Below are positions 1 through 64,000 of a DNA stretch of 64,000 nt, in pieces. Source of the DNA: Cylindrospermum stagnale PCC 7417 (GTDB taxonomy: Bacteria; Cyanobacteriota; Cyanobacteriia; Cyanobacteriales; Nostocaceae); assembly GCF_000317535.1 (NCBI RefSeq), contig NC_019757.1, positions 4,677,501-4,741,500 on the forward strand, written 5' to 3'. The notes beneath the pieces were generated by a model. It made no database searches. It was not told the origin of the DNA and was given only the letters and a program-made list of their open reading frames with translations. How positions within the stretch are numbered: the first letter of the stretch is position 1; each line of letters begins with the position of its first letter. A program made the translations under genes and the position numbers.

Positions 1-2794
1 GTTGCAGAGATTGGGAAACTTGGCGTGAAGAATCGCTGGTGCGTTGTGAAACAGCGGCAATATCTTTCATCAATTGGCTGACAGTTTGTGATATTTGCAC
101 CTGAGAAGCAGTAGCAGTGGAAATCGAATGCACCAAAGAGTCTATTTGCCGCGACACATCTAAAATTTGATTCAGACTCTGTTTAGCATCTTCGACAATC
201 CGCGTACCTTCAATTACCTGAATAGTTCCCACTTCCATCGCCTGCACTACTTCGCTGGTTTCCCGTTGGATGTTTTCGACAATTTCTTCAATTTCTTGGG
301 TGGCTGCGGCACTCCGGGCTGCTAGTTCGCCTACTTCTTCGGCAACTACAGCAAAACCTTGCCCTTCTTCCCCCGCACGGGCCGCTTCAATGCCGGCGTT
401 GATGGCTAACAAGTTGGTTTGCATGGCAATTTGGTTAATCAAAGACACCACGCGGGAAATTTGTTGAGAAGATTCTCCCAACCGCCTAACTTTCTTGGCA
501 GTTTCCCCAACTGTTTCCCGCAAAGACAGAATATTTTGCACTGTTAGATCCATTGCTTGTCCACTCTTGGTAGCGTTGTGTGCTGCATGGTTGGCGATGA
601 TAGCGGCAAGTTCGGCGCTTTGGGCTACGGCTTGCAGGGAATTGGTCATTTGATCAACTGCATCCAAGGTGCGGTTAATTTCGCTAGCTTGTGTCAGGGC
701 TTCTTCTGCTAGCTGGCGGATGGCACCTTCGTTCGAGCCGATCGCATCATTTACTTGAATAGCTGCGTGTTTAACTTGGGTAACAATATCCCGGAGGCTT
801 TCGACAATTGAGTTGAAAAAATCGGCGACTGTGCCAATTTCCCCAGACGAGACGTCAGCCCGCACTGTCAAATCACCTTTGGCGGCACTTTCTACATTAC
901 TGAGCAGTTCTAAAAGTTGCAGGTGCAGGGTTTCTTTTTGTTGTCCTGAGCCTTGGGCATCTGTGGAGAAAATCGCCCTAGCACGTTCTACCTCTGCTAG
1001 CAACTGGGCTTGTTCTTGGGCGTAGCCGATTTGAATTGCTATCTGTGCAAATAAATCAATTTCTAGTTGTTGCCAAACACGGGGACTCTCGCAATGATGA
1101 GCAATCAATAAACCCACGAGTTGCCCTTGGGTGATAATTGGAGCGGTTAAGTTGCTTTTGATGGCAAATTTATCTAATATTTGGCTGTAAGAATCGGTAT
1201 TATTCAGACTTGGCTCTTGATGAATATTGGCAATTGCTTGCACTCGCCCATCTTTATAGGTTTCTATATAGCGATCGCCAACAGAGAGGCGTAGCCCACC
1301 GCCAAAACCGGGTTCATCGATATCCACGCCCAGCATCTGCGGCCAATCACCAGTCACCGATTCGGCGATCACAATTCCCGAACTGGTATCTGGATTCAGT
1401 TGATAAATAATTACTCGGTCTGTTTTCAAAGCCTGGCAAACTTCTTTAACTACTGTTTGATAAATATCTTCAGTTTGGAAATTTCTGCGAATCGCCAAGG
1501 TAATATGTGCAAGTAATTTTGTCCATTGAGTATCTATTCCCTGCTCTCTGGCTAAAGTCTCTAATTTATCGCCTATCTCGTTAATATTAGCGCTTAATTG
1601 CCCTAATTCGTCTTTTGGTGCTATTTCTAGACGAGTATTGAGTTCACCTTGACGGAGTTTTGTTAAGGCCGCAGTTGCCTGGAGAACTGGTTTGAGCGCA
1701 CCCTTGGCTAACCAATTCGCGATCGCCCCGACAATCATAGCTGTCAATGCTGTGCCAATTGCGATCAACCACAACAATTGTCTTTGAGTTCCATAGACAA
1801 TTGCTTTATCTGTAGACAAAAGTACCTGCCAGTTTAACTCTGGTAATCCTTCTAGTGTTCTTGATGGTACGTAGCTCACCAGTTCGGGGTTTTGATTATT
1901 TTTGGGAACTGCTTTGAAAGTCTCAACCTTATTTGCACTCAGCAAATTAGCTAAACTGGGATACACAGCTTTTGCCTCTTTACCCAAAAAGTCTTGTCGG
2001 GGACTGAGGAAAACTTTGCCAGAGGCATCGAGCAAATGGTATTCATTGCCATTTGCCACATAGTTTTTCATCACCTCAGCTATTGATTGTACGGGCAACC
2101 GTGCTCTCACCACAGCGATCGTTTTACCCGTCACGGCATCTTTCACCGGTGCAGCTATGTAAATATTGACTGCACCTGTACTTTTGGATGTTTCTGGTTG
2201 ACTGATCACAGCAGCGTTTTGGCTGAGAACATCTTGAAAATAGCTACGATCTTTATCCTTACCCAGCGGTTCACCTGTAGATTGCAAAATCGCTCTCCCT
2301 TCCAAATCGAAGACAGCGACACTGTTATAGGTTTTGTAAGCTGCGACAAAACTATTGAGCACAGCTTGCTTTTCTAGGGTAGTTGCGCTAGCGCTGACTT
2401 TGGAATTTGTCAACAGCGGCAGATTAGCGAGTACCTGAATATCTCCATACCGTTCAAACATGAACCGGTTCACATTGTCAGCTAAGTTGATGGCTTGCGT
2501 TTCTGACGTTTGGGTAATTTGCCGAGTCATCGATTTGTTGGCAAAGCTATAAGCGAAAGCACCAATTCCCAAGGCTGGTATGGTGCCGAATGCGATCGCC
2601 AAAATTGTCGCTTTCTTACCCAAGCTTAACTGCTGCAAACCGTTAACCGCATCATGCAAACGAAAATTTCTAGCAGTTTTAGTGGCAGGCTGAACAGGTA
2701 CTTGTACTTTATTATCAGTCACCTTCTCCGCTGAAATCACCGATTTCTGATTTTGAGCATCACTACTCTTAGCAATATCAGTTCTATTAAACAT
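1..2794 (-). CDS. Methyl-accepting chemotaxis protein, HmpD/PilJ-like (3' end outside window)
   Basis: This is the transmembrane sensor of a chemotaxis-like array that controls type IV pilus motility. From ATG at 2794 the frame stays open to the left edge, giving 931 residues. Visible in order: a soluble N-terminus, membrane segment about 61-83, a Cache-like extracytoplasmic region, second membrane segment about 333-355, HAMP, a GAF domain about 430-590, then the long signalling coiled coil with its conserved hairpin tip ([20 protein letters not shown]) near 815-835. The GAF resembles bilin-binding GAFs ([11 protein letters not shown]) but has Ser-Tyr where Cys-His would attach the chromophore. 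It is the fourth gene of a PatA-CheY-CheW-MCP series matching hmpABCD of Nostoc; a CheA would be expected just beyond the edge. Confidence 0.9.
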
Positions 2795-2838
2795 AAAATA
2801 ATCCCCCTGAATATGTGAATAAGCAATCTAAAAATCCT

Positions 2839-3354
2839 TTAATTTATTAGTGGATTCTGCTCACTGTAAATCATAGAAGATTGCACAATTGACTCTGCAT
2901 CCAATACCAGCAAAATTTCTTCTTTTTGGACAACGCAGCCACGTAAATAAGGAACTAAGCTAGATGCCACTTGTCCCACAGGGGAACAAACATCATCAGG
3001 CTTAAACTTAGTTGTACCTTTAATTTCTCGCACAACTAAACCCAAAAGCAGTGATTCCACTCGAATAACGATCACATTGTACTGTCGGAGGCGATTATCT
3101 AGAGATGCTAAATTAAGTATCCTCAGCAAATCAATTACCCAAATTATCCGACTACGCCAATTCATTAATCCTAAAATACAAGCAGGCATATTGGGCATCG
3201 CCGTCACAGACTCAACAGGCACAATAATCGCTTCTTGAGTATGCTTAATTGATAAAACAGCAGCAGTCTCTTGATTTAGCTGAAACTTTAGATAACTATT
3301 TACCAAATCATTTTGGTTCGCTTGAACAGAACTTGTAATTTTTGAATTAGTCAT
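2839..3354 (-). CDS. CheW-type adaptor (HmpC/PilI-like)
   Basis: A 171-residue CheW-domain protein that should link the receptor to a CheA kinase at the cell pole. The CheW fold is recognisable from residue 25 on, with AAVLSIKHTQEAIIVPVESV, the signature NWRSRIIWVIDLLRIL, and the closing VVQKEEILLVLDAESIV. It starts with ATG, 4 bp after the CheY-like gene stop and 44 bp before the receptor start, so all four genes are probably one transcript. I see nothing abnormal in it. Assignment to the hmp rather than another Nostoc chemotaxis locus rests on gene order only. Confidence 0.9.
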   Translation of the reverse strand: MTNSKITSSVQANQNDLVNSYLKFQLNQETAAVLSIKHTQEAIIVPVESVTAMPNMPACILGLMNWRSRIIWVIDLLRILNLASLDNRLRQYNVIVIRVESLLLGLVVREIKGTTKFKPDDVCSPVGQVASSLVPYLRGCVVQKEEILLVLDAESIVQSSMIYSEQNPLIN

Positions 3355-3358
3355 TGAT

Positions 3359-3736
3359 TCAAATCACAACTGATTTAATAGCCCGCAGGAGTTGTTCACG
3401 AGTGTAAGGTTTAGTTATATAAGCATCAGCACCTTGTCTAATCGCCCATAAACGGTCAATTTCTTGATTTTTACAACTACAAATTAAAATTGGCACTTTT
3501 GCCGTAATTGAATTTTTTTTCAGAAAACGACATAACTCAAAGCCACTCATCCCAGGCATAACTACATCAGTAACAATTACATCTGGCTTCTCTAAAAAGA
3601 CTTTTTCTAGAGCTTCTTTTGCCCCAGTCGCTTTAATCACATTGTAACCACCTTCTTGAAGATAATGGTTCATTAGTTCCAGTTCACTAGGGGAATCTTC
3701 CACAATTAGAATTGTGCCAAGCAAAGTAAGGCTCAC
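3359..3736 (-). CDS. CheY-like single-domain response regulator (HmpB/PilH-like)
   Basis: A 125-residue stand-alone receiver domain. The acidic pair is in ILIVEDSPSE, the phospho-acceptor Asp in VIVTDVVMPG, the switch Ser in ILICSC and the conserved Lys in YITKPY. The most likely start is GTG at 3736, preceded by an AGGAG-type ribosome site; no ATG gives a full-length receiver. It lies between the PatA-like gene (73 bp away) and cheW (4 bp) and should be the phosphate receiver of this motility operon. Confidence 0.9.
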   Translation of the reverse strand: MSLTLLGTILIVEDSPSELELMNHYLQEGGYNVIKATGAKEALEKVFLEKPDVIVTDVVMPGMSGFELCRFLKKNSITAKVPILICSCKNQEIDRLWAIRQGADAYITKPYTREQLLRAIKSVVI

Positions 3737-3809
3737 TCCTAAATCTCCTAAAAAACTAAATTGCAGCTACTAATATTAGTTAATTCTACCTCTACTCATC
3801 CTGACCAAA

Positions 3810-4850
3810 TTAACCAATGTGCTTAAACACCATTTTTAGCAAATCCGATTGTGTAAAAGGCTTAGTCAAATAGCCAGACGATCTGACAATCTTCGCCTTA
3901 GCCTTGTCAATAAATCCTGTTCTACCAGTCACCATAATGATAGGTGTATGCTTGAAAGCCGGATGCCTCCGCAATAAAGAACATAGTTCGTAGCCATCCA
4001 AACTTGGCATCTCTACATCTAGTAAAATTAAGTCTGGCTTACTCCGTAAAATTAGCATCAAAGCTTTTACTGGATCATTAATCATCACCACTGAAAACTT
4101 ACTTTCATCCAAAAAATGCTTGATAGAATTTAAGACAGTTTGGCTATCATCAATGCAAGCAATTTTATATAAAGTTTTGCTAACACTTGGTTGAGAAGTT
4201 TCGTTATTTTCCTGCTCTACCTTAACTAATGTTTGGATTTGTGGCTGAGTTAGTGGTAGCTTCGTCTTGGGTAAAACTTGCAAACCTCCGTCAGCCGGCA
4301 CCGATGACTGGATATTTTGCCGATTTCTTAATTGCTTTTGACAGTGTTCGACTAGTAACCGCAAATCCAGGTGACAGAATTTTGGTAGTTCACCCAAAGA
4401 GTTATCTGGATTAAATTCATAGTTCCCTTCTTTTAAACACAAAAACGACTCCAGCACTTCTTTCGCCAACTCGTCTATCAAAATAGCAGCTTGTGCAGCA
4501 GTGATATAGTCTTGAGTAACTAACCAACAAATCGCTTGATAATCGGGAGATGGTATTGACTGATTTTCAGTTTGCGTTTCAAACATCAGCCGCATCTGTA
4601 AGCGTTCGGCGCTCTTCAGACTGGGAATTTGCTGCTCTAATCGTCGCAGGTGGCTGTCAAGCCGCTCAAACAGTTTATCTGAGTAGGAGGCATAAGTTAG
4701 TTTACCTTCCTCTAGATAGATTGACCAAGAAACAGTTCCGGTATGTATGCTTAAGCAACCTGTAGTACGGCGACTGGTTAGTTGTGCCAACAGAGATAGC
4801 GGATGTAGTTTTTGGAACAACCTGTAGCTACCTATAGAAGTTGTGCTCAT
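3810..4850 (-). CDS. PatA-like response regulator with N-terminal PATAN/DUF4388 domain (HmpA-like)
   Basis: A 346-residue two-part protein. Residues about 10-180 form the PATAN (DUF4388-like) region found in PatA and its paralogues, opening with FQKLHPLSLLAQLTSRRTTG and including EEGKLTYASYS. Residues about 225-346 are a receiver with YKIACIDDSQT, phospho-acceptor LILLDVEMPS, IIMVTGR and YLTKPF. PatA itself affects heterocyst pattern, while paralogues in chemotaxis operons act in hormogonium motility; context points to the latter. First gene of the operon; about 900 bp without convincing genes lie upstream and should hold its promoter. Confidence 0.88.
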   Translation of the reverse strand: MSTTSIGSYRLFQKLHPLSLLAQLTSRRTTGCLSIHTGTVSWSIYLEEGKLTYASYSDKLFERLDSHLRRLEQQIPSLKSAERLQMRLMFETQTENQSIPSPDYQAICWLVTQDYITAAQAAILIDELAKEVLESFLCLKEGNYEFNPDNSLGELPKFCHLDLRLLVEHCQKQLRNRQNIQSSVPADGGLQVLPKTKLPLTQPQIQTLVKVEQENNETSQPSVSKTLYKIACIDDSQTVLNSIKHFLDESKFSVVMINDPVKALMLILRSKPDLILLDVEMPSLDGYELCSLLRRHPAFKHTPIIMVTGRTGFIDKAKAKIVRSSGYLTKPFTQSDLLKMVFKHIG

Positions 4851-5535
4851 TTTGCTTTTACTTCGGCTAATTTTAATATGTGTAAGCTAAATTTGTGTAG
4901 AAGCACTTCCATTATTCAAATCCAATATAAGACATCGGAACTTTTGTAGCATAAAATACCAACTTTTATGCCCAAGTTTGTGATATAACTCAACAGCAGC
5001 TTTATTTAAAGACTATTAAATCTTTTTTAACTCGTCAGTCGGCGTGACTTAACTGACTGCAACTGAGATTAACAGACATCCTTGAGGAATTAATACCAAA
5101 TTGTAGTCGGATAAACAATTTGTCATCCTGAGCCAAGCTTTGCTCTGAATGACACCTTTAAACACAACTTGGTATAGGCAAAAAATTTTACGCTAGATAA
5201 GGTTACTCTCATACAAGAGAGAGCAACCAACTACCGTAATATTACTGAATTATTAAAAAGTTAAATTTACTTTATTCAGTATTCAAAGTAAAAAACTGGG
5301 ATTGATTAAACTCTCAGCAAAGAATAATAAACCATCGTGACTGAAAGCTCAAATCTCTACAATACAAGCGTTTTAGGTTTTTATAACCTATAAATGTTGC
5401 TGCTCTATTTAGGTTGTCAGTACTAATATCTGCTATGTATATCCAAAGTATCTGTGAACGGAGTATACTACAAAAATTATTACAAGCAATATCTAACAAC
5501 AGCCTACAAAGATTTTTACTGAAAGGATTGAGTAA
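4851..5535. other. Intergenic region upstream of the chemotaxis operon
   Basis: AT-rich DNA with no convincing gene on either strand; the overlapping short frames near 5314-5647 lack protein character. Around 5090-5175 there is a loose inverted repeat (ACCAAATTG ... CAACTTGGT) of a kind scattered in Nostoc intergenic regions. The leftward operon promoter should lie within the first 200 bases. Confidence 0.6.
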
Positions 5536-5732
5536 ATGTATAGCAGGGAACACAGAACAGCCAAAAATCCTTCAAATAACTTTGACAAACCAGCGCCTAA
5601 TCGGTTTGCTCCGCGTCGCTTTGGCGTCTGAGCGAGTCGGGAGATAATGGTGATGAAGATGCAAACTCAACGAATAGAGGAACTGTTCAGCGTGCCAGAT
5701 TAGAATGCGAGTCGAAATTGGGTAAAAACTAA
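5536..5732 (+). pseudogene. Frameshifted N-terminal remnant, possibly of a DUF4157 (eCIS-core) protein
   Basis: An ATG at 5536 with a well-placed AAAGGA ribosome site (5522-5527) opens a 31-codon frame ending at 5631 with Pro/Arg-rich text (KPAPNRFAPRRFGV). Directly after, in another frame, 5634-5732 reads as protein-like text (ESGDNGDEDANSTNRG, then VQRARLECESKL) to a stop. One small indel near 5630 would join the two. Short disordered leaders ending in a RPF/RRF-G-V-Q style motif are typical of cyanobacterial DUF4157 proteins, but the DUF4157 core itself with its HExxH is absent. The frameshift reading is well supported by the sequence; the family name is a weak inference. Confidence 0.4.
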
Positions 5733-5746
5733 TTTGGAGCAAGAAC

Positions 5747-6088
5747 TTGCAAATGGATCATGAGCCATCACCAATGACAGTTTGGCAGCGTATCCTAGTT
5801 ACGATCACAGCAATATGTTCTGTTAATTGTTCACTTGTGCTGTCTTGGTATTTGACCACATTGGCGCGGGGAGAGAACTACGCTGATATAGGTGTAAGTA
5901 TGTATCGATATCGCACTATTGCATTGTTGGCAGGGTTGTTCTCTTTTCCAGCTTTGTCCTATATGCTATTATACGCGATCAAACAAACCCTTAGTAAAAA
6001 CAGTAATTTACCTTACAAAGTGGGAATACCTACTTTTGCTCTTTACTTTTTGTTTTATCTGATCCTTCTCATCTGGGTATATGGCTAA
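5747..6088 (+). CDS. Small three-pass membrane protein, unknown function
   Basis: A 113-residue protein with hydrophobic segments at about 16-38, 55-78 and 93-112, so probably an inner-membrane protein. Two starts compete: TTG at 5747, 7 bases after a GGAG at 5736-5739, and ATG at 5753, 13 bases after it; spacing favours the TTG, and the two differ by two residues. I do not recognise the family. It sits between the frameshifted remnant and the tandem 194-residue genes on the same strand, so it may belong to the same accessory island. Confidence 0.6.
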   Translation: MQMDHEPSPMTVWQRILVTITAICSVNCSLVLSWYLTTLARGENYADIGVSMYRYRTIALLAGLFSFPALSYMLLYAIKQTLSKNSNLPYKVGIPTFALYFLFYLILLIWVYG

Positions 6089-6115
6089 AAGAGCAACAAG
6101 TTTGATATCAAATAA

Positions 6116-6174
6116 CTAAATGACTTAATCCCATGATTCAAATGAAGCTTTCCATTAGTAAGCTGTGAGATCAG
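6116..6174 (+). pseudogene. 3' remnant of an additional copy of the 194-residue tandem gene
   Basis: These 59 bases match, with only a few differences, the last codons (LNDLIP and stop), trailer and leader found at 6739-6797 between the two full copies. They therefore look like the right end of a lost upstream copy of the same 623-bp unit. The segment also carries the ribosome-binding region of the first intact copy. Confidence 0.75.
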
Positions 6175-6759
6175 ATGGAAGCTATTAAACTTTTACTAGA
6201 ACGTCTGGATTATCTGTTGGTTAACCCTCCCAGCGAAGAAGAGGGGTATGAGGTGACATATTTAATGGAAGATATTATCACGACAGCGGGAACAGATGGT
6301 TTAATTTTGTTAGTAGAGCGATATGGTAACTCACAGGTTCCCATTTTTCCCCGTGCGACATCATTTTTATTGGCACAGCAAGCTGATCACCCTGATGAAA
6401 ATACCACCCCTTTAGTATATGAGCTAATCAACAAGCTGCAATGTCAAGACGATTGGGCTACACAGATTAACTGTCTGACAATCTTACAATGTCAGACAAT
6501 GTTTGATCTTCCTTGGACTTCACTTTCTCAGGCACAATCTGTACTTTTCCCTTTTGTGCAATATTGTTTAAGCCAACACGTAACTGTTGTGGAAGGGGTT
6601 GTAGATGCCTTACACCAATTAAACAAGCGTGGATTGATACAGGAAGTTTTTACAGAAACTCAAATTGCTGCATTACGTCAACGCTTTAGAGAAATTATCA
6701 GAGAGGGAGATACTCATTTAAATAAGAAAATAGCATATCTAAATGACTTAATTCCATGA
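6175..6759 (+). CDS. Tandem-duplicated 194-residue protein, copy 1, unknown function
   Basis: A soluble, acidic, mostly helical protein of 194 residues starting MEAIKLLLERLDYLLVNPP and ending AYLNDLIP. No catalytic motif, signal peptide or membrane segment is visible. Copy 2 follows after 38 bp and is about 90 percent identical. Tandem small cytosolic proteins beside a HEAT-repeat gene and a decayed possible effector leader are compatible with immunity or adaptor proteins, but this is inference from context only. I do not recognise a named family. Confidence 0.75.
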   Translation: MEAIKLLLERLDYLLVNPPSEEEGYEVTYLMEDIITTAGTDGLILLVERYGNSQVPIFPRATSFLLAQQADHPDENTTPLVYELINKLQCQDDWATQINCLTILQCQTMFDLPWTSLSQAQSVLFPFVQYCLSQHVTVVEGVVDALHQLNKRGLIQEVFTETQIAALRQRFREIIREGDTHLNKKIAYLNDLIP

Positions 6760-6797
6760 TTTAAATGAAGCTTTCCATTAGTAAGTTGTGAGACCAG

Positions 6798-7382
6798 ATG
6801 GAAGCTATTAAGCTTTTACTAGAACGTCTGGATTACTTGTTGGTTAACCCTCCCAGCGAAGAAGAGGGGTATGAGGTGACATATCTAATGGAAGATATTG
6901 TCACTACAGCGGGAACAGATGGTTTAATTTTGTTAGTAGAGCGATATGGAAACTCGCAGGTTCCGATTTTTCCCCGCGCGACATCATTTTTCTTAGCACA
7001 GCAAGCTAATCACCCTGATGAAAATACCAGCCCTTTAATATATGAGTTAATCAACAACCTGCAATGTCAAGACGATTGGGCTACACAGATTAACTGTCTG
7101 ACAACCTTACAACGTCAGACAATGTTTGATCTTCCTTGGACTTCACTTTCTCAGGCACAATCTGTAATCTTTCCCTTTGTGCAATACTGTTTAAGCCAAC
7201 ACGTAACTGTTGTGGAAGGGGTTGTAGATGTCTTGCAAGTATTAAATGAGCATGGATTGATACAGGACGTTTTTACAGAAACTCAAATTGCTGCATTACG
7301 TCAACGCTTTAGAGAAATTATCAGAGAGGGAGATACTCATTTGAATAGGCAAATTGCATATCTAAATAACTTAATTCCATGA
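6798..7382 (+). CDS. Tandem-duplicated 194-residue protein, copy 2, unknown function
   Basis: Same length and near-identical sequence to copy 1, ending AYLNNLIP. Differences are scattered substitutions (for example HQLNKRGLIQE becomes QVLNEHGLIQD), and the frame is intact, so both copies seem maintained after duplication. The 623-bp start-to-start distance defines the repeat unit. Its stop TGA (7380-7382) lies in the same frame as the following HEAT-repeat gene, and no other stop separates them. Confidence 0.75.
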   Translation: MEAIKLLLERLDYLLVNPPSEEEGYEVTYLMEDIVTTAGTDGLILLVERYGNSQVPIFPRATSFFLAQQANHPDENTSPLIYELINNLQCQDDWATQINCLTTLQRQTMFDLPWTSLSQAQSVIFPFVQYCLSQHVTVVEGVVDVLQVLNEHGLIQDVFTETQIAALRQRFREIIREGDTHLNRQIAYLNNLIP

Positions 7383-7505
7383 TTCAAATACCTTAGAACT
7401 AATCAGTCAGTTAATATAAAGGCAAAAAAAAGGGGAAATTCGATTCTTGAGCGAGAACTAAAAGAACTGTATTATCAACCAGATTTTCTTGAATCTGCCT
7501 ATTAT

Positions 7506-9170
7506 TTGTTGGTGAATGGATGTGAACAAGAGCAACAAATGGTTCTGGCTACACTGATTGGTATATATAATCATGATGTTTGGTCAATTGCTCAATTAGC
7601 TCTAAATAGTGGTTTTCCAAATGTCAGAATAACGGCAGCTTTCCTGCTTTGTCATCCCCAAGCTACTGCTGCTTGGGATACCCTTGTCAAGGCTCTCTCT
7701 GACTCAGATAGTAGAGTCAGGCGCAATGTAGCAAAAGCGTTGGCAATACTTGATCCAGTGCTTGCGGCTGACTGGCTACATTCTCTTTTTGCCTCAGTCG
7801 ATGAAAATGACCGTCTAACAGTATTGGATATTTTTAAAACATTCGACTGTCCACCTTTAACCCCAGCAGTAATAGATGCACTACAAGATATATCCCCAGA
7901 GGTGAGAGCCGCTGCTGCTACTGCACTTTTTAAAGTTGGTAAAAATGCCATTGTGCATCTGGAAACTGCTCTTGATGATCCAGATGAGCAAGTCAGATGT
8001 CAAGTTTTGGAGACACTATATAAACTAGCTGCTGATGTTCCAGTCAGTATCTTTATTCAGGCTTGCTCTGATTCGTCATCTGATGTCCGTTTCTTCGCTT
8101 TGTGCGGTATTGCTAGGAAGGGTAACTTAGATGCTTGTCCAACTGTTTTGCATTTAATAAACGACCCCAGACTGAAAGAATTAGCAATTGATACATTAGG
8201 TAAACTTGGTTGCAAACAAGCTATCAACCGATTACTTGAAGAAGCAGAACAAGCAATAAATGATAATGAGCTAGTTGCTGTTTTGAAAACTTTGGGTAAG
8301 ATTGGTGGTGATGAAATCAGTCCCATATTAAGGTCAGCATTATCAAAAACAGCACCTATGGTCAGAGCAGCATCTGTAACTGCCTATTTAGCAGTAAATC
8401 CCCCAGAAGCAGTTCCAGTACTATTAAATGTTCTCAAAAATGACTCTTCTAAAATGGTACGTGCCGCAGCAGTAGAAGTGCTAGGAAAGATAGGCGGTGA
8501 ACAAGTATGCACTAGACTGATTGAGGTGCTTAGGGAAGATAGGGATGCGGAAGTTCGTCAAACAGCAGCAGGAGCAATCACTAACTGCGGTGATTCTCAA
8601 AATGTGGAAGCTTTATTATCAGGTTTAACTGACTCCGATTCTGGAGTTCGGTTACAGATAGTTGCTAGTCTTGGTAAAATAAAGTTAAATCAGGCGATTC
8701 CGGCACTGTTGGAGCTAGAACATCAAGAGACTAACCATGAAATTTTAGCACAAATTGCAGATTCTCTTGTGAGATTAGACCATACTAGGTTTGCAAACAA
8801 AATTGTCTCTGGCTGTGCAAAACAGTTATTTAATCCAACTTCTATTGGTGTCGCTTTTACATCTTGGTTATTAGATCCATCATATTATTTTGTGTCTGGA
8901 AAAATTATTTTTTACAATAATAGTTATGCAGAAACTGTGGACAGTGATGACGAGCGCAAGGAATACAGATATACAGCTAAGGGCGATCAACTAAATTTGC
9001 ATTCTACAGGAGATGGTAGAGAGTTAGTAATTAAATTTACTGTAGCTCCGGCGGTGTGGGAAAATCCGATGATTGGACTACAGTCTTGTTATCAACTAAC
9101 ACTAAATTATGACTTTTTCTTTAATCATCTTGCACATTCTGAATCTAGGTTTTTTTCTAGTTTTCAGTAA
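7506..9170 (+). CDS. HEAT-repeat protein with C-terminal unknown domain; 5' end unclear
   Basis: About 554 residues. Residues about 10-430 are a series of roughly 30-residue helical HEAT repeats (SDSDSRVRRNVAKALAILDP, DISPEVRAAAATALFKVG, SDSGVRLQIVASLGKIK), typical of protein-binding scaffolds and of phycobilin lyase relatives. The last 115 residues form a different beta-rich segment. The start is doubtful: TTG at 7506 is the first conventional codon, but the frame is open back to 7383 and the text from about 7443 (ILERELKELYYQPDFLES) already looks like native protein; the first ATG is at 7539. The true 5' end may have been lost when the adjacent tandem copies rearranged. Confidence 0.7.
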   Translation: MLVNGCEQEQQMVLATLIGIYNHDVWSIAQLALNSGFPNVRITAAFLLCHPQATAAWDTLVKALSDSDSRVRRNVAKALAILDPVLAADWLHSLFASVDENDRLTVLDIFKTFDCPPLTPAVIDALQDISPEVRAAAATALFKVGKNAIVHLETALDDPDEQVRCQVLETLYKLAADVPVSIFIQACSDSSSDVRFFALCGIARKGNLDACPTVLHLINDPRLKELAIDTLGKLGCKQAINRLLEEAEQAINDNELVAVLKTLGKIGGDEISPILRSALSKTAPMVRAASVTAYLAVNPPEAVPVLLNVLKNDSSKMVRAAAVEVLGKIGGEQVCTRLIEVLREDRDAEVRQTAAGAITNCGDSQNVEALLSGLTDSDSGVRLQIVASLGKIKLNQAIPALLELEHQETNHEILAQIADSLVRLDHTRFANKIVSGCAKQLFNPTSIGVAFTSWLLDPSYYFVSGKIIFYNNSYAETVDSDDERKEYRYTAKGDQLNLHSTGDGRELVIKFTVAPAVWENPMIGLQSCYQLTLNYDFFFNHLAHSESRFFSSFQ

Positions 9171-9226
9171 AATTTAAGCAGAAAAGCGCAAATAAACCAA
9201 AATTTGTTGGTAAGTTGTGAGACCAA

Positions 9227-9352
9227 ATGGAAGCTATTAAACTTTTACTAGAACGTCTGGATTACCTGTTGGTTAACCCTCCCAGCGAAGAAGAGGGGTA
9301 TGAAGTGACATATTTAATGGAAGATATTGTGACTACAGCGGGAGTGGATTAA
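9227..9352 (+). pseudogene. 5' fragment of a third copy of the 194-residue tandem gene
   Basis: After a matching leader (GTAAGTTGTGAGACCA, 9210-9225), an ATG opens 41 codons nearly identical to the start of copies 1 and 2, ending GVD and TAA where the others continue GTDGLILLVE. Everything beyond is missing. It shows that the tandem array once continued past, or was split by, the HEAT-repeat gene. A 41-residue peptide could still be made but is unlikely to be functional. Confidence 0.85.
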
Positions 9353-9544
9353 CTTGACAATATCTTTCAGGTGATGCCTACGGCTGGCGAGAGCTTACGC
9401 ATTTTCAGATTTTCCCACCATTTAGGCGATAGGCGATCGCATACCCTGATTCTCTAATATACTAATGCAAAATTGATACCAAACACAAAATACAATTTTG
9501 CTCTCAGTATCAATACCAGCTCAGAGGCTGCAATTATTTAAGAA

Positions 9545-9626
9545 TGCGGATAAAAGGACTTGAACCTTCACTCCTTTCGGAACTAGAACCTAAATCTAGC
9601 GCGTCTGCCAATTTCGCCATATCCGC
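9545..9626 (-). tRNA. tRNA-Leu (anticodon UAG)
   Basis: Read on the minus strand, this 82-base sequence forms a 7-bp acceptor stem (GCGGATA with TATCCGC), an A discriminator, an anticodon stem CTAGA/TCTAG enclosing TTTAGGT (anticodon TAG), a long variable arm typical of tRNA-Leu and a T arm with GGTTCAAGTCC. CCA is not encoded. The 190 bases to its left hold only a HIP1 site and AT-rich DNA. Confidence 0.93.
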
Positions 9627-9702
9627 ATCAGATTTTGATTGTACCATAATAAATTGTCTATGGGAATAGCCAAATAAATAAAAATTGACTAAACCTCAAT
9701 CT

Positions 9703-10542
9703 TCACTCACTTCTACGGGGAAATAAGCGTTCCAAGCTCTCCTGGAGGTGTTTGTGAGGATAAATGTCTGCTTTCCGGCTCCACATATAGTCTAAAGTTT
9801 GTTGATAACTCCAATCAGGGCGTTTGTAAAAGCAATAGGCAATGCTAACAGATCCGCTTCTACCAATCCCCGCCCGGCAATTGACTAAGATTTTTTTCCC
9901 TTGCTTAACTTGTTCTTCTATCCAGCTGATAGATTCTAACAGGGCATGATCAGCTATGGCATTGTGTGCCCCATCCATGAGTCCAATCTTTTTATACGCA
10001 AGATTAGAACTAGCACAGAAAGCTAAAGTAAACTCAAAAGCTAGGTTTAGCACAGCATCAAGTTTCAAATTTTCAGCTTGAGAAGCGGCGATAAAGTTGC
10101 CAACATAAACCCCTGGGAGAAACTCAACATGGTTTGCTCCTTGTGTCCAATCCATTGAGGGAGATGGAGGAGGAACTGTGAGATAGCCATTTTCGCCAAA
10201 GTTTCCTGCCCATTGCCATTGATTATCTTCATTACCAAGCCTGAATCTGTAAGTATACTGATACTCTCCTGGGCTGGTAGGCAAAAAAGAACCTTGGAAA
10301 ATATATGTATCCTCTTGTTCTCTAGATTGAAATTCTAGGTCGATGCTATGCCAAAAACCTTCGCTGTTGTACTTGTTTAAGGCATTTGTCCAGATTTGTA
10401 CTCGTATTTCTTCTGCTGGATATTGGCTCTTGAACTTAACCGTGGTGCCAAAGCTTTCCAGCATATAAAGAGTCTGGTAAGAGCCTAAAGCAGGAACGAT
10501 CTCTTGGATATGAACAAGAGAATTTGTTGAGGAGTCAGCCAT
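9703..10542 (-). CDS. Dual-specificity phosphatase with N-terminal beta-sandwich (carbohydrate-binding-like) domain
   Basis: Chosen start ATG at 10542 gives 279 residues. Residues about 10-130 look like an early-set/CBM-type beta-sandwich (TVKFKSQYPAEEIRVQIW, TSPGEYQYTYRFRLG). Residues about 140-275 are a dual-specificity protein phosphatase ending in the P-loop NCRAGIGRSG with nucleophile Cys222 and Arg. The usual P-loop is HCxxGxxR; here Asn replaces His. Combining a carbohydrate-binding-like domain with this phosphatase recalls plant glucan phosphatases such as SEX4 and laforin, so glycogen or polyglucan phosphate is a possible substrate. Single gene, convergent with nothing close by; downstream neighbour is tRNA-Leu. 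Confidence 0.8.
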   Translation of the reverse strand: MADSSTNSLVHIQEIVPALGSYQTLYMLESFGTTVKFKSQYPAEEIRVQIWTNALNKYNSEGFWHSIDLEFQSREQEDTYIFQGSFLPTSPGEYQYTYRFRLGNEDNQWQWAGNFGENGYLTVPPPSPSMDWTQGANHVEFLPGVYVGNFIAASQAENLKLDAVLNLAFEFTLAFCASSNLAYKKIGLMDGAHNAIADHALLESISWIEEQVKQGKKILVNCRAGIGRSGSVSIAYCFYKRPDWSYQQTLDYMWSRKADIYPHKHLQESLERLFPRRSE

Positions 10543-10655
10543 ATTTACGTTTGTCGCCAACAAATTTTATGAACATGGAACCACAGATAAACACAGATAA
10601 TTTATTGGTGTTTATCTGTAGTTCCAAACTAGTATTATTGCCAGGAGTCTATTAA

Positions 10656-11846
10656 CTACATCACGGCTATACGGGGTAGACGATGCTTGAAACCGCAGAG
10701 AATTTCCCAGGAAATTGTGTCTAATTGATTTGCCCAGTCATCGGCTGAGATTTGTTCTCTTCCCTGTTGCCCTAGTAAGGTGACTATTTCGCCTTCTTGG
10801 ATATTGGGGATAGAACTGACATCTAACATCAACTGATCCATTGTAATTGTCCCAACTTGCGGCACGCGCTGACCGCGAATTAAGACTTGCATTTTATTGG
10901 AAAGTTGACGGGGGACACCATCAGCATAACCAATGCCGACGACTGCGAGGCGCATTTCTCGTGGTGCGGTAAACTTATGACCGTAGCTGACGCTAGTTCC
11001 TGGGGCAATGGTTTTTACCTGGGTGACTCGTGCCTTTAATTGTAAAACCGGGTGAAGTTGGATTTTGTTTTGTAAATGGGGTGCTGGGTAGAGTCCATAA
11101 GCGGCTAAACCCACGCGCACAATGTCGTAGTGTAGTGCGGTATCTGTGAGGGTAGCGGCTGAGTTTGCTAGGTGTAAGCAAGGTGGGTTGATGCCCTTGG
11201 CTTTGATTTGGGCGATCGCATCTTCAAATCGTTGATGCTGTTCTTGCATCGCTGTCAAATCGGGGCTGTCTGCTGTTGCTAAGTGGGAATAAATGCTGGC
11301 GATCGCCAGATGAGGTAAGCTCTGCACTAATTGCACAAACTCACTTGCTTCTTGCCAATTGGTTCCTAACCTAGACATTCCCGTGTCTAATTTGATGTGT
11401 ACTTCCATCGGGGAACCGTTGTTCATGCTTTCTAGGACGTTGGAAAATACCAAAGCTTGTTTAGGGCTGCACAGGGTGGGCTGAAGTTTCCAGTGAGCGA
11501 TCGCATGAATTTGCTCTGGTGTATGGGTGGCCCCTAAAATTAAAATCGGCGCTTTAATGCCGCCTTCTCGTAATTGAATGCCCTCCGGCACTGTGGCAAC
11601 TCCCAACCAACTAGCTCCCGATTCCAGTGCCGTTTGGGCAACTGTCACGGCTCCATGACCATAGGCATCAGCTTTTACCACTGCCATCAGCTGGGTGCGC
11701 GGCGATAAAAATTTTACCAATTGCTGCACATTATACGACAACGCCCCTAAATCAATTTCTACCCAAGCACGTTGGGAGAACCAGGCGTAGGTATCGCACT
11801 GCTGATTATCAGCCACACCAGAAGTTTGTTGTTTGCGACTTAACAT
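10656..11846 (-). CDS. alr: Alanine racemase
   Basis: Converts L-alanine to D-alanine for peptidoglycan, using pyridoxal phosphate. The PLP lysine is in MAVVKADAYGHG, and the second catalytic region is VSYGHKFTAPREMRLAVVGIGYADGVPR; C-terminal GTITMDQLMLDVS is also typical. ATG at 11846 is preferred because TAGGAG lies 8 bases upstream; GTG codons at 11855 and 11864 would add a few residues that overlap this ribosome site. With 396 residues it has the usual length. Apparently a single-gene unit. Confidence 0.96.
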   Translation of the reverse strand: MLSRKQQTSGVADNQQCDTYAWFSQRAWVEIDLGALSYNVQQLVKFLSPRTQLMAVVKADAYGHGAVTVAQTALESGASWLGVATVPEGIQLREGGIKAPILILGATHTPEQIHAIAHWKLQPTLCSPKQALVFSNVLESMNNGSPMEVHIKLDTGMSRLGTNWQEASEFVQLVQSLPHLAIASIYSHLATADSPDLTAMQEQHQRFEDAIAQIKAKGINPPCLHLANSAATLTDTALHYDIVRVGLAAYGLYPAPHLQNKIQLHPVLQLKARVTQVKTIAPGTSVSYGHKFTAPREMRLAVVGIGYADGVPRQLSNKMQVLIRGQRVPQVGTITMDQLMLDVSSIPNIQEGEIVTLLGQQGREQISADDWANQLDTISWEILCGFKHRLPRIAVM

Positions 11847-12424
11847 TTCACTCACTCCTATCACACCACTGCTAAACTTCCAAATTGTCTATTGATTTGC
11901 GCTCCTAGAAGCCATATCAAATTAATCAGGAAGTTTACCGCTCATCCGGGAATTGATACAAGATGTCTAAACCCTCGATGGGTGACCAAAAGCACGGCAG
12001 ACTTGCCAAGAGTTGCTGCTTATCTGCTGTCTATTATGTTCAGTTGTTAGTTATAAGTTATTTTTAATACTAACAATGGCGACTGGTACATCACGGCGGA
12101 AATAAAGCTACCATTCAAAATAGGCCAAAAGCCTACATCACAAGCTTTTTTAATTTTGTGCCTCTTTCAGAGGAGATGCGAAGACAGCGGAGCGTGCCGT
12201 AGGCTCTATTTTGAATTTTTAATTCCGCGAAGCGTTACTAGCTACTGATTTTGCTCATAAACCCTTGGAAGGGTTGCCCCTTGATCAAGGGTGATCAGAA
12301 TTTATCACCCGTTATTTGAATTTATTTCTGCAAAAATTATCCCGGTAGTATCATTTAATCTCATCTCCCCAGCAGAGTATATATGTGTTAATATATGTAA
12401 AACTAATACCTTGAGCGCAGATTC
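11847..12424. other. Intergenic region with hairpin repeats
   Basis: Divergent spacer between alr and the HNH gene. It contains a small hairpin (AGGCCAAAAGCCT, about 12123-12135), a G/C-rich dispersed-repeat piece (GAGCGTGCCGTAGGCT, about 12191-12206) and short complementary blocks around 12260-12310 (AACCCTTGGAAGGGTT). No gene is supported. An AT-rich stretch at 12378-12410 is the probable promoter region of the HNH gene. Confidence 0.6.
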
Positions 12425-12922
12425 ATGGGGAAGGTTTTAGTCTTAAACGCCTCTTACGAACCGCTCAACATAACTAGCTGGCGACGTGCTGCGGTTTTGT
12501 TGATTAAAGGCAAGGCAGAACGCATAGAACACAATGGTAAATTCCTTTACGCGGAATTTCCACTGCCGACCGTAATCCGGTTGCGCTACTATGTGCGCGT
12601 TCCCTACAAGGAAATTCCTCTCACTCGCCGAAATATATTGCACCGTGACGGTCATACTTGTCAATACTGCGGTTACACAGGAGATGAGTTGACACTAGAT
12701 CACGTACTGCCGCGATCTCGTGGTGGCGGCGATTCCTGGGAAAACATTGTGACAGCTTGTGTCCGTTGCAATGTCAAAAAAGGGAGCCGTACACCTCACG
12801 AAGCGCATATGTTTTTGCGTCATTCTCCTCGCCAGCCTTACAGTAGCCTCTATTTTGAGGTCAGCAAACAACTTAAAAGTGGACTACACCAAGAGTGGCA
12901 AAAATATGTAATAGGTCTTTGA
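12425..12922 (+). CDS. HNH endonuclease family protein
   Basis: A 165-residue protein widespread in cyanobacteria. Residues about 75-135 hold the HNH module: CQYCG zinc pair, TLDHVLPRSRGG with the catalytic His, WENIVTACVRCN with the second CxxC pair, and the closing KKGSRTPHEA. The N-terminal 70 residues (VLVLNASYEPLNITSWRRAA) are a conserved extension of this subgroup. Such proteins are usually chromosomal housekeeping-type nucleases of unknown substrate rather than homing enzymes; nothing mobile is visible here. Starts at ATG; single gene. Confidence 0.85.
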   Translation: MGKVLVLNASYEPLNITSWRRAAVLLIKGKAERIEHNGKFLYAEFPLPTVIRLRYYVRVPYKEIPLTRRNILHRDGHTCQYCGYTGDELTLDHVLPRSRGGGDSWENIVTACVRCNVKKGSRTPHEAHMFLRHSPRQPYSSLYFEVSKQLKSGLHQEWQKYVIGL

Positions 12923-13634
12923 CGTTACACAGATCAGCCCTAAAAAACCAGGACAGTCTTCACCTCTAAAATTTCTTGTTTGACCAACGTCTGGACAAGT
13001 ATAGTCCAGCAAGGCAAAACATAGGCTTGGGTGAAGCTGATCAGAATGTTTGTGTGGGACAACATCCCATGCAAGCGGGTAGAAAAGCGTGCCTAAATCT
13101 TGGCTAGTGATCTACCAGCGCCCCACTATATCTTATGGCAGCGGGGATAAATTCTAGTTGGCGCTAAAATGAGGAAAAAACTCCTTTAAAAGCCTGATTT
13201 TCGGTGAAAATAAGAGTCAATTGCTCATTAGCCCCAAATATGGGAGTATTAATTTCAAAAAGCTAGGAAATTAAGAGCTAAGTGTGAAGTATGAGTCGAT
13301 GATTATACCCTAAACCAGATAAATCTTCAAGAGTAACTGTTCAGCTTTTAATCAAAAGCTGCTGATTTATCAATAAAGGAAGACGAGAAAAAAGATTTAT
13401 GTGACCAGATACAGTACAAGATGCTTTGTGTCTTGGTTTGCACTCCCTATATACATTCTCGTCAGAAGTGGCAGATTGATGCCCGACGCTATTGGCAAAA
13501 AATAGACCGATGTATATAGTGCCACGACTCAAGATTTTTGCGAAGATCGTAATGTGTGGCTAAATCAGTGCTTCACTGGTTTGAGTATCTTTTATTGAAA
13601 TAAAACTAGCCTCACACTTAGAAAAGAGTTCCCT
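12923..13634. other. Long intergenic region, no gene found
   Basis: Contains short hairpins such as TGGAC/GTCCA near 12992-13013 and GTGGGA/TCCCA near 13055-13070, and a mixed-composition block 13000-13200 that could be transcribed. I looked for tRNA, 6S or tmRNA hallmarks and saw none that are convincing. The promoter of the DHH phosphoesterase gene should lie toward the right end. Confidence 0.5.
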
Positions 13635-14918
13635 ATGTATTTGAATTCTCCCGTGACTCAATTTGAGAGTTTGTCATTGACCACAGAGCCGAACCCAGAG
13701 GATGCTGAAATAGACAGAGAGCCAATTGAACTTCCACCGCTTAATCGCCCCTCCTTACCGCCTGCGACAGGTGAACCAAGCATCTACATAGCTCAACGTG
13801 GCAATTCTCTAGCAAATCAGAAGTCAGAAGAGTTGCAAAAAACTCTTCTAGGGCATCGACATGAGCGTCAGTTGGTAATTCTACAAGATTTTCCTGACCC
13901 TGATGCCCTCTCTTGTGCTTGGGCTTACCAGCTAATTGCTCAACAATACGATATTAAATGTGAAATTATTTATGCTGGTACTTTAAGCCACCAAGAGAAT
14001 ATTGCTTTAGTCAAGCTGACTAATTTACCTGCCCAGCGGTGGACATTGCAAACCCTGAAAACTAAAGATTTGTCATTTTACCAGGGTTTTGTCTTAATTG
14101 ATAATCAGGGAACAACTTCTCAGCTATTGTCAACGGTGCAACAGGCAGGAGTTCCTTTAGTGGCGGTGATTGACCATCACAGCATGCAGGCAGAACTTAA
14201 AGCAGAGTTTGTTGATGTCCGTCCTTACGTCCGAGCAACGGCAACGATTTTTACCCAGTATTTGCAAACTGGCATCCTAAAATTAGATAGCAGCATCAAT
14301 CAACACGTTAAATGTGCTACGGCCTTGATGCACGGCTTGAGATCGGATACAAATCGGCTAATGCAAGCGCAAGAGGAAGACTTTATGGCCGCTGCGTATC
14401 TCAGCCGATTTTATGACGCTCAACTGCTAAACGCCATTTTACAGGCGAATCGTTCCAAACGGGTGATGGATGTGATTGAGCGATCGCTCAAAAACCGCAT
14501 TGTCCAAAACAACTTTTCCATCGCCGGAGTTGGTTACTTACGCTACGAAGACAGAGACGCCATCCCCCAAGCGGCTGATTTTCTCGTCACCGAAGAAAAT
14601 GTCCACACCGCCGTAGTTTATGGCATCGTTCATGATGAAGATGATGAACTAGAAGTAGTTATCGGTTCTTTGAGAACCACTAAACTCACCCTAGACCCCG
14701 ATGAGTTCATTAAAGAAGCCTTTGGGCAAGATAGTACTGGGCGGTTTTTTGGTGGTGGTAGGACTGGTGCCGGCGGCTTTGAAATTCCGATGGGTTTCTT
14801 GTCTGGCGGCAACGAAAATTCTTCCTATGCCAAAATTAAATGGGAAGTTTTCGATTCGCAAATTAAGCAAAAGTTGCTGAGGTTGGTCAATCCTAGAGAT
14901 AACCCGATACAGTCTTAG
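13635..14918 (+). CDS. DHH-family phosphoesterase (NrnA/RecJ-like)
   Basis: A 427-residue enzyme. DHH motifs are clear: LQDFPDPDALSCAWAYQL (motif I) at about residue 80, LIDNQG (motif II) near 155 and VIDHHSMQ (motif III) near 180. The DHHA1-type C-terminal region includes ATALMHGLRSDTNRL and FGGGRTGAGGFEIPMGF. The family hydrolyses phosphodiesters of short oligoribonucleotides, cyclic dinucleotide products or pAp using Mn ions. The first 60 residues are proline- and acid-rich and probably disordered. Cyanobacterial members carry this extension; precise substrate cannot be read from sequence. Confidence 0.88.
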   Translation: MYLNSPVTQFESLSLTTEPNPEDAEIDREPIELPPLNRPSLPPATGEPSIYIAQRGNSLANQKSEELQKTLLGHRHERQLVILQDFPDPDALSCAWAYQLIAQQYDIKCEIIYAGTLSHQENIALVKLTNLPAQRWTLQTLKTKDLSFYQGFVLIDNQGTTSQLLSTVQQAGVPLVAVIDHHSMQAELKAEFVDVRPYVRATATIFTQYLQTGILKLDSSINQHVKCATALMHGLRSDTNRLMQAQEEDFMAAAYLSRFYDAQLLNAILQANRSKRVMDVIERSLKNRIVQNNFSIAGVGYLRYEDRDAIPQAADFLVTEENVHTAVVYGIVHDEDDELEVVIGSLRTTKLTLDPDEFIKEAFGQDSTGRFFGGGRTGAGGFEIPMGFLSGGNENSSYAKIKWEVFDSQIKQKLLRLVNPRDNPIQS

Positions 14919-14958
14919 GGATGATGAAAGAAAGTTCCTAACTATTGCTGGGGTTACA

Positions 14959-14986
14959 GTAGAGACGTTGGATGCAACGTCTCTAC
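14959..14986. repeat. Dispersed palindrome, copy 1
   Basis: Two 12-base arms (GTAGAGACGTTG and CAACGTCTCTAC) around GATG. The same arms recur as a perfect 28-base palindrome at 50120-50147. It lies immediately before the PIN-toxin fragment. Probably a short interspersed repeat; it lacks a T-run and so is not a typical terminator. Confidence 0.85.
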
Positions 14987-14996
14987 AAAGGTTTAA

Positions 14997-15065
14997 ATGG
15001 GCAGTAAAGCCGTTGACACCAATATCTTGATTTACGTCAATGAGCCGCGTGATCTAGTCAAGTAA
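14997..15065 (+). pseudogene. N-terminal fragment of a VapC-type PIN-domain toxin
   Basis: An ATG opens only 22 codons reading MGSKAVDTNILIYVNEPRD and then stops. VDTNILIYV is the first active-site motif of PIN ribonucleases, including the leading catalytic Asp; the rest of a usual 130-residue toxin is absent. The DUF29 gene begins 17 bp later. It appears that a toxin gene was truncated when DUF29 sequence became joined here. Confidence 0.75.
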
Positions 15066-15082
15066 GGATTAGCCGGAACGCC

Positions 15083-15553
15083 ATGAAGACTAGAAAACAG
15101 CAAATGTTACAAAACTTGTATGAGCAAGATTTTTGTGCTTGGGTAGAGCAGACAGCAGAGCTTTTGCGATCGCAACACTGGGACGCAGTGGATTTAGAAA
15201 ATTTAATCGAGGAAGTGGTGGACTTGGGTAAGAGTCAACAGCGTGCGTTGCAGAGTGCGTTGCGGTTGGTGTTGTCGCATTTGCTGAAGTGGAAATATCA
15301 ACCCGAACGTCGTAGCCAAAGTTGGCAAGTGACCATTACCCGTGAGCGACTAAATTTAGATGAATTATTGACAGAAAGTCCCAGCTTGCGCCGTTTTTTA
15401 ACTGATGCCGATTGGATAAATGCCACCTATCAAAGAGCGCGACGAGAGGCAATGGTAGAAACTAGTTTACCAGAGGATCATTTTGCGATCGCTTGTCCTT
15501 TTTCTGTCGATGAGATTTTAGACTTAGACTTTTATCCTAACGCTGAAGAATAA
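15083..15553 (+). CDS. DUF29 family protein
   Basis: A 156-residue helical protein with the DUF29 signatures YEQDFCAWVEQTAELLR, DLENLIEEVVDLGKSQ, SALRLVLSHLLKWKYQP and the C-terminal CPFSVDEILDLDFYP. DUF29 is abundant and multi-copy in cyanobacteria, often next to toxin-antitoxin genes, but no biochemical role is established. ATG start; the frame is intact. Its neighbour is a PIN-toxin fragment, and a RelE-like gene follows about 320 bp downstream. Confidence 0.85.
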   Translation: MKTRKQQMLQNLYEQDFCAWVEQTAELLRSQHWDAVDLENLIEEVVDLGKSQQRALQSALRLVLSHLLKWKYQPERRSQSWQVTITRERLNLDELLTESPSLRRFLTDADWINATYQRARREAMVETSLPEDHFAIACPFSVDEILDLDFYPNAEE

Positions 15554-15875
15554 CTGTAAGTTTATCCCGTGTGCGCTCGCACAAACTTGTAGAGCTTAAG
15601 TAGTATTTTATACTAAATATTAGATTAACTTTAATAACTGATAGTTTCATAGGGATACAGTGCGGCTCAGTACTAGCCTAAAATTTACTCCTATACGAGC
15701 AGGTATAAATTTGGTACAATTTATAGATATGCTTGCTAACGAATTGAGGATTAAATTGTGGAAAGTGCTGTAAGTTTGTTAAGTTTTTATCAAGAGATGC
15801 ACTTGAGATGCCAATAGCACGTTTTTAATTTCTCATACCCGGACAGCCTACTTTGTTACAAACAAAGCGATTATC
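15554..15875. other. Intergenic region
   Basis: AT-rich, with a short hairpin (GTGTGCGCTCGCAC, about 15570-15583) shortly after the DUF29 stop that could act in termination. No gene seen. The promoter of the RelE-like/Shedu-like pair is expected in 15680-15860. Confidence 0.55.
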
Positions 15876-16373
15876 ATGGAAAAGGCAAAAAAAGACTATC
15901 AGATGTTCCTAGAAATTGTTGCTTCTGAGTTAGATAGCACAGAAGAGAAGGATAAGATACTAGCAGCTATTAAGCAACATCTTGAACAACAAGAACAAGA
16001 AGGGCTAAAAAATTCTTTCAATGAGCTTCAGCACTTAGTTGATGAGTCTTATGACTTCTCTATTGAATCTAATAACCAGCAGTTAAAAACAAACCAGATA
16101 GTTTTACTTGATAAAGCACAAATAGCACTTGATGCTTTACCAACTAAATATCAAAAAAAGGTTACTCATGCTATTAGTTGCCTAGAAAAATTTCCTGATT
16201 GTTCACCACTCCAATTTGCTAATTTGAGTTCAAACCCAAATTATTTCATTGCGCCGATAGGCATATATAGAGTGATTTTTGAGTTTCAACCTGGAGAAGT
16301 AACTATTGTCGATATAGTTAATCACGACCGTCTTGAGATGTTTTATGGCTCATTAGAAAAGGCTAAAACATGA
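15876..16373 (+). CDS. RelE/ParE-superfamily toxin-like protein with N-terminal helical extension
   Basis: 165 residues. The C-terminal 90 residues have the RelE/ParE pattern: LDKAQIALDALPTKYQKKV helix pair, then IYRVIFEFQPGEVTIVDIVNHDRLEMFY, the core strands plus final motif. The first 65 residues are charged, helical and glutamine-rich, unlike a plain RelE toxin and possibly an antitoxin-like or oligomerising part. The next gene starts inside it (ATGA overlap, 4 bases), so the two are translationally coupled. No separate antitoxin gene lies beside it. Confidence 0.65.
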   Translation: MEKAKKDYQMFLEIVASELDSTEEKDKILAAIKQHLEQQEQEGLKNSFNELQHLVDESYDFSIESNNQQLKTNQIVLLDKAQIALDALPTKYQKKVTHAISCLEKFPDCSPLQFANLSSNPNYFIAPIGIYRVIFEFQPGEVTIVDIVNHDRLEMFYGSLEKAKT

Positions 16374-17053
16374 AAGGTCTAGATTCTTTTACCATAGACC
16401 TTAAAAAGTGTCGATTTGAACTTGATGAATTTGAGAAGTTACTTCTCAATAATAGTGAACTACAAGAAAGTAAAGATATACTGCCCTTGTTTAAGGAGAG
16501 ACTACATTTATCGGCATTTATTGGGTCTTACGTTCCTGATATCGTTAGATTCAACCAAATCAAACATGAATTTTCTTTTTTTGGTGACTTTCGTGCTGAT
16601 TTAGTTGTTGGTGATTCAGTAAACAATACTTACTGTTTTATTGAATTTGAAGATGCTACTAAAGACAGTATATTTGTAAATAAAGGAAGAAGTACATCAG
16701 ATTGGTCGCCTAGATTTGAACATGGGTTCAGTCAAATCATTGATTGGTTTTGGAAGATTGATGACTTTAAGAATACGACTTCATCCCGCTCTATTTTTGA
16801 AAGTGAAAATATAGAATTTTACGGCATTCTTATTATAGGTAGAGATGCTTTTATCTCTCCTCTTGATAAAGCTAGATTGAAATGGCGTTTAAATAAAGTT
16901 TTAGTAGACTCACGCAAAGTAATTTGCATAACATTTGACCAATTAGCTAGAGATATTAGAGATAGACTTTCACTGTATCCACTGATTTATGAAGCAGAAT
17001 CAGAGGCTGAACGAACTATTTCCACAGATGAAAGCGATCGCACATTGCCTTAG
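16370..17053 (+). CDS. Shedu-like (DUF4263/SduA) PD-(D/E)xK nuclease, putative phage defence
   Basis: 227 residues. The core FFGDFRADLVVGDSVNNTYC followed by FIEFEDA has the PD-(D/E)xK layout of an Asp on one strand and an acidic motif on the next, and the following RFEHGFSQIIDWFWKIDD is characteristic of the Shedu/DUF4263 family. Shedu proteins are single-gene anti-phage nucleases. The acidic motif is E-F-E rather than the more common E-x-K. Unusually, the gene is translationally coupled to a RelE/ParE-like protein, which suggests a two-gene defence or toxin module. Family call from motif recognition; no alignment was run. Confidence 0.65.
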   Translation: MKGLDSFTIDLKKCRFELDEFEKLLLNNSELQESKDILPLFKERLHLSAFIGSYVPDIVRFNQIKHEFSFFGDFRADLVVGDSVNNTYCFIEFEDATKDSIFVNKGRSTSDWSPRFEHGFSQIIDWFWKIDDFKNTTSSRSIFESENIEFYGILIIGRDAFISPLDKARLKWRLNKVLVDSRKVICITFDQLARDIRDRLSLYPLIYEAESEAERTISTDESDRTLP

Positions 17054-17070
17054 CTTATTTTTAAGTATTT

Positions 17071-17122
17071 AGTCCGCGAAGGCGGACTTCGTTTGTATAG
17101 CCGCGACTTCTAGTCGTTAGGG
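17071..17122 (+). repeat. Dispersed two-hairpin repeat upstream of sixA
   Basis: Hairpin GTCCGC/GCGGAC, then CGTTTGTATAGCCG and a second hairpin CGACT-TCT-AGTCG, ending GTTAGGG 18 bases before the sixA ATG. The right half recurs at 46873-46910 before arsM. Likely an interspersed repeat that could influence the 5' leader. Confidence 0.7.
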
Positions 17123-17140
17123 CAAGGATATGAAATAACT

Positions 17141-17635
17141 ATGGAACTGTATTTATTCCGTCACGGCATCGCCGAAGAGAAAGAAACCGGTATCAAAGAT
17201 GAAGAACGCAAACTCACCAAAGAAGGACGGCAAAAAACCGAGAAAGTAGCCCAGCGACTCGTCACCCTAGATTTACACTTTGATTTAATTATTACTAGCC
17301 CCTTAGTCCGGGCCCAGCAAACAGCAGAAATACTCATCACCGCTGGACTCAGTTCTCAGATAGAAGAATCTAGCCACCTGAAGCCTGAAGGTAATATTAA
17401 CAATTGGCTGCTAGACTGGTTAGAACCTAGAAAATATCCCGAAAAAACCCAACTAGCGCTGGTGGGACATGAGCCTAATTTGAGCAATTGGGCAGAAATT
17501 CTCCTTTGGGGAGAAGCGAAAGAGCGTCTAGTCCTGAAAAAAGCAGGTATGATTGGGATAAAACTACCAGAAAAAGGTTCTCCTCTGGGTCGTAGTCAGA
17601 TGTTTTGGTTGACACCACCCAAGTACCTGCTATAA
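17141..17635 (+). CDS. sixA: Phosphohistidine phosphatase SixA
   Basis: A 164-residue histidine-phosphatase-superfamily protein of the short SixA type. The catalytic RHG is at residues 7-9 (LFRHGIAEE) and the second catalytic His in LALVGHEPNLSNW; ITSPLVRAQQTAEIL is the conserved Arg-containing segment. SixA removes phosphate from histidine residues of phosphotransfer proteins. The next gene, citrate synthase, starts about 110 bp downstream on the same strand, probably with its own promoter. Confidence 0.92.
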   Translation: MELYLFRHGIAEEKETGIKDEERKLTKEGRQKTEKVAQRLVTLDLHFDLIITSPLVRAQQTAEILITAGLSSQIEESSHLKPEGNINNWLLDWLEPRKYPEKTQLALVGHEPNLSNWAEILLWGEAKERLVLKKAGMIGIKLPEKGSPLGRSQMFWLTPPKYLL

Positions 17636-17747
17636 CAGTTTTTCAACCTTTCCCAAAGAATGGTTGTTAGATCGGCTACTGTTATAACGAAAATAATTTC
17701 TGGTAAGTTAGCGTGATCAGATATTTCAAAAAGCAGATGGTGTTGCC

Positions 17748-18884
17748 ATGACGGTGTGCGAATTCAGGCCTGGGTTAGAAGGCATTCCCGCAGCCCAATC
17801 GAGTATCAGCTACGTTGATGGGCAAAAGGGAATACTAGAATATCGTGGCATCCGGATTGAGGAATTAGCAGAGAAAAGTTCATTTCTAGAAACTGCTTTT
17901 CTTTTAATCTGGGGTGAACTGCCAACCAAGGAAGAACTAGAAGCGTTTGAGCATGAAGTTCGCTTCCACAGGCGGATAAAATATCGCATTCGGGACATGA
18001 TGAAATGCTTTCCAGAAAGCGGTCACCCGATGGATGCTCTGCAAGCCTCTGCTGCTGCGTTAGGTTTGTTTTATTCGCTCCGGGATTTACATAATCCTGC
18101 CTACATTCGCGATTCGGTAGTCCGCTTGATAGCAACCATTCCGACAATGGTGGCGGCATTCCAATTGATGCGAAAAGGTAATGACCCCGTACGGCCGCGC
18201 GATGACTTAGATTATTCCGCCAACTTTCTGTACATGCTCAATGAGCAAGAACCAGATCCTTTGGCGGCAAGAATTTTCGACATCTGCTTGATTTTGCATG
18301 TCGAACATACAATGAATGCTTCTACCTTCAGCGCCAGGGTGACGGCTTCTACCTTAACTGACCCCTACGCTGTAGTTGCTAGTGCGGTGGGCACTTTGGG
18401 GGGGCCCTTGCACGGTGGCGCCAATGAAGAAGTGATTCAGATGTTGGAAGAAATTGGCTCGATTGAAAATGTGCGCCCATACATAGAGGATCGTCTGCAA
18501 CGCAAAGCTAAAATTATGGGCTTTGGACATCGTGTCTACAAAGTGAAAGATCCACGGGCCACTATCTTGCAAACCTTAGCCGAACAGTTGTTTGAGAAGT
18601 TTGGGTACGACAAGTACTACGAAATTGCCCTAGAGATGGAACGGGTAGTAGAGGAAAAACTCGGCAGCAAAGGGATTTATCCCAACGTTGACTTTTATTC
18701 TGGTTTGGTGTACCGGAAAATGGGGATTCCGACAGACTTGTTTACACCAATATTTGCGATCGCGCGTGTTGCTGGTTGGCTGGCACACTGGAAAGAACAA
18801 CTCGCAGAAAACCGGATCTTCCGTCCTACCCAAATTTACGACGGTCGCCACGAAGCTCCTTATATCCCCATTGAACAACGTTAA
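17748..18884 (+). CDS. gltA: Citrate synthase
   Basis: Condenses acetyl-CoA and oxaloacetate to citrate, entry to the TCA cycle and to 2-oxoglutarate for nitrogen assimilation. 378 residues, the length of the small bacterial form. Catalytic His in GGPLHGGANEEV, oxaloacetate-binding His in MGFGHRVYKVKDPR and catalytic Asp in YPNVDFYSG are present. The N-terminal YVDGQKGILEYRGIRIEELAE is also diagnostic. ATG start. It precedes ndhA in the same direction, with 390 bp between. Confidence 0.97.
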   Translation: MTVCEFRPGLEGIPAAQSSISYVDGQKGILEYRGIRIEELAEKSSFLETAFLLIWGELPTKEELEAFEHEVRFHRRIKYRIRDMMKCFPESGHPMDALQASAAALGLFYSLRDLHNPAYIRDSVVRLIATIPTMVAAFQLMRKGNDPVRPRDDLDYSANFLYMLNEQEPDPLAARIFDICLILHVEHTMNASTFSARVTASTLTDPYAVVASAVGTLGGPLHGGANEEVIQMLEEIGSIENVRPYIEDRLQRKAKIMGFGHRVYKVKDPRATILQTLAEQLFEKFGYDKYYEIALEMERVVEEKLGSKGIYPNVDFYSGLVYRKMGIPTDLFTPIFAIARVAGWLAHWKEQLAENRIFRPTQIYDGRHEAPYIPIEQR

Positions 18885-19274
18885 CTGGCGATCGCATTGC
18901 CAGTCTTGCCAGCCCTCAGTTCTGGGATATCAGAAAATTTGGCTCAAGTAGACAACCGTTGCCAAGCTGGAAGCGGCTACGTTGTCTTGCTTGAACCTGG
19001 TAATGGGAACGGGTAATTGGTAAGAGTTTTCCCAGCAACCATTACCCAGACTGGGGGTTTCATTAGTTCAACTCAATCCAAACCATAAGTAGAAGTTGTC
19101 CTGTCGTTCGACTAAGGCAAAAACCATCCAAGGATATACTAGGCATGGGAATTGGCAACAAATCTACAATCAGGCATCTTCTCGGCAGAGATTATCAACG
19201 GGTGAAGACAGCAGGTATTAATTCAACTAATAGTTGTATCTCACCATGACTCGATGACTTAAAGAGCAGCAAAA
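18885..19274. other. Intergenic region between gltA and ndhA
   Basis: Begins with a 6-bp hairpin (ACTGGC/GCCAGT, 18884-18904) without a T-run and contains a second one, GGGTAATTGGT/ACCATTACCC, at about 19011-19050, of the kind common in Nostoc spacer DNA. No gene is visible. The promoter of the ndh operon should lie within the last 200 bases. Confidence 0.55.
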
Positions 19275-20393
19275 ATGAATTCAGGAATTGACCTCCAAGG
19301 AACTTTTATTCAATCCCTCAGGGATTTAGGAATACCACCAGGGGCAGCCAAAGCGATTTGGATGCCATTACCAATGATCCTGATGCTGATTGCAGCAACA
19401 GTCGGGGTACTAGTCTCCACTTGGCTGGAGCGGAAAATCTCCGCCGCCGCACAGCAGCGGATTGGTCCAGAATACATGGGTCCTTTTGGGTTGCTGGTGC
19501 CTGTAGCAGATGGTCTGAAGCTGGTATTTAAAGAAGATGTAGTGCCAGCCAATTCAGATGCCTTTCTGTTTACTCTCGGCCCAATTATTGTTGTAATTCC
19601 GGTATTTCTGTCATTTCTGATAGTTCCCTTTGGACAGAATATCGTTATTAGCAATGTGGGAATGGGGGTCTTTTTGTGGATTGCTTTGTCCAGCATTCAG
19701 CCGATTGGCTTGCTGATGGCTGGCTATGCATCCAATAACAAATACTCCCTCTTAGGGGGCTTACGGGCAGCAGCGCAGTCCATTAGTTACGAAATTCCCT
19801 TGGCGCTGAGTGTGTTAGCGATCGTCATGATGTCTAACAGCCTCAGCACCGTTGATATTGTCAATCAGCAATCTGGCTACGGCATCCTGGGCTGGAACAT
19901 TTGGCGGCAACCAGTCGGATTCCTCATTTTTTGGATCTCCGTCCTTGCAGAATGCGAACGCTTGCCCTTTGACCTACCAGAAGCAGAAGAAGAACTAGTA
20001 GCAGGTTATCAAACTGAATACACGGGGATGAAATTCGGTTTGTTCTACCTAGGTTCCTACGTTAACTTAATACTTTCTTCCCTGCTAGTAGCAGTTTTGT
20101 ACCTAGGCGGTTGGGATTTTCCCCTACCCATCAACCTGATAGCTAACTTGCTGGGAGTAAGTGAAGCCAACCCTGTGTTGCAGATAGTGGCTGCTTCATT
20201 GGGTATCACCATGACCATACTCAAAGCCTACTTCTTAGTGTTTATTGCCATCCTGTTGCGCTGGACAGTGCCACGGGTGCGGATTGACCAATTGCTAGAT
20301 TTAGGATGGAAGTTCTTGTTGCCACTGGGTTTGGTTAATCTCCTATTAACCGCTGCCCTGAAACTAGCTTTTCCCGTCGCCTTTGGCGGCTAA
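19275..20393 (+). CDS. ndhA: NAD(P)H-quinone oxidoreductase subunit 1 (NdhA)
   Basis: Membrane subunit H-type of the NDH-1 complex in thylakoids, which feeds electrons from ferredoxin to plastoquinone in respiration and cyclic electron flow. 372 residues with about eight membrane segments. Family signatures are [20 protein letters not shown] and [26 protein letters not shown], the quinone-site loop. First gene of the ndhA-I-G-E cluster, the standard cyanobacterial and chloroplast order. Confidence 0.98.
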
Positions 20394-20410
20394 TGGGTAA
20401 TGGGTATTCA

Positions 20411-20528
20411 ATTTTGGATTTTGGATTTTGGATTTTGGATGAAAACTGAGATTTTGATAATTAGGCAGAATTTTATGTCTAGATTTACCAAACCTCAAAC
20501 CCCAATCTAAAATCTAAAATCTAAAATT
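20411..20528. repeat. Short tandem heptamer repeats in ndhA-ndhI spacer
   Basis: Four-fold TTTTGGA repeats at 20411-20440 and about three copies of AAATCTA at 20504-20528. The two blocks are nearly reverse complements (TCCAAAA against TCTAAAA) and could fold into a long imperfect hairpin inside the operon. Short tandemly repeated repetitive sequences like these are typical of heterocystous cyanobacteria. Confidence 0.85.
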
Positions 20529-20590
20529 GGCTTTCCCCAGTTACCTTTTTCCCAATCATCTGTCACCTAAAAGGAGTAGAGACACGAACG

Positions 20591-21172
20591 ATGCTAAAGT
20601 TCCTGAAACAAGTTGGTGATTACGCCAAAGAAGCAGTGCAAGCCGGGCGTTATATTGGTCAGGGGCTGTCTGTCACCTTCGACCACATGCGGCGGCGTCC
20701 AGTTACCGTACAGTACCCTTACGAAAAACTGATTCCTGGCGAACGGTTTCGCGGTAGGATTCACTTTGAATTTGATAAATGCATCGCCTGCGAAGTCTGT
20801 GTTCGCGTTTGTCCGATCAACCTACCTGTAGTTGATTGGGAATTCGACAAAGCCAGCAAGAAGAAAAAACTCAACCACTACAGCATCGACTTTGGAGTTT
20901 GTATCTTCTGCGGTAATTGCGTGGAATATTGCCCGACTAACTGTTTATCGATGACAGAAGAATACGAGCTTGCCACTTACGATCGCCACGAACTGAACTA
21001 TGACAACGTAGCCCTGGGTCGCTTGCCTTATAAAGTAACAGATGACCCAATGGTAACGCCACTACGCGAACTGGTTTACCTACCCAAGGGCGTCTTCGAC
21101 CCCCATGATTTGCCTGCCAATGCTCCTCGTGGTGGTTCACGCCCAGAAGACCTAGTAGAAACAGAAAAATAA
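20591..21172 (+). CDS. ndhI: NAD(P)H-quinone oxidoreductase subunit I (NdhI)
   Basis: Ferredoxin-like subunit of NDH-1 carrying two [4Fe-4S] clusters. 193 residues; cluster motifs [16 protein letters not shown] and [16 protein letters not shown] are complete. The C-terminal extension to [12 protein letters not shown] is usual for cyanobacterial NdhI. Upstream AAGGAG lies at 20571-20576, rather far from the ATG (14 bases). Second gene of the ndh cluster. Confidence 0.98.
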
Positions 21173-21245
21173 ATGTCTTGAGTCAACAGTCAAACGGATG
21201 ACTCTTGACTAATGACCGATGACCAATGACAGAGGACAAAAAACA

Positions 21246-21842
21246 GTGAATTTAGCGGAAGGAGTTCAGTTTGTTTCATTTAGCGTACTAGGTGTGATGA
21301 TGATTGGGGCAGCCCTTGGTGTGGTGCTGTTCTCCAACATCGTCTATTCCGCCTTTTTGCTGGGGGGAGTATTCATCAGCATGGCGGGCATCTACCTGTT
21401 GCTAAATGGTGATTTTGTGGCAACAGCACAAGTGCTGATTTATGTTGGAGCAATTAACGTACTGATTTTATTTGCCATTATGTTGGTCAACAAGCGGCAG
21501 CCTTTTGCCACCTTGCCCACAGCTTGGGTGCGGACAGTAATCACAGCTGTAGTGAGCCTAGGATTGTTTGCCCTGTTGAGTACAATGGTGCTGGCGACTC
21601 CTTGGGCTAACACCACTCTGCCTGCAACTCGCGAAAGTTCGATAGTTTTGATTGGTGAGCATTTCTTCACTGATTTCTTACTACCGTTTGAACTGGCTTC
21701 CATTTTGTTGCTGATAGCGATGGTGGGAGCGATTATTTTGGCCCGTCGCGAGTATTTGCCATCTGATATACCGCGAACTGTTTTGACTTTGCCAGAACGT
21801 CCCAGAGAACTAGTCTCAGTAAATGGCGAAACAAAAGAGTAA
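21246..21842 (+). CDS. ndhG: NAD(P)H-quinone oxidoreductase subunit 6 (NdhG)
   Basis: Membrane subunit J-type of NDH-1, about five membrane segments (for example [19 protein letters not shown]). I place the start at GTG 21246 ([12 protein letters not shown]), because orthologues begin there and AGAGGA lies 9 bases upstream. An in-frame ATG at 21219 would add nine residues coded by low-complexity spacer DNA (ATGACCGATGACCAATGAC). 198 residues; length normal. Confidence 0.95.
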
Positions 21843-21889
21843 GATTTGCAGTTAAACAGCCAAATGTTTCAGAAGGGATACCCGGATTC

Positions 21890-22195
21890 ATGCAACTCCA
21901 GTACTTTTTAATACTAGCAGCAGCTTTGTTCTGCATCGGCATCTATGGGTTAATTACCAGCCGCAACGCTGTGCGGGTGCTGATGTCAATTGAGTTGCTG
22001 CTGAATGCTGTTAATTTGAATTTAATGGCATTTTCCAACTTTCTCGACCCAATATTAATTAAGGGTCAGGTGTTCACAGTTTTTGTGATCACCGTGGCTG
22101 CTGCTGAGGCGGCGGTGGGTTTAGCGATCGTGCTTGCCATTTATCGCAACCGTGATACCGTCGATATGGAGCAATTTAATCTCCTGAAGTGGTAA
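21890..22195 (+). CDS. ndhE: NAD(P)H-quinone oxidoreductase subunit 4L (NdhE)
   Basis: Small K-type membrane subunit of NDH-1, 101 residues and three membrane helices. Family signatures are [23 protein letters not shown] and [19 protein letters not shown]. The conserved membrane Glu residues used in proton transfer are both present. Last ndh gene of the cluster; the NAD kinase start lies only 6 bases after its stop, indicating co-transcription. Confidence 0.97.
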
Positions 22196-22201
22196 CTGTG
22201 C

Positions 22202-23122
22202 GTGCAACTCAAGCAGGTAATCATTGCTTATAAAGCGCGAGATTCCCAAAGCAAACGCTGGGCGGAACTCTGTGCTAAACAACTAGAAAATCGTCAGTGC
22301 CAGGTGTTAATGGGGCCTAGCGGTCCCAAAGATAACCCTTATCCGGTGTTTTTGGCGTCAGCAAGTCAACCAATTGATCTAGCTTTGGTACTCGGTGGTG
22401 ATGGCACTGTTTTAACGGGTGCCAGACAGCTAGCCCCTGCTGGCATCCCCATTCTGGGAGTGAATGTGGGAGGCCATCTGGGGTTTTTAACTGAGTCGGT
22501 GGATGAGTTTGAGGATACAGAGAAAGTTTGGGATCGGCTGTTGGAAGATCGCTATGCTATCCAGCGGCGGATGATGTTGCAGGCAGCGGTGTTTGAGGGT
22601 CATGGGTCTAATTTAGAACCAGTAACTGAACGCTATCTCGCTTTGAACGAATTTTGTGTCAAACCCGCCTCTGCTGACCGGATGATTACCTCAATTCTGG
22701 AAATGGAAATCGACGGTGAGGTAATCGATCAATATGTGGGGGATGGGTTGATTATTTCCACTCCCACAGGTTCCACGGGTTACACCGTGTCTGCCAATGG
22801 CCCAATTATGCACGATGGTATGGAGGCGATTACCATCACGCCCATTTGTCCGATGAGTCTTTCTAGTCGTCCCCTCGTCTTACCCCCTGGTTCCGTGGTC
22901 AGTATTTGGCCTTTGGGGGATTACGATTTAAGTACCAAATTATGGATGGATGGGGTGTTATCTACTTCAATTTGGCCTGGACACCGCGTTGATGTGCGGA
23001 TGGCAGATTGTCGGGCCAAGTTTATTATTTTGCGAGAGAACAATTCATACTATCAGACGCTACGGGAGAAGTTGCTCTGGGCTGGTACCAGGGTTCGCTA
23101 CAGCAACAATCACCGAAATTGA
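22202..23122 (+). CDS. nadK: NAD(+) kinase
   Basis: Phosphorylates NAD to NADP, the electron acceptor of photosynthesis. 306 residues. ATP/NAD kinase motifs: LGGDGTVLTGARQ, LGVNVGGHLGFLTE, DGLIISTPTGSTGYTVSANGP and SSRPLVLPPGSVV. Start is GTG at 22202; no ATG nearby gives the conserved N-terminus. Coupling to ndhE, 6 bp upstream, is common in cyanobacteria. A rho-independent terminator follows about 60 bp after the stop. Confidence 0.96.
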   Translation: MQLKQVIIAYKARDSQSKRWAELCAKQLENRQCQVLMGPSGPKDNPYPVFLASASQPIDLALVLGGDGTVLTGARQLAPAGIPILGVNVGGHLGFLTESVDEFEDTEKVWDRLLEDRYAIQRRMMLQAAVFEGHGSNLEPVTERYLALNEFCVKPASADRMITSILEMEIDGEVIDQYVGDGLIISTPTGSTGYTVSANGPIMHDGMEAITITPICPMSLSSRPLVLPPGSVVSIWPLGDYDLSTKLWMDGVLSTSIWPGHRVDVRMADCRAKFIILRENNSYYQTLREKLLWAGTRVRYSNNHRN

Positions 23123-23180
23123 TTGAGGTATCTTCCTAGCGCTTTTGCCACTACTCGCCTGTAAACGCAAAATTATACAA

Positions 23181-23206
23181 GCCCCCGGTGCATCCGGGGG
23201 TTTTCT
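23181..23206 (+). terminator. Rho-independent terminator after nadK
   Basis: Perfect 7-bp stem CCCCCGG/CCGGGGG with loop TGCAT, directly followed by TTTTCT. Suitable to end the ndhAIGE-nadK transcript. Confidence 0.88.
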
Positions 23207-23396
23207 ACCATTATCTGGACGAAAGAAATCCAAAGTATCTGAGCAGAGCATTTTGTATCTTATTACCAGTTTTTTTTAGCGGTCATGTCCATAATAAAAG
23301 CACCGTATCTTGAAGACAGTTCAGTTAACAGTTAACTATGTTAATCCTACAAAGATTCTCTCTAGCCAGATTTAAACAGGGGGAAATAAATCCTAT

Positions 23397-23544
23397 CTAA
23401 GAGGATGTCTGAGAAGTTGTTAGTGATAAATCAAACACTGATAGATCCCCCTTTTTAAGGGGGACTTTGACTCTTGTTCCCCCCTTTTTAAGGGGGGTTA
23501 GGGGGGATCTCGATCAATTTTGATACTTTTCAGACATCCTCTAA
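23397..23544. mobile_element. MITE-like foldback element, copy A
   Basis: About 148 bp bounded by inverted ends (TAAGAGGATGTCTGAGAAGT and the complement ending CAGACATCCTCT). The inside contains paired G and C runs (AGATCCCCC, AAGGGGG, CCCCCCTTTTTAAGGGGGG). Two related copies lie at 42402-42561 and 43548-43727. No coding capacity, so any movement would depend on a transposase in trans. The remaining spacer 23123-23709 holds only the nadK terminator and AT-rich promoter-like DNA. Confidence 0.85.
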
Positions 23545-23709
23545 ACAGTGTTATGTAAATTAAATATTTCTAAGCTTAATAAAAAAGCCTTATGCAGTGT
23601 GGGTTCTTGATAACTGCTCTGATAATGCTGCACCAAATTAGTTTATTTGGTCTATTTTTTATTAACTTAATTCTCATAGGATATTTCACAAATCTAAGTA
23701 GGAAAACAG

Positions 23710-24528
23710 ATGGAAACTTCTTATCACGATATCAATTACGCACTGATTCCTCCTGATTTTCCCGTTTTGCAAACTGAAAAATATATCCTACGGCTAGCCT
23801 CAACTGAAGCAGAATTAGAATCGATTTTTCGCTTGCGGTTTGAAGTTTTTAATCGGGAGCTAGGTTTAGGATTTTCTAGTTCTCATCTTACCCAAATGCA
23901 TCAAGACAAGTTTGATGAGGTTTGCCATCATTTGATACTCATTACCAAACATACTGGCAAAACTATTGGCACTTATCGGATGCAAACTTATACAATGGCT
24001 GCTCAATGTTTAGGCTTTGATGCTGCCGATATATTTAATCTTCAGGAAATTCCCGATTCTGTGCTTCAGGCATCTGTGGAAGTTGGATGTGCATGTATAG
24101 CTAAAGAATACCGCAACAGTCAGACGCTTTTACTACTCTGGGAAGGGCTAGCAAATTATCTCATCTGGAGTAGAAACCAATATTTTATTGGCTGTGCATC
24201 ATTACTCACACAATCTCCTTGGGAAGCTGCTTGTGCTTATAATTATTTTCAGCAGCATGACTTGATGCATCCGAGTATTTTGGTATATCCTAATTCAGAA
24301 TGTGCTCTAGAACTTCCCCAACAGTGTGGAGATTCTTATAAACTGGAAATTCCTAAGATTTTGCAGGCATATTTGAGTATTGGAGCCAAAATATGCAGTT
24401 TTCCAGCCATTGATCGGCAGTTTAAAACTATTGACTTTCTAATTATATCTAATCTCACAAACCTTGCTAGATGGCATTACCCAAATCTTGCTTTAGCAGA
24501 TGTCAGGCTAAACCCTGGAACTACATAA
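23710..24528 (+). CDS. GNAT-fold N-acyltransferase (OlsB/hemolysin-like)
   Basis: 272 residues. LRLASTEAELESIFRLRFEV followed by FNRELGLG, TGKTIGTYRMQT and SVEVGCACIAKEYRNSQTLLLLWEGLANYL match the COG3176/OlsB-type acyltransferases related to autoinducer synthases; they transfer an acyl chain from ACP or CoA to an amino group, as in ornithine lipids. IGCASLLTQSPWEAACAYNY is also typical. A glycosyltransferase of the membrane follows after 17 bp, so both may make a lipid or surface glycoconjugate. Substrate unknown. Confidence 0.8.
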   Translation: METSYHDINYALIPPDFPVLQTEKYILRLASTEAELESIFRLRFEVFNRELGLGFSSSHLTQMHQDKFDEVCHHLILITKHTGKTIGTYRMQTYTMAAQCLGFDAADIFNLQEIPDSVLQASVEVGCACIAKEYRNSQTLLLLWEGLANYLIWSRNQYFIGCASLLTQSPWEAACAYNYFQQHDLMHPSILVYPNSECALELPQQCGDSYKLEIPKILQAYLSIGAKICSFPAIDRQFKTIDFLIISNLTNLARWHYPNLALADVRLNPGTT

Positions 24529-24545
24529 ACTCAATAAACTAGCTT

Positions 24546-26204
24546 ATGCGGCATCTCAAACTCATTCCGAGTTGGTTGCGGTTTTTAATCATTGTCTTGT
24601 TGATAGTAGGTATATTTTTTCGCTTTTTTAACCTTGGCGGCAAAGTTTACTGGCACGACGAGACTTATACATCTTTGCGGATTTCTGGTTACACAGCGAG
24701 GGAAGTAAAACAGCAATTATTTAATGGGCAGGTAATTTCTAGAGAAAGTTTTGCTAGGTTCCAACGTCCTAATTTAGAAAAAGGTTTAAGTGATACGATT
24801 AAGTCTTTAGCAATTGAAGATCCCCAGCATCCACCACTTTATTACATAATTGCTCGACTTTGGGTGGAAATTTTCGGTTACTCAGTGACAACTATCAGAA
24901 GTTTATCTGTTTTTATTAGTTTGCTAGTTTTCCCATGCGTTTATTGGCTATGTCGAGAATTATTTAATGTGCCGTTATCGGTGCCATTTTTAGCGATCGC
25001 ACTTATGGCTATCTCCCCCATTCACCTCATCTATGCCCAGGAAGCGGGAGAATATATGCTTTGGCTAGTAACTATATTACTATGCAGTGCAGCACTTCTG
25101 CGAGCTATGGGGCTAGAGTCAAAAGATAAAAATGCACGCATTTTTAACTGGGTGATTTATGCAGTAACTTTGGCACTGAGCCTCTATACATTTTTGTTAA
25201 GTGGATTTGTGTCAGTTGCTCATGGAATTTATGTGATTATTATTGCCAGATTTCGCTTGACTCAAACAGTTAGAAATTATCTTCTAGCATCCTTGGCTGG
25301 GTTTATTGCCTTCACACCTTGGATGCTGGTGGTGATAGATAAATTTAGGCAGTTTGAACAGTTAATAGATGGGGAAACAATGCAGTTACCCCCGGTAAAT
25401 TTAATTCAATCTTGGCTGATGCAGTTAAGCCGAATTTTCTTTGATTTAAACTTTGGCTTTGAAAATCCTTTTAGCTATTTAATTACACCAATTTTTTTAA
25501 TTTTGGTTGGATATGCAATTTATTTTCTTTGTCGGACAACTAACACCAGAGTTTGGTTATTTATCGTTACATTGATTGTAGTACCAGCGTTTCCGCTCAT
25601 GTTACCAGATTTGTTTTTGGGGGGGACACGTTCACTTTCTGCACGCTATTTAATTCCCTCTTATTTAGGGATGCAATTAGCTGTGGCTTACCTACTAGCT
25701 ACCCAACTATATAATGGGAGTTCATCGCGCCGGATAATTTGGCAAATGATTCTGGCACTAATAATTATCTGTGGACTGGTGTCTTATCGGGTAAGTTGTC
25801 AGGCAGATACATGGTGGAATAAAGCGATTAGTTATAACCATCCACAAGTTGCCAAAATAGTCAATCGGGCTGCTCGCCCAATTGTAGTTAGTAATGCTTT
25901 TGGCACTAACTATGGGAATATATTTTCTCTGAGCTATCTTGTGGAGCCAAATGTGCGATTTCAGTTAATGAAAGGTCAAAATATTCCTAAAATTCCTGAT
26001 TTTTTTACAACAGATGTATTTTTATTTAATCCTGCCAATGCCTGGCGGAATCAAATAAAAGCAAAATATCGGTCTAAATCCCACATTATTTATGGGAACG
26101 ATCATTACCTAGTCTGGAAACTAATAAAGCCTCGTGTCTTACGTCGAACAACTAGATCCCCGACTTCTCTAAGAAGTCGGGGATCTGAAGCTACCATTAA
26201 TTGA
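24546..26204 (+). CDS. GT39/ArnT-like membrane glycosyltransferase
   Basis: 552 residues with about ten to eleven membrane segments. The first loop has WHDETYTSLRISGYT with the DE pair used by polyprenyl-phosphate-dependent GT-C enzymes, followed by PQHPPLYYIIARLWVE and IHLIYAQEAGEYMLW. Such enzymes move a sugar from a lipid carrier to protein or lipid outside the cytoplasmic membrane. The last 17 residues (PTSLRSRGSE and neighbours) are coded by a perfect dispersed hairpin repeat, so the natural C-terminus has been altered. Pairs with the acyltransferase gene upstream. Confidence 0.82.
   Translation: MRHLKLIPSWLRFLIIVLLIVGIFFRFFNLGGKVYWHDETYTSLRISGYTAREVKQQLFNGQVISRESFARFQRPNLEKGLSDTIKSLAIEDPQHPPLYYIIARLWVEIFGYSVTTIRSLSVFISLLVFPCVYWLCRELFNVPLSVPFLAIALMAISPIHLIYAQEAGEYMLWLVTILLCSAALLRAMGLESKDKNARIFNWVIYAVTLALSLYTFLLSGFVSVAHGIYVIIIARFRLTQTVRNYLLASLAGFIAFTPWMLVVIDKFRQFEQLIDGETMQLPPVNLIQSWLMQLSRIFFDLNFGFENPFSYLITPIFLILVGYAIYFLCRTTNTRVWLFIVTLIVVPAFPLMLPDLFLGGTRSLSARYLIPSYLGMQLAVAYLLATQLYNGSSSRRIIWQMILALIIICGLVSYRVSCQADTWWNKAISYNHPQVAKIVNRAARPIVVSNAFGTNYGNIFSLSYLVEPNVRFQLMKGQNIPKIPDFFTTDVFLFNPANAWRNQIKAKYRSKSHIIYGNDHYLVWKLIKPRVLRRTTRSPTSLRSRGSEATIN
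26154..26186. repeat. Dispersed hairpin repeat inside the 3' end of the glycosyltransferase gene
   Basis: Perfect 14-bp stem AGATCCCCGACTTC/GAAGTCGGGGATCT with a 5-base loop. The element lies within the coding frame and supplies part of the last 17 codons. Its palindrome could also act as a transcription attenuator, although no T-run follows. Confidence 0.88.
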
Positions 26205-26373
26205 TTGCACTCTGATAAAAATTCGGTTTCATGACCAAGTATTGATACAAGTTGTTAAAAACAAATAAATATAACCAGAGTAAATATTAAACGAATTCTC
26301 AGCTTAAATTAATATTAGTGATATCAAAAGGCTTTAAATTGTCGTTAGAGATAAACTTTGGCAGGATAAAGCT

Positions 26374-26835
26374 ATGAAGTTTCAGTATTTAACTATTCTG
26401 GGTATTGCTACCGTTTTAACCATCGGCTGTACAAAAGAAGTAACCTCAAATACCATAGATAACAAGATTCCAACCGCAACAATTGTCAGCAGTCCAGTAG
26501 CAGTAGCAAAGTCTGGAAACTTTAAGGCTGGGGAACACCCCACTCAGGGAACAGTCAGCGTCGTTACTGAACAGGGGAAACGCTACCTAGAGTTTGATCA
26601 GCGTTTCAAGACTAATCAAGGCCCCGATGTATTTGTGATTTTATATCGTTCTGATACGCCGCCAATATATGGTATTAAAAAGAACGATTATGTGAGTATT
26701 GCCCGTTTACAAAAGACAAGCGGTTCTCAACGTTATGCACTACCTGATAATGTTAAGTTGGCAGATTTTCGCTCTGTGGCGGTATGGTGTCGAAAATTCA
26801 ATGCTACTTTTGGCTATGCTCCTTTACCAGGATAA
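26374..26835 (+). CDS. DM13-domain lipoprotein
   Basis: 153 residues. A type II signal peptide ends at a lipobox (ATVLTIGC, Cys19), so the protein should be anchored in a membrane. Residues about 45-150 are a DM13 domain (GNFKAGEHPTQGTVSVV, FKTNQGPDVFVILYR, KLADFRSVAVWCRKFNATFG with the conserved WC pair), proposed in the literature to act in redox or electron transfer. AGGA precedes the ATG. A histidine kinase gene follows after 57 bp, suggesting a lipoprotein-sensor relation. Confidence 0.88.
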   Translation: MKFQYLTILGIATVLTIGCTKEVTSNTIDNKIPTATIVSSPVAVAKSGNFKAGEHPTQGTVSVVTEQGKRYLEFDQRFKTNQGPDVFVILYRSDTPPIYGIKKNDYVSIARLQKTSGSQRYALPDNVKLADFRSVAVWCRKFNATFGYAPLPG

Positions 26836-26892
26836 ATGCAAAAATAATTTTGCTAATAAAATTGTCTATTAACAAATATTCTAAGTGCAATA

Positions 26893-28311
26893 GTGAAACA
26901 AATTAGCAAAATTTGGCAGCAAATTGATTTCTTTTCATTACAGGTGCGCTTAACGGTTGGTATTGCTGTAGTTTCAGCTTTAGGATTAGGTAGCTTTGCT
27001 ATCTGGACAAGCTGGAAAATGCAGCAAATTTTGATTAATAGTCATAAGTATAACATTGAAAAAATTGCCGACCGCTTGCCGCGTGATGTGCAACTTTATA
27101 GTGAAATGATGCCACCGGATACTGCCTTGCAAAAGGCAATTAATAACTTGACAAATACCGATGTATTTGTGTGGGTTAAAAGTCGGGATAATCAAATTCT
27201 GGCGAAATCTGGCAATTGGCATCTGCTATCTGAGTCCACATCAGTTAAGTTGATGTCTTTAACTGAGATGTCGGTTAAACCCCAAGTAGACAAGGTGAGT
27301 CAACGCTACTTTGTTTTGTGTGGTGTTAGTTTGCCTGTACAAGGTAAGGTGTTGGGGAAATTATTTGTGGTGCAGGATGTAACCCGCGAACAAATAATGT
27401 TTATGGCGATGGTCAGAAGCTTGGCTATTGCCAGTATTTTGGTAATTATAGCGATTTATGTGGCGATCGCATTTTACATCCAGCGTTCTCTCCAACCGCT
27501 GCGTCAGTTAAGTCAAATGACTGCTGTGATTTCCATAGCAGATTTAGGGCAAGCACAACTGTATCTGGATAACGCACCTAGCGAAGTTAAAGAATTAGCG
27601 CAAACTTTTAACATGATGTTATCTCGCCTTTCCCAATCTTGGGAGCAGGAGCGACAATTTGTCAGTAATGTTTCCCACGAGCTACGCACACCATTAACTA
27701 TAGTAAATGGTTATTTACAAAGCGTTTTACGGCGGCAAAATAACTTAACATCTGCCCAAACAGAAGCTTTAGAAACGGCTGCTGCGGAAGCTGAACGGAC
27801 TATCCGGCTTTTACAAGATTTACTCGATTTAGCACGGGTGGATAATGGTTATTTGCATTTTCGGATGGAACAGTGCGTGCTGAATGACTTGGTTGCTGAA
27901 GTTGTGAATATGGCACAAAATTATAGTGAGCGACTGACGACGATTGAGGCAATAAATCAGCGAATTGAAGTGAAGACAGACTATAATCGCCTTAAACAAG
28001 TATTGTTGAATTTGATTGATAATGCTGTTAAGTATTCTGAAGCTAATACGCCCATAATTTTAAAGATAAGTCAGCAAGGTGAAGAGGCGATTATTCAAGT
28101 TTGCGATCAAGGATATGGGATTCCTTTACAACATCAATCACGGATTTTTGAGCGTTTTTACCGGGTAGATGAGTCTCGGACTTCTTCTACTGGGGGTTGT
28201 GGTTTGGGGTTGTCGATTGTGAAAACACTTGTAGAGGGGATGGGGGGTAGTGTGAGTGTGCGATCGCGTTTGGGTGAAGGAAGTGTGTTTACAATTAGCT
28301 TGCCTGTTTAA
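26893..28311 (+). CDS. Sensor histidine kinase
   Basis: 472 residues from GTG at 26893. Two membrane segments at about 20-42 and 175-195 enclose a periplasmic sensor region; then HAMP (RSLQPLRQLSQMTAVIS), HisKA with phospho-accepting His in FVSNVSHELRTPLTI (about residue 263), and a HATPase_c domain with LIDNAVKYS, CDQGYGIP and GGCGLGLSIVKTLVE. A class I membrane kinase. No response regulator gene adjoins it; its neighbour is the DM13 lipoprotein. An orphan OmpR-type regulator 17 kb away at 45464 is one possible partner but nothing shows this. Confidence 0.93.
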   Translation: MKQISKIWQQIDFFSLQVRLTVGIAVVSALGLGSFAIWTSWKMQQILINSHKYNIEKIADRLPRDVQLYSEMMPPDTALQKAINNLTNTDVFVWVKSRDNQILAKSGNWHLLSESTSVKLMSLTEMSVKPQVDKVSQRYFVLCGVSLPVQGKVLGKLFVVQDVTREQIMFMAMVRSLAIASILVIIAIYVAIAFYIQRSLQPLRQLSQMTAVISIADLGQAQLYLDNAPSEVKELAQTFNMMLSRLSQSWEQERQFVSNVSHELRTPLTIVNGYLQSVLRRQNNLTSAQTEALETAAAEAERTIRLLQDLLDLARVDNGYLHFRMEQCVLNDLVAEVVNMAQNYSERLTTIEAINQRIEVKTDYNRLKQVLLNLIDNAVKYSEANTPIILKISQQGEEAIIQVCDQGYGIPLQHQSRIFERFYRVDESRTSSTGGCGLGLSIVKTLVEGMGGSVSVRSRLGEGSVFTISLPV

Positions 28312-28568
28312 GCCACAACCCTTGTGTTTAATGGGATTGGGATGTTTTGGCAATTTCTGATATTCGTTCTCGTTGCAAAGTAACAGGTTTATTTCCTGGT
28401 GCTACTACGCTTATCAGCATCAGGAGTTGTTTGGATAATCTGGGCTTTTCCGGTTCTACCGCTCCCTTTATGATATTTTCAGCAATAACATTTTGACGGG
28501 CACTAAAGTAACTGTGTCGCTTACCTCTCTCTAAAGCCACCCTCGTTTCCCGGATTTTGTGTATCCCT

Positions 28569-29126
28569 ATGAATGATAATCTGGTAGCTGTATTAGGAGA
28601 ATTACAATCAGAAATATATTGGTTACATGATGCTGAAAAGTTTACAGAATTGGCATCAGCAGCAGCCAAGATATATACAAGTCTTGGATATAACAAACAA
28701 GAAGCAGAAACAGCAGGTCATTTAATTAGTCAGGCATATCAATTAGCTGATGAAGCTGATTTAGCCTATAAAGCAGGTGATTTTGATGAAGAAATGCAGT
28801 TTTATCATCAAGCTAAAGATAAATTAATTGAGGTGGAAACTATATTAGGTTATCAAACCAGCATCGCCATTCACCAAATGAAATGGTGGATGTATTTTCG
28901 CCACAAACAAAAACCACAAATTCTACTACACTTGTTTTTACAGCATTTCAAATCTTTGGGTTTTAGCCATTTAATTACTGCGATAAGATTAACATACTAT
29001 CTGATGGAAATAGGCAGAGTTCACAAACAACGTGATAGGGAAATAACGAAGCAGAATGCTACACGTTACTGGACAGAATTATTAAAACTAAAAATTAATT
29101 TCCACCAATATCCTTACCTTGGTTAA
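28569..29126 (+). CDS. Hypothetical helical (TPR-like) protein
   Basis: From ATG at 28569, 185 residues. Helical text with Tyr and Ala spacing of TPR-like repeats (AEKFTELASAAAKIYTSLG, YQLADEADLAYKAGDFDEEM). No catalytic motif, membrane segment or signal peptide. I do not recognise a family. Single gene, downstream of and in the same direction as the histidine kinase, 257 bp away. Confidence 0.65.
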   Translation: MNDNLVAVLGELQSEIYWLHDAEKFTELASAAAKIYTSLGYNKQEAETAGHLISQAYQLADEADLAYKAGDFDEEMQFYHQAKDKLIEVETILGYQTSIAIHQMKWWMYFRHKQKPQILLHLFLQHFKSLGFSHLITAIRLTYYLMEIGRVHKQRDREITKQNATRYWTELLKLKINFHQYPYLG

Positions 29127-29657
29127 ACTTCTTATTTCCTATTTTTCCACTATTACAGCACTTCCCAGTGTCATGAGGTACAAGAACCCCACCCCCAACC
29201 CCCTCCCCGCAAGCGATGAGGGGGCTATGATGTACCTTATAACAAAGGGATCCGCTGTAATTGCGGGAAGGGCAATGGTGCGGGTTGTCGGCTCAAAAAG
29301 CGATAGGTTACGCCCAATTGTTTCTAGAAATAATCTAATTTGCATAATCAAATTAACTAAAACTCTTGTGGGGGAACTACTGTGTTGGGCGGGTTTCCCG
29401 ACTTCCCTACGGGGAACCTCTCCCCAACCCCTCTCCGAAACGGAGAGGGGCAAAAATATTCTTAGTTTTGAAGGATAAAATAAAGGTTTTAAAGCCTCTT
29501 TCCCCGTGGGGGGGAGGTTTGGAAAGGGGTTATTTACATTAGTGGTTGATGCTACTTGTAGGTTTGCTCTATGTTTTAAGGTAGTGGGTGCTTAATTATT
29601 TAGCTAGTGTTTTCATGCGAATGACAAATTTATGAATTTTCTCGGCATTCTCTGCGT
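29127..29657. other. Intergenic region with several G/C-rich hairpin repeats
   Basis: Contains an element bounded by GAGGTACA and TGTACCT (29174-29240) with C-run and G-run arms inside, a second hairpin CCCCTCTCC-GAAAC-GGAGAGGGG (29420-29443), and a remnant of the same class at 29500-29530. These are common Nostoc interspersed repeats. Next to the CRISPR leader, at 29612-29631, lies a sequence recurring inverted at 33320-33340. Confidence 0.65.
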
Positions 29658-29832
29658 CAGGGTCAGCAAAAGCTGGAAACCGTTATTATCTCGTTGACCC
29701 TGCCGATATCTCTCTCTGACAGGGTTTTGGGGTTTTTCTGCCTCTAGCTGACGCAGATAAATTCTGTGTGCACAGACCCCGTCGCAAACGGCAGCTGGAC
29801 ATTAGGCATAGTCAGGGCTTAAAGTATGAGGG
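29658..29832 (+). promoter_or_regulatory. CRISPR leader of array 1
   Basis: 175 bp directly before the first repeat. It matches 41127-41301, the leader of array 2, at roughly nine in ten positions with no length change. It opens with CAGGGTCA, paired with TGACCCTG at 29697-29704 as an inverted repeat. Placement at the end with complete repeats fixes array polarity: transcription left to right. Promoter elements are expected here. Confidence 0.85.
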
Positions 29833-31061
29833 GTCGCTTCTATTCTGAGAAGTGGAATTAATGGAAACCAGATTGAAAGGTTGCTTCCAACTCTTCTTTC
29901 TGTAGCCACGCGTCGCTTCTATTCTTAGAAGTGGAATTAATGGAAACCTCGCATCTACCGGTTCGTCCGGGGATATTTGCAGGTCGCTTCTATTCTTAGA
30001 AGTGGAATTAATGGAAACTTGCAACAATATGTACCTTACTGGGTACGTTAACAAGTCGCTTCTATTCTTAGAAGTGGAATTAATGGAAACGAGATACGAC
30101 GAAAGCAGAAGGTCGCCCTTCGTATTCGTCGCTTCTATTCTTAGAAGTGGAATTAATGGAAACCGACTCTAGCTCAAGAGAGCCTTCATCGTTGCAAACT
30201 CATTGTGCAGCGTCACTTCTATTCTCAGAAGTGGAATTAATGGAAACTTTGGCTCTCTAACGGACGTGTCTATTCGGAATGTCACTTCTATTCTGAGAAG
30301 TGGAATTAATGGAAACTTACCCGATTATCTTCTGCCTGCAAAACTCGTTGAATAGTCACTTCTATTCTGAGAAGTGGAATTAATGGAAACCATACAGACG
30401 GGAATTGGTTCCCGACGTGGTGATCAGTCACTTCTATTCTGAGAAGTGGAATTAATGGAAACTTGCCATTAGGCTTGTCGTAATTGGGTGATTTATGCAC
30501 CTCTTTTGTCACTTCTATTCTGAGAAGTGGAATTAATGGAAAAATCGTTGGAATTGCGATTTTTGCCGTATCACCTAGAACTGTCACTTCTATTCTGAGA
30601 AGTGGAATTAATGGAAACGTATATGTGTCATCGGCTTCAAGATGAACAGTGAGAGTCACTTCTATTCTGAGAAGTGGAATTAATGGAAACAACGGATATG
30701 CTTCTTTCAAAGCAGGATTAAGCTGGTCACTTCTATTCTGAGAAGTGGAATTAATGGAAACTTGACTTCTCCGCCAATCAATCTTCCATAAAGGGCATAG
30801 GCGTCACTTCTATTCTTAGAAGTGGAATTAATGGAAACATTTCTATGACAGGGATATCGATGCCACGTAACACAGTCACTTCTATTCTTAGAAGTGGAAT
30901 TAATGGAAACGAGGATGCCATTGACAGCATGCCCAGCCCATCCCAGCAGGAGGAGTCACTTCTATTCTTAGAAGTGGAATTAATGGAAACACCCAGAAAT
31001 TATCCCAAAGCATAATCACAGGGTTTATACCGTCACTTCTATTCTGAGAAGTGGAATTAAT
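29833..31061 (+). CRISPR. CRISPR array 1: 17 repeats, 16 spacers, type III-B associated
   Basis: 36-base repeat beginning GTCRCTTCTATTCTKAGAAG and ending TGGAATTAATGGAAAC; CACTTCT/AGAAGTG forms a 7-bp hairpin and the last eight bases ATGGAAAC suit a crRNA 5' tag. Repeats start at 29833, 29912, 29983, 30055, 30128, 30212, 30281, 30355, 30427, 30508, 30583, 30655, 30726, 30803, 30875, 30955 and 31032. Spacers are about 34-48 bases. Repeats 1-5 read GTCGC, the rest GTCAC; repeat 10 ends in A, and repeat 17 loses its last bases (ATTAAT then unrelated), marking the leader-distal end. Confidence 0.98.
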
Positions 31062-31068
31062 CAAAATT

Positions 31069-31101
31069 AAAAGGTCGGGATATTAACATCCGACCTTTTT
31101 T
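31069..31101. terminator. Terminator between array 1 and the kinase-WYL gene
   Basis: Hairpin AAGGTCGG/CCGACCTT with an 11-base loop, flanked by A-run on the left and TTTTTT on the right, so it could terminate the array transcript rightward and the kinase-WYL gene leftward. Confidence 0.8.
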
Positions 31102-31135
31102 AAAAACCATTAAATATAGTTTAAATATTTACTTG

Positions 31136-33220
31136 TTACTCGCTATAAACTTTAACAATATCCTCACCCATTCCCCTAACTTTAACTAATAACTCTTGTG
31201 GCTGTAACACCTTCAAACCTCCTCCAAACCCAACAATCCAGCGAATAAACTCTACATCACCCAAACACCATTTAGGCAATACTACCCGAAAGCGATTGGG
31301 GAAGTTTTTATCTCCGGTTTTCTTGAGACAGAAAATCGACTTGGGGGAGTTTAATTTCCCTCCTATTACAGGTGGAGACATCTTCATTTGCTGTGCAGGA
31401 AATCTCTTAGTTCCCTCAGCAATAAATCTAAACATAGCATCATTAAACCATAGTTCTACTGTGACACAGACTTGCGATCGCTTTCCTTTGTCCTGACTGA
31501 GGTACAAAAGCTGGTCACTAGCGCTGTATCCCAAGAAAATTCCCGCACCGGCAGCAGAGAGTTTATGCAGTTTCTGTAATGACTTTTCTTGTTCTAGTCT
31601 GGAACGTACTCTCCCTTGAGGCTGACCGATAAACAATCTATCTAAGCGTTCAAATCGGAACAACCCCGCATACTCTCCACCTTCACACTCATAACCCAAA
31701 TACCACGCAGTGTTACAAAACACTATTTGCAAGGGATATGCTAAAAAGAACCCTTCCTCATCAAGGGCAAACTTACCGCCACCAGGAAAGCGATTTAATT
31801 CTAGCAGTTGTCCGTTAGCGATCGCCTCTTCTAATTGCTGTAAATTGCTAGAAAGCGCCTCTGGTGGTAAAAAAGCTGAGTCAATCATACTACGATTGGC
31901 GATCGCGCGTACCGGATACACATCACTTACCCCTAACTTACTCTGTACCATGCGAGTAGCAAAAGTTTCATAAATTTCCAGCGCTACGGGATCATCAAAG
32001 CTTTTCGCTTGAGACTGGAGAACGCCAAACACCTTGATTAATTCATGTTCTGACAAAATCGCTGTCCCCGCAAAGTAGCCATTTCTGAGGGGAAACTCAG
32101 GCAATATTTTATATGGTTTCAGAACCTTTTCAATATCTTTGCGGACAGTGTCCAGTTCATCATCGTCAATAATCCCATGATCTTCGAGTGCAGACACAAG
32201 AGTTTTGAAACTTCCCTTACCTAAATCTTGCAAAAACGGGTGGTGCAGAATCAAGCAAATTGTCCGCATCAACCGCTGGAAACTGCCTAAATCAGAATAG
32301 GCGTGGGTTACAAAAGAAGCTAGGGCGCTGGAGTCATATTCAGGTGGCGAACTCGCCACCCCCAGAAAGTGGGGTAATGAAGAGATAGTATTGACGCCAA
32401 TTAGACTATTTTGTTTTAACCAGAGTAAATCAGATGCAACGGCATTTTCGTCAGCATAGATATTACCGCACAATTTAGCCATAAAGGCATTAACTTCCGC
32501 CGCCGCACTAGCAAACTGAGGAACATTGCTAAAAATGCTTTCTAGCAAACTGGGCTGATTTGCTTGCAGATTACCAATTTCTGGGTAGCGAATTATCAGA
32601 GAAAGCAGATGCATTAAGCGTTCAAAGTCCAGCAGCTTGCTATAAGAGTGCAAAGTAATATAGCGGTTGCGGTTGGCGCGGTTGATGAGGGTACGGGAAA
32701 GCTGTTGAATTTGGGTTGGGATTTGTTGAATGTCAAATTTGGGGGAGGTGACATCGATTTCTTTTACTGCTGCAAATCCTTCTGCTGCTATTGGCGGAAA
32801 GTCTTGCAGAGACTTGTGCATACTCTCAATTACAAAGTCTGGAACCTGGCGGGGGCGTTGTTGGTTCCATACCTTGCAAGTTGCAAGGGGAGTTTGCAAG
32901 TACCACCCCATCCACAGTACAGGATTTGTCAAAGATAAGTTCAACTTTTGCAGCAAATCCATCCGCCACCCACGTCTGGCATTGGTAGCGTCATAGATTA
33001 CAGCATAACCTTGTGCGATCGCCTCAACTATCTCAGAGATAACTTTTTTCTCAATTTGACTCCACTCACCCTGGATAGTTGCGTCGCCGTAGAGTTGTTG
33101 GCGAATAGCGTCAGTAGAGACAACGCGATAATTCTCCAGTTTGGCTAACTCGGCGGCGAAGCTAGATTTGCCACTACCAGGGATACCAATGAGAAAGTGA
33201 CAGATAGGAGGAGTAGACAT
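31136..33220 (-). CDS. P-loop polynucleotide-kinase-like domain fused to WYL-domain regulator, CRISPR-linked
   Basis: 694 residues. Residues 1-150 are a P-loop kinase of the T4 PNK/AAA_33 type: Walker A GIPGSGKSS (12-20), STDAIRQQLYGD, and VIYDATNARRGWRMD. A long helical middle follows. From about residue 480 a WYL domain is seen (FFLAYPLQIVFCNTAWYLGYE) with the C-terminal WCX-like extension (VVLPKWCLGDVEFIRWIVG). WYL domains sense ligands and regulate CRISPR and other defence loci; WYL repressors are known in cyanobacterial CRISPR loci. No obvious N-terminal helix-turn-helix, which most WYL regulators have. The gene is divergent from the cmr operon with 384 bp between and ends against array 1. 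Confidence 0.85.
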   Translation of the reverse strand: MSTPPICHFLIGIPGSGKSSFAAELAKLENYRVVSTDAIRQQLYGDATIQGEWSQIEKKVISEIVEAIAQGYAVIYDATNARRGWRMDLLQKLNLSLTNPVLWMGWYLQTPLATCKVWNQQRPRQVPDFVIESMHKSLQDFPPIAAEGFAAVKEIDVTSPKFDIQQIPTQIQQLSRTLINRANRNRYITLHSYSKLLDFERLMHLLSLIIRYPEIGNLQANQPSLLESIFSNVPQFASAAAEVNAFMAKLCGNIYADENAVASDLLWLKQNSLIGVNTISSLPHFLGVASSPPEYDSSALASFVTHAYSDLGSFQRLMRTICLILHHPFLQDLGKGSFKTLVSALEDHGIIDDDELDTVRKDIEKVLKPYKILPEFPLRNGYFAGTAILSEHELIKVFGVLQSQAKSFDDPVALEIYETFATRMVQSKLGVSDVYPVRAIANRSMIDSAFLPPEALSSNLQQLEEAIANGQLLELNRFPGGGKFALDEEGFFLAYPLQIVFCNTAWYLGYECEGGEYAGLFRFERLDRLFIGQPQGRVRSRLEQEKSLQKLHKLSAAGAGIFLGYSASDQLLYLSQDKGKRSQVCVTVELWFNDAMFRFIAEGTKRFPAQQMKMSPPVIGGKLNSPKSIFCLKKTGDKNFPNRFRVVLPKWCLGDVEFIRWIVGFGGGLKVLQPQELLVKVRGMGEDIVKVYSE

Positions 33221-33604
33221 TTTCTTTACATACTCAGGCTGATTTTTTTGTATCCTCTTTTAAACTCAAAATCTAGTCCTGTCAAGCGAATCACAAATTT
33301 ATCACCACTTCTCTACTGTAAATTTCGTCATTCGCATGAATAGTAGTTTACAACTTTCAGATTACCGCTAAGATAAAAGCACAACATAAATCGGCAAAAG
33401 TTTACACAGTAAAAAATATAGAATTCTTACCATTATATTGCTCACGCTGTAGGCAATAGAAGGATTTTAGACTTTTTAATTTAGCAATTAACAACCAAAC
33501 TCGCTGCTAGGTAATAAAGAATTGTTACAAAGTATTTTTCTTTCTAAAAAGCTAAATAAAAGCTTGTATGTTGAAAACCTAGTGTATAAAGGAGATATAG
33601 CTAA
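33221..33604. promoter_or_regulatory. Divergent control region of kinase-WYL gene and cmr operon
   Basis: AT-rich 384 bp that must hold both promoters. At 33320-33340 lies AAATTTCGTCATTCGCATGA(A), whose reverse complement matches 29612-29631 beside leader 1 with one difference; its core ATTC-GCAT-GAAT is an inverted repeat and a candidate operator. AAGGAGATATAGCTAA precedes the cmr2 ATG, giving a strong ribosome site. No small gene found. Confidence 0.6.
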
Positions 33605-35200
33605 ATGAATCAGTATACTGCTATCACCTTTGCACCAGTTCAAGGATTTATTGAGAAATCCCGCAAACTCCGCGATTTGTATGGTGCATCTTTGATTCTC
33701 TCTTACCTAAGTCAGCAGTTAGTAAAAGAGTTTCATAAACCACCAGAACTAGAAGTAATTTCTCCAGCAAGTCATAATTTGCAGAAAGGGATGCCTAATC
33801 GGATTCTGATTAAAGGAGAAGTTAGTAAAGGTGATGCAGAGATAATCCTCACCTCTGCTTGGAAGAAAATTTTACAAGTATGTCGGACTTGGGTTGAGAA
33901 AAAATTACCTGATTATCAATACCACTGGGAACGGGAGTGGACGCTTTGGGGTTGTCACACCTGGGAAATATTTCAAGGAAGAGGTGACACTATCCAAGCA
34001 GCGATGGATGATTTGGAGACTCGGAAATTATCCCGTGCTTGGACTGCGGTTAACTGGATTGGTGAGAGTTCTAGCTTGACGGGTACAGATGCGATCGCAT
34101 TTCCGGGACTAGGTGCAGAAACTCGTAATCCTAAAAATATGAACTATCGTTCAGAGAATGATAGCATTAAAGGCTTTTATACACAACTTGCCAGAAAATT
34201 AGATAATTGTCCACCTGACAAACAACCAGAAGGTAAATATATTGCACCTAACGAAAAGCTGAGTATTCCTGAATTGGTAAAACGTCTAATTACCTTACCA
34301 GAAATAGCAGATTTAATCAGCCAAGCAATACCTAATAATCAACCATTAGAAAAACTCAAACGATTTCAAGAAATTGAACGCAAACCCAATAAAAATGTAC
34401 CTGGACAATGGACAGGTTGGTTTATGGGAGATGGTGACAAAGTTGGAGATTATTTAAAAAAATTAGCAGATGAAAATGATAGTGATATAAGAATTGAAAC
34501 ATTTAGTCAAGGAATGCGAAATTGGGGAAAACAATTTGAGCAAAATTTTCCTGAAGACCTAGGTAGAGTAGTTTATGCAGGTGGTGATGATTTTTTAGGC
34601 ATAATTTATAGTAAAAATCCTGCTGAACCGATTCAACCATTAACAGCATATCAATGGTTAATGGCAATAAATGATAAATGGCAAGAACATAAACAGAGTA
34701 TTACTGTAAGTGTTGGCTTTGTTTGGGTTGCTGGTAGTGTACCCCAGCGAGACGTTTTACAACATTGTCGAGAAGCGGAAAAAGTAGCTAAATCTTTAGG
34801 ACGCAACCGAGTCACAATTAGAGTAGTTTTTAATAGTGGTCAATATGTGCAATGGACTTGTCCCTGGGATTATTTGCATATTTTAACGCAGTATCGAGAT
34901 AGAGAAAAACAATCTAACTGGAGTCATGTTTATCAAGACTTAGCACATTTAGAATCTCGACGAACATTTAAAATTGAGAATGCCAAAGAAGCTTATATTG
35001 TCCAAAAATCAGCAATTGAATTTTTTGAGGTTTACTTTCCAGGAGAAGGACAGAAATTACTAGAAGATAAAAATTATAAATTAGCGCAATATCTTGTTGG
35101 ATTTAACGAAAATGATGACGAAATAGATAGAGCAAAAGCCACAATTGATTGGATGACAGATTTAATTAAAGTAGGCTGGCATTTATGTTCAAATACCTAA
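33605..35200 (+). CDS. cmr2: Type III-B Cas10 subunit Cmr2, HD-less, GGDD intact
   Basis: 531 residues, the large subunit of the Cmr complex. It starts at the region that normally follows the HD nuclease (ITFAPVQGFIEKSRKLRDLYGAS), so the DNA-cutting HD domain is absent, and family members with HD are much longer. First palm: TGWFMGDGDKVGDYL. Second palm: VVYAGGDDFLGIIY with GGDD at 326-329, the cyclic oligoadenylate synthase site. A zinc-finger pattern is not obvious. It should signal through cyclic oligoadenylate to the CARF-HEPN protein encoded at the end of the operon. Overlaps cmr3 by 16 bases. Confidence 0.95.
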   Translation: MNQYTAITFAPVQGFIEKSRKLRDLYGASLILSYLSQQLVKEFHKPPELEVISPASHNLQKGMPNRILIKGEVSKGDAEIILTSAWKKILQVCRTWVEKKLPDYQYHWEREWTLWGCHTWEIFQGRGDTIQAAMDDLETRKLSRAWTAVNWIGESSSLTGTDAIAFPGLGAETRNPKNMNYRSENDSIKGFYTQLARKLDNCPPDKQPEGKYIAPNEKLSIPELVKRLITLPEIADLISQAIPNNQPLEKLKRFQEIERKPNKNVPGQWTGWFMGDGDKVGDYLKKLADENDSDIRIETFSQGMRNWGKQFEQNFPEDLGRVVYAGGDDFLGIIYSKNPAEPIQPLTAYQWLMAINDKWQEHKQSITVSVGFVWVAGSVPQRDVLQHCREAEKVAKSLGRNRVTIRVVFNSGQYVQWTCPWDYLHILTQYRDREKQSNWSHVYQDLAHLESRRTFKIENAKEAYIVQKSAIEFFEVYFPGEGQKLLEDKNYKLAQYLVGFNENDDEIDRAKATIDWMTDLIKVGWHLCSNT

Positions 35201-36168
35201 TTAGTATTAATCCGTTAGGATTTATGTATGGAAGTGCTGGGGCATTTCTCTCACCAGAAAACCTAGTTGGACGTTCCGGTGCTAAATTTCCTCCTGAAGC
35301 TTCCACACTATCAGGTTTAATATTTAGCATCAGCAAAACGACCGGACAATTTACTCAAACAGAATTGAGAGATAATCTCTATGTTACAGGCCCATTTTGG
35401 GCAAAATCCAATACCAAACAAAACTTTTATATTCCCATTCCCTGGCATAAAATCATCTCTAAAAAAGGCATAGGAGAATGGCAAATAGAAAATGGTGAAT
35501 GGCAATTAGAAAAGGATATAGAAAAACCAGAACCTGATTATCGTTGGCAAACTATAGACTCTTGGAAAACATCATCAAAAGGACTCAAAGCAAGTAAATC
35601 AATTGCTGACAGTCCTTGGAAGTTCGTTTCTTTTCTCCATCCTAAAATTCAACAATCAGAACGTTGTGTAGAAAAATCTGACGGACTATTTCTAGAAAAC
35701 TCTGTGCAGATTCCCGACGATGTTTGTTTAATTTATTTATCAACTTATCCCATTGATAACGGTTGGTATCGGTTCGGTGGTGAAAATCACATTGTCGAAA
35801 TCTCCTGTGACAAACTGAATCAAAAAACAGTAGATATTTTAAATCAACCCATCGCTAAAAGTTTCGCTTTAATCACACCAGGAATTTGGGGTTCTAACCG
35901 TATATCTTACCGTCAACCTCAACATGATAATTTTCCTGAAACTATGCAAATGTTAACTGATAAACCAGTTCCCTATCGTTATCGTTCCCAAGGGACATTA
36001 GGAAGAGGACGTTATGCAGTTCCTGCTGGGAGTGTTTACGTTCTCAAAGAACCCATAGATAAACCTTGGTGGGAATGGGATGAAGCATGGTTTCCCAAAG
36101 AAGGTTATAGCCTTAAAAAAGTTGGGTGTGGTTTGTGTTTACCAGTAGAAATTAAAGGAGTCGCATAA
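35185..36168 (+). CDS. cmr3: Type III-B RAMP protein Cmr3
   Basis: 327 residues, Cas5-group RAMP that binds the 5' tag of the crRNA in the Cmr complex. N-terminus YLISINPLGFMYGSAGAFLS followed by LSGLIFSISK (the Cmr3 opening) and the glycine-rich segments ITPGIWGSNRISYRQ and RYRSQGTLGRGRYAVPAGSVY. ATG lies within the end of cmr2. The region 100-130 (EWQIENGEWQLEKD) is a repetitive charged insertion. One base separates its stop from cmr4. Confidence 0.92.
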   Translation: MFKYLISINPLGFMYGSAGAFLSPENLVGRSGAKFPPEASTLSGLIFSISKTTGQFTQTELRDNLYVTGPFWAKSNTKQNFYIPIPWHKIISKKGIGEWQIENGEWQLEKDIEKPEPDYRWQTIDSWKTSSKGLKASKSIADSPWKFVSFLHPKIQQSERCVEKSDGLFLENSVQIPDDVCLIYLSTYPIDNGWYRFGGENHIVEISCDKLNQKTVDILNQPIAKSFALITPGIWGSNRISYRQPQHDNFPETMQMLTDKPVPYRYRSQGTLGRGRYAVPAGSVYVLKEPIDKPWWEWDEAWFPKEGYSLKKVGCGLCLPVEIKGVA

Positions 36169-36169
36169 A

Positions 36170-37021
36170 ATGTACAAAAAAGCTTATGGCATAATTGAAA
36201 CTTTAGCACCACTTCATGTAGGTGCAACAGCCGGACAAGAAAGCGGTAATTTAAACCTAATTTTCCGCGACCAATTTACCCAAACTGGCATCATTCCCGG
36301 TAGTTCTATTCGTGGTCGTCTGCGGTCAGAAATGCGTCTGCTAGAAAATGGAGAAACAGAAACAAACTATTGGTATGGTAACGAAGCAGGTGCAGAAGAA
36401 TCAAATAACAACGAATCTATCGTTAAATTTGAGTATGCTTCTATTATTTGGATTCCTGTTTTTTGTCCAGGACAACCAATAGTTTGGGTAACCTGTCCTC
36501 GTTTACTGCAACGTTATCAAAGAATTGCTGGTGATACAGTTCAAGTACAAGTAGATGGTCAAACTAAATTTCTCAAAGAGGTAGAAATTCCTGATGCTTA
36601 TACTGGTTCAAAAAACTTGAGAACAAAATCATTACCAGGTGGGACAAAAACCTTATTCTTTAACTTAGGTTTTGTAACTATCAAGAAAACAGTAGACTTA
36701 TCCCCTTGGTTTCCCGCTAAAAAAGAGCAACCTGCAATCATAGTAGATGATAGTGATATCGGCATGATTCACGATATGGCTTTATATCGTCAAAGTCGTG
36801 TGCGATTAAAAGCAGACCAAAAAGTAGTAGATGGTGGTGGTTTCTTTAATACCGAAGCTTTACCAGAAGGAACAATTTTAGTATTTCCGATTGCTATCAG
36901 AAATGATAAATCTGGCAAAAATTGGCAACCTTTCAATGGTAGTCAAAGCACAGATATTTATCTTGGTGGTCTAGAATCTATCGGTTTGGGTCATTGTGAA
37001 TTAACTTTAAATGGATTGTAA
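36170..37021 (+). CDS. cmr4: Type III-B backbone RAMP protein Cmr4 (Cas7)
   Basis: 283 residues, the repeated backbone subunit that lines the crRNA. Signatures: ETLAPLHVGATAGQESG, IIPGSSIRGRLRSEM and the C-terminal YLGGLESIGLGHCEL. In characterised Cas7 proteins of type III, an Asp four to six residues before the R/K-(D/E) pair in the first loop cuts target RNA; here the loop reads SGNLNLIFRDQ, with Leu/Asn at that place and the next Asp after the Arg. Slicing activity may therefore be reduced or moved. Cmr5 start overlaps its last codons. Confidence 0.93.
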   Translation: MYKKAYGIIETLAPLHVGATAGQESGNLNLIFRDQFTQTGIIPGSSIRGRLRSEMRLLENGETETNYWYGNEAGAEESNNNESIVKFEYASIIWIPVFCPGQPIVWVTCPRLLQRYQRIAGDTVQVQVDGQTKFLKEVEIPDAYTGSKNLRTKSLPGGTKTLFFNLGFVTIKKTVDLSPWFPAKKEQPAIIVDDSDIGMIHDMALYRQSRVRLKADQKVVDGGGFFNTEALPEGTILVFPIAIRNDKSGKNWQPFNGSQSTDIYLGGLESIGLGHCELTLNGL

Positions 37022-37451
37022 ATATATGACTTGGAAATCTTATAACTTAGACCAAGAAGCACAAAAATTAGTCCTCAAACATCGTGACAAAAAAGGGGTA
37101 ATTGGTCAATCACACAAAATGCGAACTACTGTAGCTTATGGTTTAGAACGCTTTTGGGGTGAACAATTACGACTGTTAGGTAAAAACGACTCTAAAGAAC
37201 GCGCTAAAGGTGAATATTGGCGTGATACTTGGAAAGCTTTTGTCGCAATTATGAATAATGCCGGAATTAAACTTCCTCAAGAAGATGTAAATGGGAGTAA
37301 TACCCCAGAAATCCAAAAATATGCTGCTAAATTATGGGAATTTCCCATTGAAGACCAAAGAATCTGTTTAGCAGTTCTCACACAGTTTTGTGACAGTTTA
37401 GTTTGGTGGACTCAGCGTTATAAGAAAACAGGAGATAGTGATGCCGAATAG
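37011..37451 (+). CDS. cmr5: Type III-B small subunit Cmr5 (Cas11)
   Basis: 146 residues (141 if ATG 37026 is used, which avoids overlap with cmr4). All-helical, with the Cmr5 pattern LERFWGEQLRLLG and a central QKYAAKLWEFPIEDQRICLA. The small subunit lines the inner groove of the Cmr complex and contacts target RNA. Position between cmr4 and cmr6 agrees. It overlaps the next start by 11 bases. Confidence 0.85.
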   Translation: MDCKYMTWKSYNLDQEAQKLVLKHRDKKGVIGQSHKMRTTVAYGLERFWGEQLRLLGKNDSKERAKGEYWRDTWKAFVAIMNNAGIKLPQEDVNGSNTPEIQKYAAKLWEFPIEDQRICLAVLTQFCDSLVWWTQRYKKTGDSDAE

Positions 37452-39057
37452 CAATGAAGTTCCCTTAATGTTTCAAGCACCAGTCAAAGGACGGGGACAA
37501 ATTCAATATATTCAAGAACCCGAAAAATCAGAAAGATGGGTTGATGAATGGGTAGAAGCTGCTGCAAAAAAAACTCCTGAATTTACTAACAAGGTTAAAA
37601 CCAAAGAATATAAAATTACTTGGCGTTTTGTTTCTAACAGTGGACAAGATGACGATATCATTCGACCAGTAATAGCTGCTAATGGGTTTCCCTATTATCC
37701 TGGTGCAAGTATGAAAGGTGCTTTTTTACGCAGTTGTAACCCTCAACAAGCACAAAGATACTGCGGTGGTCAAATTTCTAGTAATGAAACCCAACCAGGA
37801 ATACTCCGCTTTCACGGTGCATATCCTCATGATGATAGTTGGAGTGAACAACCATTAATTGATGTGGTTCATCCTCAGCAAGATTGGCAAGTTAAAAATA
37901 GTGAATCTCATGCAGCTTTTTTGCAAATATCTCTCTACCAACCTACTTTAGTTTTTGGTATTTCTAGCAATATTCAACTAGATGAAAGTGAATGGCAAAC
38001 TATCTGGAGTATTTGGGATAAAGCTATAGAACGAGGAATTGGTTCTAGAGTTAGTGCTGGTTATGGTCAACCTATTAACCACCCAGAAACCAAGCTGATT
38101 ACTGTCAATTTAAAAGGACAAGGATTAGCATCACAATTAATAGATAAAAGTGGTGAATTTCGCCCAAATATGTTTAAAGCTGCTTTACGTGGTCATACAT
38201 TGCGGCTATTTAGTGCTGTGACTGATGAGAATACAGCCGAGGAATTAACCAAAGAACTTTGGGGAGGGTTTGCAGGTGCTAATGGTGCAGTAGTTGGTCA
38301 ATTAGGAATTGCATTTAATCCTGTAGAGTTAGAACTAGATGAATTTAGATATAACAGGGTATCTATGCCTACTTATGAATTAGATAAAGGCGTTTTAAAT
38401 ATTCTTTGTATGAGTAATTGTACAGATGAATATAAAAAGGAATTGAAAATTTTAGCAATGCAGCTTTTACGATTTTCCATGCTTATCGGTGGTTTTGGTA
38501 AATCAGGGCGCAGAATTGATCATCGGATATTCTTCCCGCAATATTTAGACAATGGTAATAAACCGATGATAGGCTGTCACTGGGAATTTACTAAGCAATC
38601 AAATAACTACTATTTTCCTATTAATAATATTAAGCATATCACGAATATTCTTGATGGTGTCCAGAAATCTGCTAAGAATTGGCTAATATTCAAAGGGAAA
38701 ACACCAAGTAATCAAGTAAGTTCATGGCGCGAATCTTTTCATCCTCAAAAGGTGCAAGTTTGGGGGCGTATTGCACAGGATGAAGATGATAGTTTAGCTG
38801 TGAGATGGTTTCACGGTAATTACAAAGGAAGTCAATCAATTAAAGGTTCTAAATTGACGGGTAAAATGAGTAATATTGGCAGAATTTACCATCGGATGTA
38901 CCCACATTATATCAAAACAACAGAAGGGGAGATAAGACGCAAAGGTAGAGAATATGTAGAGTTATTAACTATTTTCCCAGATACAAGAGATGAGAGAACA
39001 CAAGAATTTATCACCTTTTTACCAACATCTGGATTTACTAAATTTTGGGGAGTATAA
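37441..39057 (+). CDS. Double-RAMP Cmr6/Cmr1-like protein
   Basis: 538 residues from ATG 37441 (GTG 37438 would add one). Two RAMP units: residues about 60-220 with PYYPGASMKGAFLRSC and the glycine-rich GIGSRVSAGYGQ (Cmr6-like), and about 240-400 with FRPNMFKAALRGHTLRLFSAV, WGGFAGANGAVVGQLG and LIGGFGKSGRRIDH (Cmr1-like). The final 130 residues are of unclear fold. The operon has no separate cmr1, so this protein may serve both roles at the 3' end of the crRNA. Length is about twice a usual Cmr6. Confidence 0.85.
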   Translation: MPNSNEVPLMFQAPVKGRGQIQYIQEPEKSERWVDEWVEAAAKKTPEFTNKVKTKEYKITWRFVSNSGQDDDIIRPVIAANGFPYYPGASMKGAFLRSCNPQQAQRYCGGQISSNETQPGILRFHGAYPHDDSWSEQPLIDVVHPQQDWQVKNSESHAAFLQISLYQPTLVFGISSNIQLDESEWQTIWSIWDKAIERGIGSRVSAGYGQPINHPETKLITVNLKGQGLASQLIDKSGEFRPNMFKAALRGHTLRLFSAVTDENTAEELTKELWGGFAGANGAVVGQLGIAFNPVELELDEFRYNRVSMPTYELDKGVLNILCMSNCTDEYKKELKILAMQLLRFSMLIGGFGKSGRRIDHRIFFPQYLDNGNKPMIGCHWEFTKQSNNYYFPINNIKHITNILDGVQKSAKNWLIFKGKTPSNQVSSWRESFHPQKVQVWGRIAQDEDDSLAVRWFHGNYKGSQSIKGSKLTGKMSNIGRIYHRMYPHYIKTTEGEIRRKGREYVELLTIFPDTRDERTQEFITFLPTSGFTKFWGV

Positions 39058-39060
39058 ACT

Positions 39061-40614
39061 ATGAGTATTTGGATTTTGACTACTGGTAATAGTGATGTTA
39101 TCCTCAAACATGATAGAACTTGGGGAAGGTTACATGATGAAGCCAGTCATAATCTAGAATGTTCAGGTTTTGGCTCTGCTTCCAGAATAAATCCTGATGA
39201 TAAAGAAGCTGGATATACCGTACCAGCTAGAATATTAGGTTTAGTTTATGCAAATCAGTCAGAAGAATACTACAAAGATGATTTAAAATTTCCCCTGCTT
39301 GATACATATTCTCAATATTTAACAGATGAAAATATCAAGATTGAAAGAATAATTGTTCTGCTGACAGACCAATCTCAGATATTTAGCAGTGACGAACAAA
39401 GACTTAACGAATTTTCTCCCTATTGGAAAGATACTTGTACCCTTCAACCTCTATTAGAATGGTATTTTAAAAATGCAAAATTTGCCTGTCAACCAGAATT
39501 TCAATATTTAGTCCCTCACCACATCGATAAAGGTGTTGATAACTGGGATGCTACTTTATCACTGGTGGAAGCAAAATTAACAGAGTTAGATATTGATGTC
39601 AATCAGGAAGTTTATGTTAGTCATCAAGCAGGAACACCTGCAATATCTTCTGCTGTCCAGTTTGTAACTATCGGGAAGTTTAAAAAGGTTCAGTTTTTAG
39701 TAAGTAATGAATATTTCAATGAAGATTATGAACTAAAAGCTAAATCCGATACAGTCGAAAGTTCTCGTTATCAGCGAGGTATGCAAATTCAAAAAGCCAA
39801 GCAGTTAATCATAGATGGGTTTCCTGGTGCTGCACTTAAAATGTTGGAAAAAATTAATGAAATAGATAAAGCTGCCATAAGTGAATTAAAAGATATTGTT
39901 GATTTCTTTAATTTATATACTCCGTCAATAGATGACAGTGAAGATTTGGCAGTTCCACAAGCTACCCAAAGGATTGTTGATACTCTTGATCTAATTGGGT
40001 TTTTCTTTAATCAGAAGAATTATTTACCAGGTATTGCTCTATTAGCTGCTGCTCAGGAAACTTTTTTAAAGGTAGCTATTTTGTCACAGGTAGCAACAAT
40101 TAATGAAACTATCAATATAAATGGTAATTATCGAAAAGTCTCTGAGTTGATAAAATGGATTCCTTTTGGATTATTTTTAGATGCCTCTGTTAATAACAGC
40201 AGTATTAGTGATAAGATGACGATTTTAAAAAAGCTAAATTTTCCTGTAAATAGCTTTAAATTTAATACGGATAAAGATTTTGAGATTACAAACAGAAATT
40301 TTGGTTTGATTGCCTGGTTAAAAAGTATAGATAATAATTTTGGTGGTTGGGATTTATTAATATGGTGTTGCAGCAAAAGAGATGCAGATGATGATCTGCG
40401 TAACCAATTAATGCACAATTTGCGTGGGGTAAAAGATAGTGAAGTAATTAACTATTTATTGGCATATAAAAATCATCAAGTATCTGATGTTATGACTGCC
40501 TATAACCATCATGTAAAGCAACATTTTTTGAAAGCTATAGACCGTTTTCAACTTCCTTACAAAAGAGACAAGTTAGCTAAAAGGCTGCAAAAAATAGCAG
40601 ACTCTATTAGATGA
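39061..40614 (+). CDS. CARF-HEPN ribonuclease (Csx1/Csm6-type accessory)
   Basis: 517 residues, 3 bp after the previous gene. The N-terminal 230 residues look like a CARF sensor: IWILTTGNSDVILK opening and VSHQAGTPAISSAVQF (187-202), the usual ligand-loop position. The C-terminal part is helical with a HEPN motif RNQLMH (Arg447-His452, R-x4-H), the RNase active site of Csx1/Csm6. Expected to bind cyclic oligoadenylate from Cmr2 and cut RNA nonspecifically during infection. Its own N-terminal segment is long for a minimal CARF and contains an insertion (residues 25-110). Confidence 0.88.
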   Translation: MSIWILTTGNSDVILKHDRTWGRLHDEASHNLECSGFGSASRINPDDKEAGYTVPARILGLVYANQSEEYYKDDLKFPLLDTYSQYLTDENIKIERIIVLLTDQSQIFSSDEQRLNEFSPYWKDTCTLQPLLEWYFKNAKFACQPEFQYLVPHHIDKGVDNWDATLSLVEAKLTELDIDVNQEVYVSHQAGTPAISSAVQFVTIGKFKKVQFLVSNEYFNEDYELKAKSDTVESSRYQRGMQIQKAKQLIIDGFPGAALKMLEKINEIDKAAISELKDIVDFFNLYTPSIDDSEDLAVPQATQRIVDTLDLIGFFFNQKNYLPGIALLAAAQETFLKVAILSQVATINETININGNYRKVSELIKWIPFGLFLDASVNNSSISDKMTILKKLNFPVNSFKFNTDKDFEITNRNFGLIAWLKSIDNNFGGWDLLIWCCSKRDADDDLRNQLMHNLRGVKDSEVINYLLAYKNHQVSDVMTAYNHHVKQHFLKAIDRFQLPYKRDKLAKRLQKIADSIR

Positions 40615-40917
40615 AATACAATCGAGGGCGGGGAAACCCCGCCCCTACAGGGTTTGCGATTTAAAACTGTACCTCACTGATATGAAAACCGCTATATCTG
40701 CTTTTAGGGGATTTGTGGGGGATTTTTAGATGTTCATCGACACACGTCGGCAAATCGCTGAAACCCTATATTTTCCGTTGAGGTGTGTCGATTGCTTACT
40801 GGGAAAGGATTTCAGCCATGTGTTTGACTCCATTTTGGGCAGTGTATATAATCTTTTTTAGAGGTGTGTCGATTTGGTGGCTGAAACCCTTACTGGGTAA
40901 GGGCTGCTAGACGAACT
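40615..40917 (+). promoter_or_regulatory. Spacer after cmr operon and leader of the mini-array
   Basis: Starts with a GGGCGGGG-AAA-CCCCGCCC hairpin (40626-40644). Then GGTGTGTCGATT occurs at about 40782 and 40866, with an inverted partner ATCGACACAC at 40737-40746; TTACTGGG and CAGCCA/GGCTG blocks repeat too. This structured 180-bp stretch directly precedes a different repeat family and is probably its leader. Confidence 0.6.
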
Positions 40918-41100
40918 CCCCACCGATTGGGTTAAATCGGAATTATTGGAAACCCTTGTTTTGTGCCAAGTTCGTCTTTGTCATCTATTGCCCCACCGAT
41001 TGGGTTAAATCGGAATTATTGGAAACAAGCGAGGTTTACCACCAGCGCTTTTTCTCTACTTCTTCCCCACCGATTGGGTTAAATCGGAATTATTGGAAAC
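40918..41100 (+). CRISPR. Mini CRISPR array of a second repeat family, 3 repeats, 2 spacers
   Basis: Three identical 36-base repeats at 40918-40953, 40991-41026 and 41065-41100, each starting CCCCACCGATTGGGTTAAAT and ending CGGAATTATTGGAAAC. CCGATT/AATCGG can pair. Spacers are 37 and 38 bases. Only the last bases (GGAAAC) are shared with the main arrays, so a different processing enzyme is probably used. It lies 26 bp before the leader of array 2. Confidence 0.95.
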
Positions 41101-41126
41101 TTTTTGCACATTTGACCCCATTGCGG

Positions 41127-41301
41127 CAGGGTCAGCAAAAGCTGGAAACCGTGATTATCTCGTTGACCCCGCCGATGTCTCTCTCTGACAGGGTTTCAGG
41201 GTTTTTCTACCTCTAACTGACTCAGATAAATTCTGTGTCCATAGACCCCGCCGCAAACGGCATCTGGACATTAGGCACAGTCAGGGCTTAATGTAGGAGG
41301 G
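41127..41301 (+). promoter_or_regulatory. CRISPR leader of array 2
   Basis: 175 bp corresponding base for base in length with the leader of array 1. The opening CAGGGTCA is kept; its partner reads TGACCCCG, so one pair of the inverted repeat is changed. It fixes rightward polarity for array 2. Confidence 0.85.
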
Positions 41302-42052
41302 GTCACTTCTATTCTTAGAAGTGGAATTAATGGAAACACTTCGCTTGGAAGCAGGTCGATTGCGTGCAAGACATAGTCACTTCTATTCTGAGAAGTGGAA
41401 TTAATGGAAACCAGCTACGAACTTTGTAACCCTTGGATAGTAATTCTGCTGTCACTTCTATTCTGAGAAGTGGAATTAATGGAAACTTTCTAGCTGTTAA
41501 TACTAAAGCTGTTTGGTCTTCAATGTCACTTCTATTCTGAGAAGTGGAATTAATGGAAACGCCCAAGGTGCAGCAGGGGTAGGGGGGTTTACATAGATAG
41601 TCACTTCTATTCTGAGAAGTGGAATTAATGGAAACAAGCTTGCAACGTCAGAAACGCTCAACGCCAGCAAGTCACTTCTGTTCTGAGAAGTGGAATTAAT
41701 GGAAACCCTGCACATGCCGCGCGCGCTGGCCGCCTTCGAGGTCACTTCTATTCTGAGAAGTGGAATTAATGGAAACTTCTATCTGATTGGCTTCCTTGAG
41801 CGCTTCTATCGCGGTCACTTCTATTCTGAGAAGTGGAATTAATGGAAACGCCAATGGTATTTCTGCCATTCATTCATGTCAGACGTCACTTCTATTCTGA
41901 GAAGTGGAATTAATGGAAACTCGTGGAGGACAGAGCGCCCTATCTCATCTTCATGTCACTTCTATTCTGAGAAGTGGAATTAATGGAAACTCAATCTATT
42001 CAAAACTAAATGCCGATGACGCTTACCGCGAGTCACTTCTATTCTGAGAAGT
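41302..42052 (+). CRISPR. CRISPR array 2: 11 repeats, 10 spacers, same family as array 1
   Basis: Repeats start at 41302, 41376, 41451, 41525, 41600, 41671, 41741, 41814, 41885, 41955 and 42032. All read GTCAC; the first has CTTAG, the others CTGAG, and repeat 6 has a C-T-T-C-T-G change. Spacers are about 34-39 bases. The final repeat keeps only its first 21 bases (through AGAAGT), which marks the old end of the array. Spacer 6 (41707-41740) is notably G/C-rich, unlike the host DNA. Confidence 0.98.
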
Positions 42053-42401
42053 ATCCACTGAGGTATGTGCAAAATAGGACACGTTGTAAACAAATGTTGC
42101 GAAACGTGCTTTAGTAATTTGTCCAAAAATGGTACGAAACTACTCATCTTTTTGCATAATAAAATCAACTCTTCACGCTATTCCGTCCCTCAAACTTGCC
42201 CATTAATGACCTTTTAAGGCGATGTTTTCACATAAGGATGCTCTAGACAAGCTAGGGACAAGTCTTTATTTGTTGCCCATAATTCAGTAGATAGAGTCAT
42301 TAGTCAGTTATTTTCTCCTTTGAGGAATAGTGGGCGGGTAGGCGATGGCACGGGCTTTGCCGAACGTTTTTGGTGGGCCGTTCGTCCTTCGCTCTCCATC
42401 C
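42053..42401. other. Intergenic region after array 2
   Basis: AT-rich, then a G/C-rich patch at about 42330-42400 with paired pieces (GGCACGGGC, GCCGTTCG) of a dispersed repeat. No gene supported. Confidence 0.5.
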
Positions 42402-42561
42402 CCTAAGAGGTTGTTTGAAAAGTATCAAAATTGATCTAGATCCCCCCTTGCCCCCCTTAAAAAGGGGGGTAAAACTTCTTAAAGTCCCCCTTTTTAAGGG
42501 GGATTTAGGGGGATCTGCTGGTGCTTAATACATCACTAAAAACTTTTCAAACATCCCCTAA
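42402..42561. mobile_element. MITE-like foldback element, copy B
   Basis: About 160 bp with ends CTAAGAGGTTGTTTGAAAAG and the complementary ACTTTTCAAACATCCCCTAAG minus its first base. Internal text (TATCAAAATTGATC, C and G runs) matches copy A read in reverse, so the two are inverted. It lies on one side of the fibrillin gene, with copy C on the other. Confidence 0.85.
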
Positions 42562-42635
42562 GAATTAGGAGCAGCACCGCCAAAAATCAGTCAGGATTCT
42601 TTATATCTGTCATTTTTTAATAACATCTTTTACCA

Positions 42636-43280
42636 TCACCCAAAAAAAGCAGGTAAATCACTGGTTTTATTCAGAATAAATAAACTTTCATCTCCACCAC
42701 GCCCAATTCGTAAGGTTTCATCTAAATAAGTAATATCGAGAGTAGCAACTCTACCTTGAGGATTATTAGCCGCTACAACTTTAAATGGATTTAGTTTAGG
42801 CGTATCAATACCGAGAATCTTTTCAATTGCTAAATAACGCTTATCAAAATCTACATTAATCCGTTTATCCGCTAAACCTGATATATGATTTATCGCAGCC
42901 TCAAAGCTAGCTGTTACCTTAACATATCCCGATACCAGCCCTAGAGGATGGGTAACTTGAGCTAAATTAAAAAACAGTTTGTCTGCAATATTAATCACTT
43001 GATAAACCTTACCCACCCGTAAACCCAATGGCAGAGAATCTAAAGAACGGATTTCTCTGGCTGTGGAATATTGCAGTTGCCAAGCCCCCTCTAACAAAGC
43101 AGTAGCATGGAGGAGTGGTTGAGGATGAGGATTGAGATTTTCTAGTTCCGTTGTCAATTGTTCAATTTCTACGGCTAAAGTTTTATCTAGCTTCAAATTA
43201 GTAACAGGAGAACCATCACTGTTAGTTTGAATCTTCTTAAGTGTCGCTTGTAATTTTTCCTTCACAAGTTGATTATTCAT
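42636..43280 (-). CDS. PAP/fibrillin-family lipid-associated protein
   Basis: From ATG 43280, 214 residues (an upstream GTG-type start at 43331 would add 17 hydrophobic residues of unclear value). ATALLEGAWQLQYSTAREIRS is the family's lead motif, followed by GKVYQVINIADKLFFN, VKVTASFE and, near the end, ATLDITYLDETLRIGRGGDESLFIL. Plastoglobulin-like proteins bind lipids or carotenoids at thylakoid membranes. A soluble protein without signal peptide. Single gene between two inverted foldback elements. Confidence 0.88.
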   Translation of the reverse strand: MNNQLVKEKLQATLKKIQTNSDGSPVTNLKLDKTLAVEIEQLTTELENLNPHPQPLLHATALLEGAWQLQYSTAREIRSLDSLPLGLRVGKVYQVINIADKLFFNLAQVTHPLGLVSGYVKVTASFEAAINHISGLADKRINVDFDKRYLAIEKILGIDTPKLNPFKVVAANNPQGRVATLDITYLDETLRIGRGGDESLFILNKTSDLPAFFG

Positions 43281-43329
43281 CAGATAAAACAGTTGTAGAA
43301 CACTTATAAAAGTGTAACCCAAAACCGTC

Positions 43330-43497
43330 ATGACTTTCTTTGAGAATCGCGGTGGGCTAGACCCAGATTTTGCTGACCCCCAAAATCGAGATTTAGATAT
43401 TCTTAAACAAAAGTCAAACCCGAACCTTAAATTAATTGTTGCCCCTTTTTCTGAGATTCAACGAGGGTCTAACAAGTTTTTTTCAACAATTGTCTGA
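43330..43497 (+). CDS. Doubtful small ORF, 55 residues
   Basis: Opposite in direction to the fibrillin gene, ATG at 43330 opens MTFFENRGGLDPDFADPQNR and runs 55 codons to TGA. Composition is protein-like but no family is recognised and there is no clear ribosome site. Could be a small protein or chance. Confidence 0.25.
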   Translation: MTFFENRGGLDPDFADPQNRDLDILKQKSNPNLKLIVAPFSEIQRGSNKFFSTIV

Positions 43498-43547
43498 AAG
43501 TCGCTTGACAAAAGATTTACAGGCTTAACTTGTCACCAATGCGTTAT

Positions 43548-43727
43548 CCCTAAGAGGATGTTTGAAAAGTTGTTTGTGATAAATAAAACACTCGTAGATC
43601 CCCCCAACCCCCCTTAAAAAGGGGGGCAAAAACTTCTCAAAGTCCCCCTTTTGAAGGGGAGCCATTAATTTTTAATTTTTAATTTATAATTGGAGCGAAG
43701 CGACTTGACTTTTCAAACATCTTCTAA
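43548..43727. mobile_element. MITE-like foldback element, copy C
   Basis: About 180 bp with ends TAAGAGGATGTTTGAAAAGT and the complement (ACTTTTCAAACATCTTCTAA), same orientation as copy A. The right third is replaced by TTAATTTTTAATTTTTAATT and a GGAGCGAAGCGACT piece, so this copy is rearranged. Remaining bases to 43845 hold no gene; a hairpin GTGGATAATG/CATTATCCAC at about 43756-43790 is a possible terminator. Confidence 0.82.
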
Positions 43728-43845
43728 CAACAGTTTTATCACCAACAAAAAAAGAGTGGATAATGGCGGCTGTTACACCACATTATCCACTCGGAAATTA
43801 CTGAATTAGAGTCTGACTATTTAAACTAGCAAAAATCCCCAACAA

Positions 43846-44043
43846 TTAACGCGACTCAGTACCTTGATTAGGACTACCTGCTACAGAATCTTCTCCTGGT
43901 GCTTCTGGTGTAGCGGTGGGTCTAGCATCACTTTTTTCAGCATCGCCGGTTTTGCGAATATCTTCTTGGAGAGGGGTTTGATAACCACCTGATGCGGTTG
44001 GTGTAGTTTCTTTCTTATCAGATTTTTGTTTTTGTTCTGCCAT
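43846..44043 (-). CDS. Small disordered hydrophilic protein
   Basis: From ATG 44043, 65 residues; AGGA lies 8 bases upstream of this start. The text (MAEQKQKSDKKETTPTASGG, then TPEAPGEDSVAGSP) is rich in Lys, Glu, Pro, Ser and Thr and lacks hydrophobic core, so it should be intrinsically disordered. No family recognised. An extended frame to 44103 is unlikely. Single gene. Confidence 0.6.
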   Translation of the reverse strand: MAEQKQKSDKKETTPTASGGYQTPLQEDIRKTGDAEKSDARPTATPEAPGEDSVAGSPNQGTESR

Positions 44044-44333
44044 GATTACAGTCCTATTATTTAATCTAGAAACAATTTTAAAAGTTAAGGAATGGAAAAA
44101 CATCTATCTAGAATCTAGTTATGGCTGATGGATCTATCTGTCGTAGGTATTGTTTACTCAGTACATAGATATCGACAAATATAACCCTATGATTGCCTAG
44201 ATATAGCCTGAGAGTAGGGGATGAAGCGCTGCTGCTTTGGTGCCGATCGCGATCGCAAGATAATATTTTGTCTAGCTGGTAACTCAGATATGCTTTGCGG
44301 AATGCACAAACAAAATAGGTTGAAGTGTCATTA

Positions 44334-44804
44334 ATGGAAGCGATCGCTTTTTCTTTACCATCTGGCTGCATCCTCCGCAGGGCTACATCTGCTGATATAT
44401 GGTCGATTCGGCGGTTGGTGTTCTCAGCAAAACTCGACCCTACCCAATTACGTTGGCAGCAATTTTGGGTGATTGAATGCAACGGGGATTTATTCGCTTG
44501 TGGACAGTTACGTAACTTCTCAGATACACAAGAACTTGGTAGTTTGGTCGTTGCACCCCCTTGGAGAAGTCGCGGTTTGGGCAGTTTTCTCACCCAGCAT
44601 CTGATTAATACAGCGACGCAACCCTTGTATCTGGAATGTCTAGGTGAGAGACTGGCGGCGTTTTACAGTCGTTTTGGGTTTGTGGAAACTTCTTTTACAG
44701 ACTTACCGTCATCGCTTAAAGGTAAGTTTGGTGTATCAAAATTAGCTAAAAGGTTGTTCAGAGTGCCTGTGGTATTTATGCAGTATGTGCGATCGCCTAA
44801 ATAA
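44334..44804 (+). CDS. GNAT family acetyltransferase
   Basis: 156 residues from ATG 44334 (GTG 44325 adds three). Acetyl-CoA loop is in LGSLVVAPPWRSRGLGSFLTQHL (R-x-x-G-x-G/A type), with beta strand YLECLGERLAAFYSRFGFVE following, the usual GNAT motif B. The substrate is not predictable. No operon partner; overlaps on the opposite strand are shadows. Confidence 0.85.
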   Translation: MEAIAFSLPSGCILRRATSADIWSIRRLVFSAKLDPTQLRWQQFWVIECNGDLFACGQLRNFSDTQELGSLVVAPPWRSRGLGSFLTQHLINTATQPLYLECLGERLAAFYSRFGFVETSFTDLPSSLKGKFGVSKLAKRLFRVPVVFMQYVRSPK

Positions 44805-44986
44805 ATTATCTCCAACTTTGGGGTGGCAGTGTTTAGTTAAGCCTGTTGCCAAGAACGACAGATGCACCCAAATTAAGAGAGGCAATAACTGCATAAAGCT
44901 GTATCAATCAACCGTATATAACTATAGAGATGCAAATCCAATAAACTTAACCAACTTTGAAATTCTTAATTATGAGGTGAGTAATT

Positions 44987-45274
44987 ATGCTCAATTTTAC
45001 TCAAACTTCTTTACATAGCGACCTGCTCCAGCCAATCCGCCAATGGTTGGAATCGATCGAAATTCATAATTCCAAGTTTGCTCATTTCTTGTGTAAATCG
45101 ATCCCATCTCAATGTCCATTTGAACGAGATGTCACACTGTTTGGTCAGAAGTTATTTCACATTCCGCCGATGTGTAAATTAAATCCTCTTTATGAGCAAG
45201 TTGTGAGCCTGCGTTTCAAAGCGCTCTGTTATCTTGCTGATGAATGCGGCGAAGATGTTACAGTCTATTGCTAA
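44987..45274 (+). CDS. Mo-dependent nitrogenase C-terminal family protein
   Basis: 95 residues. The protein matches the cyanobacterial Mo-nitro_C family: IRQWLESIEIHNSKFAHFLC, KSIPSQCPFERDVTLFG, IPPMCKLNPLYEQVVSLRF and YLADECGED. Despite its name, the family is small and its function is not established; it is typical of cyanobacteria. GAGGTGA precedes the ATG. No nif gene is in the window. Confidence 0.85.
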   Translation: MLNFTQTSLHSDLLQPIRQWLESIEIHNSKFAHFLCKSIPSQCPFERDVTLFGQKLFHIPPMCKLNPLYEQVVSLRFKALCYLADECGEDVTVYC

Positions 45275-45463
45275 TAGCTAGTGAGAGCGTCTTCTGATTT
45301 AGCAGTTAAGGGTAATTACAGACTTACGGTTGTTACTTACTCAGCTTTATACTAAGCTAACGTAGACCTAATTGAATGTCTGGCTATTTAGTAGCTAGTA
45401 CATCTCTAAAAAGTTCTTAGTCTGTGTTACTTACCATCCCCTGCTGAAATCATTAACATCATC

Positions 45464-46144
45464 ATGACGCACATCTTACTGGTTGAAGATGAAGTCAAAT
45501 TGGCTCGATTTGTAGAATTGGAACTGAATTATGAAGGCTATCAAGTCAGCGTCGCCTACGATGGATTAACCGCACTTACCGCAGCGCGAGAGTTGCGTCC
45601 GGATTTAGTCATTTTAGACTGGATGCTGCCTGGTGTATCGGGGTTGGAAATATGCCGCCGCTTACGAAGTACGGGTGATAAAGTACCGATAATTTTATTA
45701 ACCGCCAAAGATGAAGTAGGCGATCGCGTTGCAGGCTTAGATGCTGGTGCTGATGATTATGTAGTTAAACCCTTCAGTGTTGAAGAACTATTAGCCAGAG
45801 TCCGGGCCCACCTGCGAAGAACCAAAGAAACCGATACCGCAGATACCTTAGAGTTTGCCGACCTAAGTTTAAATCGTCGGACGCGAGAAGTACACCGAGG
45901 TCAGCGCTTAATTGAGTTAACCGCCAAGGAATTTGACTTACTGGACTATTTACTAGCCCATCCGCGACAGGTAATTACGCGCGATCGCATTTTGGAAGAA
46001 GTCTGGGGTTACGACTTCATGGGCGATTCCAACATTATTGAAGTTTACATTCGCTACTTGCGCCTGAAACTTGAAGCTAATGACGAAAAGCGCCTCCTGC
46101 AAACAGTGCGCGGTGTCGGCTACGTCTTGCGCGATTATGCGTAA
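45464..46144 (+). CDS. OmpR/PhoB-family response regulator
   Basis: 226 residues. Receiver 1-120: [14 protein letters not shown], phospho-acceptor in [13 protein letters not shown] (Asp52 region), LLTAKDE and VVKPFS. Winged-helix DNA-binding domain 130-225: [34 protein letters not shown] and [14 protein letters not shown] transcription regulator; the kinase partner is not adjacent, as 46145-46465 holds no kinase. ATG start. Promoter expected within the 189-bp gap before it. Confidence 0.95.
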
Positions 46145-46534
46145 GTGAAGTACTCCGGCTTGCTTCGCTGAAGCCGTAGCTTCAGTAAAACAACCATCAT
46201 CGTTTCGCGTCTCACCCGCCGTCGCCTCTTTGTACAAGCACAAATTGGACTTACACCGCGTCTCTCGGTTTGCACCGTTTATCCCCTCAAGGGAGAACCC
46301 GCGCAGCCGTCCGCCTCCGCAGACAGTTTGATTTATTTTCCGTACAGTAGGCTTGGCTTATTTTTTACCGCCGAACGTAATCAGACGAACCAGTGGTCTA
46401 CTCTTTCCCCCTTTCTCACGCTCTTAGACAAGGCATAGCATATTACTGCTACGTGACCGTTTGTTGTGAGTCGTGTGGGTGGGTCAACAACCATTTACAT
46501 ATTATCATATATGTGGCGTAACGTGTACACAAGT
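46145..46534. other. Intergenic region after the response regulator
   Basis: Starts with a dispersed-repeat hairpin (GGCTTGCTTCGCTGAAGCC, about 46157-46175). The following G/C-rich text shows no intact frame and may be degenerate coding DNA. Just before the RHH gene, ACATATTATCATATATGT (46496-46513) is a near-palindrome that could be an operator. Confidence 0.5.
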
Positions 46535-46714
46535 ATGAAAGAGAAATCATTGCGTTTTCGGATGTCTGAGCGGCGGTACAATAAGCTCAAGGTATATGCC
46601 ACTAATAAAGAAAAGACGATGACACAATTGATTGAAGACTGGATTGACCGACTACCGAGTCCAGTTATTGACGATTCCTCAGCCATCTCACTCCCTAATC
46701 AACCATTAGGTTGA
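46535..46714 (+). CDS. Ribbon-helix-helix (CopG-like) protein, possible orphan antitoxin
   Basis: From ATG 46535, 59 residues; earlier starts at 46466 or 46511 add text without family resemblance. KSLRFRMSERRYNKLKVYA followed by MTQLIEDWIDRL is the strand-helix-helix layout of MetJ/Arc DNA-binding proteins used in antitoxins. No toxin gene follows; 300 bp of repeats come next. A palindrome-like AT-rich element about 25 bp upstream may be its own binding site. Confidence 0.6.
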   Translation: MKEKSLRFRMSERRYNKLKVYATNKEKTMTQLIEDWIDRLPSPVIDDSSAISLPNQPLG

Positions 46715-46832
46715 TATTGGTCGGAGATGCTTTCGTCATCGTCCAGCTATCCATCCCCTCCCTGCTGCGCTGAGGGAGGGGAATTTCGCCGAATTAGTTA
46801 AATGACGACTGACGCAGCACCGACATAATATT

Positions 46833-46910
46833 AGTCCACGCAGGACGTTCGGCGAAGCTCAGTCGAGCCGTGGACTTTGTTTGTATAGCCGCGACTTCCA
46901 GTCGTTAGGG
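46833..46910 (+). repeat. Dispersed two-hairpin repeat upstream of arsM
   Basis: GTCCACG...CGTGGAC stem with a longer loop than at 17071, then TTTGTTTGTATAGCCG and hairpin CGACT-TCC-AGTCG, ending GTTAGGG. The last 38 bases match the copy before sixA with few changes. About 110 bp before the arsM ATG. The other bases in 46715-47019 hold no gene. Confidence 0.7.
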
Positions 46911-47019
46911 CTAAGTGCAAAATATGAATTTACGTGTTTTTGGGCGTTCTCCCACACTCAGCAAAAATTCACCCAACTATATATATTAGGATGCAGAAAG
47001 CCAACTCTATACCAGTTCA

Positions 47020-47988
47020 ATGACTTATCTAGAAACAGCGGCGCAGTTTTACCACGAAGTTGCTCAAACACCACAAGTAGGACTTTGTTGTGTCCAAAGT
47101 ACACCCCTGCAATTACCAGGGCTGAAAATTCCTGACAAGATGCAAGCAATGAACTATGGTTGTGGCACCACAGTACACCCCACCGAACTCTTCAACCAAC
47201 CCACCGTCCTCTATGTCGGCGTTGGTGGTGGCTTAGAAGCATTGCAATTCGCTTACTTTTCCCGCCGTGTAGGTGCTGTAATTGCTGTTGAGCCAGTTGA
47301 TTCCATGCGGGAAGCCGCCACCCGTAACCTAGAAATAGCTGCTGAAGAAAATCCCTGGTTTGATACCAGCTTTGTCGAAATTTGCACCGGGGATGCCTTT
47401 AACTTACCCATTGGTGATGCTTCTGTCGATGTAGTGGCGCAAAATTGCCTCTTCAATATATTTGAACCAGAAGATTTAACCCGTGCTTTAAAAGAAGCAT
47501 ATCGAGTATTAAAACCAGGTGGTCGCTTGCAGATGAGTGACCCAATTGCTACACGTCCCATTCCTGCACATTTACAACAAGATGAACAGCTACGCGCCAT
47601 GTGTTTATCAGGCGCACTCACATATCAAGAGTACACTCAACGCATCATTAATGCTGGCTTTGGTCAAGTTGAAATTCGCGCCCGTCGCCCTTATCGTCTG
47701 CTAGATACCCAGACTTATAAACTAGAAGAAAATTTACTTTTAGAAAGTCTCGATTCTGTCTCCTTCAAAGTTGCGATTCCCGAAGACGGTGCTTGTATTT
47801 TCACCGGCAAAACGGCAATTTATGCTGGTACAGAACCATTTTTTGACGACTCAGCCGGACATTTGCTGCAACGTGGTGTTCCCGCTGCTGTCTGTGATAA
47901 AACCGCTGCAAAACTTGCGAATTTTAATCCAGCAGAAATCATGATTACAGATTCCACCTGGCATTATGACGGCGGTGGGTGTTGTTAA
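47020..47988 (+). CDS. arsM: Arsenite methyltransferase ArsM (arsenosugar pathway)
   Basis: 322 residues. S-adenosylmethionine-dependent methyltransferase fold with VLYVGVGGGLEALQFAYFSR (glycine loop), CTGDAFNLPIGDASVDVVAQ and RVLKPGGRLQMSDP. Conserved Cys residues in GLCCVQSTP, MNYGCGTT, CLSGALT and a Cys-rich end GGGCC fit As(III) binding. Together with the radical-SAM gene 46 bp downstream it matches the ArsM-ArsS pair that converts arsenite to methylated and ribosylated forms. ATG start. Confidence 0.92.
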   Translation: MTYLETAAQFYHEVAQTPQVGLCCVQSTPLQLPGLKIPDKMQAMNYGCGTTVHPTELFNQPTVLYVGVGGGLEALQFAYFSRRVGAVIAVEPVDSMREAATRNLEIAAEENPWFDTSFVEICTGDAFNLPIGDASVDVVAQNCLFNIFEPEDLTRALKEAYRVLKPGGRLQMSDPIATRPIPAHLQQDEQLRAMCLSGALTYQEYTQRIINAGFGQVEIRARRPYRLLDTQTYKLEENLLLESLDSVSFKVAIPEDGACIFTGKTAIYAGTEPFFDDSAGHLLQRGVPAAVCDKTAAKLANFNPAEIMITDSTWHYDGGGCC

Positions 47989-48034
47989 CATTTCCGGAAT
48001 GCCCAATTTAACCTTGCCACTCCAGAAATAAATC

Positions 48035-49021
48035 ATGATTCAAACAGCAATCACACCTTTCATCCACAAACTAAATTCCCCTTTAACAAAAAGAGGAATC
48101 ACAGTTTTACAAATTAATCTCGGTAAGCGATGTAACCTAGCCTGTACACATTGCCACGTCGAAGCTGGACCAAAACGGACTGAAGAGCTTTCCCCAGAAA
48201 TTTGCCAACAACTAATTTCCTTAATTCACAAATTCCCAGAAATTCAAATTGTAGATTTAACCGGCGGCGCACCAGAAATGAATTATGGATTTGAGCTATT
48301 GGTAGCAGCAGCTAGGGAAACTGGTAAACAGGTAATTGTTCGGTCTAATTTGACCATTTATTTTGTCGATGGATTTGGTGATTTACCAGAATATTTTGCT
48401 AAAAACCAAATTAGAGTTGTGGCTTCTCTGCCCTGCTATTTAGCAGATAATGTCGATAAAATGAGGGGTACAGGTGTTTTTGATGATTCAATTAAAGCTT
48501 TGCAGTGGCTTAACCGACTCGGTTATGGCAAAGAGCCGAATTTAATTGTGGATTTAGTTTATAATCCCCAATTACCCAGCGGTGAAAAATTTTCCTTAGC
48601 GCCTGAACAGACTAATCTAGAACGAGATTATAAAATGTTTTTAAAAGAACATTTTGATATTGTATTTAACAACCTCTTCACCATCACTAATTTACCCGTT
48701 GGTAGAACTAAATTACATTTAGAGCGTAAAAAACTGTACGCCAGCTACTTGCAGTTTTTAGAGTTGCAATTCAATGCCGATACAATTGAGCATTTAATGT
48801 GCCGTGACGAACTTTCTATTGATTATCTGGGCAATGTTTTTGATTGCGACTTTAACCAGATGATGAATTTGCCTGCCAAAACTGGTAATGGTGAAACTCT
48901 AACAGTTGCCAAATTGTTAGAAGCTGGCAGTTTAGACTTGATTAAGGAAGTGCAAACCGCTGCCTATTGCTACGGTTGTACTGCTGGGTGTGGTTCTAGT
49001 TGTGGTGGTGCTTTGGTGTAA
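48035..49021 (+). CDS. arsS: Arsenosugar biosynthesis radical SAM protein ArsS
   Basis: 328 residues. Radical-SAM iron-sulfur motif CNLACTHCHVEAGP (CxxxCxxC) at about residues 33-40, VDLTGGAPEMNYGFE next, and a Cys-rich C-terminal region CYGCTAGCGSSCGG for a further cluster. ArsS attaches a 5'-deoxyadenosyl group to dimethylarsenite, giving arsenosugar precursors. Same direction as arsM with a 46-bp gap, so co-transcribed. Confidence 0.93.
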   Translation: MIQTAITPFIHKLNSPLTKRGITVLQINLGKRCNLACTHCHVEAGPKRTEELSPEICQQLISLIHKFPEIQIVDLTGGAPEMNYGFELLVAAARETGKQVIVRSNLTIYFVDGFGDLPEYFAKNQIRVVASLPCYLADNVDKMRGTGVFDDSIKALQWLNRLGYGKEPNLIVDLVYNPQLPSGEKFSLAPEQTNLERDYKMFLKEHFDIVFNNLFTITNLPVGRTKLHLERKKLYASYLQFLELQFNADTIEHLMCRDELSIDYLGNVFDCDFNQMMNLPAKTGNGETLTVAKLLEAGSLDLIKEVQTAAYCYGCTAGCGSSCGGALV

Positions 49022-49204
49022 ACTTTTCTAAAGCGGGAAGGATGAAATGGCAAATTTTTCATCCTAGCTAAAGGTTACATCCTTGATTTGTCATGGATTT
49101 TGGGTTTGGGTTTGATTGATTAAAAAAGTATTTATGTCATCAAAAAACAACTATGTAACAAAAGTTATGGTGCTGGCATAGTAAATAGTTAGATGGGTTT
49201 ATGA

Positions 49205-49278
49205 TTGAGGTGAGTTAAGTCTCCTCACACCACACCAAAAATCCGTGGATTATTCTCAATTTCCACGGTTTTATTTTT
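49205..49278 (+). ncRNA. Yfr1-type small RNA candidate, copy 1
   Basis: Core CTCCTCACACCACAC at 49221-49235 is the ultraconserved single-stranded motif of the cyanobacterial sRNA Yfr1. It is followed by a terminator hairpin CCGTGGA/TCCACGG (49243-49268) and TTTTATTTTTT. The 5' end is a guess. The base before the core is T (Yfr1 usually has A). Confidence 0.65.
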
Positions 49279-49904
49279 TCACTAGTGATAATCAAAGAAG
49301 AAAAGCCAGGGCGAATATAATTCGCGGCTACACAAACGTTCGCGTAGCGTCCCGTAGGGATAATCCACCTCCGTGGACTGTCGGAGATAGTCTACGTAGG
49401 TTGGGGAGCCACAAAAATTGCGGGGGTTTCCCCCGTTTCCTCTAAGTGGCGTTTGAGGAACGAAACCCAACATTTGGGAGACGAAGGTTGGGTTTCACTT
49501 CGTTCATTGGTGTCAACTTAAGCTCAAACCGTTGTCCCACAGCCGTTTTACCCCACCCCTAATCCCCACTCCGTGCCCGAGTTCCCCTCATGAGCTTCGG
49601 GGAGGTTTTGCGTCAGTAAAACTGGGGTGGGGTTCCGAGAAAGTGATTTGTAATTGAGCAGATTCGATATAACCTGATTACAAGGGTTTCTGCTTAAGTT
49701 GATACTCATGCACTTCGTTCTACCCCTACTACAATTTTCTTAACACCAAGCGTATTGAGATAGATGGGAATTGATTTAAGTTCGGAGTTACCGCTTCAGC
49801 GCTAAGTGCAAGCATCAAAGCTTTTAGTTTTAGTGGTGTCATCCTCAAAAAATTCTGTTACCAAAACTGTTACGAAGGCGTCGTTTTTGGGCAGTTACTT
49901 TAAG
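49279..49904. other. Repeat-rich intergenic region between the two sRNA candidates
   Basis: Holds a dispersed-repeat piece (GTTCGCGTAGCGTCCCGTAG, about 49339-49358), a hairpin GGGTTT...AAACCC around 49460-49495, and a large imperfect inverted repeat TTTTACCCCACCCC ... AAACTGGGGTGGGG (about 49546-49633). No gene is supported. Confidence 0.55.
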
Positions 49905-49973
49905 ATGATGAATAGTTAAACTCCTCACACCACACTGAAAGCCGCAAAACTCGATGTTTCGCGGTTTTTTTTT
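49905..49973 (+). ncRNA. yfr1: Yfr1-type small RNA candidate, copy 2
   Basis: Exact ACTCCTCACACCAC core at 49920-49933, then a terminator hairpin (CCGC-A-AAAC with GTTT-C-GCGG, 49942-49964) and nine T. Yfr1 is a short, abundant, single-gene sRNA of cyanobacteria that pairs with porin-type mRNAs through this core. An AT-rich promoter-like stretch (TACTTTAAGAT) precedes. The 5' end is estimated. The usual guaB-trxA neighbourhood is not present. Confidence 0.75.
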
Positions 49974-50509
49974 GATGTACAGTGACTAATTATTTGTCGA
50001 TGACGCTTTGTTGTCATTTAGGTTCCCGATCAGGTAGCACCACGAGTATATTAGTTAACCCAAGTTGTAAGGGTCGAAATATTTACTATTCTCAGGCTGA
50101 CTTGTTGGTGCTGGAAGTAGTAGAGACGTTGCATGCAACGTCTCTACATTGGTTAGCGGTTTTTTTATGCCAATTAAACGGACATCATATTATTTCTGCG
50201 ATCGCACATTCTATTTTTCCACAACGCCGGAACTTTAAACCTTGCCCCACAGTTTAGACATTTTGATCACAAGCGGAGATAGTGGCGATCGCATTTCCCC
50301 GTTTCCTTAAACTACCACTCAAGCCGGTGACAAGGCGTTTCAATATAACAAGCCCCAAATAACTGAATCAGTTCATGCTGCATACCCACCCTTGCATCTT
50401 GCTCTTTTCCCCCTCTTCCTTGGCGCACTTGGTGTCTTGGCGGTTCAAATCCAACCCCACCCAATTACGCTAAAGTTGCAAATAAGCGTGCATCTAGGAG
50501 GAAAAAATC
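49974..50509. other. Intergenic region before the quinone-oxidoreductase-like gene
   Basis: Contains the second palindrome copy (50120-50147) and two HIP1-type sites. No convincing gene. TAGGAGG at 50494-50500 is the ribosome site for the next gene. Confidence 0.55.
50120..50147. repeat. Dispersed palindrome, copy 2 (perfect)
   Basis: A perfect 28-base palindrome, arms GTAGAGACGTTGCA and its complement. The copy at 14959-14986 differs only in one central base. Likely an interspersed repeat. Confidence 0.88.
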
Positions 50510-51511
50510 ATGAAAGCAGTCTTAATGACAGCAGCAGGGAAACCCGAAGTACTGCAACTACAAGAAGTCCCCAAACCCACACCCGGAAATACAGAACTAT
50601 TAGTTCGCTTAGTAGCAGCCGGCATTAACCCCATTGATACCAAACTGCGAAGCCGCGGCACATTCTACCCCGAACAAATGCCAGCCGTTTTAGGATGTGA
50701 TGGTGCTGGTATTGTCGAAGCTGTAGGGGCTGACGTTCAGCGATTCCGCTCTGGTGATGAAGTATATTTTTGCTATGGTGGTTTAGGCGCACACCAGGGA
50801 AATTATGCAGAATATACTACTGTAGACGAGCGGTTTGTCGCCCGTAAACCCGCTTCCGTCTCCTTTGCCGAAGCAGCAGCCGCCCCGCTAGTCTTAATCA
50901 CTGCTTGGGAGGCTTTATACGAACGGGGACGACTAGAACCAGGGGAAAAAGTTTTGATTCATGCTGGTGCTGGTGGTGTCGGCCATGTAGCTATTCAATT
51001 GGCAAAACTTAAAGGTGCAAATGTCGCCACAACTATCGGTTCAGAAGACAAGGCAAACTTTGTTAAAGAATTAGGTGCTGACGAGACAATCTTTTACAAA
51101 CAAACAGACTTTGTTCAAGCGGTATTAAATTGGACGAACGGCGAAGGCGTAGACTTAGCTTTTGATACCGTCGGCGGCGAAACCTTTCACCAAACCTTCC
51201 CCGCAGTCCGTGTATATGGCGATATTGTCACCATTTTGGAACCAAAGACCAATACAATTTGGAAAACTGCCAGAGAACGTAATCTCCGCATTGGTTTAGA
51301 ATTAATGCTTACGCCAATGCTGCTAGGATTAACAGAAAGCCTTCAGCATCAAGGCGAAATCCTCCAACAATGCGCTACCTGGATAGATGAAGGTAAGTTA
51401 AAAATTCACGTTAGTCACAAATTCCCCCTCGCAGAAGCTGCAAAAGCTCACCAATTACTAGAAACTGGTTCTATCACAGGTAAAATTGTTTTGCTGATGA
51501 GTGACGAATAA
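50510..51511 (+). CDS. Quinone-oxidoreductase-like MDR-family enzyme
   Basis: 333 residues, medium-chain dehydrogenase/reductase fold. NADPH-binding loop VLIHAGAGGVGHVAIQLAKL (about 145-165), N-terminal GCDGAGIVEAVG and ERFVARKPASVSFAEAAAAPL. The Cys/His zinc ligands of alcohol dehydrogenases are not seen, so this is a zinc-free quinone or enone reductase type (NADPH to quinone or alkenal). Strong ribosome site AGGAGG, 9 bases before the ATG. Substrate is unknown. Confidence 0.9.
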   Translation: MKAVLMTAAGKPEVLQLQEVPKPTPGNTELLVRLVAAGINPIDTKLRSRGTFYPEQMPAVLGCDGAGIVEAVGADVQRFRSGDEVYFCYGGLGAHQGNYAEYTTVDERFVARKPASVSFAEAAAAPLVLITAWEALYERGRLEPGEKVLIHAGAGGVGHVAIQLAKLKGANVATTIGSEDKANFVKELGADETIFYKQTDFVQAVLNWTNGEGVDLAFDTVGGETFHQTFPAVRVYGDIVTILEPKTNTIWKTARERNLRIGLELMLTPMLLGLTESLQHQGEILQQCATWIDEGKLKIHVSHKFPLAEAAKAHQLLETGSITGKIVLLMSDE

Positions 51512-51523
51512 TAAGCAAGCAAT

Positions 51524-53749
51524 TTGAACAAATTTTGTTTTCAACGCAGAGGAACGCAGCGGTTAAACGCAGAGGTACGCAAATTTTCTCTGGGTTCCTT
51601 TGCGCTTTCCTTAGCTATCTGCTGCGTTTTACTGTTTTCCCTCCCAGTAGCGGCACAACCAGAACGCACACCCTTAACTCTGGAACTGTTACAAGAAAGG
51701 CTACATACACCCATAGTCAGAGAAGGTAATTTGACCGTAGATTTACGGCAAATGGTGATAGATTTACGACCTGAAAATGCCAGCTTTCGCGATACTTTTT
51801 ATCAACTGCTGCGAAAAGAATTGCAAAAGACTGGTGCAAAACCGTTGGGCTTAGACTTGAGTAATTCTTTGATTCAGGGAGATTTTGTGGGTAGCGATTT
51901 GGGTTTGAAAACACCTCTATATGCCCAAGAAATAGCCCCAATTTTTACCGCCACTGAACAGGAACAATTAGAACGCCTGCGCTTGGTTTGTTTGCAATCA
52001 TTAGCGATCGCATTTCCCAACTCCAAAGACTGTAGATCGCTTTTAGAACCTGAGTCAACTACCTCCAGTCAACTCACCGTCTTCCGTGGGTCCTTAACAC
52101 TGGTACAAACCCGCTTCAATGGGGAAGTGCAGTTCCCCAATACATTCTTTCTTCAGTCTGTGGATGCCCATGGTGCAACCTTTCTGCAACCCACTAACTG
52201 GACAGAAACCAGATTCAGCCGTTCCGTCAGTTTCACATCTGCCACTTTCAGGCAACAGAGCCAGTTTCAGGGCAGTATTTTTTTTTACAAAGCTAATTTT
52301 AAGGAAGTTACATTCCAAGAAACTGTTGATTTTAAAGGTAGTATCTTTACCAATACTGCCAATTTTAACCAAGCGAAATTTAAGCAATTGGCTAAATTTA
52401 GTCATGGGCTGTGGCAAGGAAACGCTGATTTTTCTGATGTAGTTTTTGCCAATCAAGTACAATTTACAAAAGCGAATTTTAATCAGTTTCTCTTTTTCAC
52501 GGAAGCGACTTTTGAGCAAGCCGTGAGTTTTCGAGAAACCCAATTTGATCAAGCTATAAATTTGCAGGGTGCTAGCATTCTCAATCAAGCAGATTTTAGT
52601 GATGCTAGGTTTGCCAAAACTGCTTATTTAAATGTACCTGGTCTAACTTTTAACTCCAACCAAGCGAAAATTTTGGGTAATCCTGGTCAGATTGGCAAGA
52701 TGTTTTGCATACCCACTTTGCAAGGTAATCAAAACATTTTGCGGAATTTGGGGCAAAATTTCCGTCAGCAGCAACAAATTGCCGATGCCAATCAGTTGGA
52801 GTATACAAAACAGCGATTAAGATTAATAGAATTAAGCCGCCGTTTAGTAGTGACTAATATTAATAGTGCAAACCTTACTAGTTTGATTAATTTAGGTTTT
52901 ACTCTCACTCAGGCGTTAGCTATAAAAGAGCGGCGTCAAGTACAAGCGTTTCGCAACAGCAGCGAGTTATTGACTTTAGCAGACATCGATTTAAAAACGT
53001 ACACCCAAATTAGCGATCGCCTAGTTGTGAGTGAACCTCTTTCACTTGGTGGGTGGTTACTGCAAGCTTTGACTTGGTTAGCTTTGAGTGTCCTGCTGCT
53101 GTTGAGTGGCTATGGTACGGACTTTTGGTTAGTTTTTGGGGTGGGGGGATTAGCGATCGCCTATTTCGGCTTGCTATTTTGGCTAGTTGACCGCTACCGT
53201 CGTTTGCGTCCTGTACCTATTATTCCCACATATTACGAAACTATTTCCATCTTGGCTAGTTTTAGCTGTTTATCATTCTTTAGCTTATTAGCCATTTTTC
53301 GTCATGCTGAACAGCCTTGGCTCACTTTAGGATGTCTGTTAATTATTATTTTTCCCATACCAATAACTTTATTATGCCGACTTTATCAACAAGGACGTTA
53401 TCACGACTTAATGAATGTTTCTTACTTCACTGAAGACGGTACTCTCCGGCAGTTAAGATTACTAATTGGACGTTTGCCAGTAATCCCCAGAAATCCTACA
53501 TTCCGAGAGAGATATATGTCTCTGTTGTGGAATCGCCGTTGGAACTGGCTTAACTACTACGACTTTAGCCTCAATAACCTAGTACGATTAGGATTTAACG
53601 ATATCCGCCTACGGGACGAACATCTTCCTGGCATTATCGCCGCACTTGCTTGGTATCAGTGGAGTCTAGGTTTACTTTACATTACCCTAGTTTTGTGGAC
53701 TCTCTCCCGCACAATTCCGGGATTAAATTTATTAATTTATCTGAAGTAA
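51524..53749 (+). CDS. Pentapeptide-repeat membrane protein with helix-hairpin-helix segment
   Basis: 741 residues from TTG 51524. Signal-like segment at about 22-45 (FALSLAICCVLLFSLPVAAQ). Residues about 190-400 are divergent pentapeptide repeats (ANFNQAKFKQ, ATFEQAVSFRE, ASILNQADFSDARF), a right-handed beta helix. Residues about 445-500 resemble a ComEA-type helix-hairpin-helix (LINLGFTLTQALAIKERRQV). Then four to five membrane segments and a conserved cytosolic tail. The start is uncertain: codons 6-25 lie in a dispersed repeat (AACGCAGAGGAACGCAG). Function unknown; probably envelope. Confidence 0.75.
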   Translation: MNKFCFQRRGTQRLNAEVRKFSLGSFALSLAICCVLLFSLPVAAQPERTPLTLELLQERLHTPIVREGNLTVDLRQMVIDLRPENASFRDTFYQLLRKELQKTGAKPLGLDLSNSLIQGDFVGSDLGLKTPLYAQEIAPIFTATEQEQLERLRLVCLQSLAIAFPNSKDCRSLLEPESTTSSQLTVFRGSLTLVQTRFNGEVQFPNTFFLQSVDAHGATFLQPTNWTETRFSRSVSFTSATFRQQSQFQGSIFFYKANFKEVTFQETVDFKGSIFTNTANFNQAKFKQLAKFSHGLWQGNADFSDVVFANQVQFTKANFNQFLFFTEATFEQAVSFRETQFDQAINLQGASILNQADFSDARFAKTAYLNVPGLTFNSNQAKILGNPGQIGKMFCIPTLQGNQNILRNLGQNFRQQQQIADANQLEYTKQRLRLIELSRRLVVTNINSANLTSLINLGFTLTQALAIKERRQVQAFRNSSELLTLADIDLKTYTQISDRLVVSEPLSLGGWLLQALTWLALSVLLLLSGYGTDFWLVFGVGGLAIAYFGLLFWLVDRYRRLRPVPIIPTYYETISILASFSCLSFFSLLAIFRHAEQPWLTLGCLLIIIFPIPITLLCRLYQQGRYHDLMNVSYFTEDGTLRQLRLLIGRLPVIPRNPTFRERYMSLLWNRRWNWLNYYDFSLNNLVRLGFNDIRLRDEHLPGIIAALAWYQWSLGLLYITLVLWTLSRTIPGLNLLIYLK

Positions 53750-53774
53750 CTTTTATTTAAAGAGCCTGTAAATC

Positions 53775-55976
53775 TTAACTTGAGGATTTTACCTTTTTCA
53801 TAGATTTAGCTTGACTAATACCTTCTTGCGCGTAGTCTTCCTCGGTGAAGTAGTAGTAGCTGTAGGGTTCATTTTTAGGAATCACACCATTTACTACCTG
53901 TCCCAAAACATTCTGACCAGATTTTTCCAGAACTTCTTTAGCAAAAGCTGCATTCACTGAATCAACTACTCCTGGACGAACTACCAACAAAACACCATCA
54001 GCCATTTGACCTAAAGTAGCAGCATCAGCAGCTACATTTAATGAGGGAGCATCAATAATTACGAAGTCATAGTTAGCAGAAAAGATTTCTATCAACGACG
54101 CCATTCGTTTTGAGTCTAGGAGAGATCCTGGACTAGGAGGTACTACCCCGGAAGTCAGAACATCTAAATTATCCATAACTTTTTTGATAGCTGTTTTAAT
54201 TTCAGTCTGTCCAACAATCAAATTAGTCAGACCTTGACTATTAGTCAGATCCCAAATTTTGTGCTGAACTGGACGGTGCAAATCTCCATCTATCAGTAAG
54301 ACTTTACACTCCATTTGAGCTATTGCTACAGCCAAATTAGTAGCGACTGTTGTCTTACCTTCTCTGGGTACAGAACTGGTGACAACAATAACTTTTAGCT
54401 CTTTATCAGCACTCATAAACTTCAGATTTGCCCTGAGCATCCGGTAAGCTTCACTTATCGGGGAACGAGGAAAATTCTTCACAATAGATCTTTCGCTATA
54501 TGACTCATTTTCTTCATGTACACGAATAGATTTTTTCAACTTGTCCACAGAAGGGATTACCCCTAATAAAGTCAATTCAAATAATTTTTTTGCCTCATCA
54601 ACAGTCTTGATAGTTTTATCCTGTGCTTCCAAAATGAAGACAATCACCAAGGTAGCTATCATAGCCAGTAAAGCAGCACTTATGAACATAGAAATAGAAG
54701 AATTTGGCTCTTCAGGAACTTGCGCTTCAGATACCTTGATAACGTTACCTACAGTCTGATTTTCTGCTATTCGGCTTTCTTGTAGCTTTTGGAGTAAAAG
54801 TGAATAAGTAGATTGGGCTGTTTGTAGTTTGCGTTCTAACTCACGTTGTTGTTGCTCTAATTGGGGGAGCTTATTGAGGCGTTGTCTGTAGATAGCTTGT
54901 AACTTAATTAAGGTAGATAATTCACTAGTTAGACCCAGATAAGTCGACTCTAGTTCTACAAGCCTTGCCGTAAGTTGCTGTTGCAGCATGCCCATTGGCA
55001 ATTCGTCATTTATATTTTTTGAATTCGTCCCGGTAACTTGTATTTTTCGTTTTTCTAGTATCTCGTTTAAAGCTTCTAACTTCTGTTTTAAGTTAATTAT
55101 TTCGGGATGGGAATCTTGGAGAAATGTCCGCCTAGCTGCAAGTTGAGATTCTAGCTGTTGGACTTCTTTCAGGATGTCTTGTACCCCAGTAGACTGGCTC
55201 ATGGAATTTACAGCCACCGCTACCTGAGGGGTCATGGCTAATTGCTTTTGTATGGAGCTAAACTGAGCAGTAACTCCAGCTATTTTAGACTGAGTATCAC
55301 GGATTTGCCTTTCCAAATCTGAAGTTATTTCCACTCCCTTAGTAGCTTCTTCTTGTAGAGAAATAACTTGGTTCTTCTCTTTAAAGTCACGTGACGCAGC
55401 TTCTAATTTCCTAAGAATCAATTCAGCATTAGGCACTTGTTTCTCTAAAAACTGGCGTGCAGCAGTTGCTTCGCTTTTCTGGGAAATTAAATTATGTTCT
55501 AAATAAACTTCTATCTGCATATTAACAACTTGAGCTGCTATTTTAGGATTAGCATCTTTATATGAGATTTTCAGAATATCAGTTTTCTGAATATCATTAA
55601 CTGTAAAATTTTTCAGAAAATCTTTTATGTTTAGAGATTTGCCTTTGTTATTTTTTAATTTGAGTCTGTCTATAGTCTTTTGCACAATAGGAACAGAACG
55701 TATCACTTCAGCCTCTGTGTTTATAGGATTAGTTTTGTTGTCTTGTACCAGTGGTTCTAATTTACCTATTTCTGTTCCTACTCCTGTTAGGGAAGAAATA
55801 CTATTTATCTTTTGCAACTTCAGGGTACCTTCCGCAACGTAGCTAGGCTTTTTTAAAGATAAAGCTAGTAACAAAAGCAGCAAAGTTGGGATAAATATTC
55901 CTAAACCAGTTAACCAACGATGCTTGATAATTTGCCAATATTTATCAAAATGGAAACCAGAATCTGTTGATTGCAT
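53775..55976 (-). CDS. Exopolysaccharide chain-length/tyrosine autokinase (Wzc/GumC-like)
   Basis: 733 residues. N-terminal Wzz domain with membrane segments at about 30-48 and 430-450, a long periplasmic coiled coil 180-420 (LERQIRDTQSKIAG, QLEQQQRELERKLQTAQ), then a cytosolic BY-kinase: Walker A VVTSSVPREGKTTVATN (about 540), Walker A' VLLIDGDLHRP and VIIDAPSL. The tail carries a Tyr cluster (YSYYYFTEEDY), target of autophosphorylation. Regulates export and length of the exopolysaccharide. It is the last gene of the minus-strand cluster. Confidence 0.93.
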   Translation of the reverse strand: MQSTDSGFHFDKYWQIIKHRWLTGLGIFIPTLLLLLLALSLKKPSYVAEGTLKLQKINSISSLTGVGTEIGKLEPLVQDNKTNPINTEAEVIRSVPIVQKTIDRLKLKNNKGKSLNIKDFLKNFTVNDIQKTDILKISYKDANPKIAAQVVNMQIEVYLEHNLISQKSEATAARQFLEKQVPNAELILRKLEAASRDFKEKNQVISLQEEATKGVEITSDLERQIRDTQSKIAGVTAQFSSIQKQLAMTPQVAVAVNSMSQSTGVQDILKEVQQLESQLAARRTFLQDSHPEIINLKQKLEALNEILEKRKIQVTGTNSKNINDELPMGMLQQQLTARLVELESTYLGLTSELSTLIKLQAIYRQRLNKLPQLEQQQRELERKLQTAQSTYSLLLQKLQESRIAENQTVGNVIKVSEAQVPEEPNSSISMFISAALLAMIATLVIVFILEAQDKTIKTVDEAKKLFELTLLGVIPSVDKLKKSIRVHEENESYSERSIVKNFPRSPISEAYRMLRANLKFMSADKELKVIVVTSSVPREGKTTVATNLAVAIAQMECKVLLIDGDLHRPVQHKIWDLTNSQGLTNLIVGQTEIKTAIKKVMDNLDVLTSGVVPPSPGSLLDSKRMASLIEIFSANYDFVIIDAPSLNVAADAATLGQMADGVLLVVRPGVVDSVNAAFAKEVLEKSGQNVLGQVVNGVIPKNEPYSYYYFTEEDYAQEGISQAKSMKKVKSSS

Positions 55977-56112
55977 AAATCTATTTTAAATCCTTAATTA
56001 GTGATGAATAAATTCTCAGATTAGGAAATTTTAAAATCTTGTTAGTCCATCAAATATTGAGCCATAAATTTTTCGTAGAGTACAGGTTGGCTCTTTCCAC
56101 CTCTAATAGTTA

Positions 56113-57294
56113 TCAGGGCAATTGTTTTATTCCAGAGAGACAGGGTAAACGTTCCTTTTTCCCGTCTGTTGTGGCTATATGGACGATCGCACTAATCACC
56201 CGTTCTAAGTCTTCGTCTGCCAGATTAGAACCAGAAGGTAAGCAAAGACCGTGTGTAAATAAATCTTCTGCTACTGCACCGCCAATACAATCACATTCAG
56301 CAAACACAGGCTGGAGGTGCAAAGGCTTCCACACAGGACGAGTTTCAATTTGCTGTTCGGCAAGTGCAAGGCGGACTTGTTCGCGATTTGCACCAAAAGC
56401 CTCAGGATCAATTGTTAAGCAGGTTAACCAGCGAGTAGCACGCCCAAAGCTAGCTTCGGGCATAAATTCTATTCCTGGCAGATTTCCCAAAGCTCGTTGA
56501 TAAATCTCAAAGTTGCGTCTTCTAGCTGTTACTCGCTCATTCAAAACACGCAACTGACCGCGACCAATGCCGGCTAAAACGTTACTGAGACGATAATTAT
56601 AGCCAATTTCTGAGTGTTGGTAATGAGGAGCCAAATCACGTGCCTGGGTTGCCAAGAAACGTGCTTTTGCGACTAATTGTGGATCGTCGGCGACCAACAT
56701 CCCCCCGCCAGAGGTAGTAATAATTTTATTGCCATTGAAGGAATAAATGCCAATGCGCCCAAAAGTTCCCGGAGAATGCCCTTTATAGGTAGCGCCTAAA
56801 GCTTCAGCAGCATCTTCAATTAAGGGAAGATCATATTGATTGCAAACTTTGAGAATTGGCTCGATATCTGCACTTTGACCATATAGATGCACAAGCACAA
56901 CCGCTTTAGGCAATTTGCCAATCCGGGCCCGGTTCTCTAGCGCTAACCGCAACAGTTCAGGATTCATGTTCCAAGAAGTGCGATCGCAATCAATAAATAC
57001 TGGTGTCGCTCCTAGATAAGTAATGGGATTGGCGGTAGCCACAAAGGTCAAGGTAGAGCAAAAAACCTCATCCCCAGGCTCAACCCCAACTAATCGCAAG
57101 GCCAAATGCAGCGCTGCTGTGCCAGAACTTACAGCCGCAGCATAACCAGCCCCAGTTACTTGACAAAATTCTTGCTCAAAAGCATCGACATGGGGGCCCA
57201 CAGGAGCGATCCAGTTAGTGTCAAATGCTTCTTTGACAAATTCTAATTCGCGATCGCCTATATGTGGAGTCGAGAGCAAAATTGGTTTAAACAT
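56113..57294 (-). CDS. DegT/DnrJ/EryC1/StrS sugar aminotransferase
   Basis: 393 residues. PLP-dependent enzyme that transaminates nucleotide keto-sugars. Active-site Lys in YSFNGNKIITTSGGGMLV; EDAAEALGATYKG binds PLP; GDEVFCSTLTFVATANPI and SSGTAALHLALRLVGV are family-standard, and GYNYRLSNVLAGIGRGQL closes the site. Similar enzymes make 4-amino-4,6-dideoxy sugars. Sits upstream of the tyrosine kinase gene, 137 bp away. Confidence 0.93.
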   Translation of the reverse strand: MFKPILLSTPHIGDRELEFVKEAFDTNWIAPVGPHVDAFEQEFCQVTGAGYAAAVSSGTAALHLALRLVGVEPGDEVFCSTLTFVATANPITYLGATPVFIDCDRTSWNMNPELLRLALENRARIGKLPKAVVLVHLYGQSADIEPILKVCNQYDLPLIEDAAEALGATYKGHSPGTFGRIGIYSFNGNKIITTSGGGMLVADDPQLVAKARFLATQARDLAPHYQHSEIGYNYRLSNVLAGIGRGQLRVLNERVTARRRNFEIYQRALGNLPGIEFMPEASFGRATRWLTCLTIDPEAFGANREQVRLALAEQQIETRPVWKPLHLQPVFAECDCIGGAVAEDLFTHGLCLPSGSNLADEDLERVISAIVHIATTDGKKERLPCLSGIKQLP

Positions 57295-57338
57295 GATTCT
57301 TTTCAGTAATTTGGATTATCTAACAAGGCTGTAATAAT

Positions 57339-58553
57339 TCAAAATTTTGTCTTTAAAAAATTCGGCGCTCGCTTGTCATTTAACAGTTTGTAATTTTTGA
57401 GCTTGTCGAAAAAAATATTTATTATTTTTTGAAATAACCTTGTTTTAACAATTTTATAAAATAAAAGATATATTAAAGCATTTATATCTGATAAAAAATA
57501 TCTGATATTCGTATTAGACAAACTATATTCTAAAGAGCCATTTAAAGCATCTTTAATGAACCTGTGGAATTTAGCATAGTACTTTTCTTGATATAAAATA
57601 TACTCAAAGCTGATACCATTTGACAATAAATATAGAAGATAGGGAAAATTTACACTGACTGAGAGAGAACCCATCAGAGATTGCCAAAATCTTGGATTAA
57701 TTTCAATAATATTAATTTCTTCAGTTTTGGAATTATATCTCAGGTCTAGATTAGCAACCCCACTCCATTTGAGTGCATTCATGGTTTTTGTAACTATATC
57801 AATCACAGCAGAGTCATGGACAAACTTTAATTTATCAATTTTGGGAGCAAAACCTTCTGTTAATCCTAATTGCTGCTGTATTGTGTAAGCAAGAACTTGC
57901 CCATCCTGACAAAGAACGCTACAACCCATATCGTAGCCATGTATATATTCCTGAACAATATATACCTCGCTAGGATGATTAAGGATAACCTGAAAAATTT
58001 CTGGTGCTAAAGTGTCAAACTTCTGTATATTTTCTCCACCAGATCCATCTATTGGTTTGATTAATACAGGCCAATTAATTTTGCTAATTTGCTCAATTTC
58101 TTTAAGTAAATATGTTTCTGGCGTTGGAATGTTATTCTTTTTCAGAAAGATGTGTAACTTCCACTTATCAAAAGCTGTATCCAAGGCATCATTACTTGGT
58201 AATGCTATTACTTTACAAAAGGTTGATAACTTTTTTCTAAATTTGGCAACAAACTTGAAGCCATCTTCCGAAGCAGGAAGAATAATATCTATTTCTTTAT
58301 TTTCTATTATCTGAACTACCTCATCTAAATATTCTACTGAATTCATCAGATTTTCTGAAAAAAATAACTGATCAATATATGCCGAATACTTATAAAAAAC
58401 CAGCCATTCTTTTTCATTAGATTCTTGGTTCGCAGAGACAATCACGTTTATTTTAAATTTACTATTAGCTTCTTTTAAACATCGTATGACATAGTAAGCA
58501 AGAGGATTGTTGCAGGAATCAGGAATTAAAATAGCTGGTTGTTTAGTTTTCAT
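57339..58553 (-). CDS. ATP-grasp family ligase
   Basis: 404 residues. N-terminal preATP-grasp part (AILIPDSCNNPLAYYVIRCL), ATP-binding loop VLIKPIDGSGGENIQKF, EYIHGYDMGCSVLCQDG and metal-binding EEINIIEINPRFWQSLMG. Joins a carboxylate to an amine or thiol with ATP. Same direction as the aminotransferase (44 bp) and the FemAB-like gene, so it may attach an amino acid or acyl group to an amino sugar. The tail (C-terminal 90 residues) is basic and AT-rich in codons. Substrate unknown. Confidence 0.85.
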   Translation of the reverse strand: MKTKQPAILIPDSCNNPLAYYVIRCLKEANSKFKINVIVSANQESNEKEWLVFYKYSAYIDQLFFSENLMNSVEYLDEVVQIIENKEIDIILPASEDGFKFVAKFRKKLSTFCKVIALPSNDALDTAFDKWKLHIFLKKNNIPTPETYLLKEIEQISKINWPVLIKPIDGSGGENIQKFDTLAPEIFQVILNHPSEVYIVQEYIHGYDMGCSVLCQDGQVLAYTIQQQLGLTEGFAPKIDKLKFVHDSAVIDIVTKTMNALKWSGVANLDLRYNSKTEEINIIEINPRFWQSLMGSLSVSVNFPYLLYLLSNGISFEYILYQEKYYAKFHRFIKDALNGSLEYSLSNTNIRYFLSDINALIYLLFYKIVKTRLFQKIINIFFDKLKNYKLLNDKRAPNFLKTKF

Positions 58554-58621
58554 TAGCTATAATTTTGGAGATTTAGAAAATTTATCAAGCTTAATTTTTT
58601 GGACAACATATCTCATGCTAT

Positions 58622-59701
58622 TTAAGATGAACGATAAGCGGGGAAAAAGTTTGAGTGCAGTAATTGTGCCGCCGTTTTACCTAAAAGTTTCGCTTTTAAT
58701 TCCACCAAATAATGATATTTATCCTCATCAATTATCAATTGTGAGGTCAAAAATTTATGATTCATCTGAGAGAAACCCGCTTTAAAAACAAACAAACTAT
58801 CCTCAGTTGAGCCACCAACTCCACCCCCCAAGTGCAAAAATTTGTTCCCTCGTTCCTGCGCCCAATATCGTGCATGGTCGGTTTCTAGACTACTCGGTGA
58901 TAGGTGAACAAATTGGTTTCTTGTTCCACCAAGTGTGCTTTGCACAATTCCACAACATTCTGTATACAAACCAGCACAGGCTACCTGATTTTCATATTGA
59001 ACAATGCATAGATGAATATTTAAACCTAACAAATCATTCATATGAGTAAAATATTCAGAATTAAAGGTGTAATATCCTGTCGTAGCATTGACACGTTGCA
59101 TTGTTTCTTCATAGATTGCAATAAATTCATCCAAATAATCTTGGAATGGAACCATCTTTGCAATCATTCCGAGACGTTTACACTTGTTAATTGTGCTACG
59201 ATGACCCTTTCTGGTATGGCTCCATAGGTTAGGAAGCGTCAAATCAACTGAAACCGTTTCTCCTGTTAGTTTAAAGCTTCCAGTTTTAAATACTTCCGTG
59301 AAACTATCATTAAGAATTGGATGCAAACGAAAGAAAGCAGAGCATATACCCCTAGAAAAAAATTCTTGCTTCATTGCATCTAGAGCAGCATTTGGAAATT
59401 CTGGTGCGTTAATAGCTGCTTTACTGAGTAAAATTCCCGGATAACCATAGGGGGAAATAACATCAAAAACATCTGCTAACTGTAGTTCCTCAAAGAGGAT
59501 ATCATTACATTTCCTGAGCAAATAAGGTACAAAAAACTTTTTTTCACCTTCAGTTATTAAAATAGCTTCAGGGATAGTATCAGTTCTTTTAGACTCTAAA
59601 TAGACATACTCAGGTAAATGATAAAAATCATGAGGAATTTCTTGCAGTGTTTGGAACCACAAATCGTTTGTTAATTCAAGTATTTGTACTTGTAAATTCA
59701 T
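58622..59701 (-). CDS. FemAB/GNAT-like (Acetyltransf_6) transferase
   Basis: 359 residues. Two GNAT-like halves as in FemAB: LWSHTRKGHRSTINKCKRLG, the typical R-K-x-R-x-x-I segment, then YEETMQRVNATTGYYTF and ACAGLYTECCGIVQSTLGGT, ending LHLGGGVGGSTEDSLFVFKAGF. FemAB members use aminoacyl-tRNA or acyl donors to decorate cell-wall or polysaccharide amino groups. It lies between the ATP-grasp and PhyH genes on the same strand. Confidence 0.85.
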   Translation of the reverse strand: MNLQVQILELTNDLWFQTLQEIPHDFYHLPEYVYLESKRTDTIPEAILITEGEKKFFVPYLLRKCNDILFEELQLADVFDVISPYGYPGILLSKAAINAPEFPNAALDAMKQEFFSRGICSAFFRLHPILNDSFTEVFKTGSFKLTGETVSVDLTLPNLWSHTRKGHRSTINKCKRLGMIAKMVPFQDYLDEFIAIYEETMQRVNATTGYYTFNSEYFTHMNDLLGLNIHLCIVQYENQVACAGLYTECCGIVQSTLGGTRNQFVHLSPSSLETDHARYWAQERGNKFLHLGGGVGGSTEDSLFVFKAGFSQMNHKFLTSQLIIDEDKYHYLVELKAKLLGKTAAQLLHSNFFPAYRSS

Positions 59702-59740
59702 GCTATTTTCCCGATTTCCTTAGCTATATCTGACTATCTG

Positions 59741-60631
59741 TTATCTATCTTCTGCCGACCACAAAACAGGAAATATTTCCAGATCGCTGTAATCAGGATC
59801 GCCGTTGGGCAATTTGTGACATATAGAATCAAGAAAATGATGAATGCGTTTGCCTTGGGGATTCCAAAAAACTTGATAGCAGTTGTCATCATCTTGGAGA
59901 TGTACAGCTATTGCTAAACGAAATGAATCACTGTAGTTATGATAGCTGCCATGAATTGTTTTACAGTGATGAAAACTAATTTGCCCTTTTTTTAAAGTCA
60001 TAGGTACTTCGACAATTCTCTGTCCTATTTGGGAAAATTTCTGTTCTATTTCTTTGAGATTTTGCTGGTTAAAGCAGCGCAAATGTTCATTGCCAGACCA
60101 TTTGTGGCTACCATCAATAACAACTAGCGGCGCTCTAGACTTGTCACAATCATGGAAAGGAATCCAGGCAGCTAGGAGCTTATTAGAAGTGCAAGTAGAG
60201 CAGTAAGCATGATCTGTATGCCAACCAACAACTCCTTTGCCATCCTCACCATGCGGAGCTTTATAAACTAACTGGTCTTCAAATAGCCGAATACTTTTAC
60301 TCCTAGTTAGCCTAGCAGCAATTGCTCCAATAATTGGCTGAAGTGCAAACTGTCGTAAGACATTATTTTGCAAAGAAACAAATTCGTTATTGCGAATAGC
60401 ATCCCCGTCTCCCGGCTTCCAGTTGCTATAACCAGTACTATAAGGAAGTTTTACATCTCGCTCACCACGATAAAACTTTTCACTAGCTAAAATAGCTGCA
60501 TCAATCATCTCGTCAGGAATAACTTTTTTGGAGATATACCAACCATGCTCTTCGTAAAAAGTAACATCTTTATCAGTAGGCAACAGTGCTATTTGTTCTT
60601 GATTCAGACGTGGAGTGTAAAGGTTTACCAT
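59741..60631 (-). CDS. Phytanoyl-CoA-dioxygenase-family Fe(II)/2-oxoglutarate oxygenase
   Basis: 296 residues. The iron facial triad is visible: His and Asp in VGWHTDHAYCS, the distal His in FHHCKTIHGSYHNYSDSFRLA, with the following Arg for 2-oxoglutarate. Also APLVVIDGSHKWSG. PhyH enzymes in sugar clusters hydroxylate or epimerise small molecules. Starts at ATG, 37 bp downstream of the sugar transferase gene on the minus strand. Confidence 0.9.
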   Translation of the reverse strand: MVNLYTPRLNQEQIALLPTDKDVTFYEEHGWYISKKVIPDEMIDAAILASEKFYRGERDVKLPYSTGYSNWKPGDGDAIRNNEFVSLQNNVLRQFALQPIIGAIAARLTRSKSIRLFEDQLVYKAPHGEDGKGVVGWHTDHAYCSTCTSNKLLAAWIPFHDCDKSRAPLVVIDGSHKWSGNEHLRCFNQQNLKEIEQKFSQIGQRIVEVPMTLKKGQISFHHCKTIHGSYHNYSDSFRLAIAVHLQDDDNCYQVFWNPQGKRIHHFLDSICHKLPNGDPDYSDLEIFPVLWSAEDR

Positions 60632-60668
60632 CTTACTTTCTCTGTTGTTTAGTTGTATTTAACTCTGC

Positions 60669-61286
60669 TTACTTTTTAAGTATTCCTATGAATTCTTCCG
60701 CTGTAGCATAGCCTTCTTGATTAATTCCTTCTTGTTTCAATACTTTAAAAAACGTCAGAAAAATAATTTTTAAATCCAGCCATAAACTCCAATTGTCAAC
60801 ATACCAAACATCTAGTTTAAATTTTTCTTCCCATCCCAAAGAATTGCGACCGTTTATTTGAGTCAAACCTGTGATACCTGGTTTTACTTCATGGCGTCTT
60901 GCTTGTTCAGGGGTGTAGCGGTTGAGATAAGTTACTAATAAAGGGCGAGGTCCAACGAAACTCATGTCATCTTTAAGAACATTCCACAGTTGAGGAAGTT
61001 CGTCTAAACTTGTTTTACGGAGAAATTCACCTAAAGACGTGAGTCGTTTTTCATCAGGGAGAAGATTGCCTTTGCTATCACGTTTATCCGTCATAGTGCG
61101 AAACTTATAAAACTTAAAAATATGAGCATTTTTACCAGGGCGAGATTGAGTGAAAATAACTGGACTACCCATGCAGAAATAAATAGCGATCGCCACACCT
61201 AGTAGTAGAGGAGAAAGAGCAACTAAGGCAATTGCTGCCACAACTTTATCTAATACTGACTTGATGAATATACTAGATTTTTTCAT
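60669..61286 (-). CDS. Initiating sugar transferase (WcaJ/PglC type)
   Basis: 205 residues of the short PglC-like form. One membrane helix at about 15-38 (VVAAIALVALSPLLLGVAI), then the catalytic segments KFYKFRTMTD, LRKTSLDELPQLWNVLKDDM with the key DE pair, SFVGPRPLL, HEVKPGITGLTQINGRNS and LDVWYVDNWSLWLDLKI. Transfers a phosphosugar onto undecaprenyl phosphate, starting the repeat unit. First gene of the downstream group of the cluster; own promoter likely in 61287-61560. Confidence 0.95.
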   Translation of the reverse strand: MKKSSIFIKSVLDKVVAAIALVALSPLLLGVAIAIYFCMGSPVIFTQSRPGKNAHIFKFYKFRTMTDKRDSKGNLLPDEKRLTSLGEFLRKTSLDELPQLWNVLKDDMSFVGPRPLLVTYLNRYTPEQARRHEVKPGITGLTQINGRNSLGWEEKFKLDVWYVDNWSLWLDLKIIFLTFFKVLKQEGINQEGYATAEEFIGILKK

Positions 61287-61705
61287 AAATACACCCTTTG
61301 TTCAAAGCAACAAAAAAAACGTAAATACAACGAAATTCTATTCAGTAAAATCAGACATTAATAACTACATGTCTGAACATTTAATTACTGGGAAAATCTC
61401 AGTTTGTGAAAATACAAAAAAGTTATAGACAAGTGATAATTCTTGGACTTGTCCAATGTTTTTTTGAGTGGTGAATTATTAATAAAATAACCTAGATTAA
61501 TCAAAAAATATCGCCAATTTGGCACTATATATTTATATGCTTTTTGATTAAAAATAAAAAAGATTACCCCAGTATCTTAATTAGATGGGGTAATAGTATT
61601 AGTGATGAAAATATGAAGAAATCTTTGTAGATTTTTGGTCAAGACAAGCTATCTGTCTATTGCAGATTTAGCTGTGTTAATGACTTCTTGCCATTATCCT
61701 TAAAA
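61287..61705. other. Spacer inside the exopolysaccharide cluster
   Basis: AT-rich with no gene. It holds a terminator for the GT4 gene (61548-61594, minus strand), so the sugar-transferase group is a separate transcription unit with its promoter to the left of that terminator. Confidence 0.65.
61548..61594 (-). terminator. Rho-independent terminator after GT4 gene
   Basis: On the minus strand ATTACCCC/GGGGTAAT forms an 8-bp stem with a 16-base loop, followed by CTTTTTTATTTTT. Clean intrinsic terminator about 110 bp after the glycosyltransferase stop. Confidence 0.82.
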
Positions 61706-62863
61706 TCATTGAAACACTAAACATCTTGTAGATGTAGCCTCAGCATACAAAGCTTCGTGTAGCTTGATAATGTGGCGTAGGTCATAATCGACCATCTGTT
61801 CCCGCCCACGCTTTCCCATCATTTTAGCTTCTTGGGGATGATATAGTATCCAGTCCATTGCCCCTGCAAGTGCCTCTACATCACCCACTTTCAGGAGAAG
61901 ACCACAACCGTCCGCTAGCAAGTCCCTAGTTCCCCTAATTTCTGTGCCAATTACAGGAGTTTCCAGGGACATAGACTCCATGATACTCCTAGGAAGTCCC
62001 TCTTGTTGAGAAGCAAGCACAGTAGCTACCGCCACACGCATTAAAGTCGGAATATCCTGCCGATTCCCCAAAAATCGAACCTGATGTTGCACTCCCAGTT
62101 GGGACGCTAACTGCTGCATTTCTTGCATCAGCGGTCCATCCCCAGCAAAAGCCAAGCAGACTTCAGACCGAGCTAAGTGAGCAAATGCCTTTAAAATATC
62201 TTGAGGTCGCTTACGGGGAATTAACTCTGCTACTGATAACAATAGTGGAGTTCCCAGTGCTAAACCCAATTCCTGACGCACCCGCTCAACTTCTGCTTTT
62301 GAAATAGCATCAGGGTGATAAAAGTCTAAATCCACCCCAATTCCCGGCATATAGCGGATACGTTTAGGTAAAATCAGCCTATAGCGTTTCGCTGCTTCCT
62401 CATCATCACGATTAATCACTACTAAATAGTCATTCCAATACCCTGCCAACTTCTCCATTGCCAAGAACAAAGCATTTTTTAATGGTTGGCCACCAGAATG
62501 GAAGTGAAAACCGTGAGCAGTATAGATTACTTTAGTATTAAGCTGCTTTCTTAAATCCTTAAGGGCGTATCGGGTCACAAAAGCAGCAACTGGCGTGTGG
62601 ACATGAACTATATTATATTTCTCTCGCTGCACCACCTCTTGGATAATCTGCGGAGCAACTACTAGATTGCGTGGGTCTAGGGGGTTGCGTGACCACTTTA
62701 CATCCCAAACGCGATCAAACTCCTGCACACAATCTATACAAGTTGAAACGCCACAAGCCATTGCATCCACACGCCAACCTTGAGCATGAAAGTGGCGGGC
62801 AAAAGGCAGGAGAAAGCCGCGTAAAGTATCAGGAATCGTAGCTACCATTAAAATTTTGTTCAT
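61706..62863 (-). CDS. Glycosyltransferase family 4
   Basis: 385 residues from ATG 62863 (a TTG at 62875 would add four). GT-B fold: MNKILMVATIPDTLRGFLLP, IVHVHTPVAAFVTRYAL, TAHGFHFHSGG, the donor-site LLSVAELIPRKRPQDILKAF, GDGPLMQEM and QEGLPRSIMESMSLETPVIGT with the E-x7-E pair. Adds a sugar to the lipid-linked repeat unit in the cytoplasm. Its start region overlaps the decayed epimerase end. Confidence 0.94.
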   Translation of the reverse strand: MNKILMVATIPDTLRGFLLPFARHFHAQGWRVDAMACGVSTCIDCVQEFDRVWDVKWSRNPLDPRNLVVAPQIIQEVVQREKYNIVHVHTPVAAFVTRYALKDLRKQLNTKVIYTAHGFHFHSGGQPLKNALFLAMEKLAGYWNDYLVVINRDDEEAAKRYRLILPKRIRYMPGIGVDLDFYHPDAISKAEVERVRQELGLALGTPLLLSVAELIPRKRPQDILKAFAHLARSEVCLAFAGDGPLMQEMQQLASQLGVQHQVRFLGNRQDIPTLMRVAVATVLASQQEGLPRSIMESMSLETPVIGTEIRGTRDLLADGCGLLLKVGDVEALAGAMDWILYHPQEAKMMGKRGREQMVDYDLRHIIKLHEALYAEATSTRCLVFQ

Positions 62864-63062
62864 TTTTGACTTCAAAACATTTTTGTGTTGTCTTTAACAA
62901 CTCTGCTAAACCTTCACAAATACTTGTAGTTGGCGACCATTCCAAAGCCGTAAGTGCTGTGTTATCAGCAAGACTCTGACGGATATTCCCAAGGCGCAAT
63001 TCCTTGTGGATGGGTTGCAAATTTTTACCTGTCAAACTAAGCTTTTCGCAATCACAAGCCAC
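62829..63062 (-). pseudogene. C-terminal remnant of an NAD-dependent epimerase/dehydratase
   Basis: 77 codons. The text LQPIHKELRLGNIRQSLADN, followed by ALTALEWSPTTSICEGLAE, is the typical C-terminal end of GalE/WbpP-type sugar epimerases (PxxxxxRxGDxRxSxAD, then L-x-W-x-P). The N-terminal 250 residues with the Rossmann fold and YxxxK are absent: to the right lies the DUF4091 gene end at 63106. A deletion within the cluster most likely removed them. Confidence 0.8.
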
Positions 63063-63105
63063 CTTGAAGTTTGGTCTTGATGGGTAGTAATTATCAACAG
63101 GCTAT

Positions 63106-63990
63106 TCATTGTGTAGAAATTCTCTCTATCTCTTCTCCCATCTGCCGCCGTGCTAATTCCAGCGCTTGTGGATCTCGCGTCCAATCCTTCCAGTCACGAC
63201 CAACCTTTCTACTTACTTCCAGCGCCCAATCTCCGCGTCCCAGTTCTTTAAGTATCTGTATGTACTCATAGTCTTCCACTCCGTCCCTTAGCCATTTCAA
63301 CCTCATGGATGGAACGACTCCTTCAATGCCTACCTGTTGACCGGGGTAGACTAACATTCCTTCTCCAGGGTAATGATTACCATCTTGAAACAAAGTTTCC
63401 ACATTGTTCCAAGGGTCATCTGTCCAAAAATCAACCCGCCAGTATAAAGCCCCCGTTAGTCCCAGACTTTGATTGATAAAACCATGGGGAATCCTAAAGT
63501 TGATTGGCTCAAAATCTACCTGCCATTTAGGGGAATAATCATCTGGTACTAAGGCAGTATAAAACCAAACTTTACCTTTATTTTTCAGCACATCGGAAAC
63601 GCTGCTGCCAGCCTGATAATACATCGGTGGCGATACTACCCAAACATCTACACCAGGACTGCCAGCAAAAAAATTATGATCATAAAGTTCAGATACTGGA
63701 GTCATCACAACCAGATTTGCCACTCCAGCCTGTTTAACATTACGCAGCCATTGTTTAATTGCTTGGTTAAGATTCTGACAATTATCTATTTCGTCTACTG
63801 AATACACATACAGAAATAGGTCTGATTGATGTTTGGCAGCAGAGGCTTTGATTTCTTCAACAGAAGGAGCTAGATTCATCCGACAAGTACGGTTGTTTGC
63901 TCCACTCCAAAAAGGTAGCCTGACCGAACTTAACCCCCATTTATCAATCAGTTCGCGCTCATCCGCTGGATTGATATTTCCTACTGGCAT
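63106..63990 (-). CDS. DUF4091-type glycoside-hydrolase-like protein (5' part likely outside window)
   Basis: At least 294 residues. DUF4091 signature: GALYWRVDFWTDDPWNNVET, GEGMLVYPGQQVGIEG, PSMRLKWLRDGVEDYEYIQI. The domain is found at the C-terminus of TIM-barrel enzymes acting on polysaccharides, and earlier text DVWVVSPPMYYQ fits a barrel strand. The frame continues to the edge without a stop, and family members are much longer, so ATG 63990 is probably internal. It may trim or modify the exported polysaccharide. Confidence 0.8.
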   Translation of the reverse strand: MPVGNINPADERELIDKWGLSSVRLPFWSGANNRTCRMNLAPSVEEIKASAAKHQSDLFLYVYSVDEIDNCQNLNQAIKQWLRNVKQAGVANLVVMTPVSELYDHNFFAGSPGVDVWVVSPPMYYQAGSSVSDVLKNKGKVWFYTALVPDDYSPKWQVDFEPINFRIPHGFINQSLGLTGALYWRVDFWTDDPWNNVETLFQDGNHYPGEGMLVYPGQQVGIEGVVPSMRLKWLRDGVEDYEYIQILKELGRGDWALEVSRKVGRDWKDWTRDPQALELARRQMGEEIERISTQ

Positions 63991-64000
63991 TATTTTGTGT

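Follow-up and report, generated by a model that had tools for sequence, protein, structure and literature searches.

We observed that a single 694-aa protein, encoded beside a type III-B CRISPR locus, joins a kinase to a C-terminal WYL/WCX region. This kinase-WYL protein is probably an autoregulated WYL transcription factor of that locus, with the build of PafBC and DriD and a fused Pnkp-type kinase that looks catalytically intact. We favour a transcription regulator because the gene is placed head-to-head with the cmr operon, the middle region of the protein is predicted to bind DNA, and the two genes share a promoter motif. The presence of this motif ahead of both the kinase-WYL gene and the cmr operon suggests that a predicted DNA-binding switch controls the immune system. 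Domain composition, conservation of the kinase residues, gene order and motif distribution were observed directly. The window (the whole 64,000-nucleotide stretch of DNA that was analysed) contains the following genes and array:

29833..31070, plus strand: CRISPR array 1, 17 repeats, the last one degenerate
31136..33220, minus strand: kinase-WYL protein, 694 aa, an ATG-start ORF with homologues and an AlphaFold model (mean pLDDT 83.8)
33605..35200, plus strand: cmr2/cas10, short form, GGDD present, without the His-Asp dipeptide
35185..36168, plus strand: cmr3
36170..37021, plus strand: cmr4
37011..37451, plus strand: cmr5
37438..39057, plus strand: cmr6
39061..40614, plus strand: csx1, CARF-HEPN, RxxxxH motif present

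The kinase-WYL gene has array 1 on one side and the row cmr2-cmr3-cmr4-cmr5-cmr6-csx1 head-to-head on the other. The ORF, array and cas annotation agrees with the initial annotation, which had placed the gene between array 1 and the cmr operon and divergent from cmr2. No significant match to csx18, cas1 or cas2 was found within the window. Two arrays in the window carry the same repeat and have a 216-base leader-side stretch in common at 92% identity (window 29653-29868 and 41122-41337), and a short array with a different repeat lies at window 40904-41100. The same genome has a further WYL gene (G000:C2:6913427-6913597), and a RAMP cluster (6904550-6908038) lies ~5 kb away from it.

Profile searches found both halves in the one ORF. 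Pfam AAA_33 matched residues 9-139 (E 1e-19) and WCX residues 657-687 (E 2.6e-4, below the curated cut-off); the Pfam WYL match was weak (E 0.039, below cut-off), and the PADLOC CRISPR-WYL profile PDLC01652 covered residues 453-687 (E 3.7e-15). The AAA_33, WCX and PADLOC matches uphold the earlier proposal that a kinase and a C-terminal WYL/WCX region form one protein. The kinase half is delimited as follows:

32741..33208, minus strand: Pnkp-type P-loop kinase domain, residues 5-160

All the motifs of a Pnkp-type kinase are present in this domain, namely the P-loop, D-x-x-R, DAT[NH] and the lid arginines. K18, D37, R40, Q50 and D77 were identical in 109/109 full-length homologues, and the lid arginines were nearly so (R122 in 108/109, R124 in 107/109). 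The Walker A and DATN motifs that had been read from the sequence hold in part: G12 and K18 of Walker A and also D77 and T79 are invariant in the 109 homologues, and the fourth DATN letter varies (N in 81, H in 26, F in 2). Because these residues are invariant or nearly so, the fused kinase is probably active. It would most likely act on nucleic-acid 5' ends and contribute to the sensing of infection or damage.

The assignment to the T4 PNK type was dropped. The existence of the kinase domain and the strict conservation of its motif residues were confirmed, but a profile of 50 homologues matched Clostridium thermocellum Pnkp (4gp6) at 6e-18 and seryl-tRNA kinase at 1e-13, compared to 8e-4 for T4 PNK. 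Among NCBIfam models, PSTK (7.8e-14) ranked above bacterial Pnkp (5.7e-10), both far under their cut-offs. A Foldseek search with the whole model placed the C. thermocellum Pnkp kinase among the best matches (E 2.3e-8, TMt 0.75, 4gp6). The likeness to C. thermocellum Pnkp extends to this fold and to the motif residues. In C. thermocellum Pnkp the kinase shares a protein with a phosphatase and a ligase domain; the partner of the kinase-WYL kinase is instead a regulator.

That fusion would also suit a kinase fold acting as a mere ATP/GTP or nucleic-acid sensor, which would shift DNA binding with no product needed; this is compatible with the regulator part of our reading. Kinase-less WYL proteins that stand head-to-head with cas10, cmr2 or csx18-cas1-cas2 in 4/5 loci (L086-L090) point the same way. 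However, D37, R40 and Q50 are invariant in 109/109 homologues, and these and the other motif residues presumably correspond to the catalytic residues of C. thermocellum Pnkp and T4 PNK. We consider a pure sensor improbable.

The regulator half was divided with the help of the AlphaFold2 model, the boundaries of the helical modules being our reading of its helices:

32351..32653, minus strand: first predicted helical wHTH-like module, residues ~190-290 (DSSP of the model, our helix reading)
32051..32305, minus strand: second predicted wHTH-like module, residues ~306-390 (model helices 311-326, 337-347 and 356-367, our reading)
31616..31855, minus strand: WYL domain, residues ~456-535
31151..31474, minus strand: WCX extension, residues ~583-690

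In the WYL domain, W506 and R525 were found in 109/109 homologues, Y507, D527 and R528 in 108/109, and L508 in 106/109, so that both the W-Y-L and the R-x-D-R residues of WYL regulators are conserved. At E up to 0.1, Pfam found WCX in 49/50 homologues and WYL in 29/50. The full-length model had a mean pLDDT of 83.8, and that of residues 186-694 had one of 81.2, with low values at residues ~270-300 and ~380-450; the short strands that follow helix 356-367 are also of low model confidence.

Whole-model Foldseek placed PafBC (2e-8) and DriD with ssDNA and DNA (2.7e-7) among the best matches. With the C-terminal half as query, the matches were PafBC (E 1.6e-8), full-length DriD with ssDNA and target DNA (3.7e-8), the DriD C-domain (1.6e-5), and BrxR and CapW (E 3.9e-3); all matches below E 0.01 were WYL transcription factors. 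The Foldseek superpositions on DriD and PafBC are loose (TMt ~0.4, rmsd ~15). The model predicts that the region ahead of WYL is a DNA-binding wHTH-like part made of two tri-helical modules. The absence of an obvious helix-turn-helix had been remarked on earlier. At the level of Pfam this holds, as no HTH family was among the matches of 50 homologues, but it was not retained as the final reading, since fold prediction (PafBC, full-length DriD) groups the region with wHTH-WYL-WCX transcription factors.

DriD and PafBC, the best fold matches, resemble the kinase-WYL protein in the predicted DNA-binding part, the helical bundle, WYL and WCX. They lack a kinase, whereas the kinase-WYL protein has one at its N-terminus, two tandem wHTH-like modules as we read the model, and a position beside defence operons. 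In excerpts of the respective papers, DriD is activated by ssDNA (PMC12340889) and PafBC is activated by ssDNA, without need of a free ssDNA end, but by neither ssRNA nor any nucleotide messenger mentioned there (PMC11804915). A cyclic oligoadenylate could be the WYL ligand: the Csx1 protein has an RxxxxH motif, and Cas10 keeps GGDD, as do 34/34 short Cmr2 proteins >450 aa from the homologue loci (duplicates included). Against this, DriD in its ssDNA-bound form and CapW are among the closest fold matches, and PafBC responded to ssDNA but to none of the messengers mentioned, cyclic oligoadenylates not being among those in the excerpted text (PMC11804915).

The excerpted literature describes WYL regulators of defence systems (PMC4012209, PMC9122601). 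One of them, Sll7009, is said to regulate a Synechocystis I-D CRISPR system negatively (PMC4012209, PMC10212523, in excerpt), in line with the earlier statement that WYL regulators of cyanobacterial CRISPR are known. BrxR, CapW and Sll7009 share with the kinase-WYL protein a WYL regulator adjoining a defence system; the excerpts of their papers mention no polynucleotide kinase, and the BrxR/CapW fold match is weaker (3.9e-3). Several WYL enzyme fusions are listed in the excerpted part of PMC4012209, polynucleotide kinase not among them. RtcR, which controls an RNA-repair operon in response to damaged tRNAs (PMC7790460, in excerpt), has a CARF sensor and neither kinase nor WYL, and is a parallel in logic only. 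The earlier impression was that the fused kinase is poorly described; in the literature searched, mostly open papers, we recognised no description of a kinase-WYL fusion at CRISPR loci.

Of 386 genomes searched within the phylum of the window, 117 had a match, many to the kinase alone. A cross-species scan (one genome per species, bacteria and archaea, single peptide pattern) confirmed 125 relatives, and the best 80 of these 125 all had cyanobacterial record titles. From 145 loci with a match, 127 were left after removal of those with >=97% identity, and 109 of them cover query residues 20-620 and are called full length. A phage origin was rejected: 10 phage records and at least 22 viral contigs match the kinase part only (query residues 1-200 at most), and 0 of the matches listed are full length.

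Within the stretch analysed around each gene, type III genes were found at 47 of the 109 full-length loci and an array or cas1/cas2 only at 5. The others had HKD-SNF2 or DruE-like helicases (12), an unknown gene, c11 (6), a retron-like reverse transcriptase (RT; 5), a pterin-synthase gene (4) or nothing recognised (30); the helicase and RT identities rest on single tested members. Among the 71 loci flanked by >=5 kb on each side, the counts were type III 39, helicase 5, RT 5, pterin synthase 4, c11 1 and none 17. Around a stand-alone kinase paralogue we found 0 cas genes and 0 arrays at 20 control loci, which were hand-chosen, somewhat shorter (12.5-18.2 kb) and searched by tblastn with representative proteins plus array finding, unlike the test loci, which were classed by protein clusters plus array finding. 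The survey of neighbourhoods for cmr genes and arrays thus supports the tie to CRISPR put forward in the initial annotation (39/71 vs 0/20), but although the linkage to type III loci recurs, members of the family are also found away from CRISPR. Some genomes that have a full-length homologue gave no Cas1 or RAMP match, e.g. G330, G291 and G364.

With arrays and small unnamed ORFs skipped, the upstream opposite-strand neighbour in the 109 loci was a short cmr2 in 18, c11 in 13 and a large cas10 in 6. The gene ahead was unnamed in many loci (29 on the same strand, 12 on the opposite one), and in 6 loci it was a same-strand Csm6-like gene (cluster identity tested on one member). In a quick tree, the window's clade had 20 rows; 19 had type III genes and an array, and the remaining one is a 4-kb contig.

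Alignment of the cmr2/kinase-WYL intergenic region from seven loci showed conserved blocks, with ATTCGCWTGA in sense orientation ahead of both genes; several relatives have an additional copy ahead of csx18-cas1-cas2. The putative operator has the consensus TTCGTCATTCGCATGAAA with the core ATTCGCWTGA. In the window we located the following copies and one promoter-like sequence:

33282..33291, minus strand: operator-like core ATTCGCTTGA ahead of the kinase-WYL gene (core only)
33324..33341, plus strand: operator-like motif TTCGTCATTCGCATGAAT ahead of cmr2
29611..29628, minus strand: third copy of the motif, TTTGTCATTCGCATGAAA, next to the array-1 leader
33347..33374, plus strand: sigma-70-like TTTACA-16-TAAGAT immediately downstream of the motif in the direction of cmr2 (promoter scan)

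Several relatives carry csx18-cas1-cas2 at the position of the third copy. The window holds three motif cores, a number equalled in 1/100 shuffles. In the 7.6-Mb genome, the 18-base form had two matches within two mismatches, both at the cmr/kinase-WYL locus; there were three more at three mismatches, and a reversed control gave five matches. The copy ahead of the kinase-WYL gene itself was missed by the 18-base search at 3 mismatches. The sigma-70-like sequence is weak by itself, because the promoter scan was not significant (1 found vs a shuffle mean of 1.6).

We counted the core in 23 loci whose best segment had >=60% identity, with partial genes in three (L057, L139, L142); because the rows share ancestry, these and the other motif counts are not independent, and Fisher p-values serve as no more than a guide. 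Within 450 nt ahead of cmr2 the core was exact in 17/18 loci and present in 18/18 allowing one mismatch. It was also found ahead of large cas10 (2/2), cas1 (6/11 exact, 8/11 with one mismatch) and kinase-WYL (13/23 exact, 18/23 with one mismatch), compared to 2/229 exact for other genes, counting only genes outside the named clusters. The upstream stretch for kinase-WYL was 250 nt, except for L092 and L095 (700 nt). The L095 copy lies 530 nt upstream, and with 250 nt throughout the counts are 12/23 exact and 17/23 with one mismatch; L092 was scored as a miss, its copy sitting just inside an over-long called ORF. Where an array separates the two genes (nine loci), the copy ahead of cmr2 was exact in 9/9; kinase-WYL had a copy in 8/9, exact in 5 and with one mismatch in 3, and L033 lacked it. 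In L036, L096 and L126 the motif also stands ahead of a large-cas10 operon that lies near a kinase-WYL gene.

An 11-base core, TCGTCRTTCGC, was found ahead of 21/109 kinase-WYL genes (down to 43% identity) and of 12/979 other genes, 10 of which were cmr2 or cas10. By context, it preceded 18/52 kinase-WYL genes with CRISPR nearby vs 3/57 without. This is the main counter-result, because the motif may follow CRISPR loci and not the kinase-WYL protein. It would suit a cyanobacterial cas promoter element read by another factor, the kinase-WYL protein being a defence-island neighbour with another role. Three findings oppose this: cas genes or arrays were absent from the kinase-only control loci; the motif precedes the kinase-WYL gene itself, three times with no CRISPR genes found nearby (L047, L120, L140); and the core is absent ahead of six kinase-less WYL genes drawn from the 386-genome search listing, of which five adjoin cas genes or arrays. 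We hold a different reader of the motif to be highly doubtful. Upstream alignments in other clades gave partial motifs only. A looser TGCGAAW was present at 13/18 picocyanobacterial loci with c11, SNF2 or DruE-like neighbours vs 6/121 other genes there.

For the autoregulated transcription factor, we infer DNA binding by the wHTH-like modules, readout of the motif by the kinase-WYL protein, kinase activity, and a nucleic-acid signal at the WYL-WCX pocket. The protein would bind TTCGTCATTCGCATGAAA upstream of both the kinase-WYL gene and the cmr operon, as well as upstream of csx18-cas1-cas2 in relatives, and this binding would set expression of the type III-B locus and of the kinase-WYL gene; the same data suit repression or activation. 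Besides the uneven spread of the 11-base core, several findings weigh against this reading: the lack of a Pfam HTH match, the loose superpositions and low-pLDDT stretches, the own-gene copy that fits the core only, the many loci with an unnamed or Csm6-like gene ahead of kinase-WYL, and those with no recognised neighbour or a pterin-synthase gene. A nucleic-acid signal may reach the WYL-WCX pocket, by analogy, because PafBC and DriD answer to ssDNA, and the fused kinase may make, mark or clear that signal. The analogy is weakened by the fact that PafBC needs no free ssDNA end (PMC11804915), since an end kinase would then have no obvious role if the ligand were alike.

A more specific version is a kinase-gated immune switch, in which the kinase would phosphorylate 5'-OH ends of infection-made fragments and the WYL-WCX pocket would read the product. 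We regard this as possible, if unlikely. If the switch does exist, one protein would write and read an alarm that turns on CRISPR and, elsewhere in cyanobacteria, SNF2/DruE-like or retron-like systems. The kinase-WYL family bears on the control of type III CRISPR operons and on the signals to which WYL regulators respond. It is spread over cyanobacteria and combines a predicted operator and a candidate regulon of few genes with a regulator whose fused enzyme looks active, which makes the DNA target and the signal chemistry directly testable.

The kinase had earlier been proposed to rephosphorylate RNA ends. Here the protein would be an RNA-repair or RNA-processing enzyme acting on 5'-OH ends from Csx1 or crRNA processing, with WYL only targeting or gating it. 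The kinase residues are intact, as this would require, and kinase-WYL, SAM-methyltransferase and AlkB genes stand together in a row on pAQ5 and pAQ6 of Picosynechococcus PCC 7002 (L172:9998-13672, L173:12004-15671), one behind an RT and the other behind a cmr operon, and in L054, also behind a cmr operon. The two Picosynechococcus homologues are SYNPCC7002_RS14620 (pAQ5) and SYNPCC7002_RS14880 (pAQ6, downstream of cas10-cmr genes). A stand-alone kinase of the Pnkp type and an AlkB gene likewise lie near CRISPR3 on Synechocystis 6803 pSYSA (L171:13674-15345). However, neither ligase nor phosphatase was found among the selected subset of neighbour proteins scanned, and the full-length homologues in genomes without Cas1 or RAMP matches do not fit. 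Repair as the main role, raised by the AlkB and methyltransferase neighbours, was demoted: the motif, the head-to-head gene order and the predicted DNA-binding region favour a regulator, and we judge it quite improbable.

Two further arrangements were seen. In six picocyanobacterial loci (L150, L151, L155, L157, L159, L168), kinase-WYL is divergent from c11 (~306 aa), which is followed by HKD-SNF2 or DruE-like helicase genes, as identified from members in L132 and L066. In L049, L050, L053, L118 and L172, kinase-WYL lies downstream of an RT on the same strand, with an unknown protein of ~190-300 aa between them. The best PADLOC matches of the RT of the L172 copy were retron RTs, and the RT, the ~190-300-aa protein and kinase-WYL are possibly an undescribed retron-like operon.
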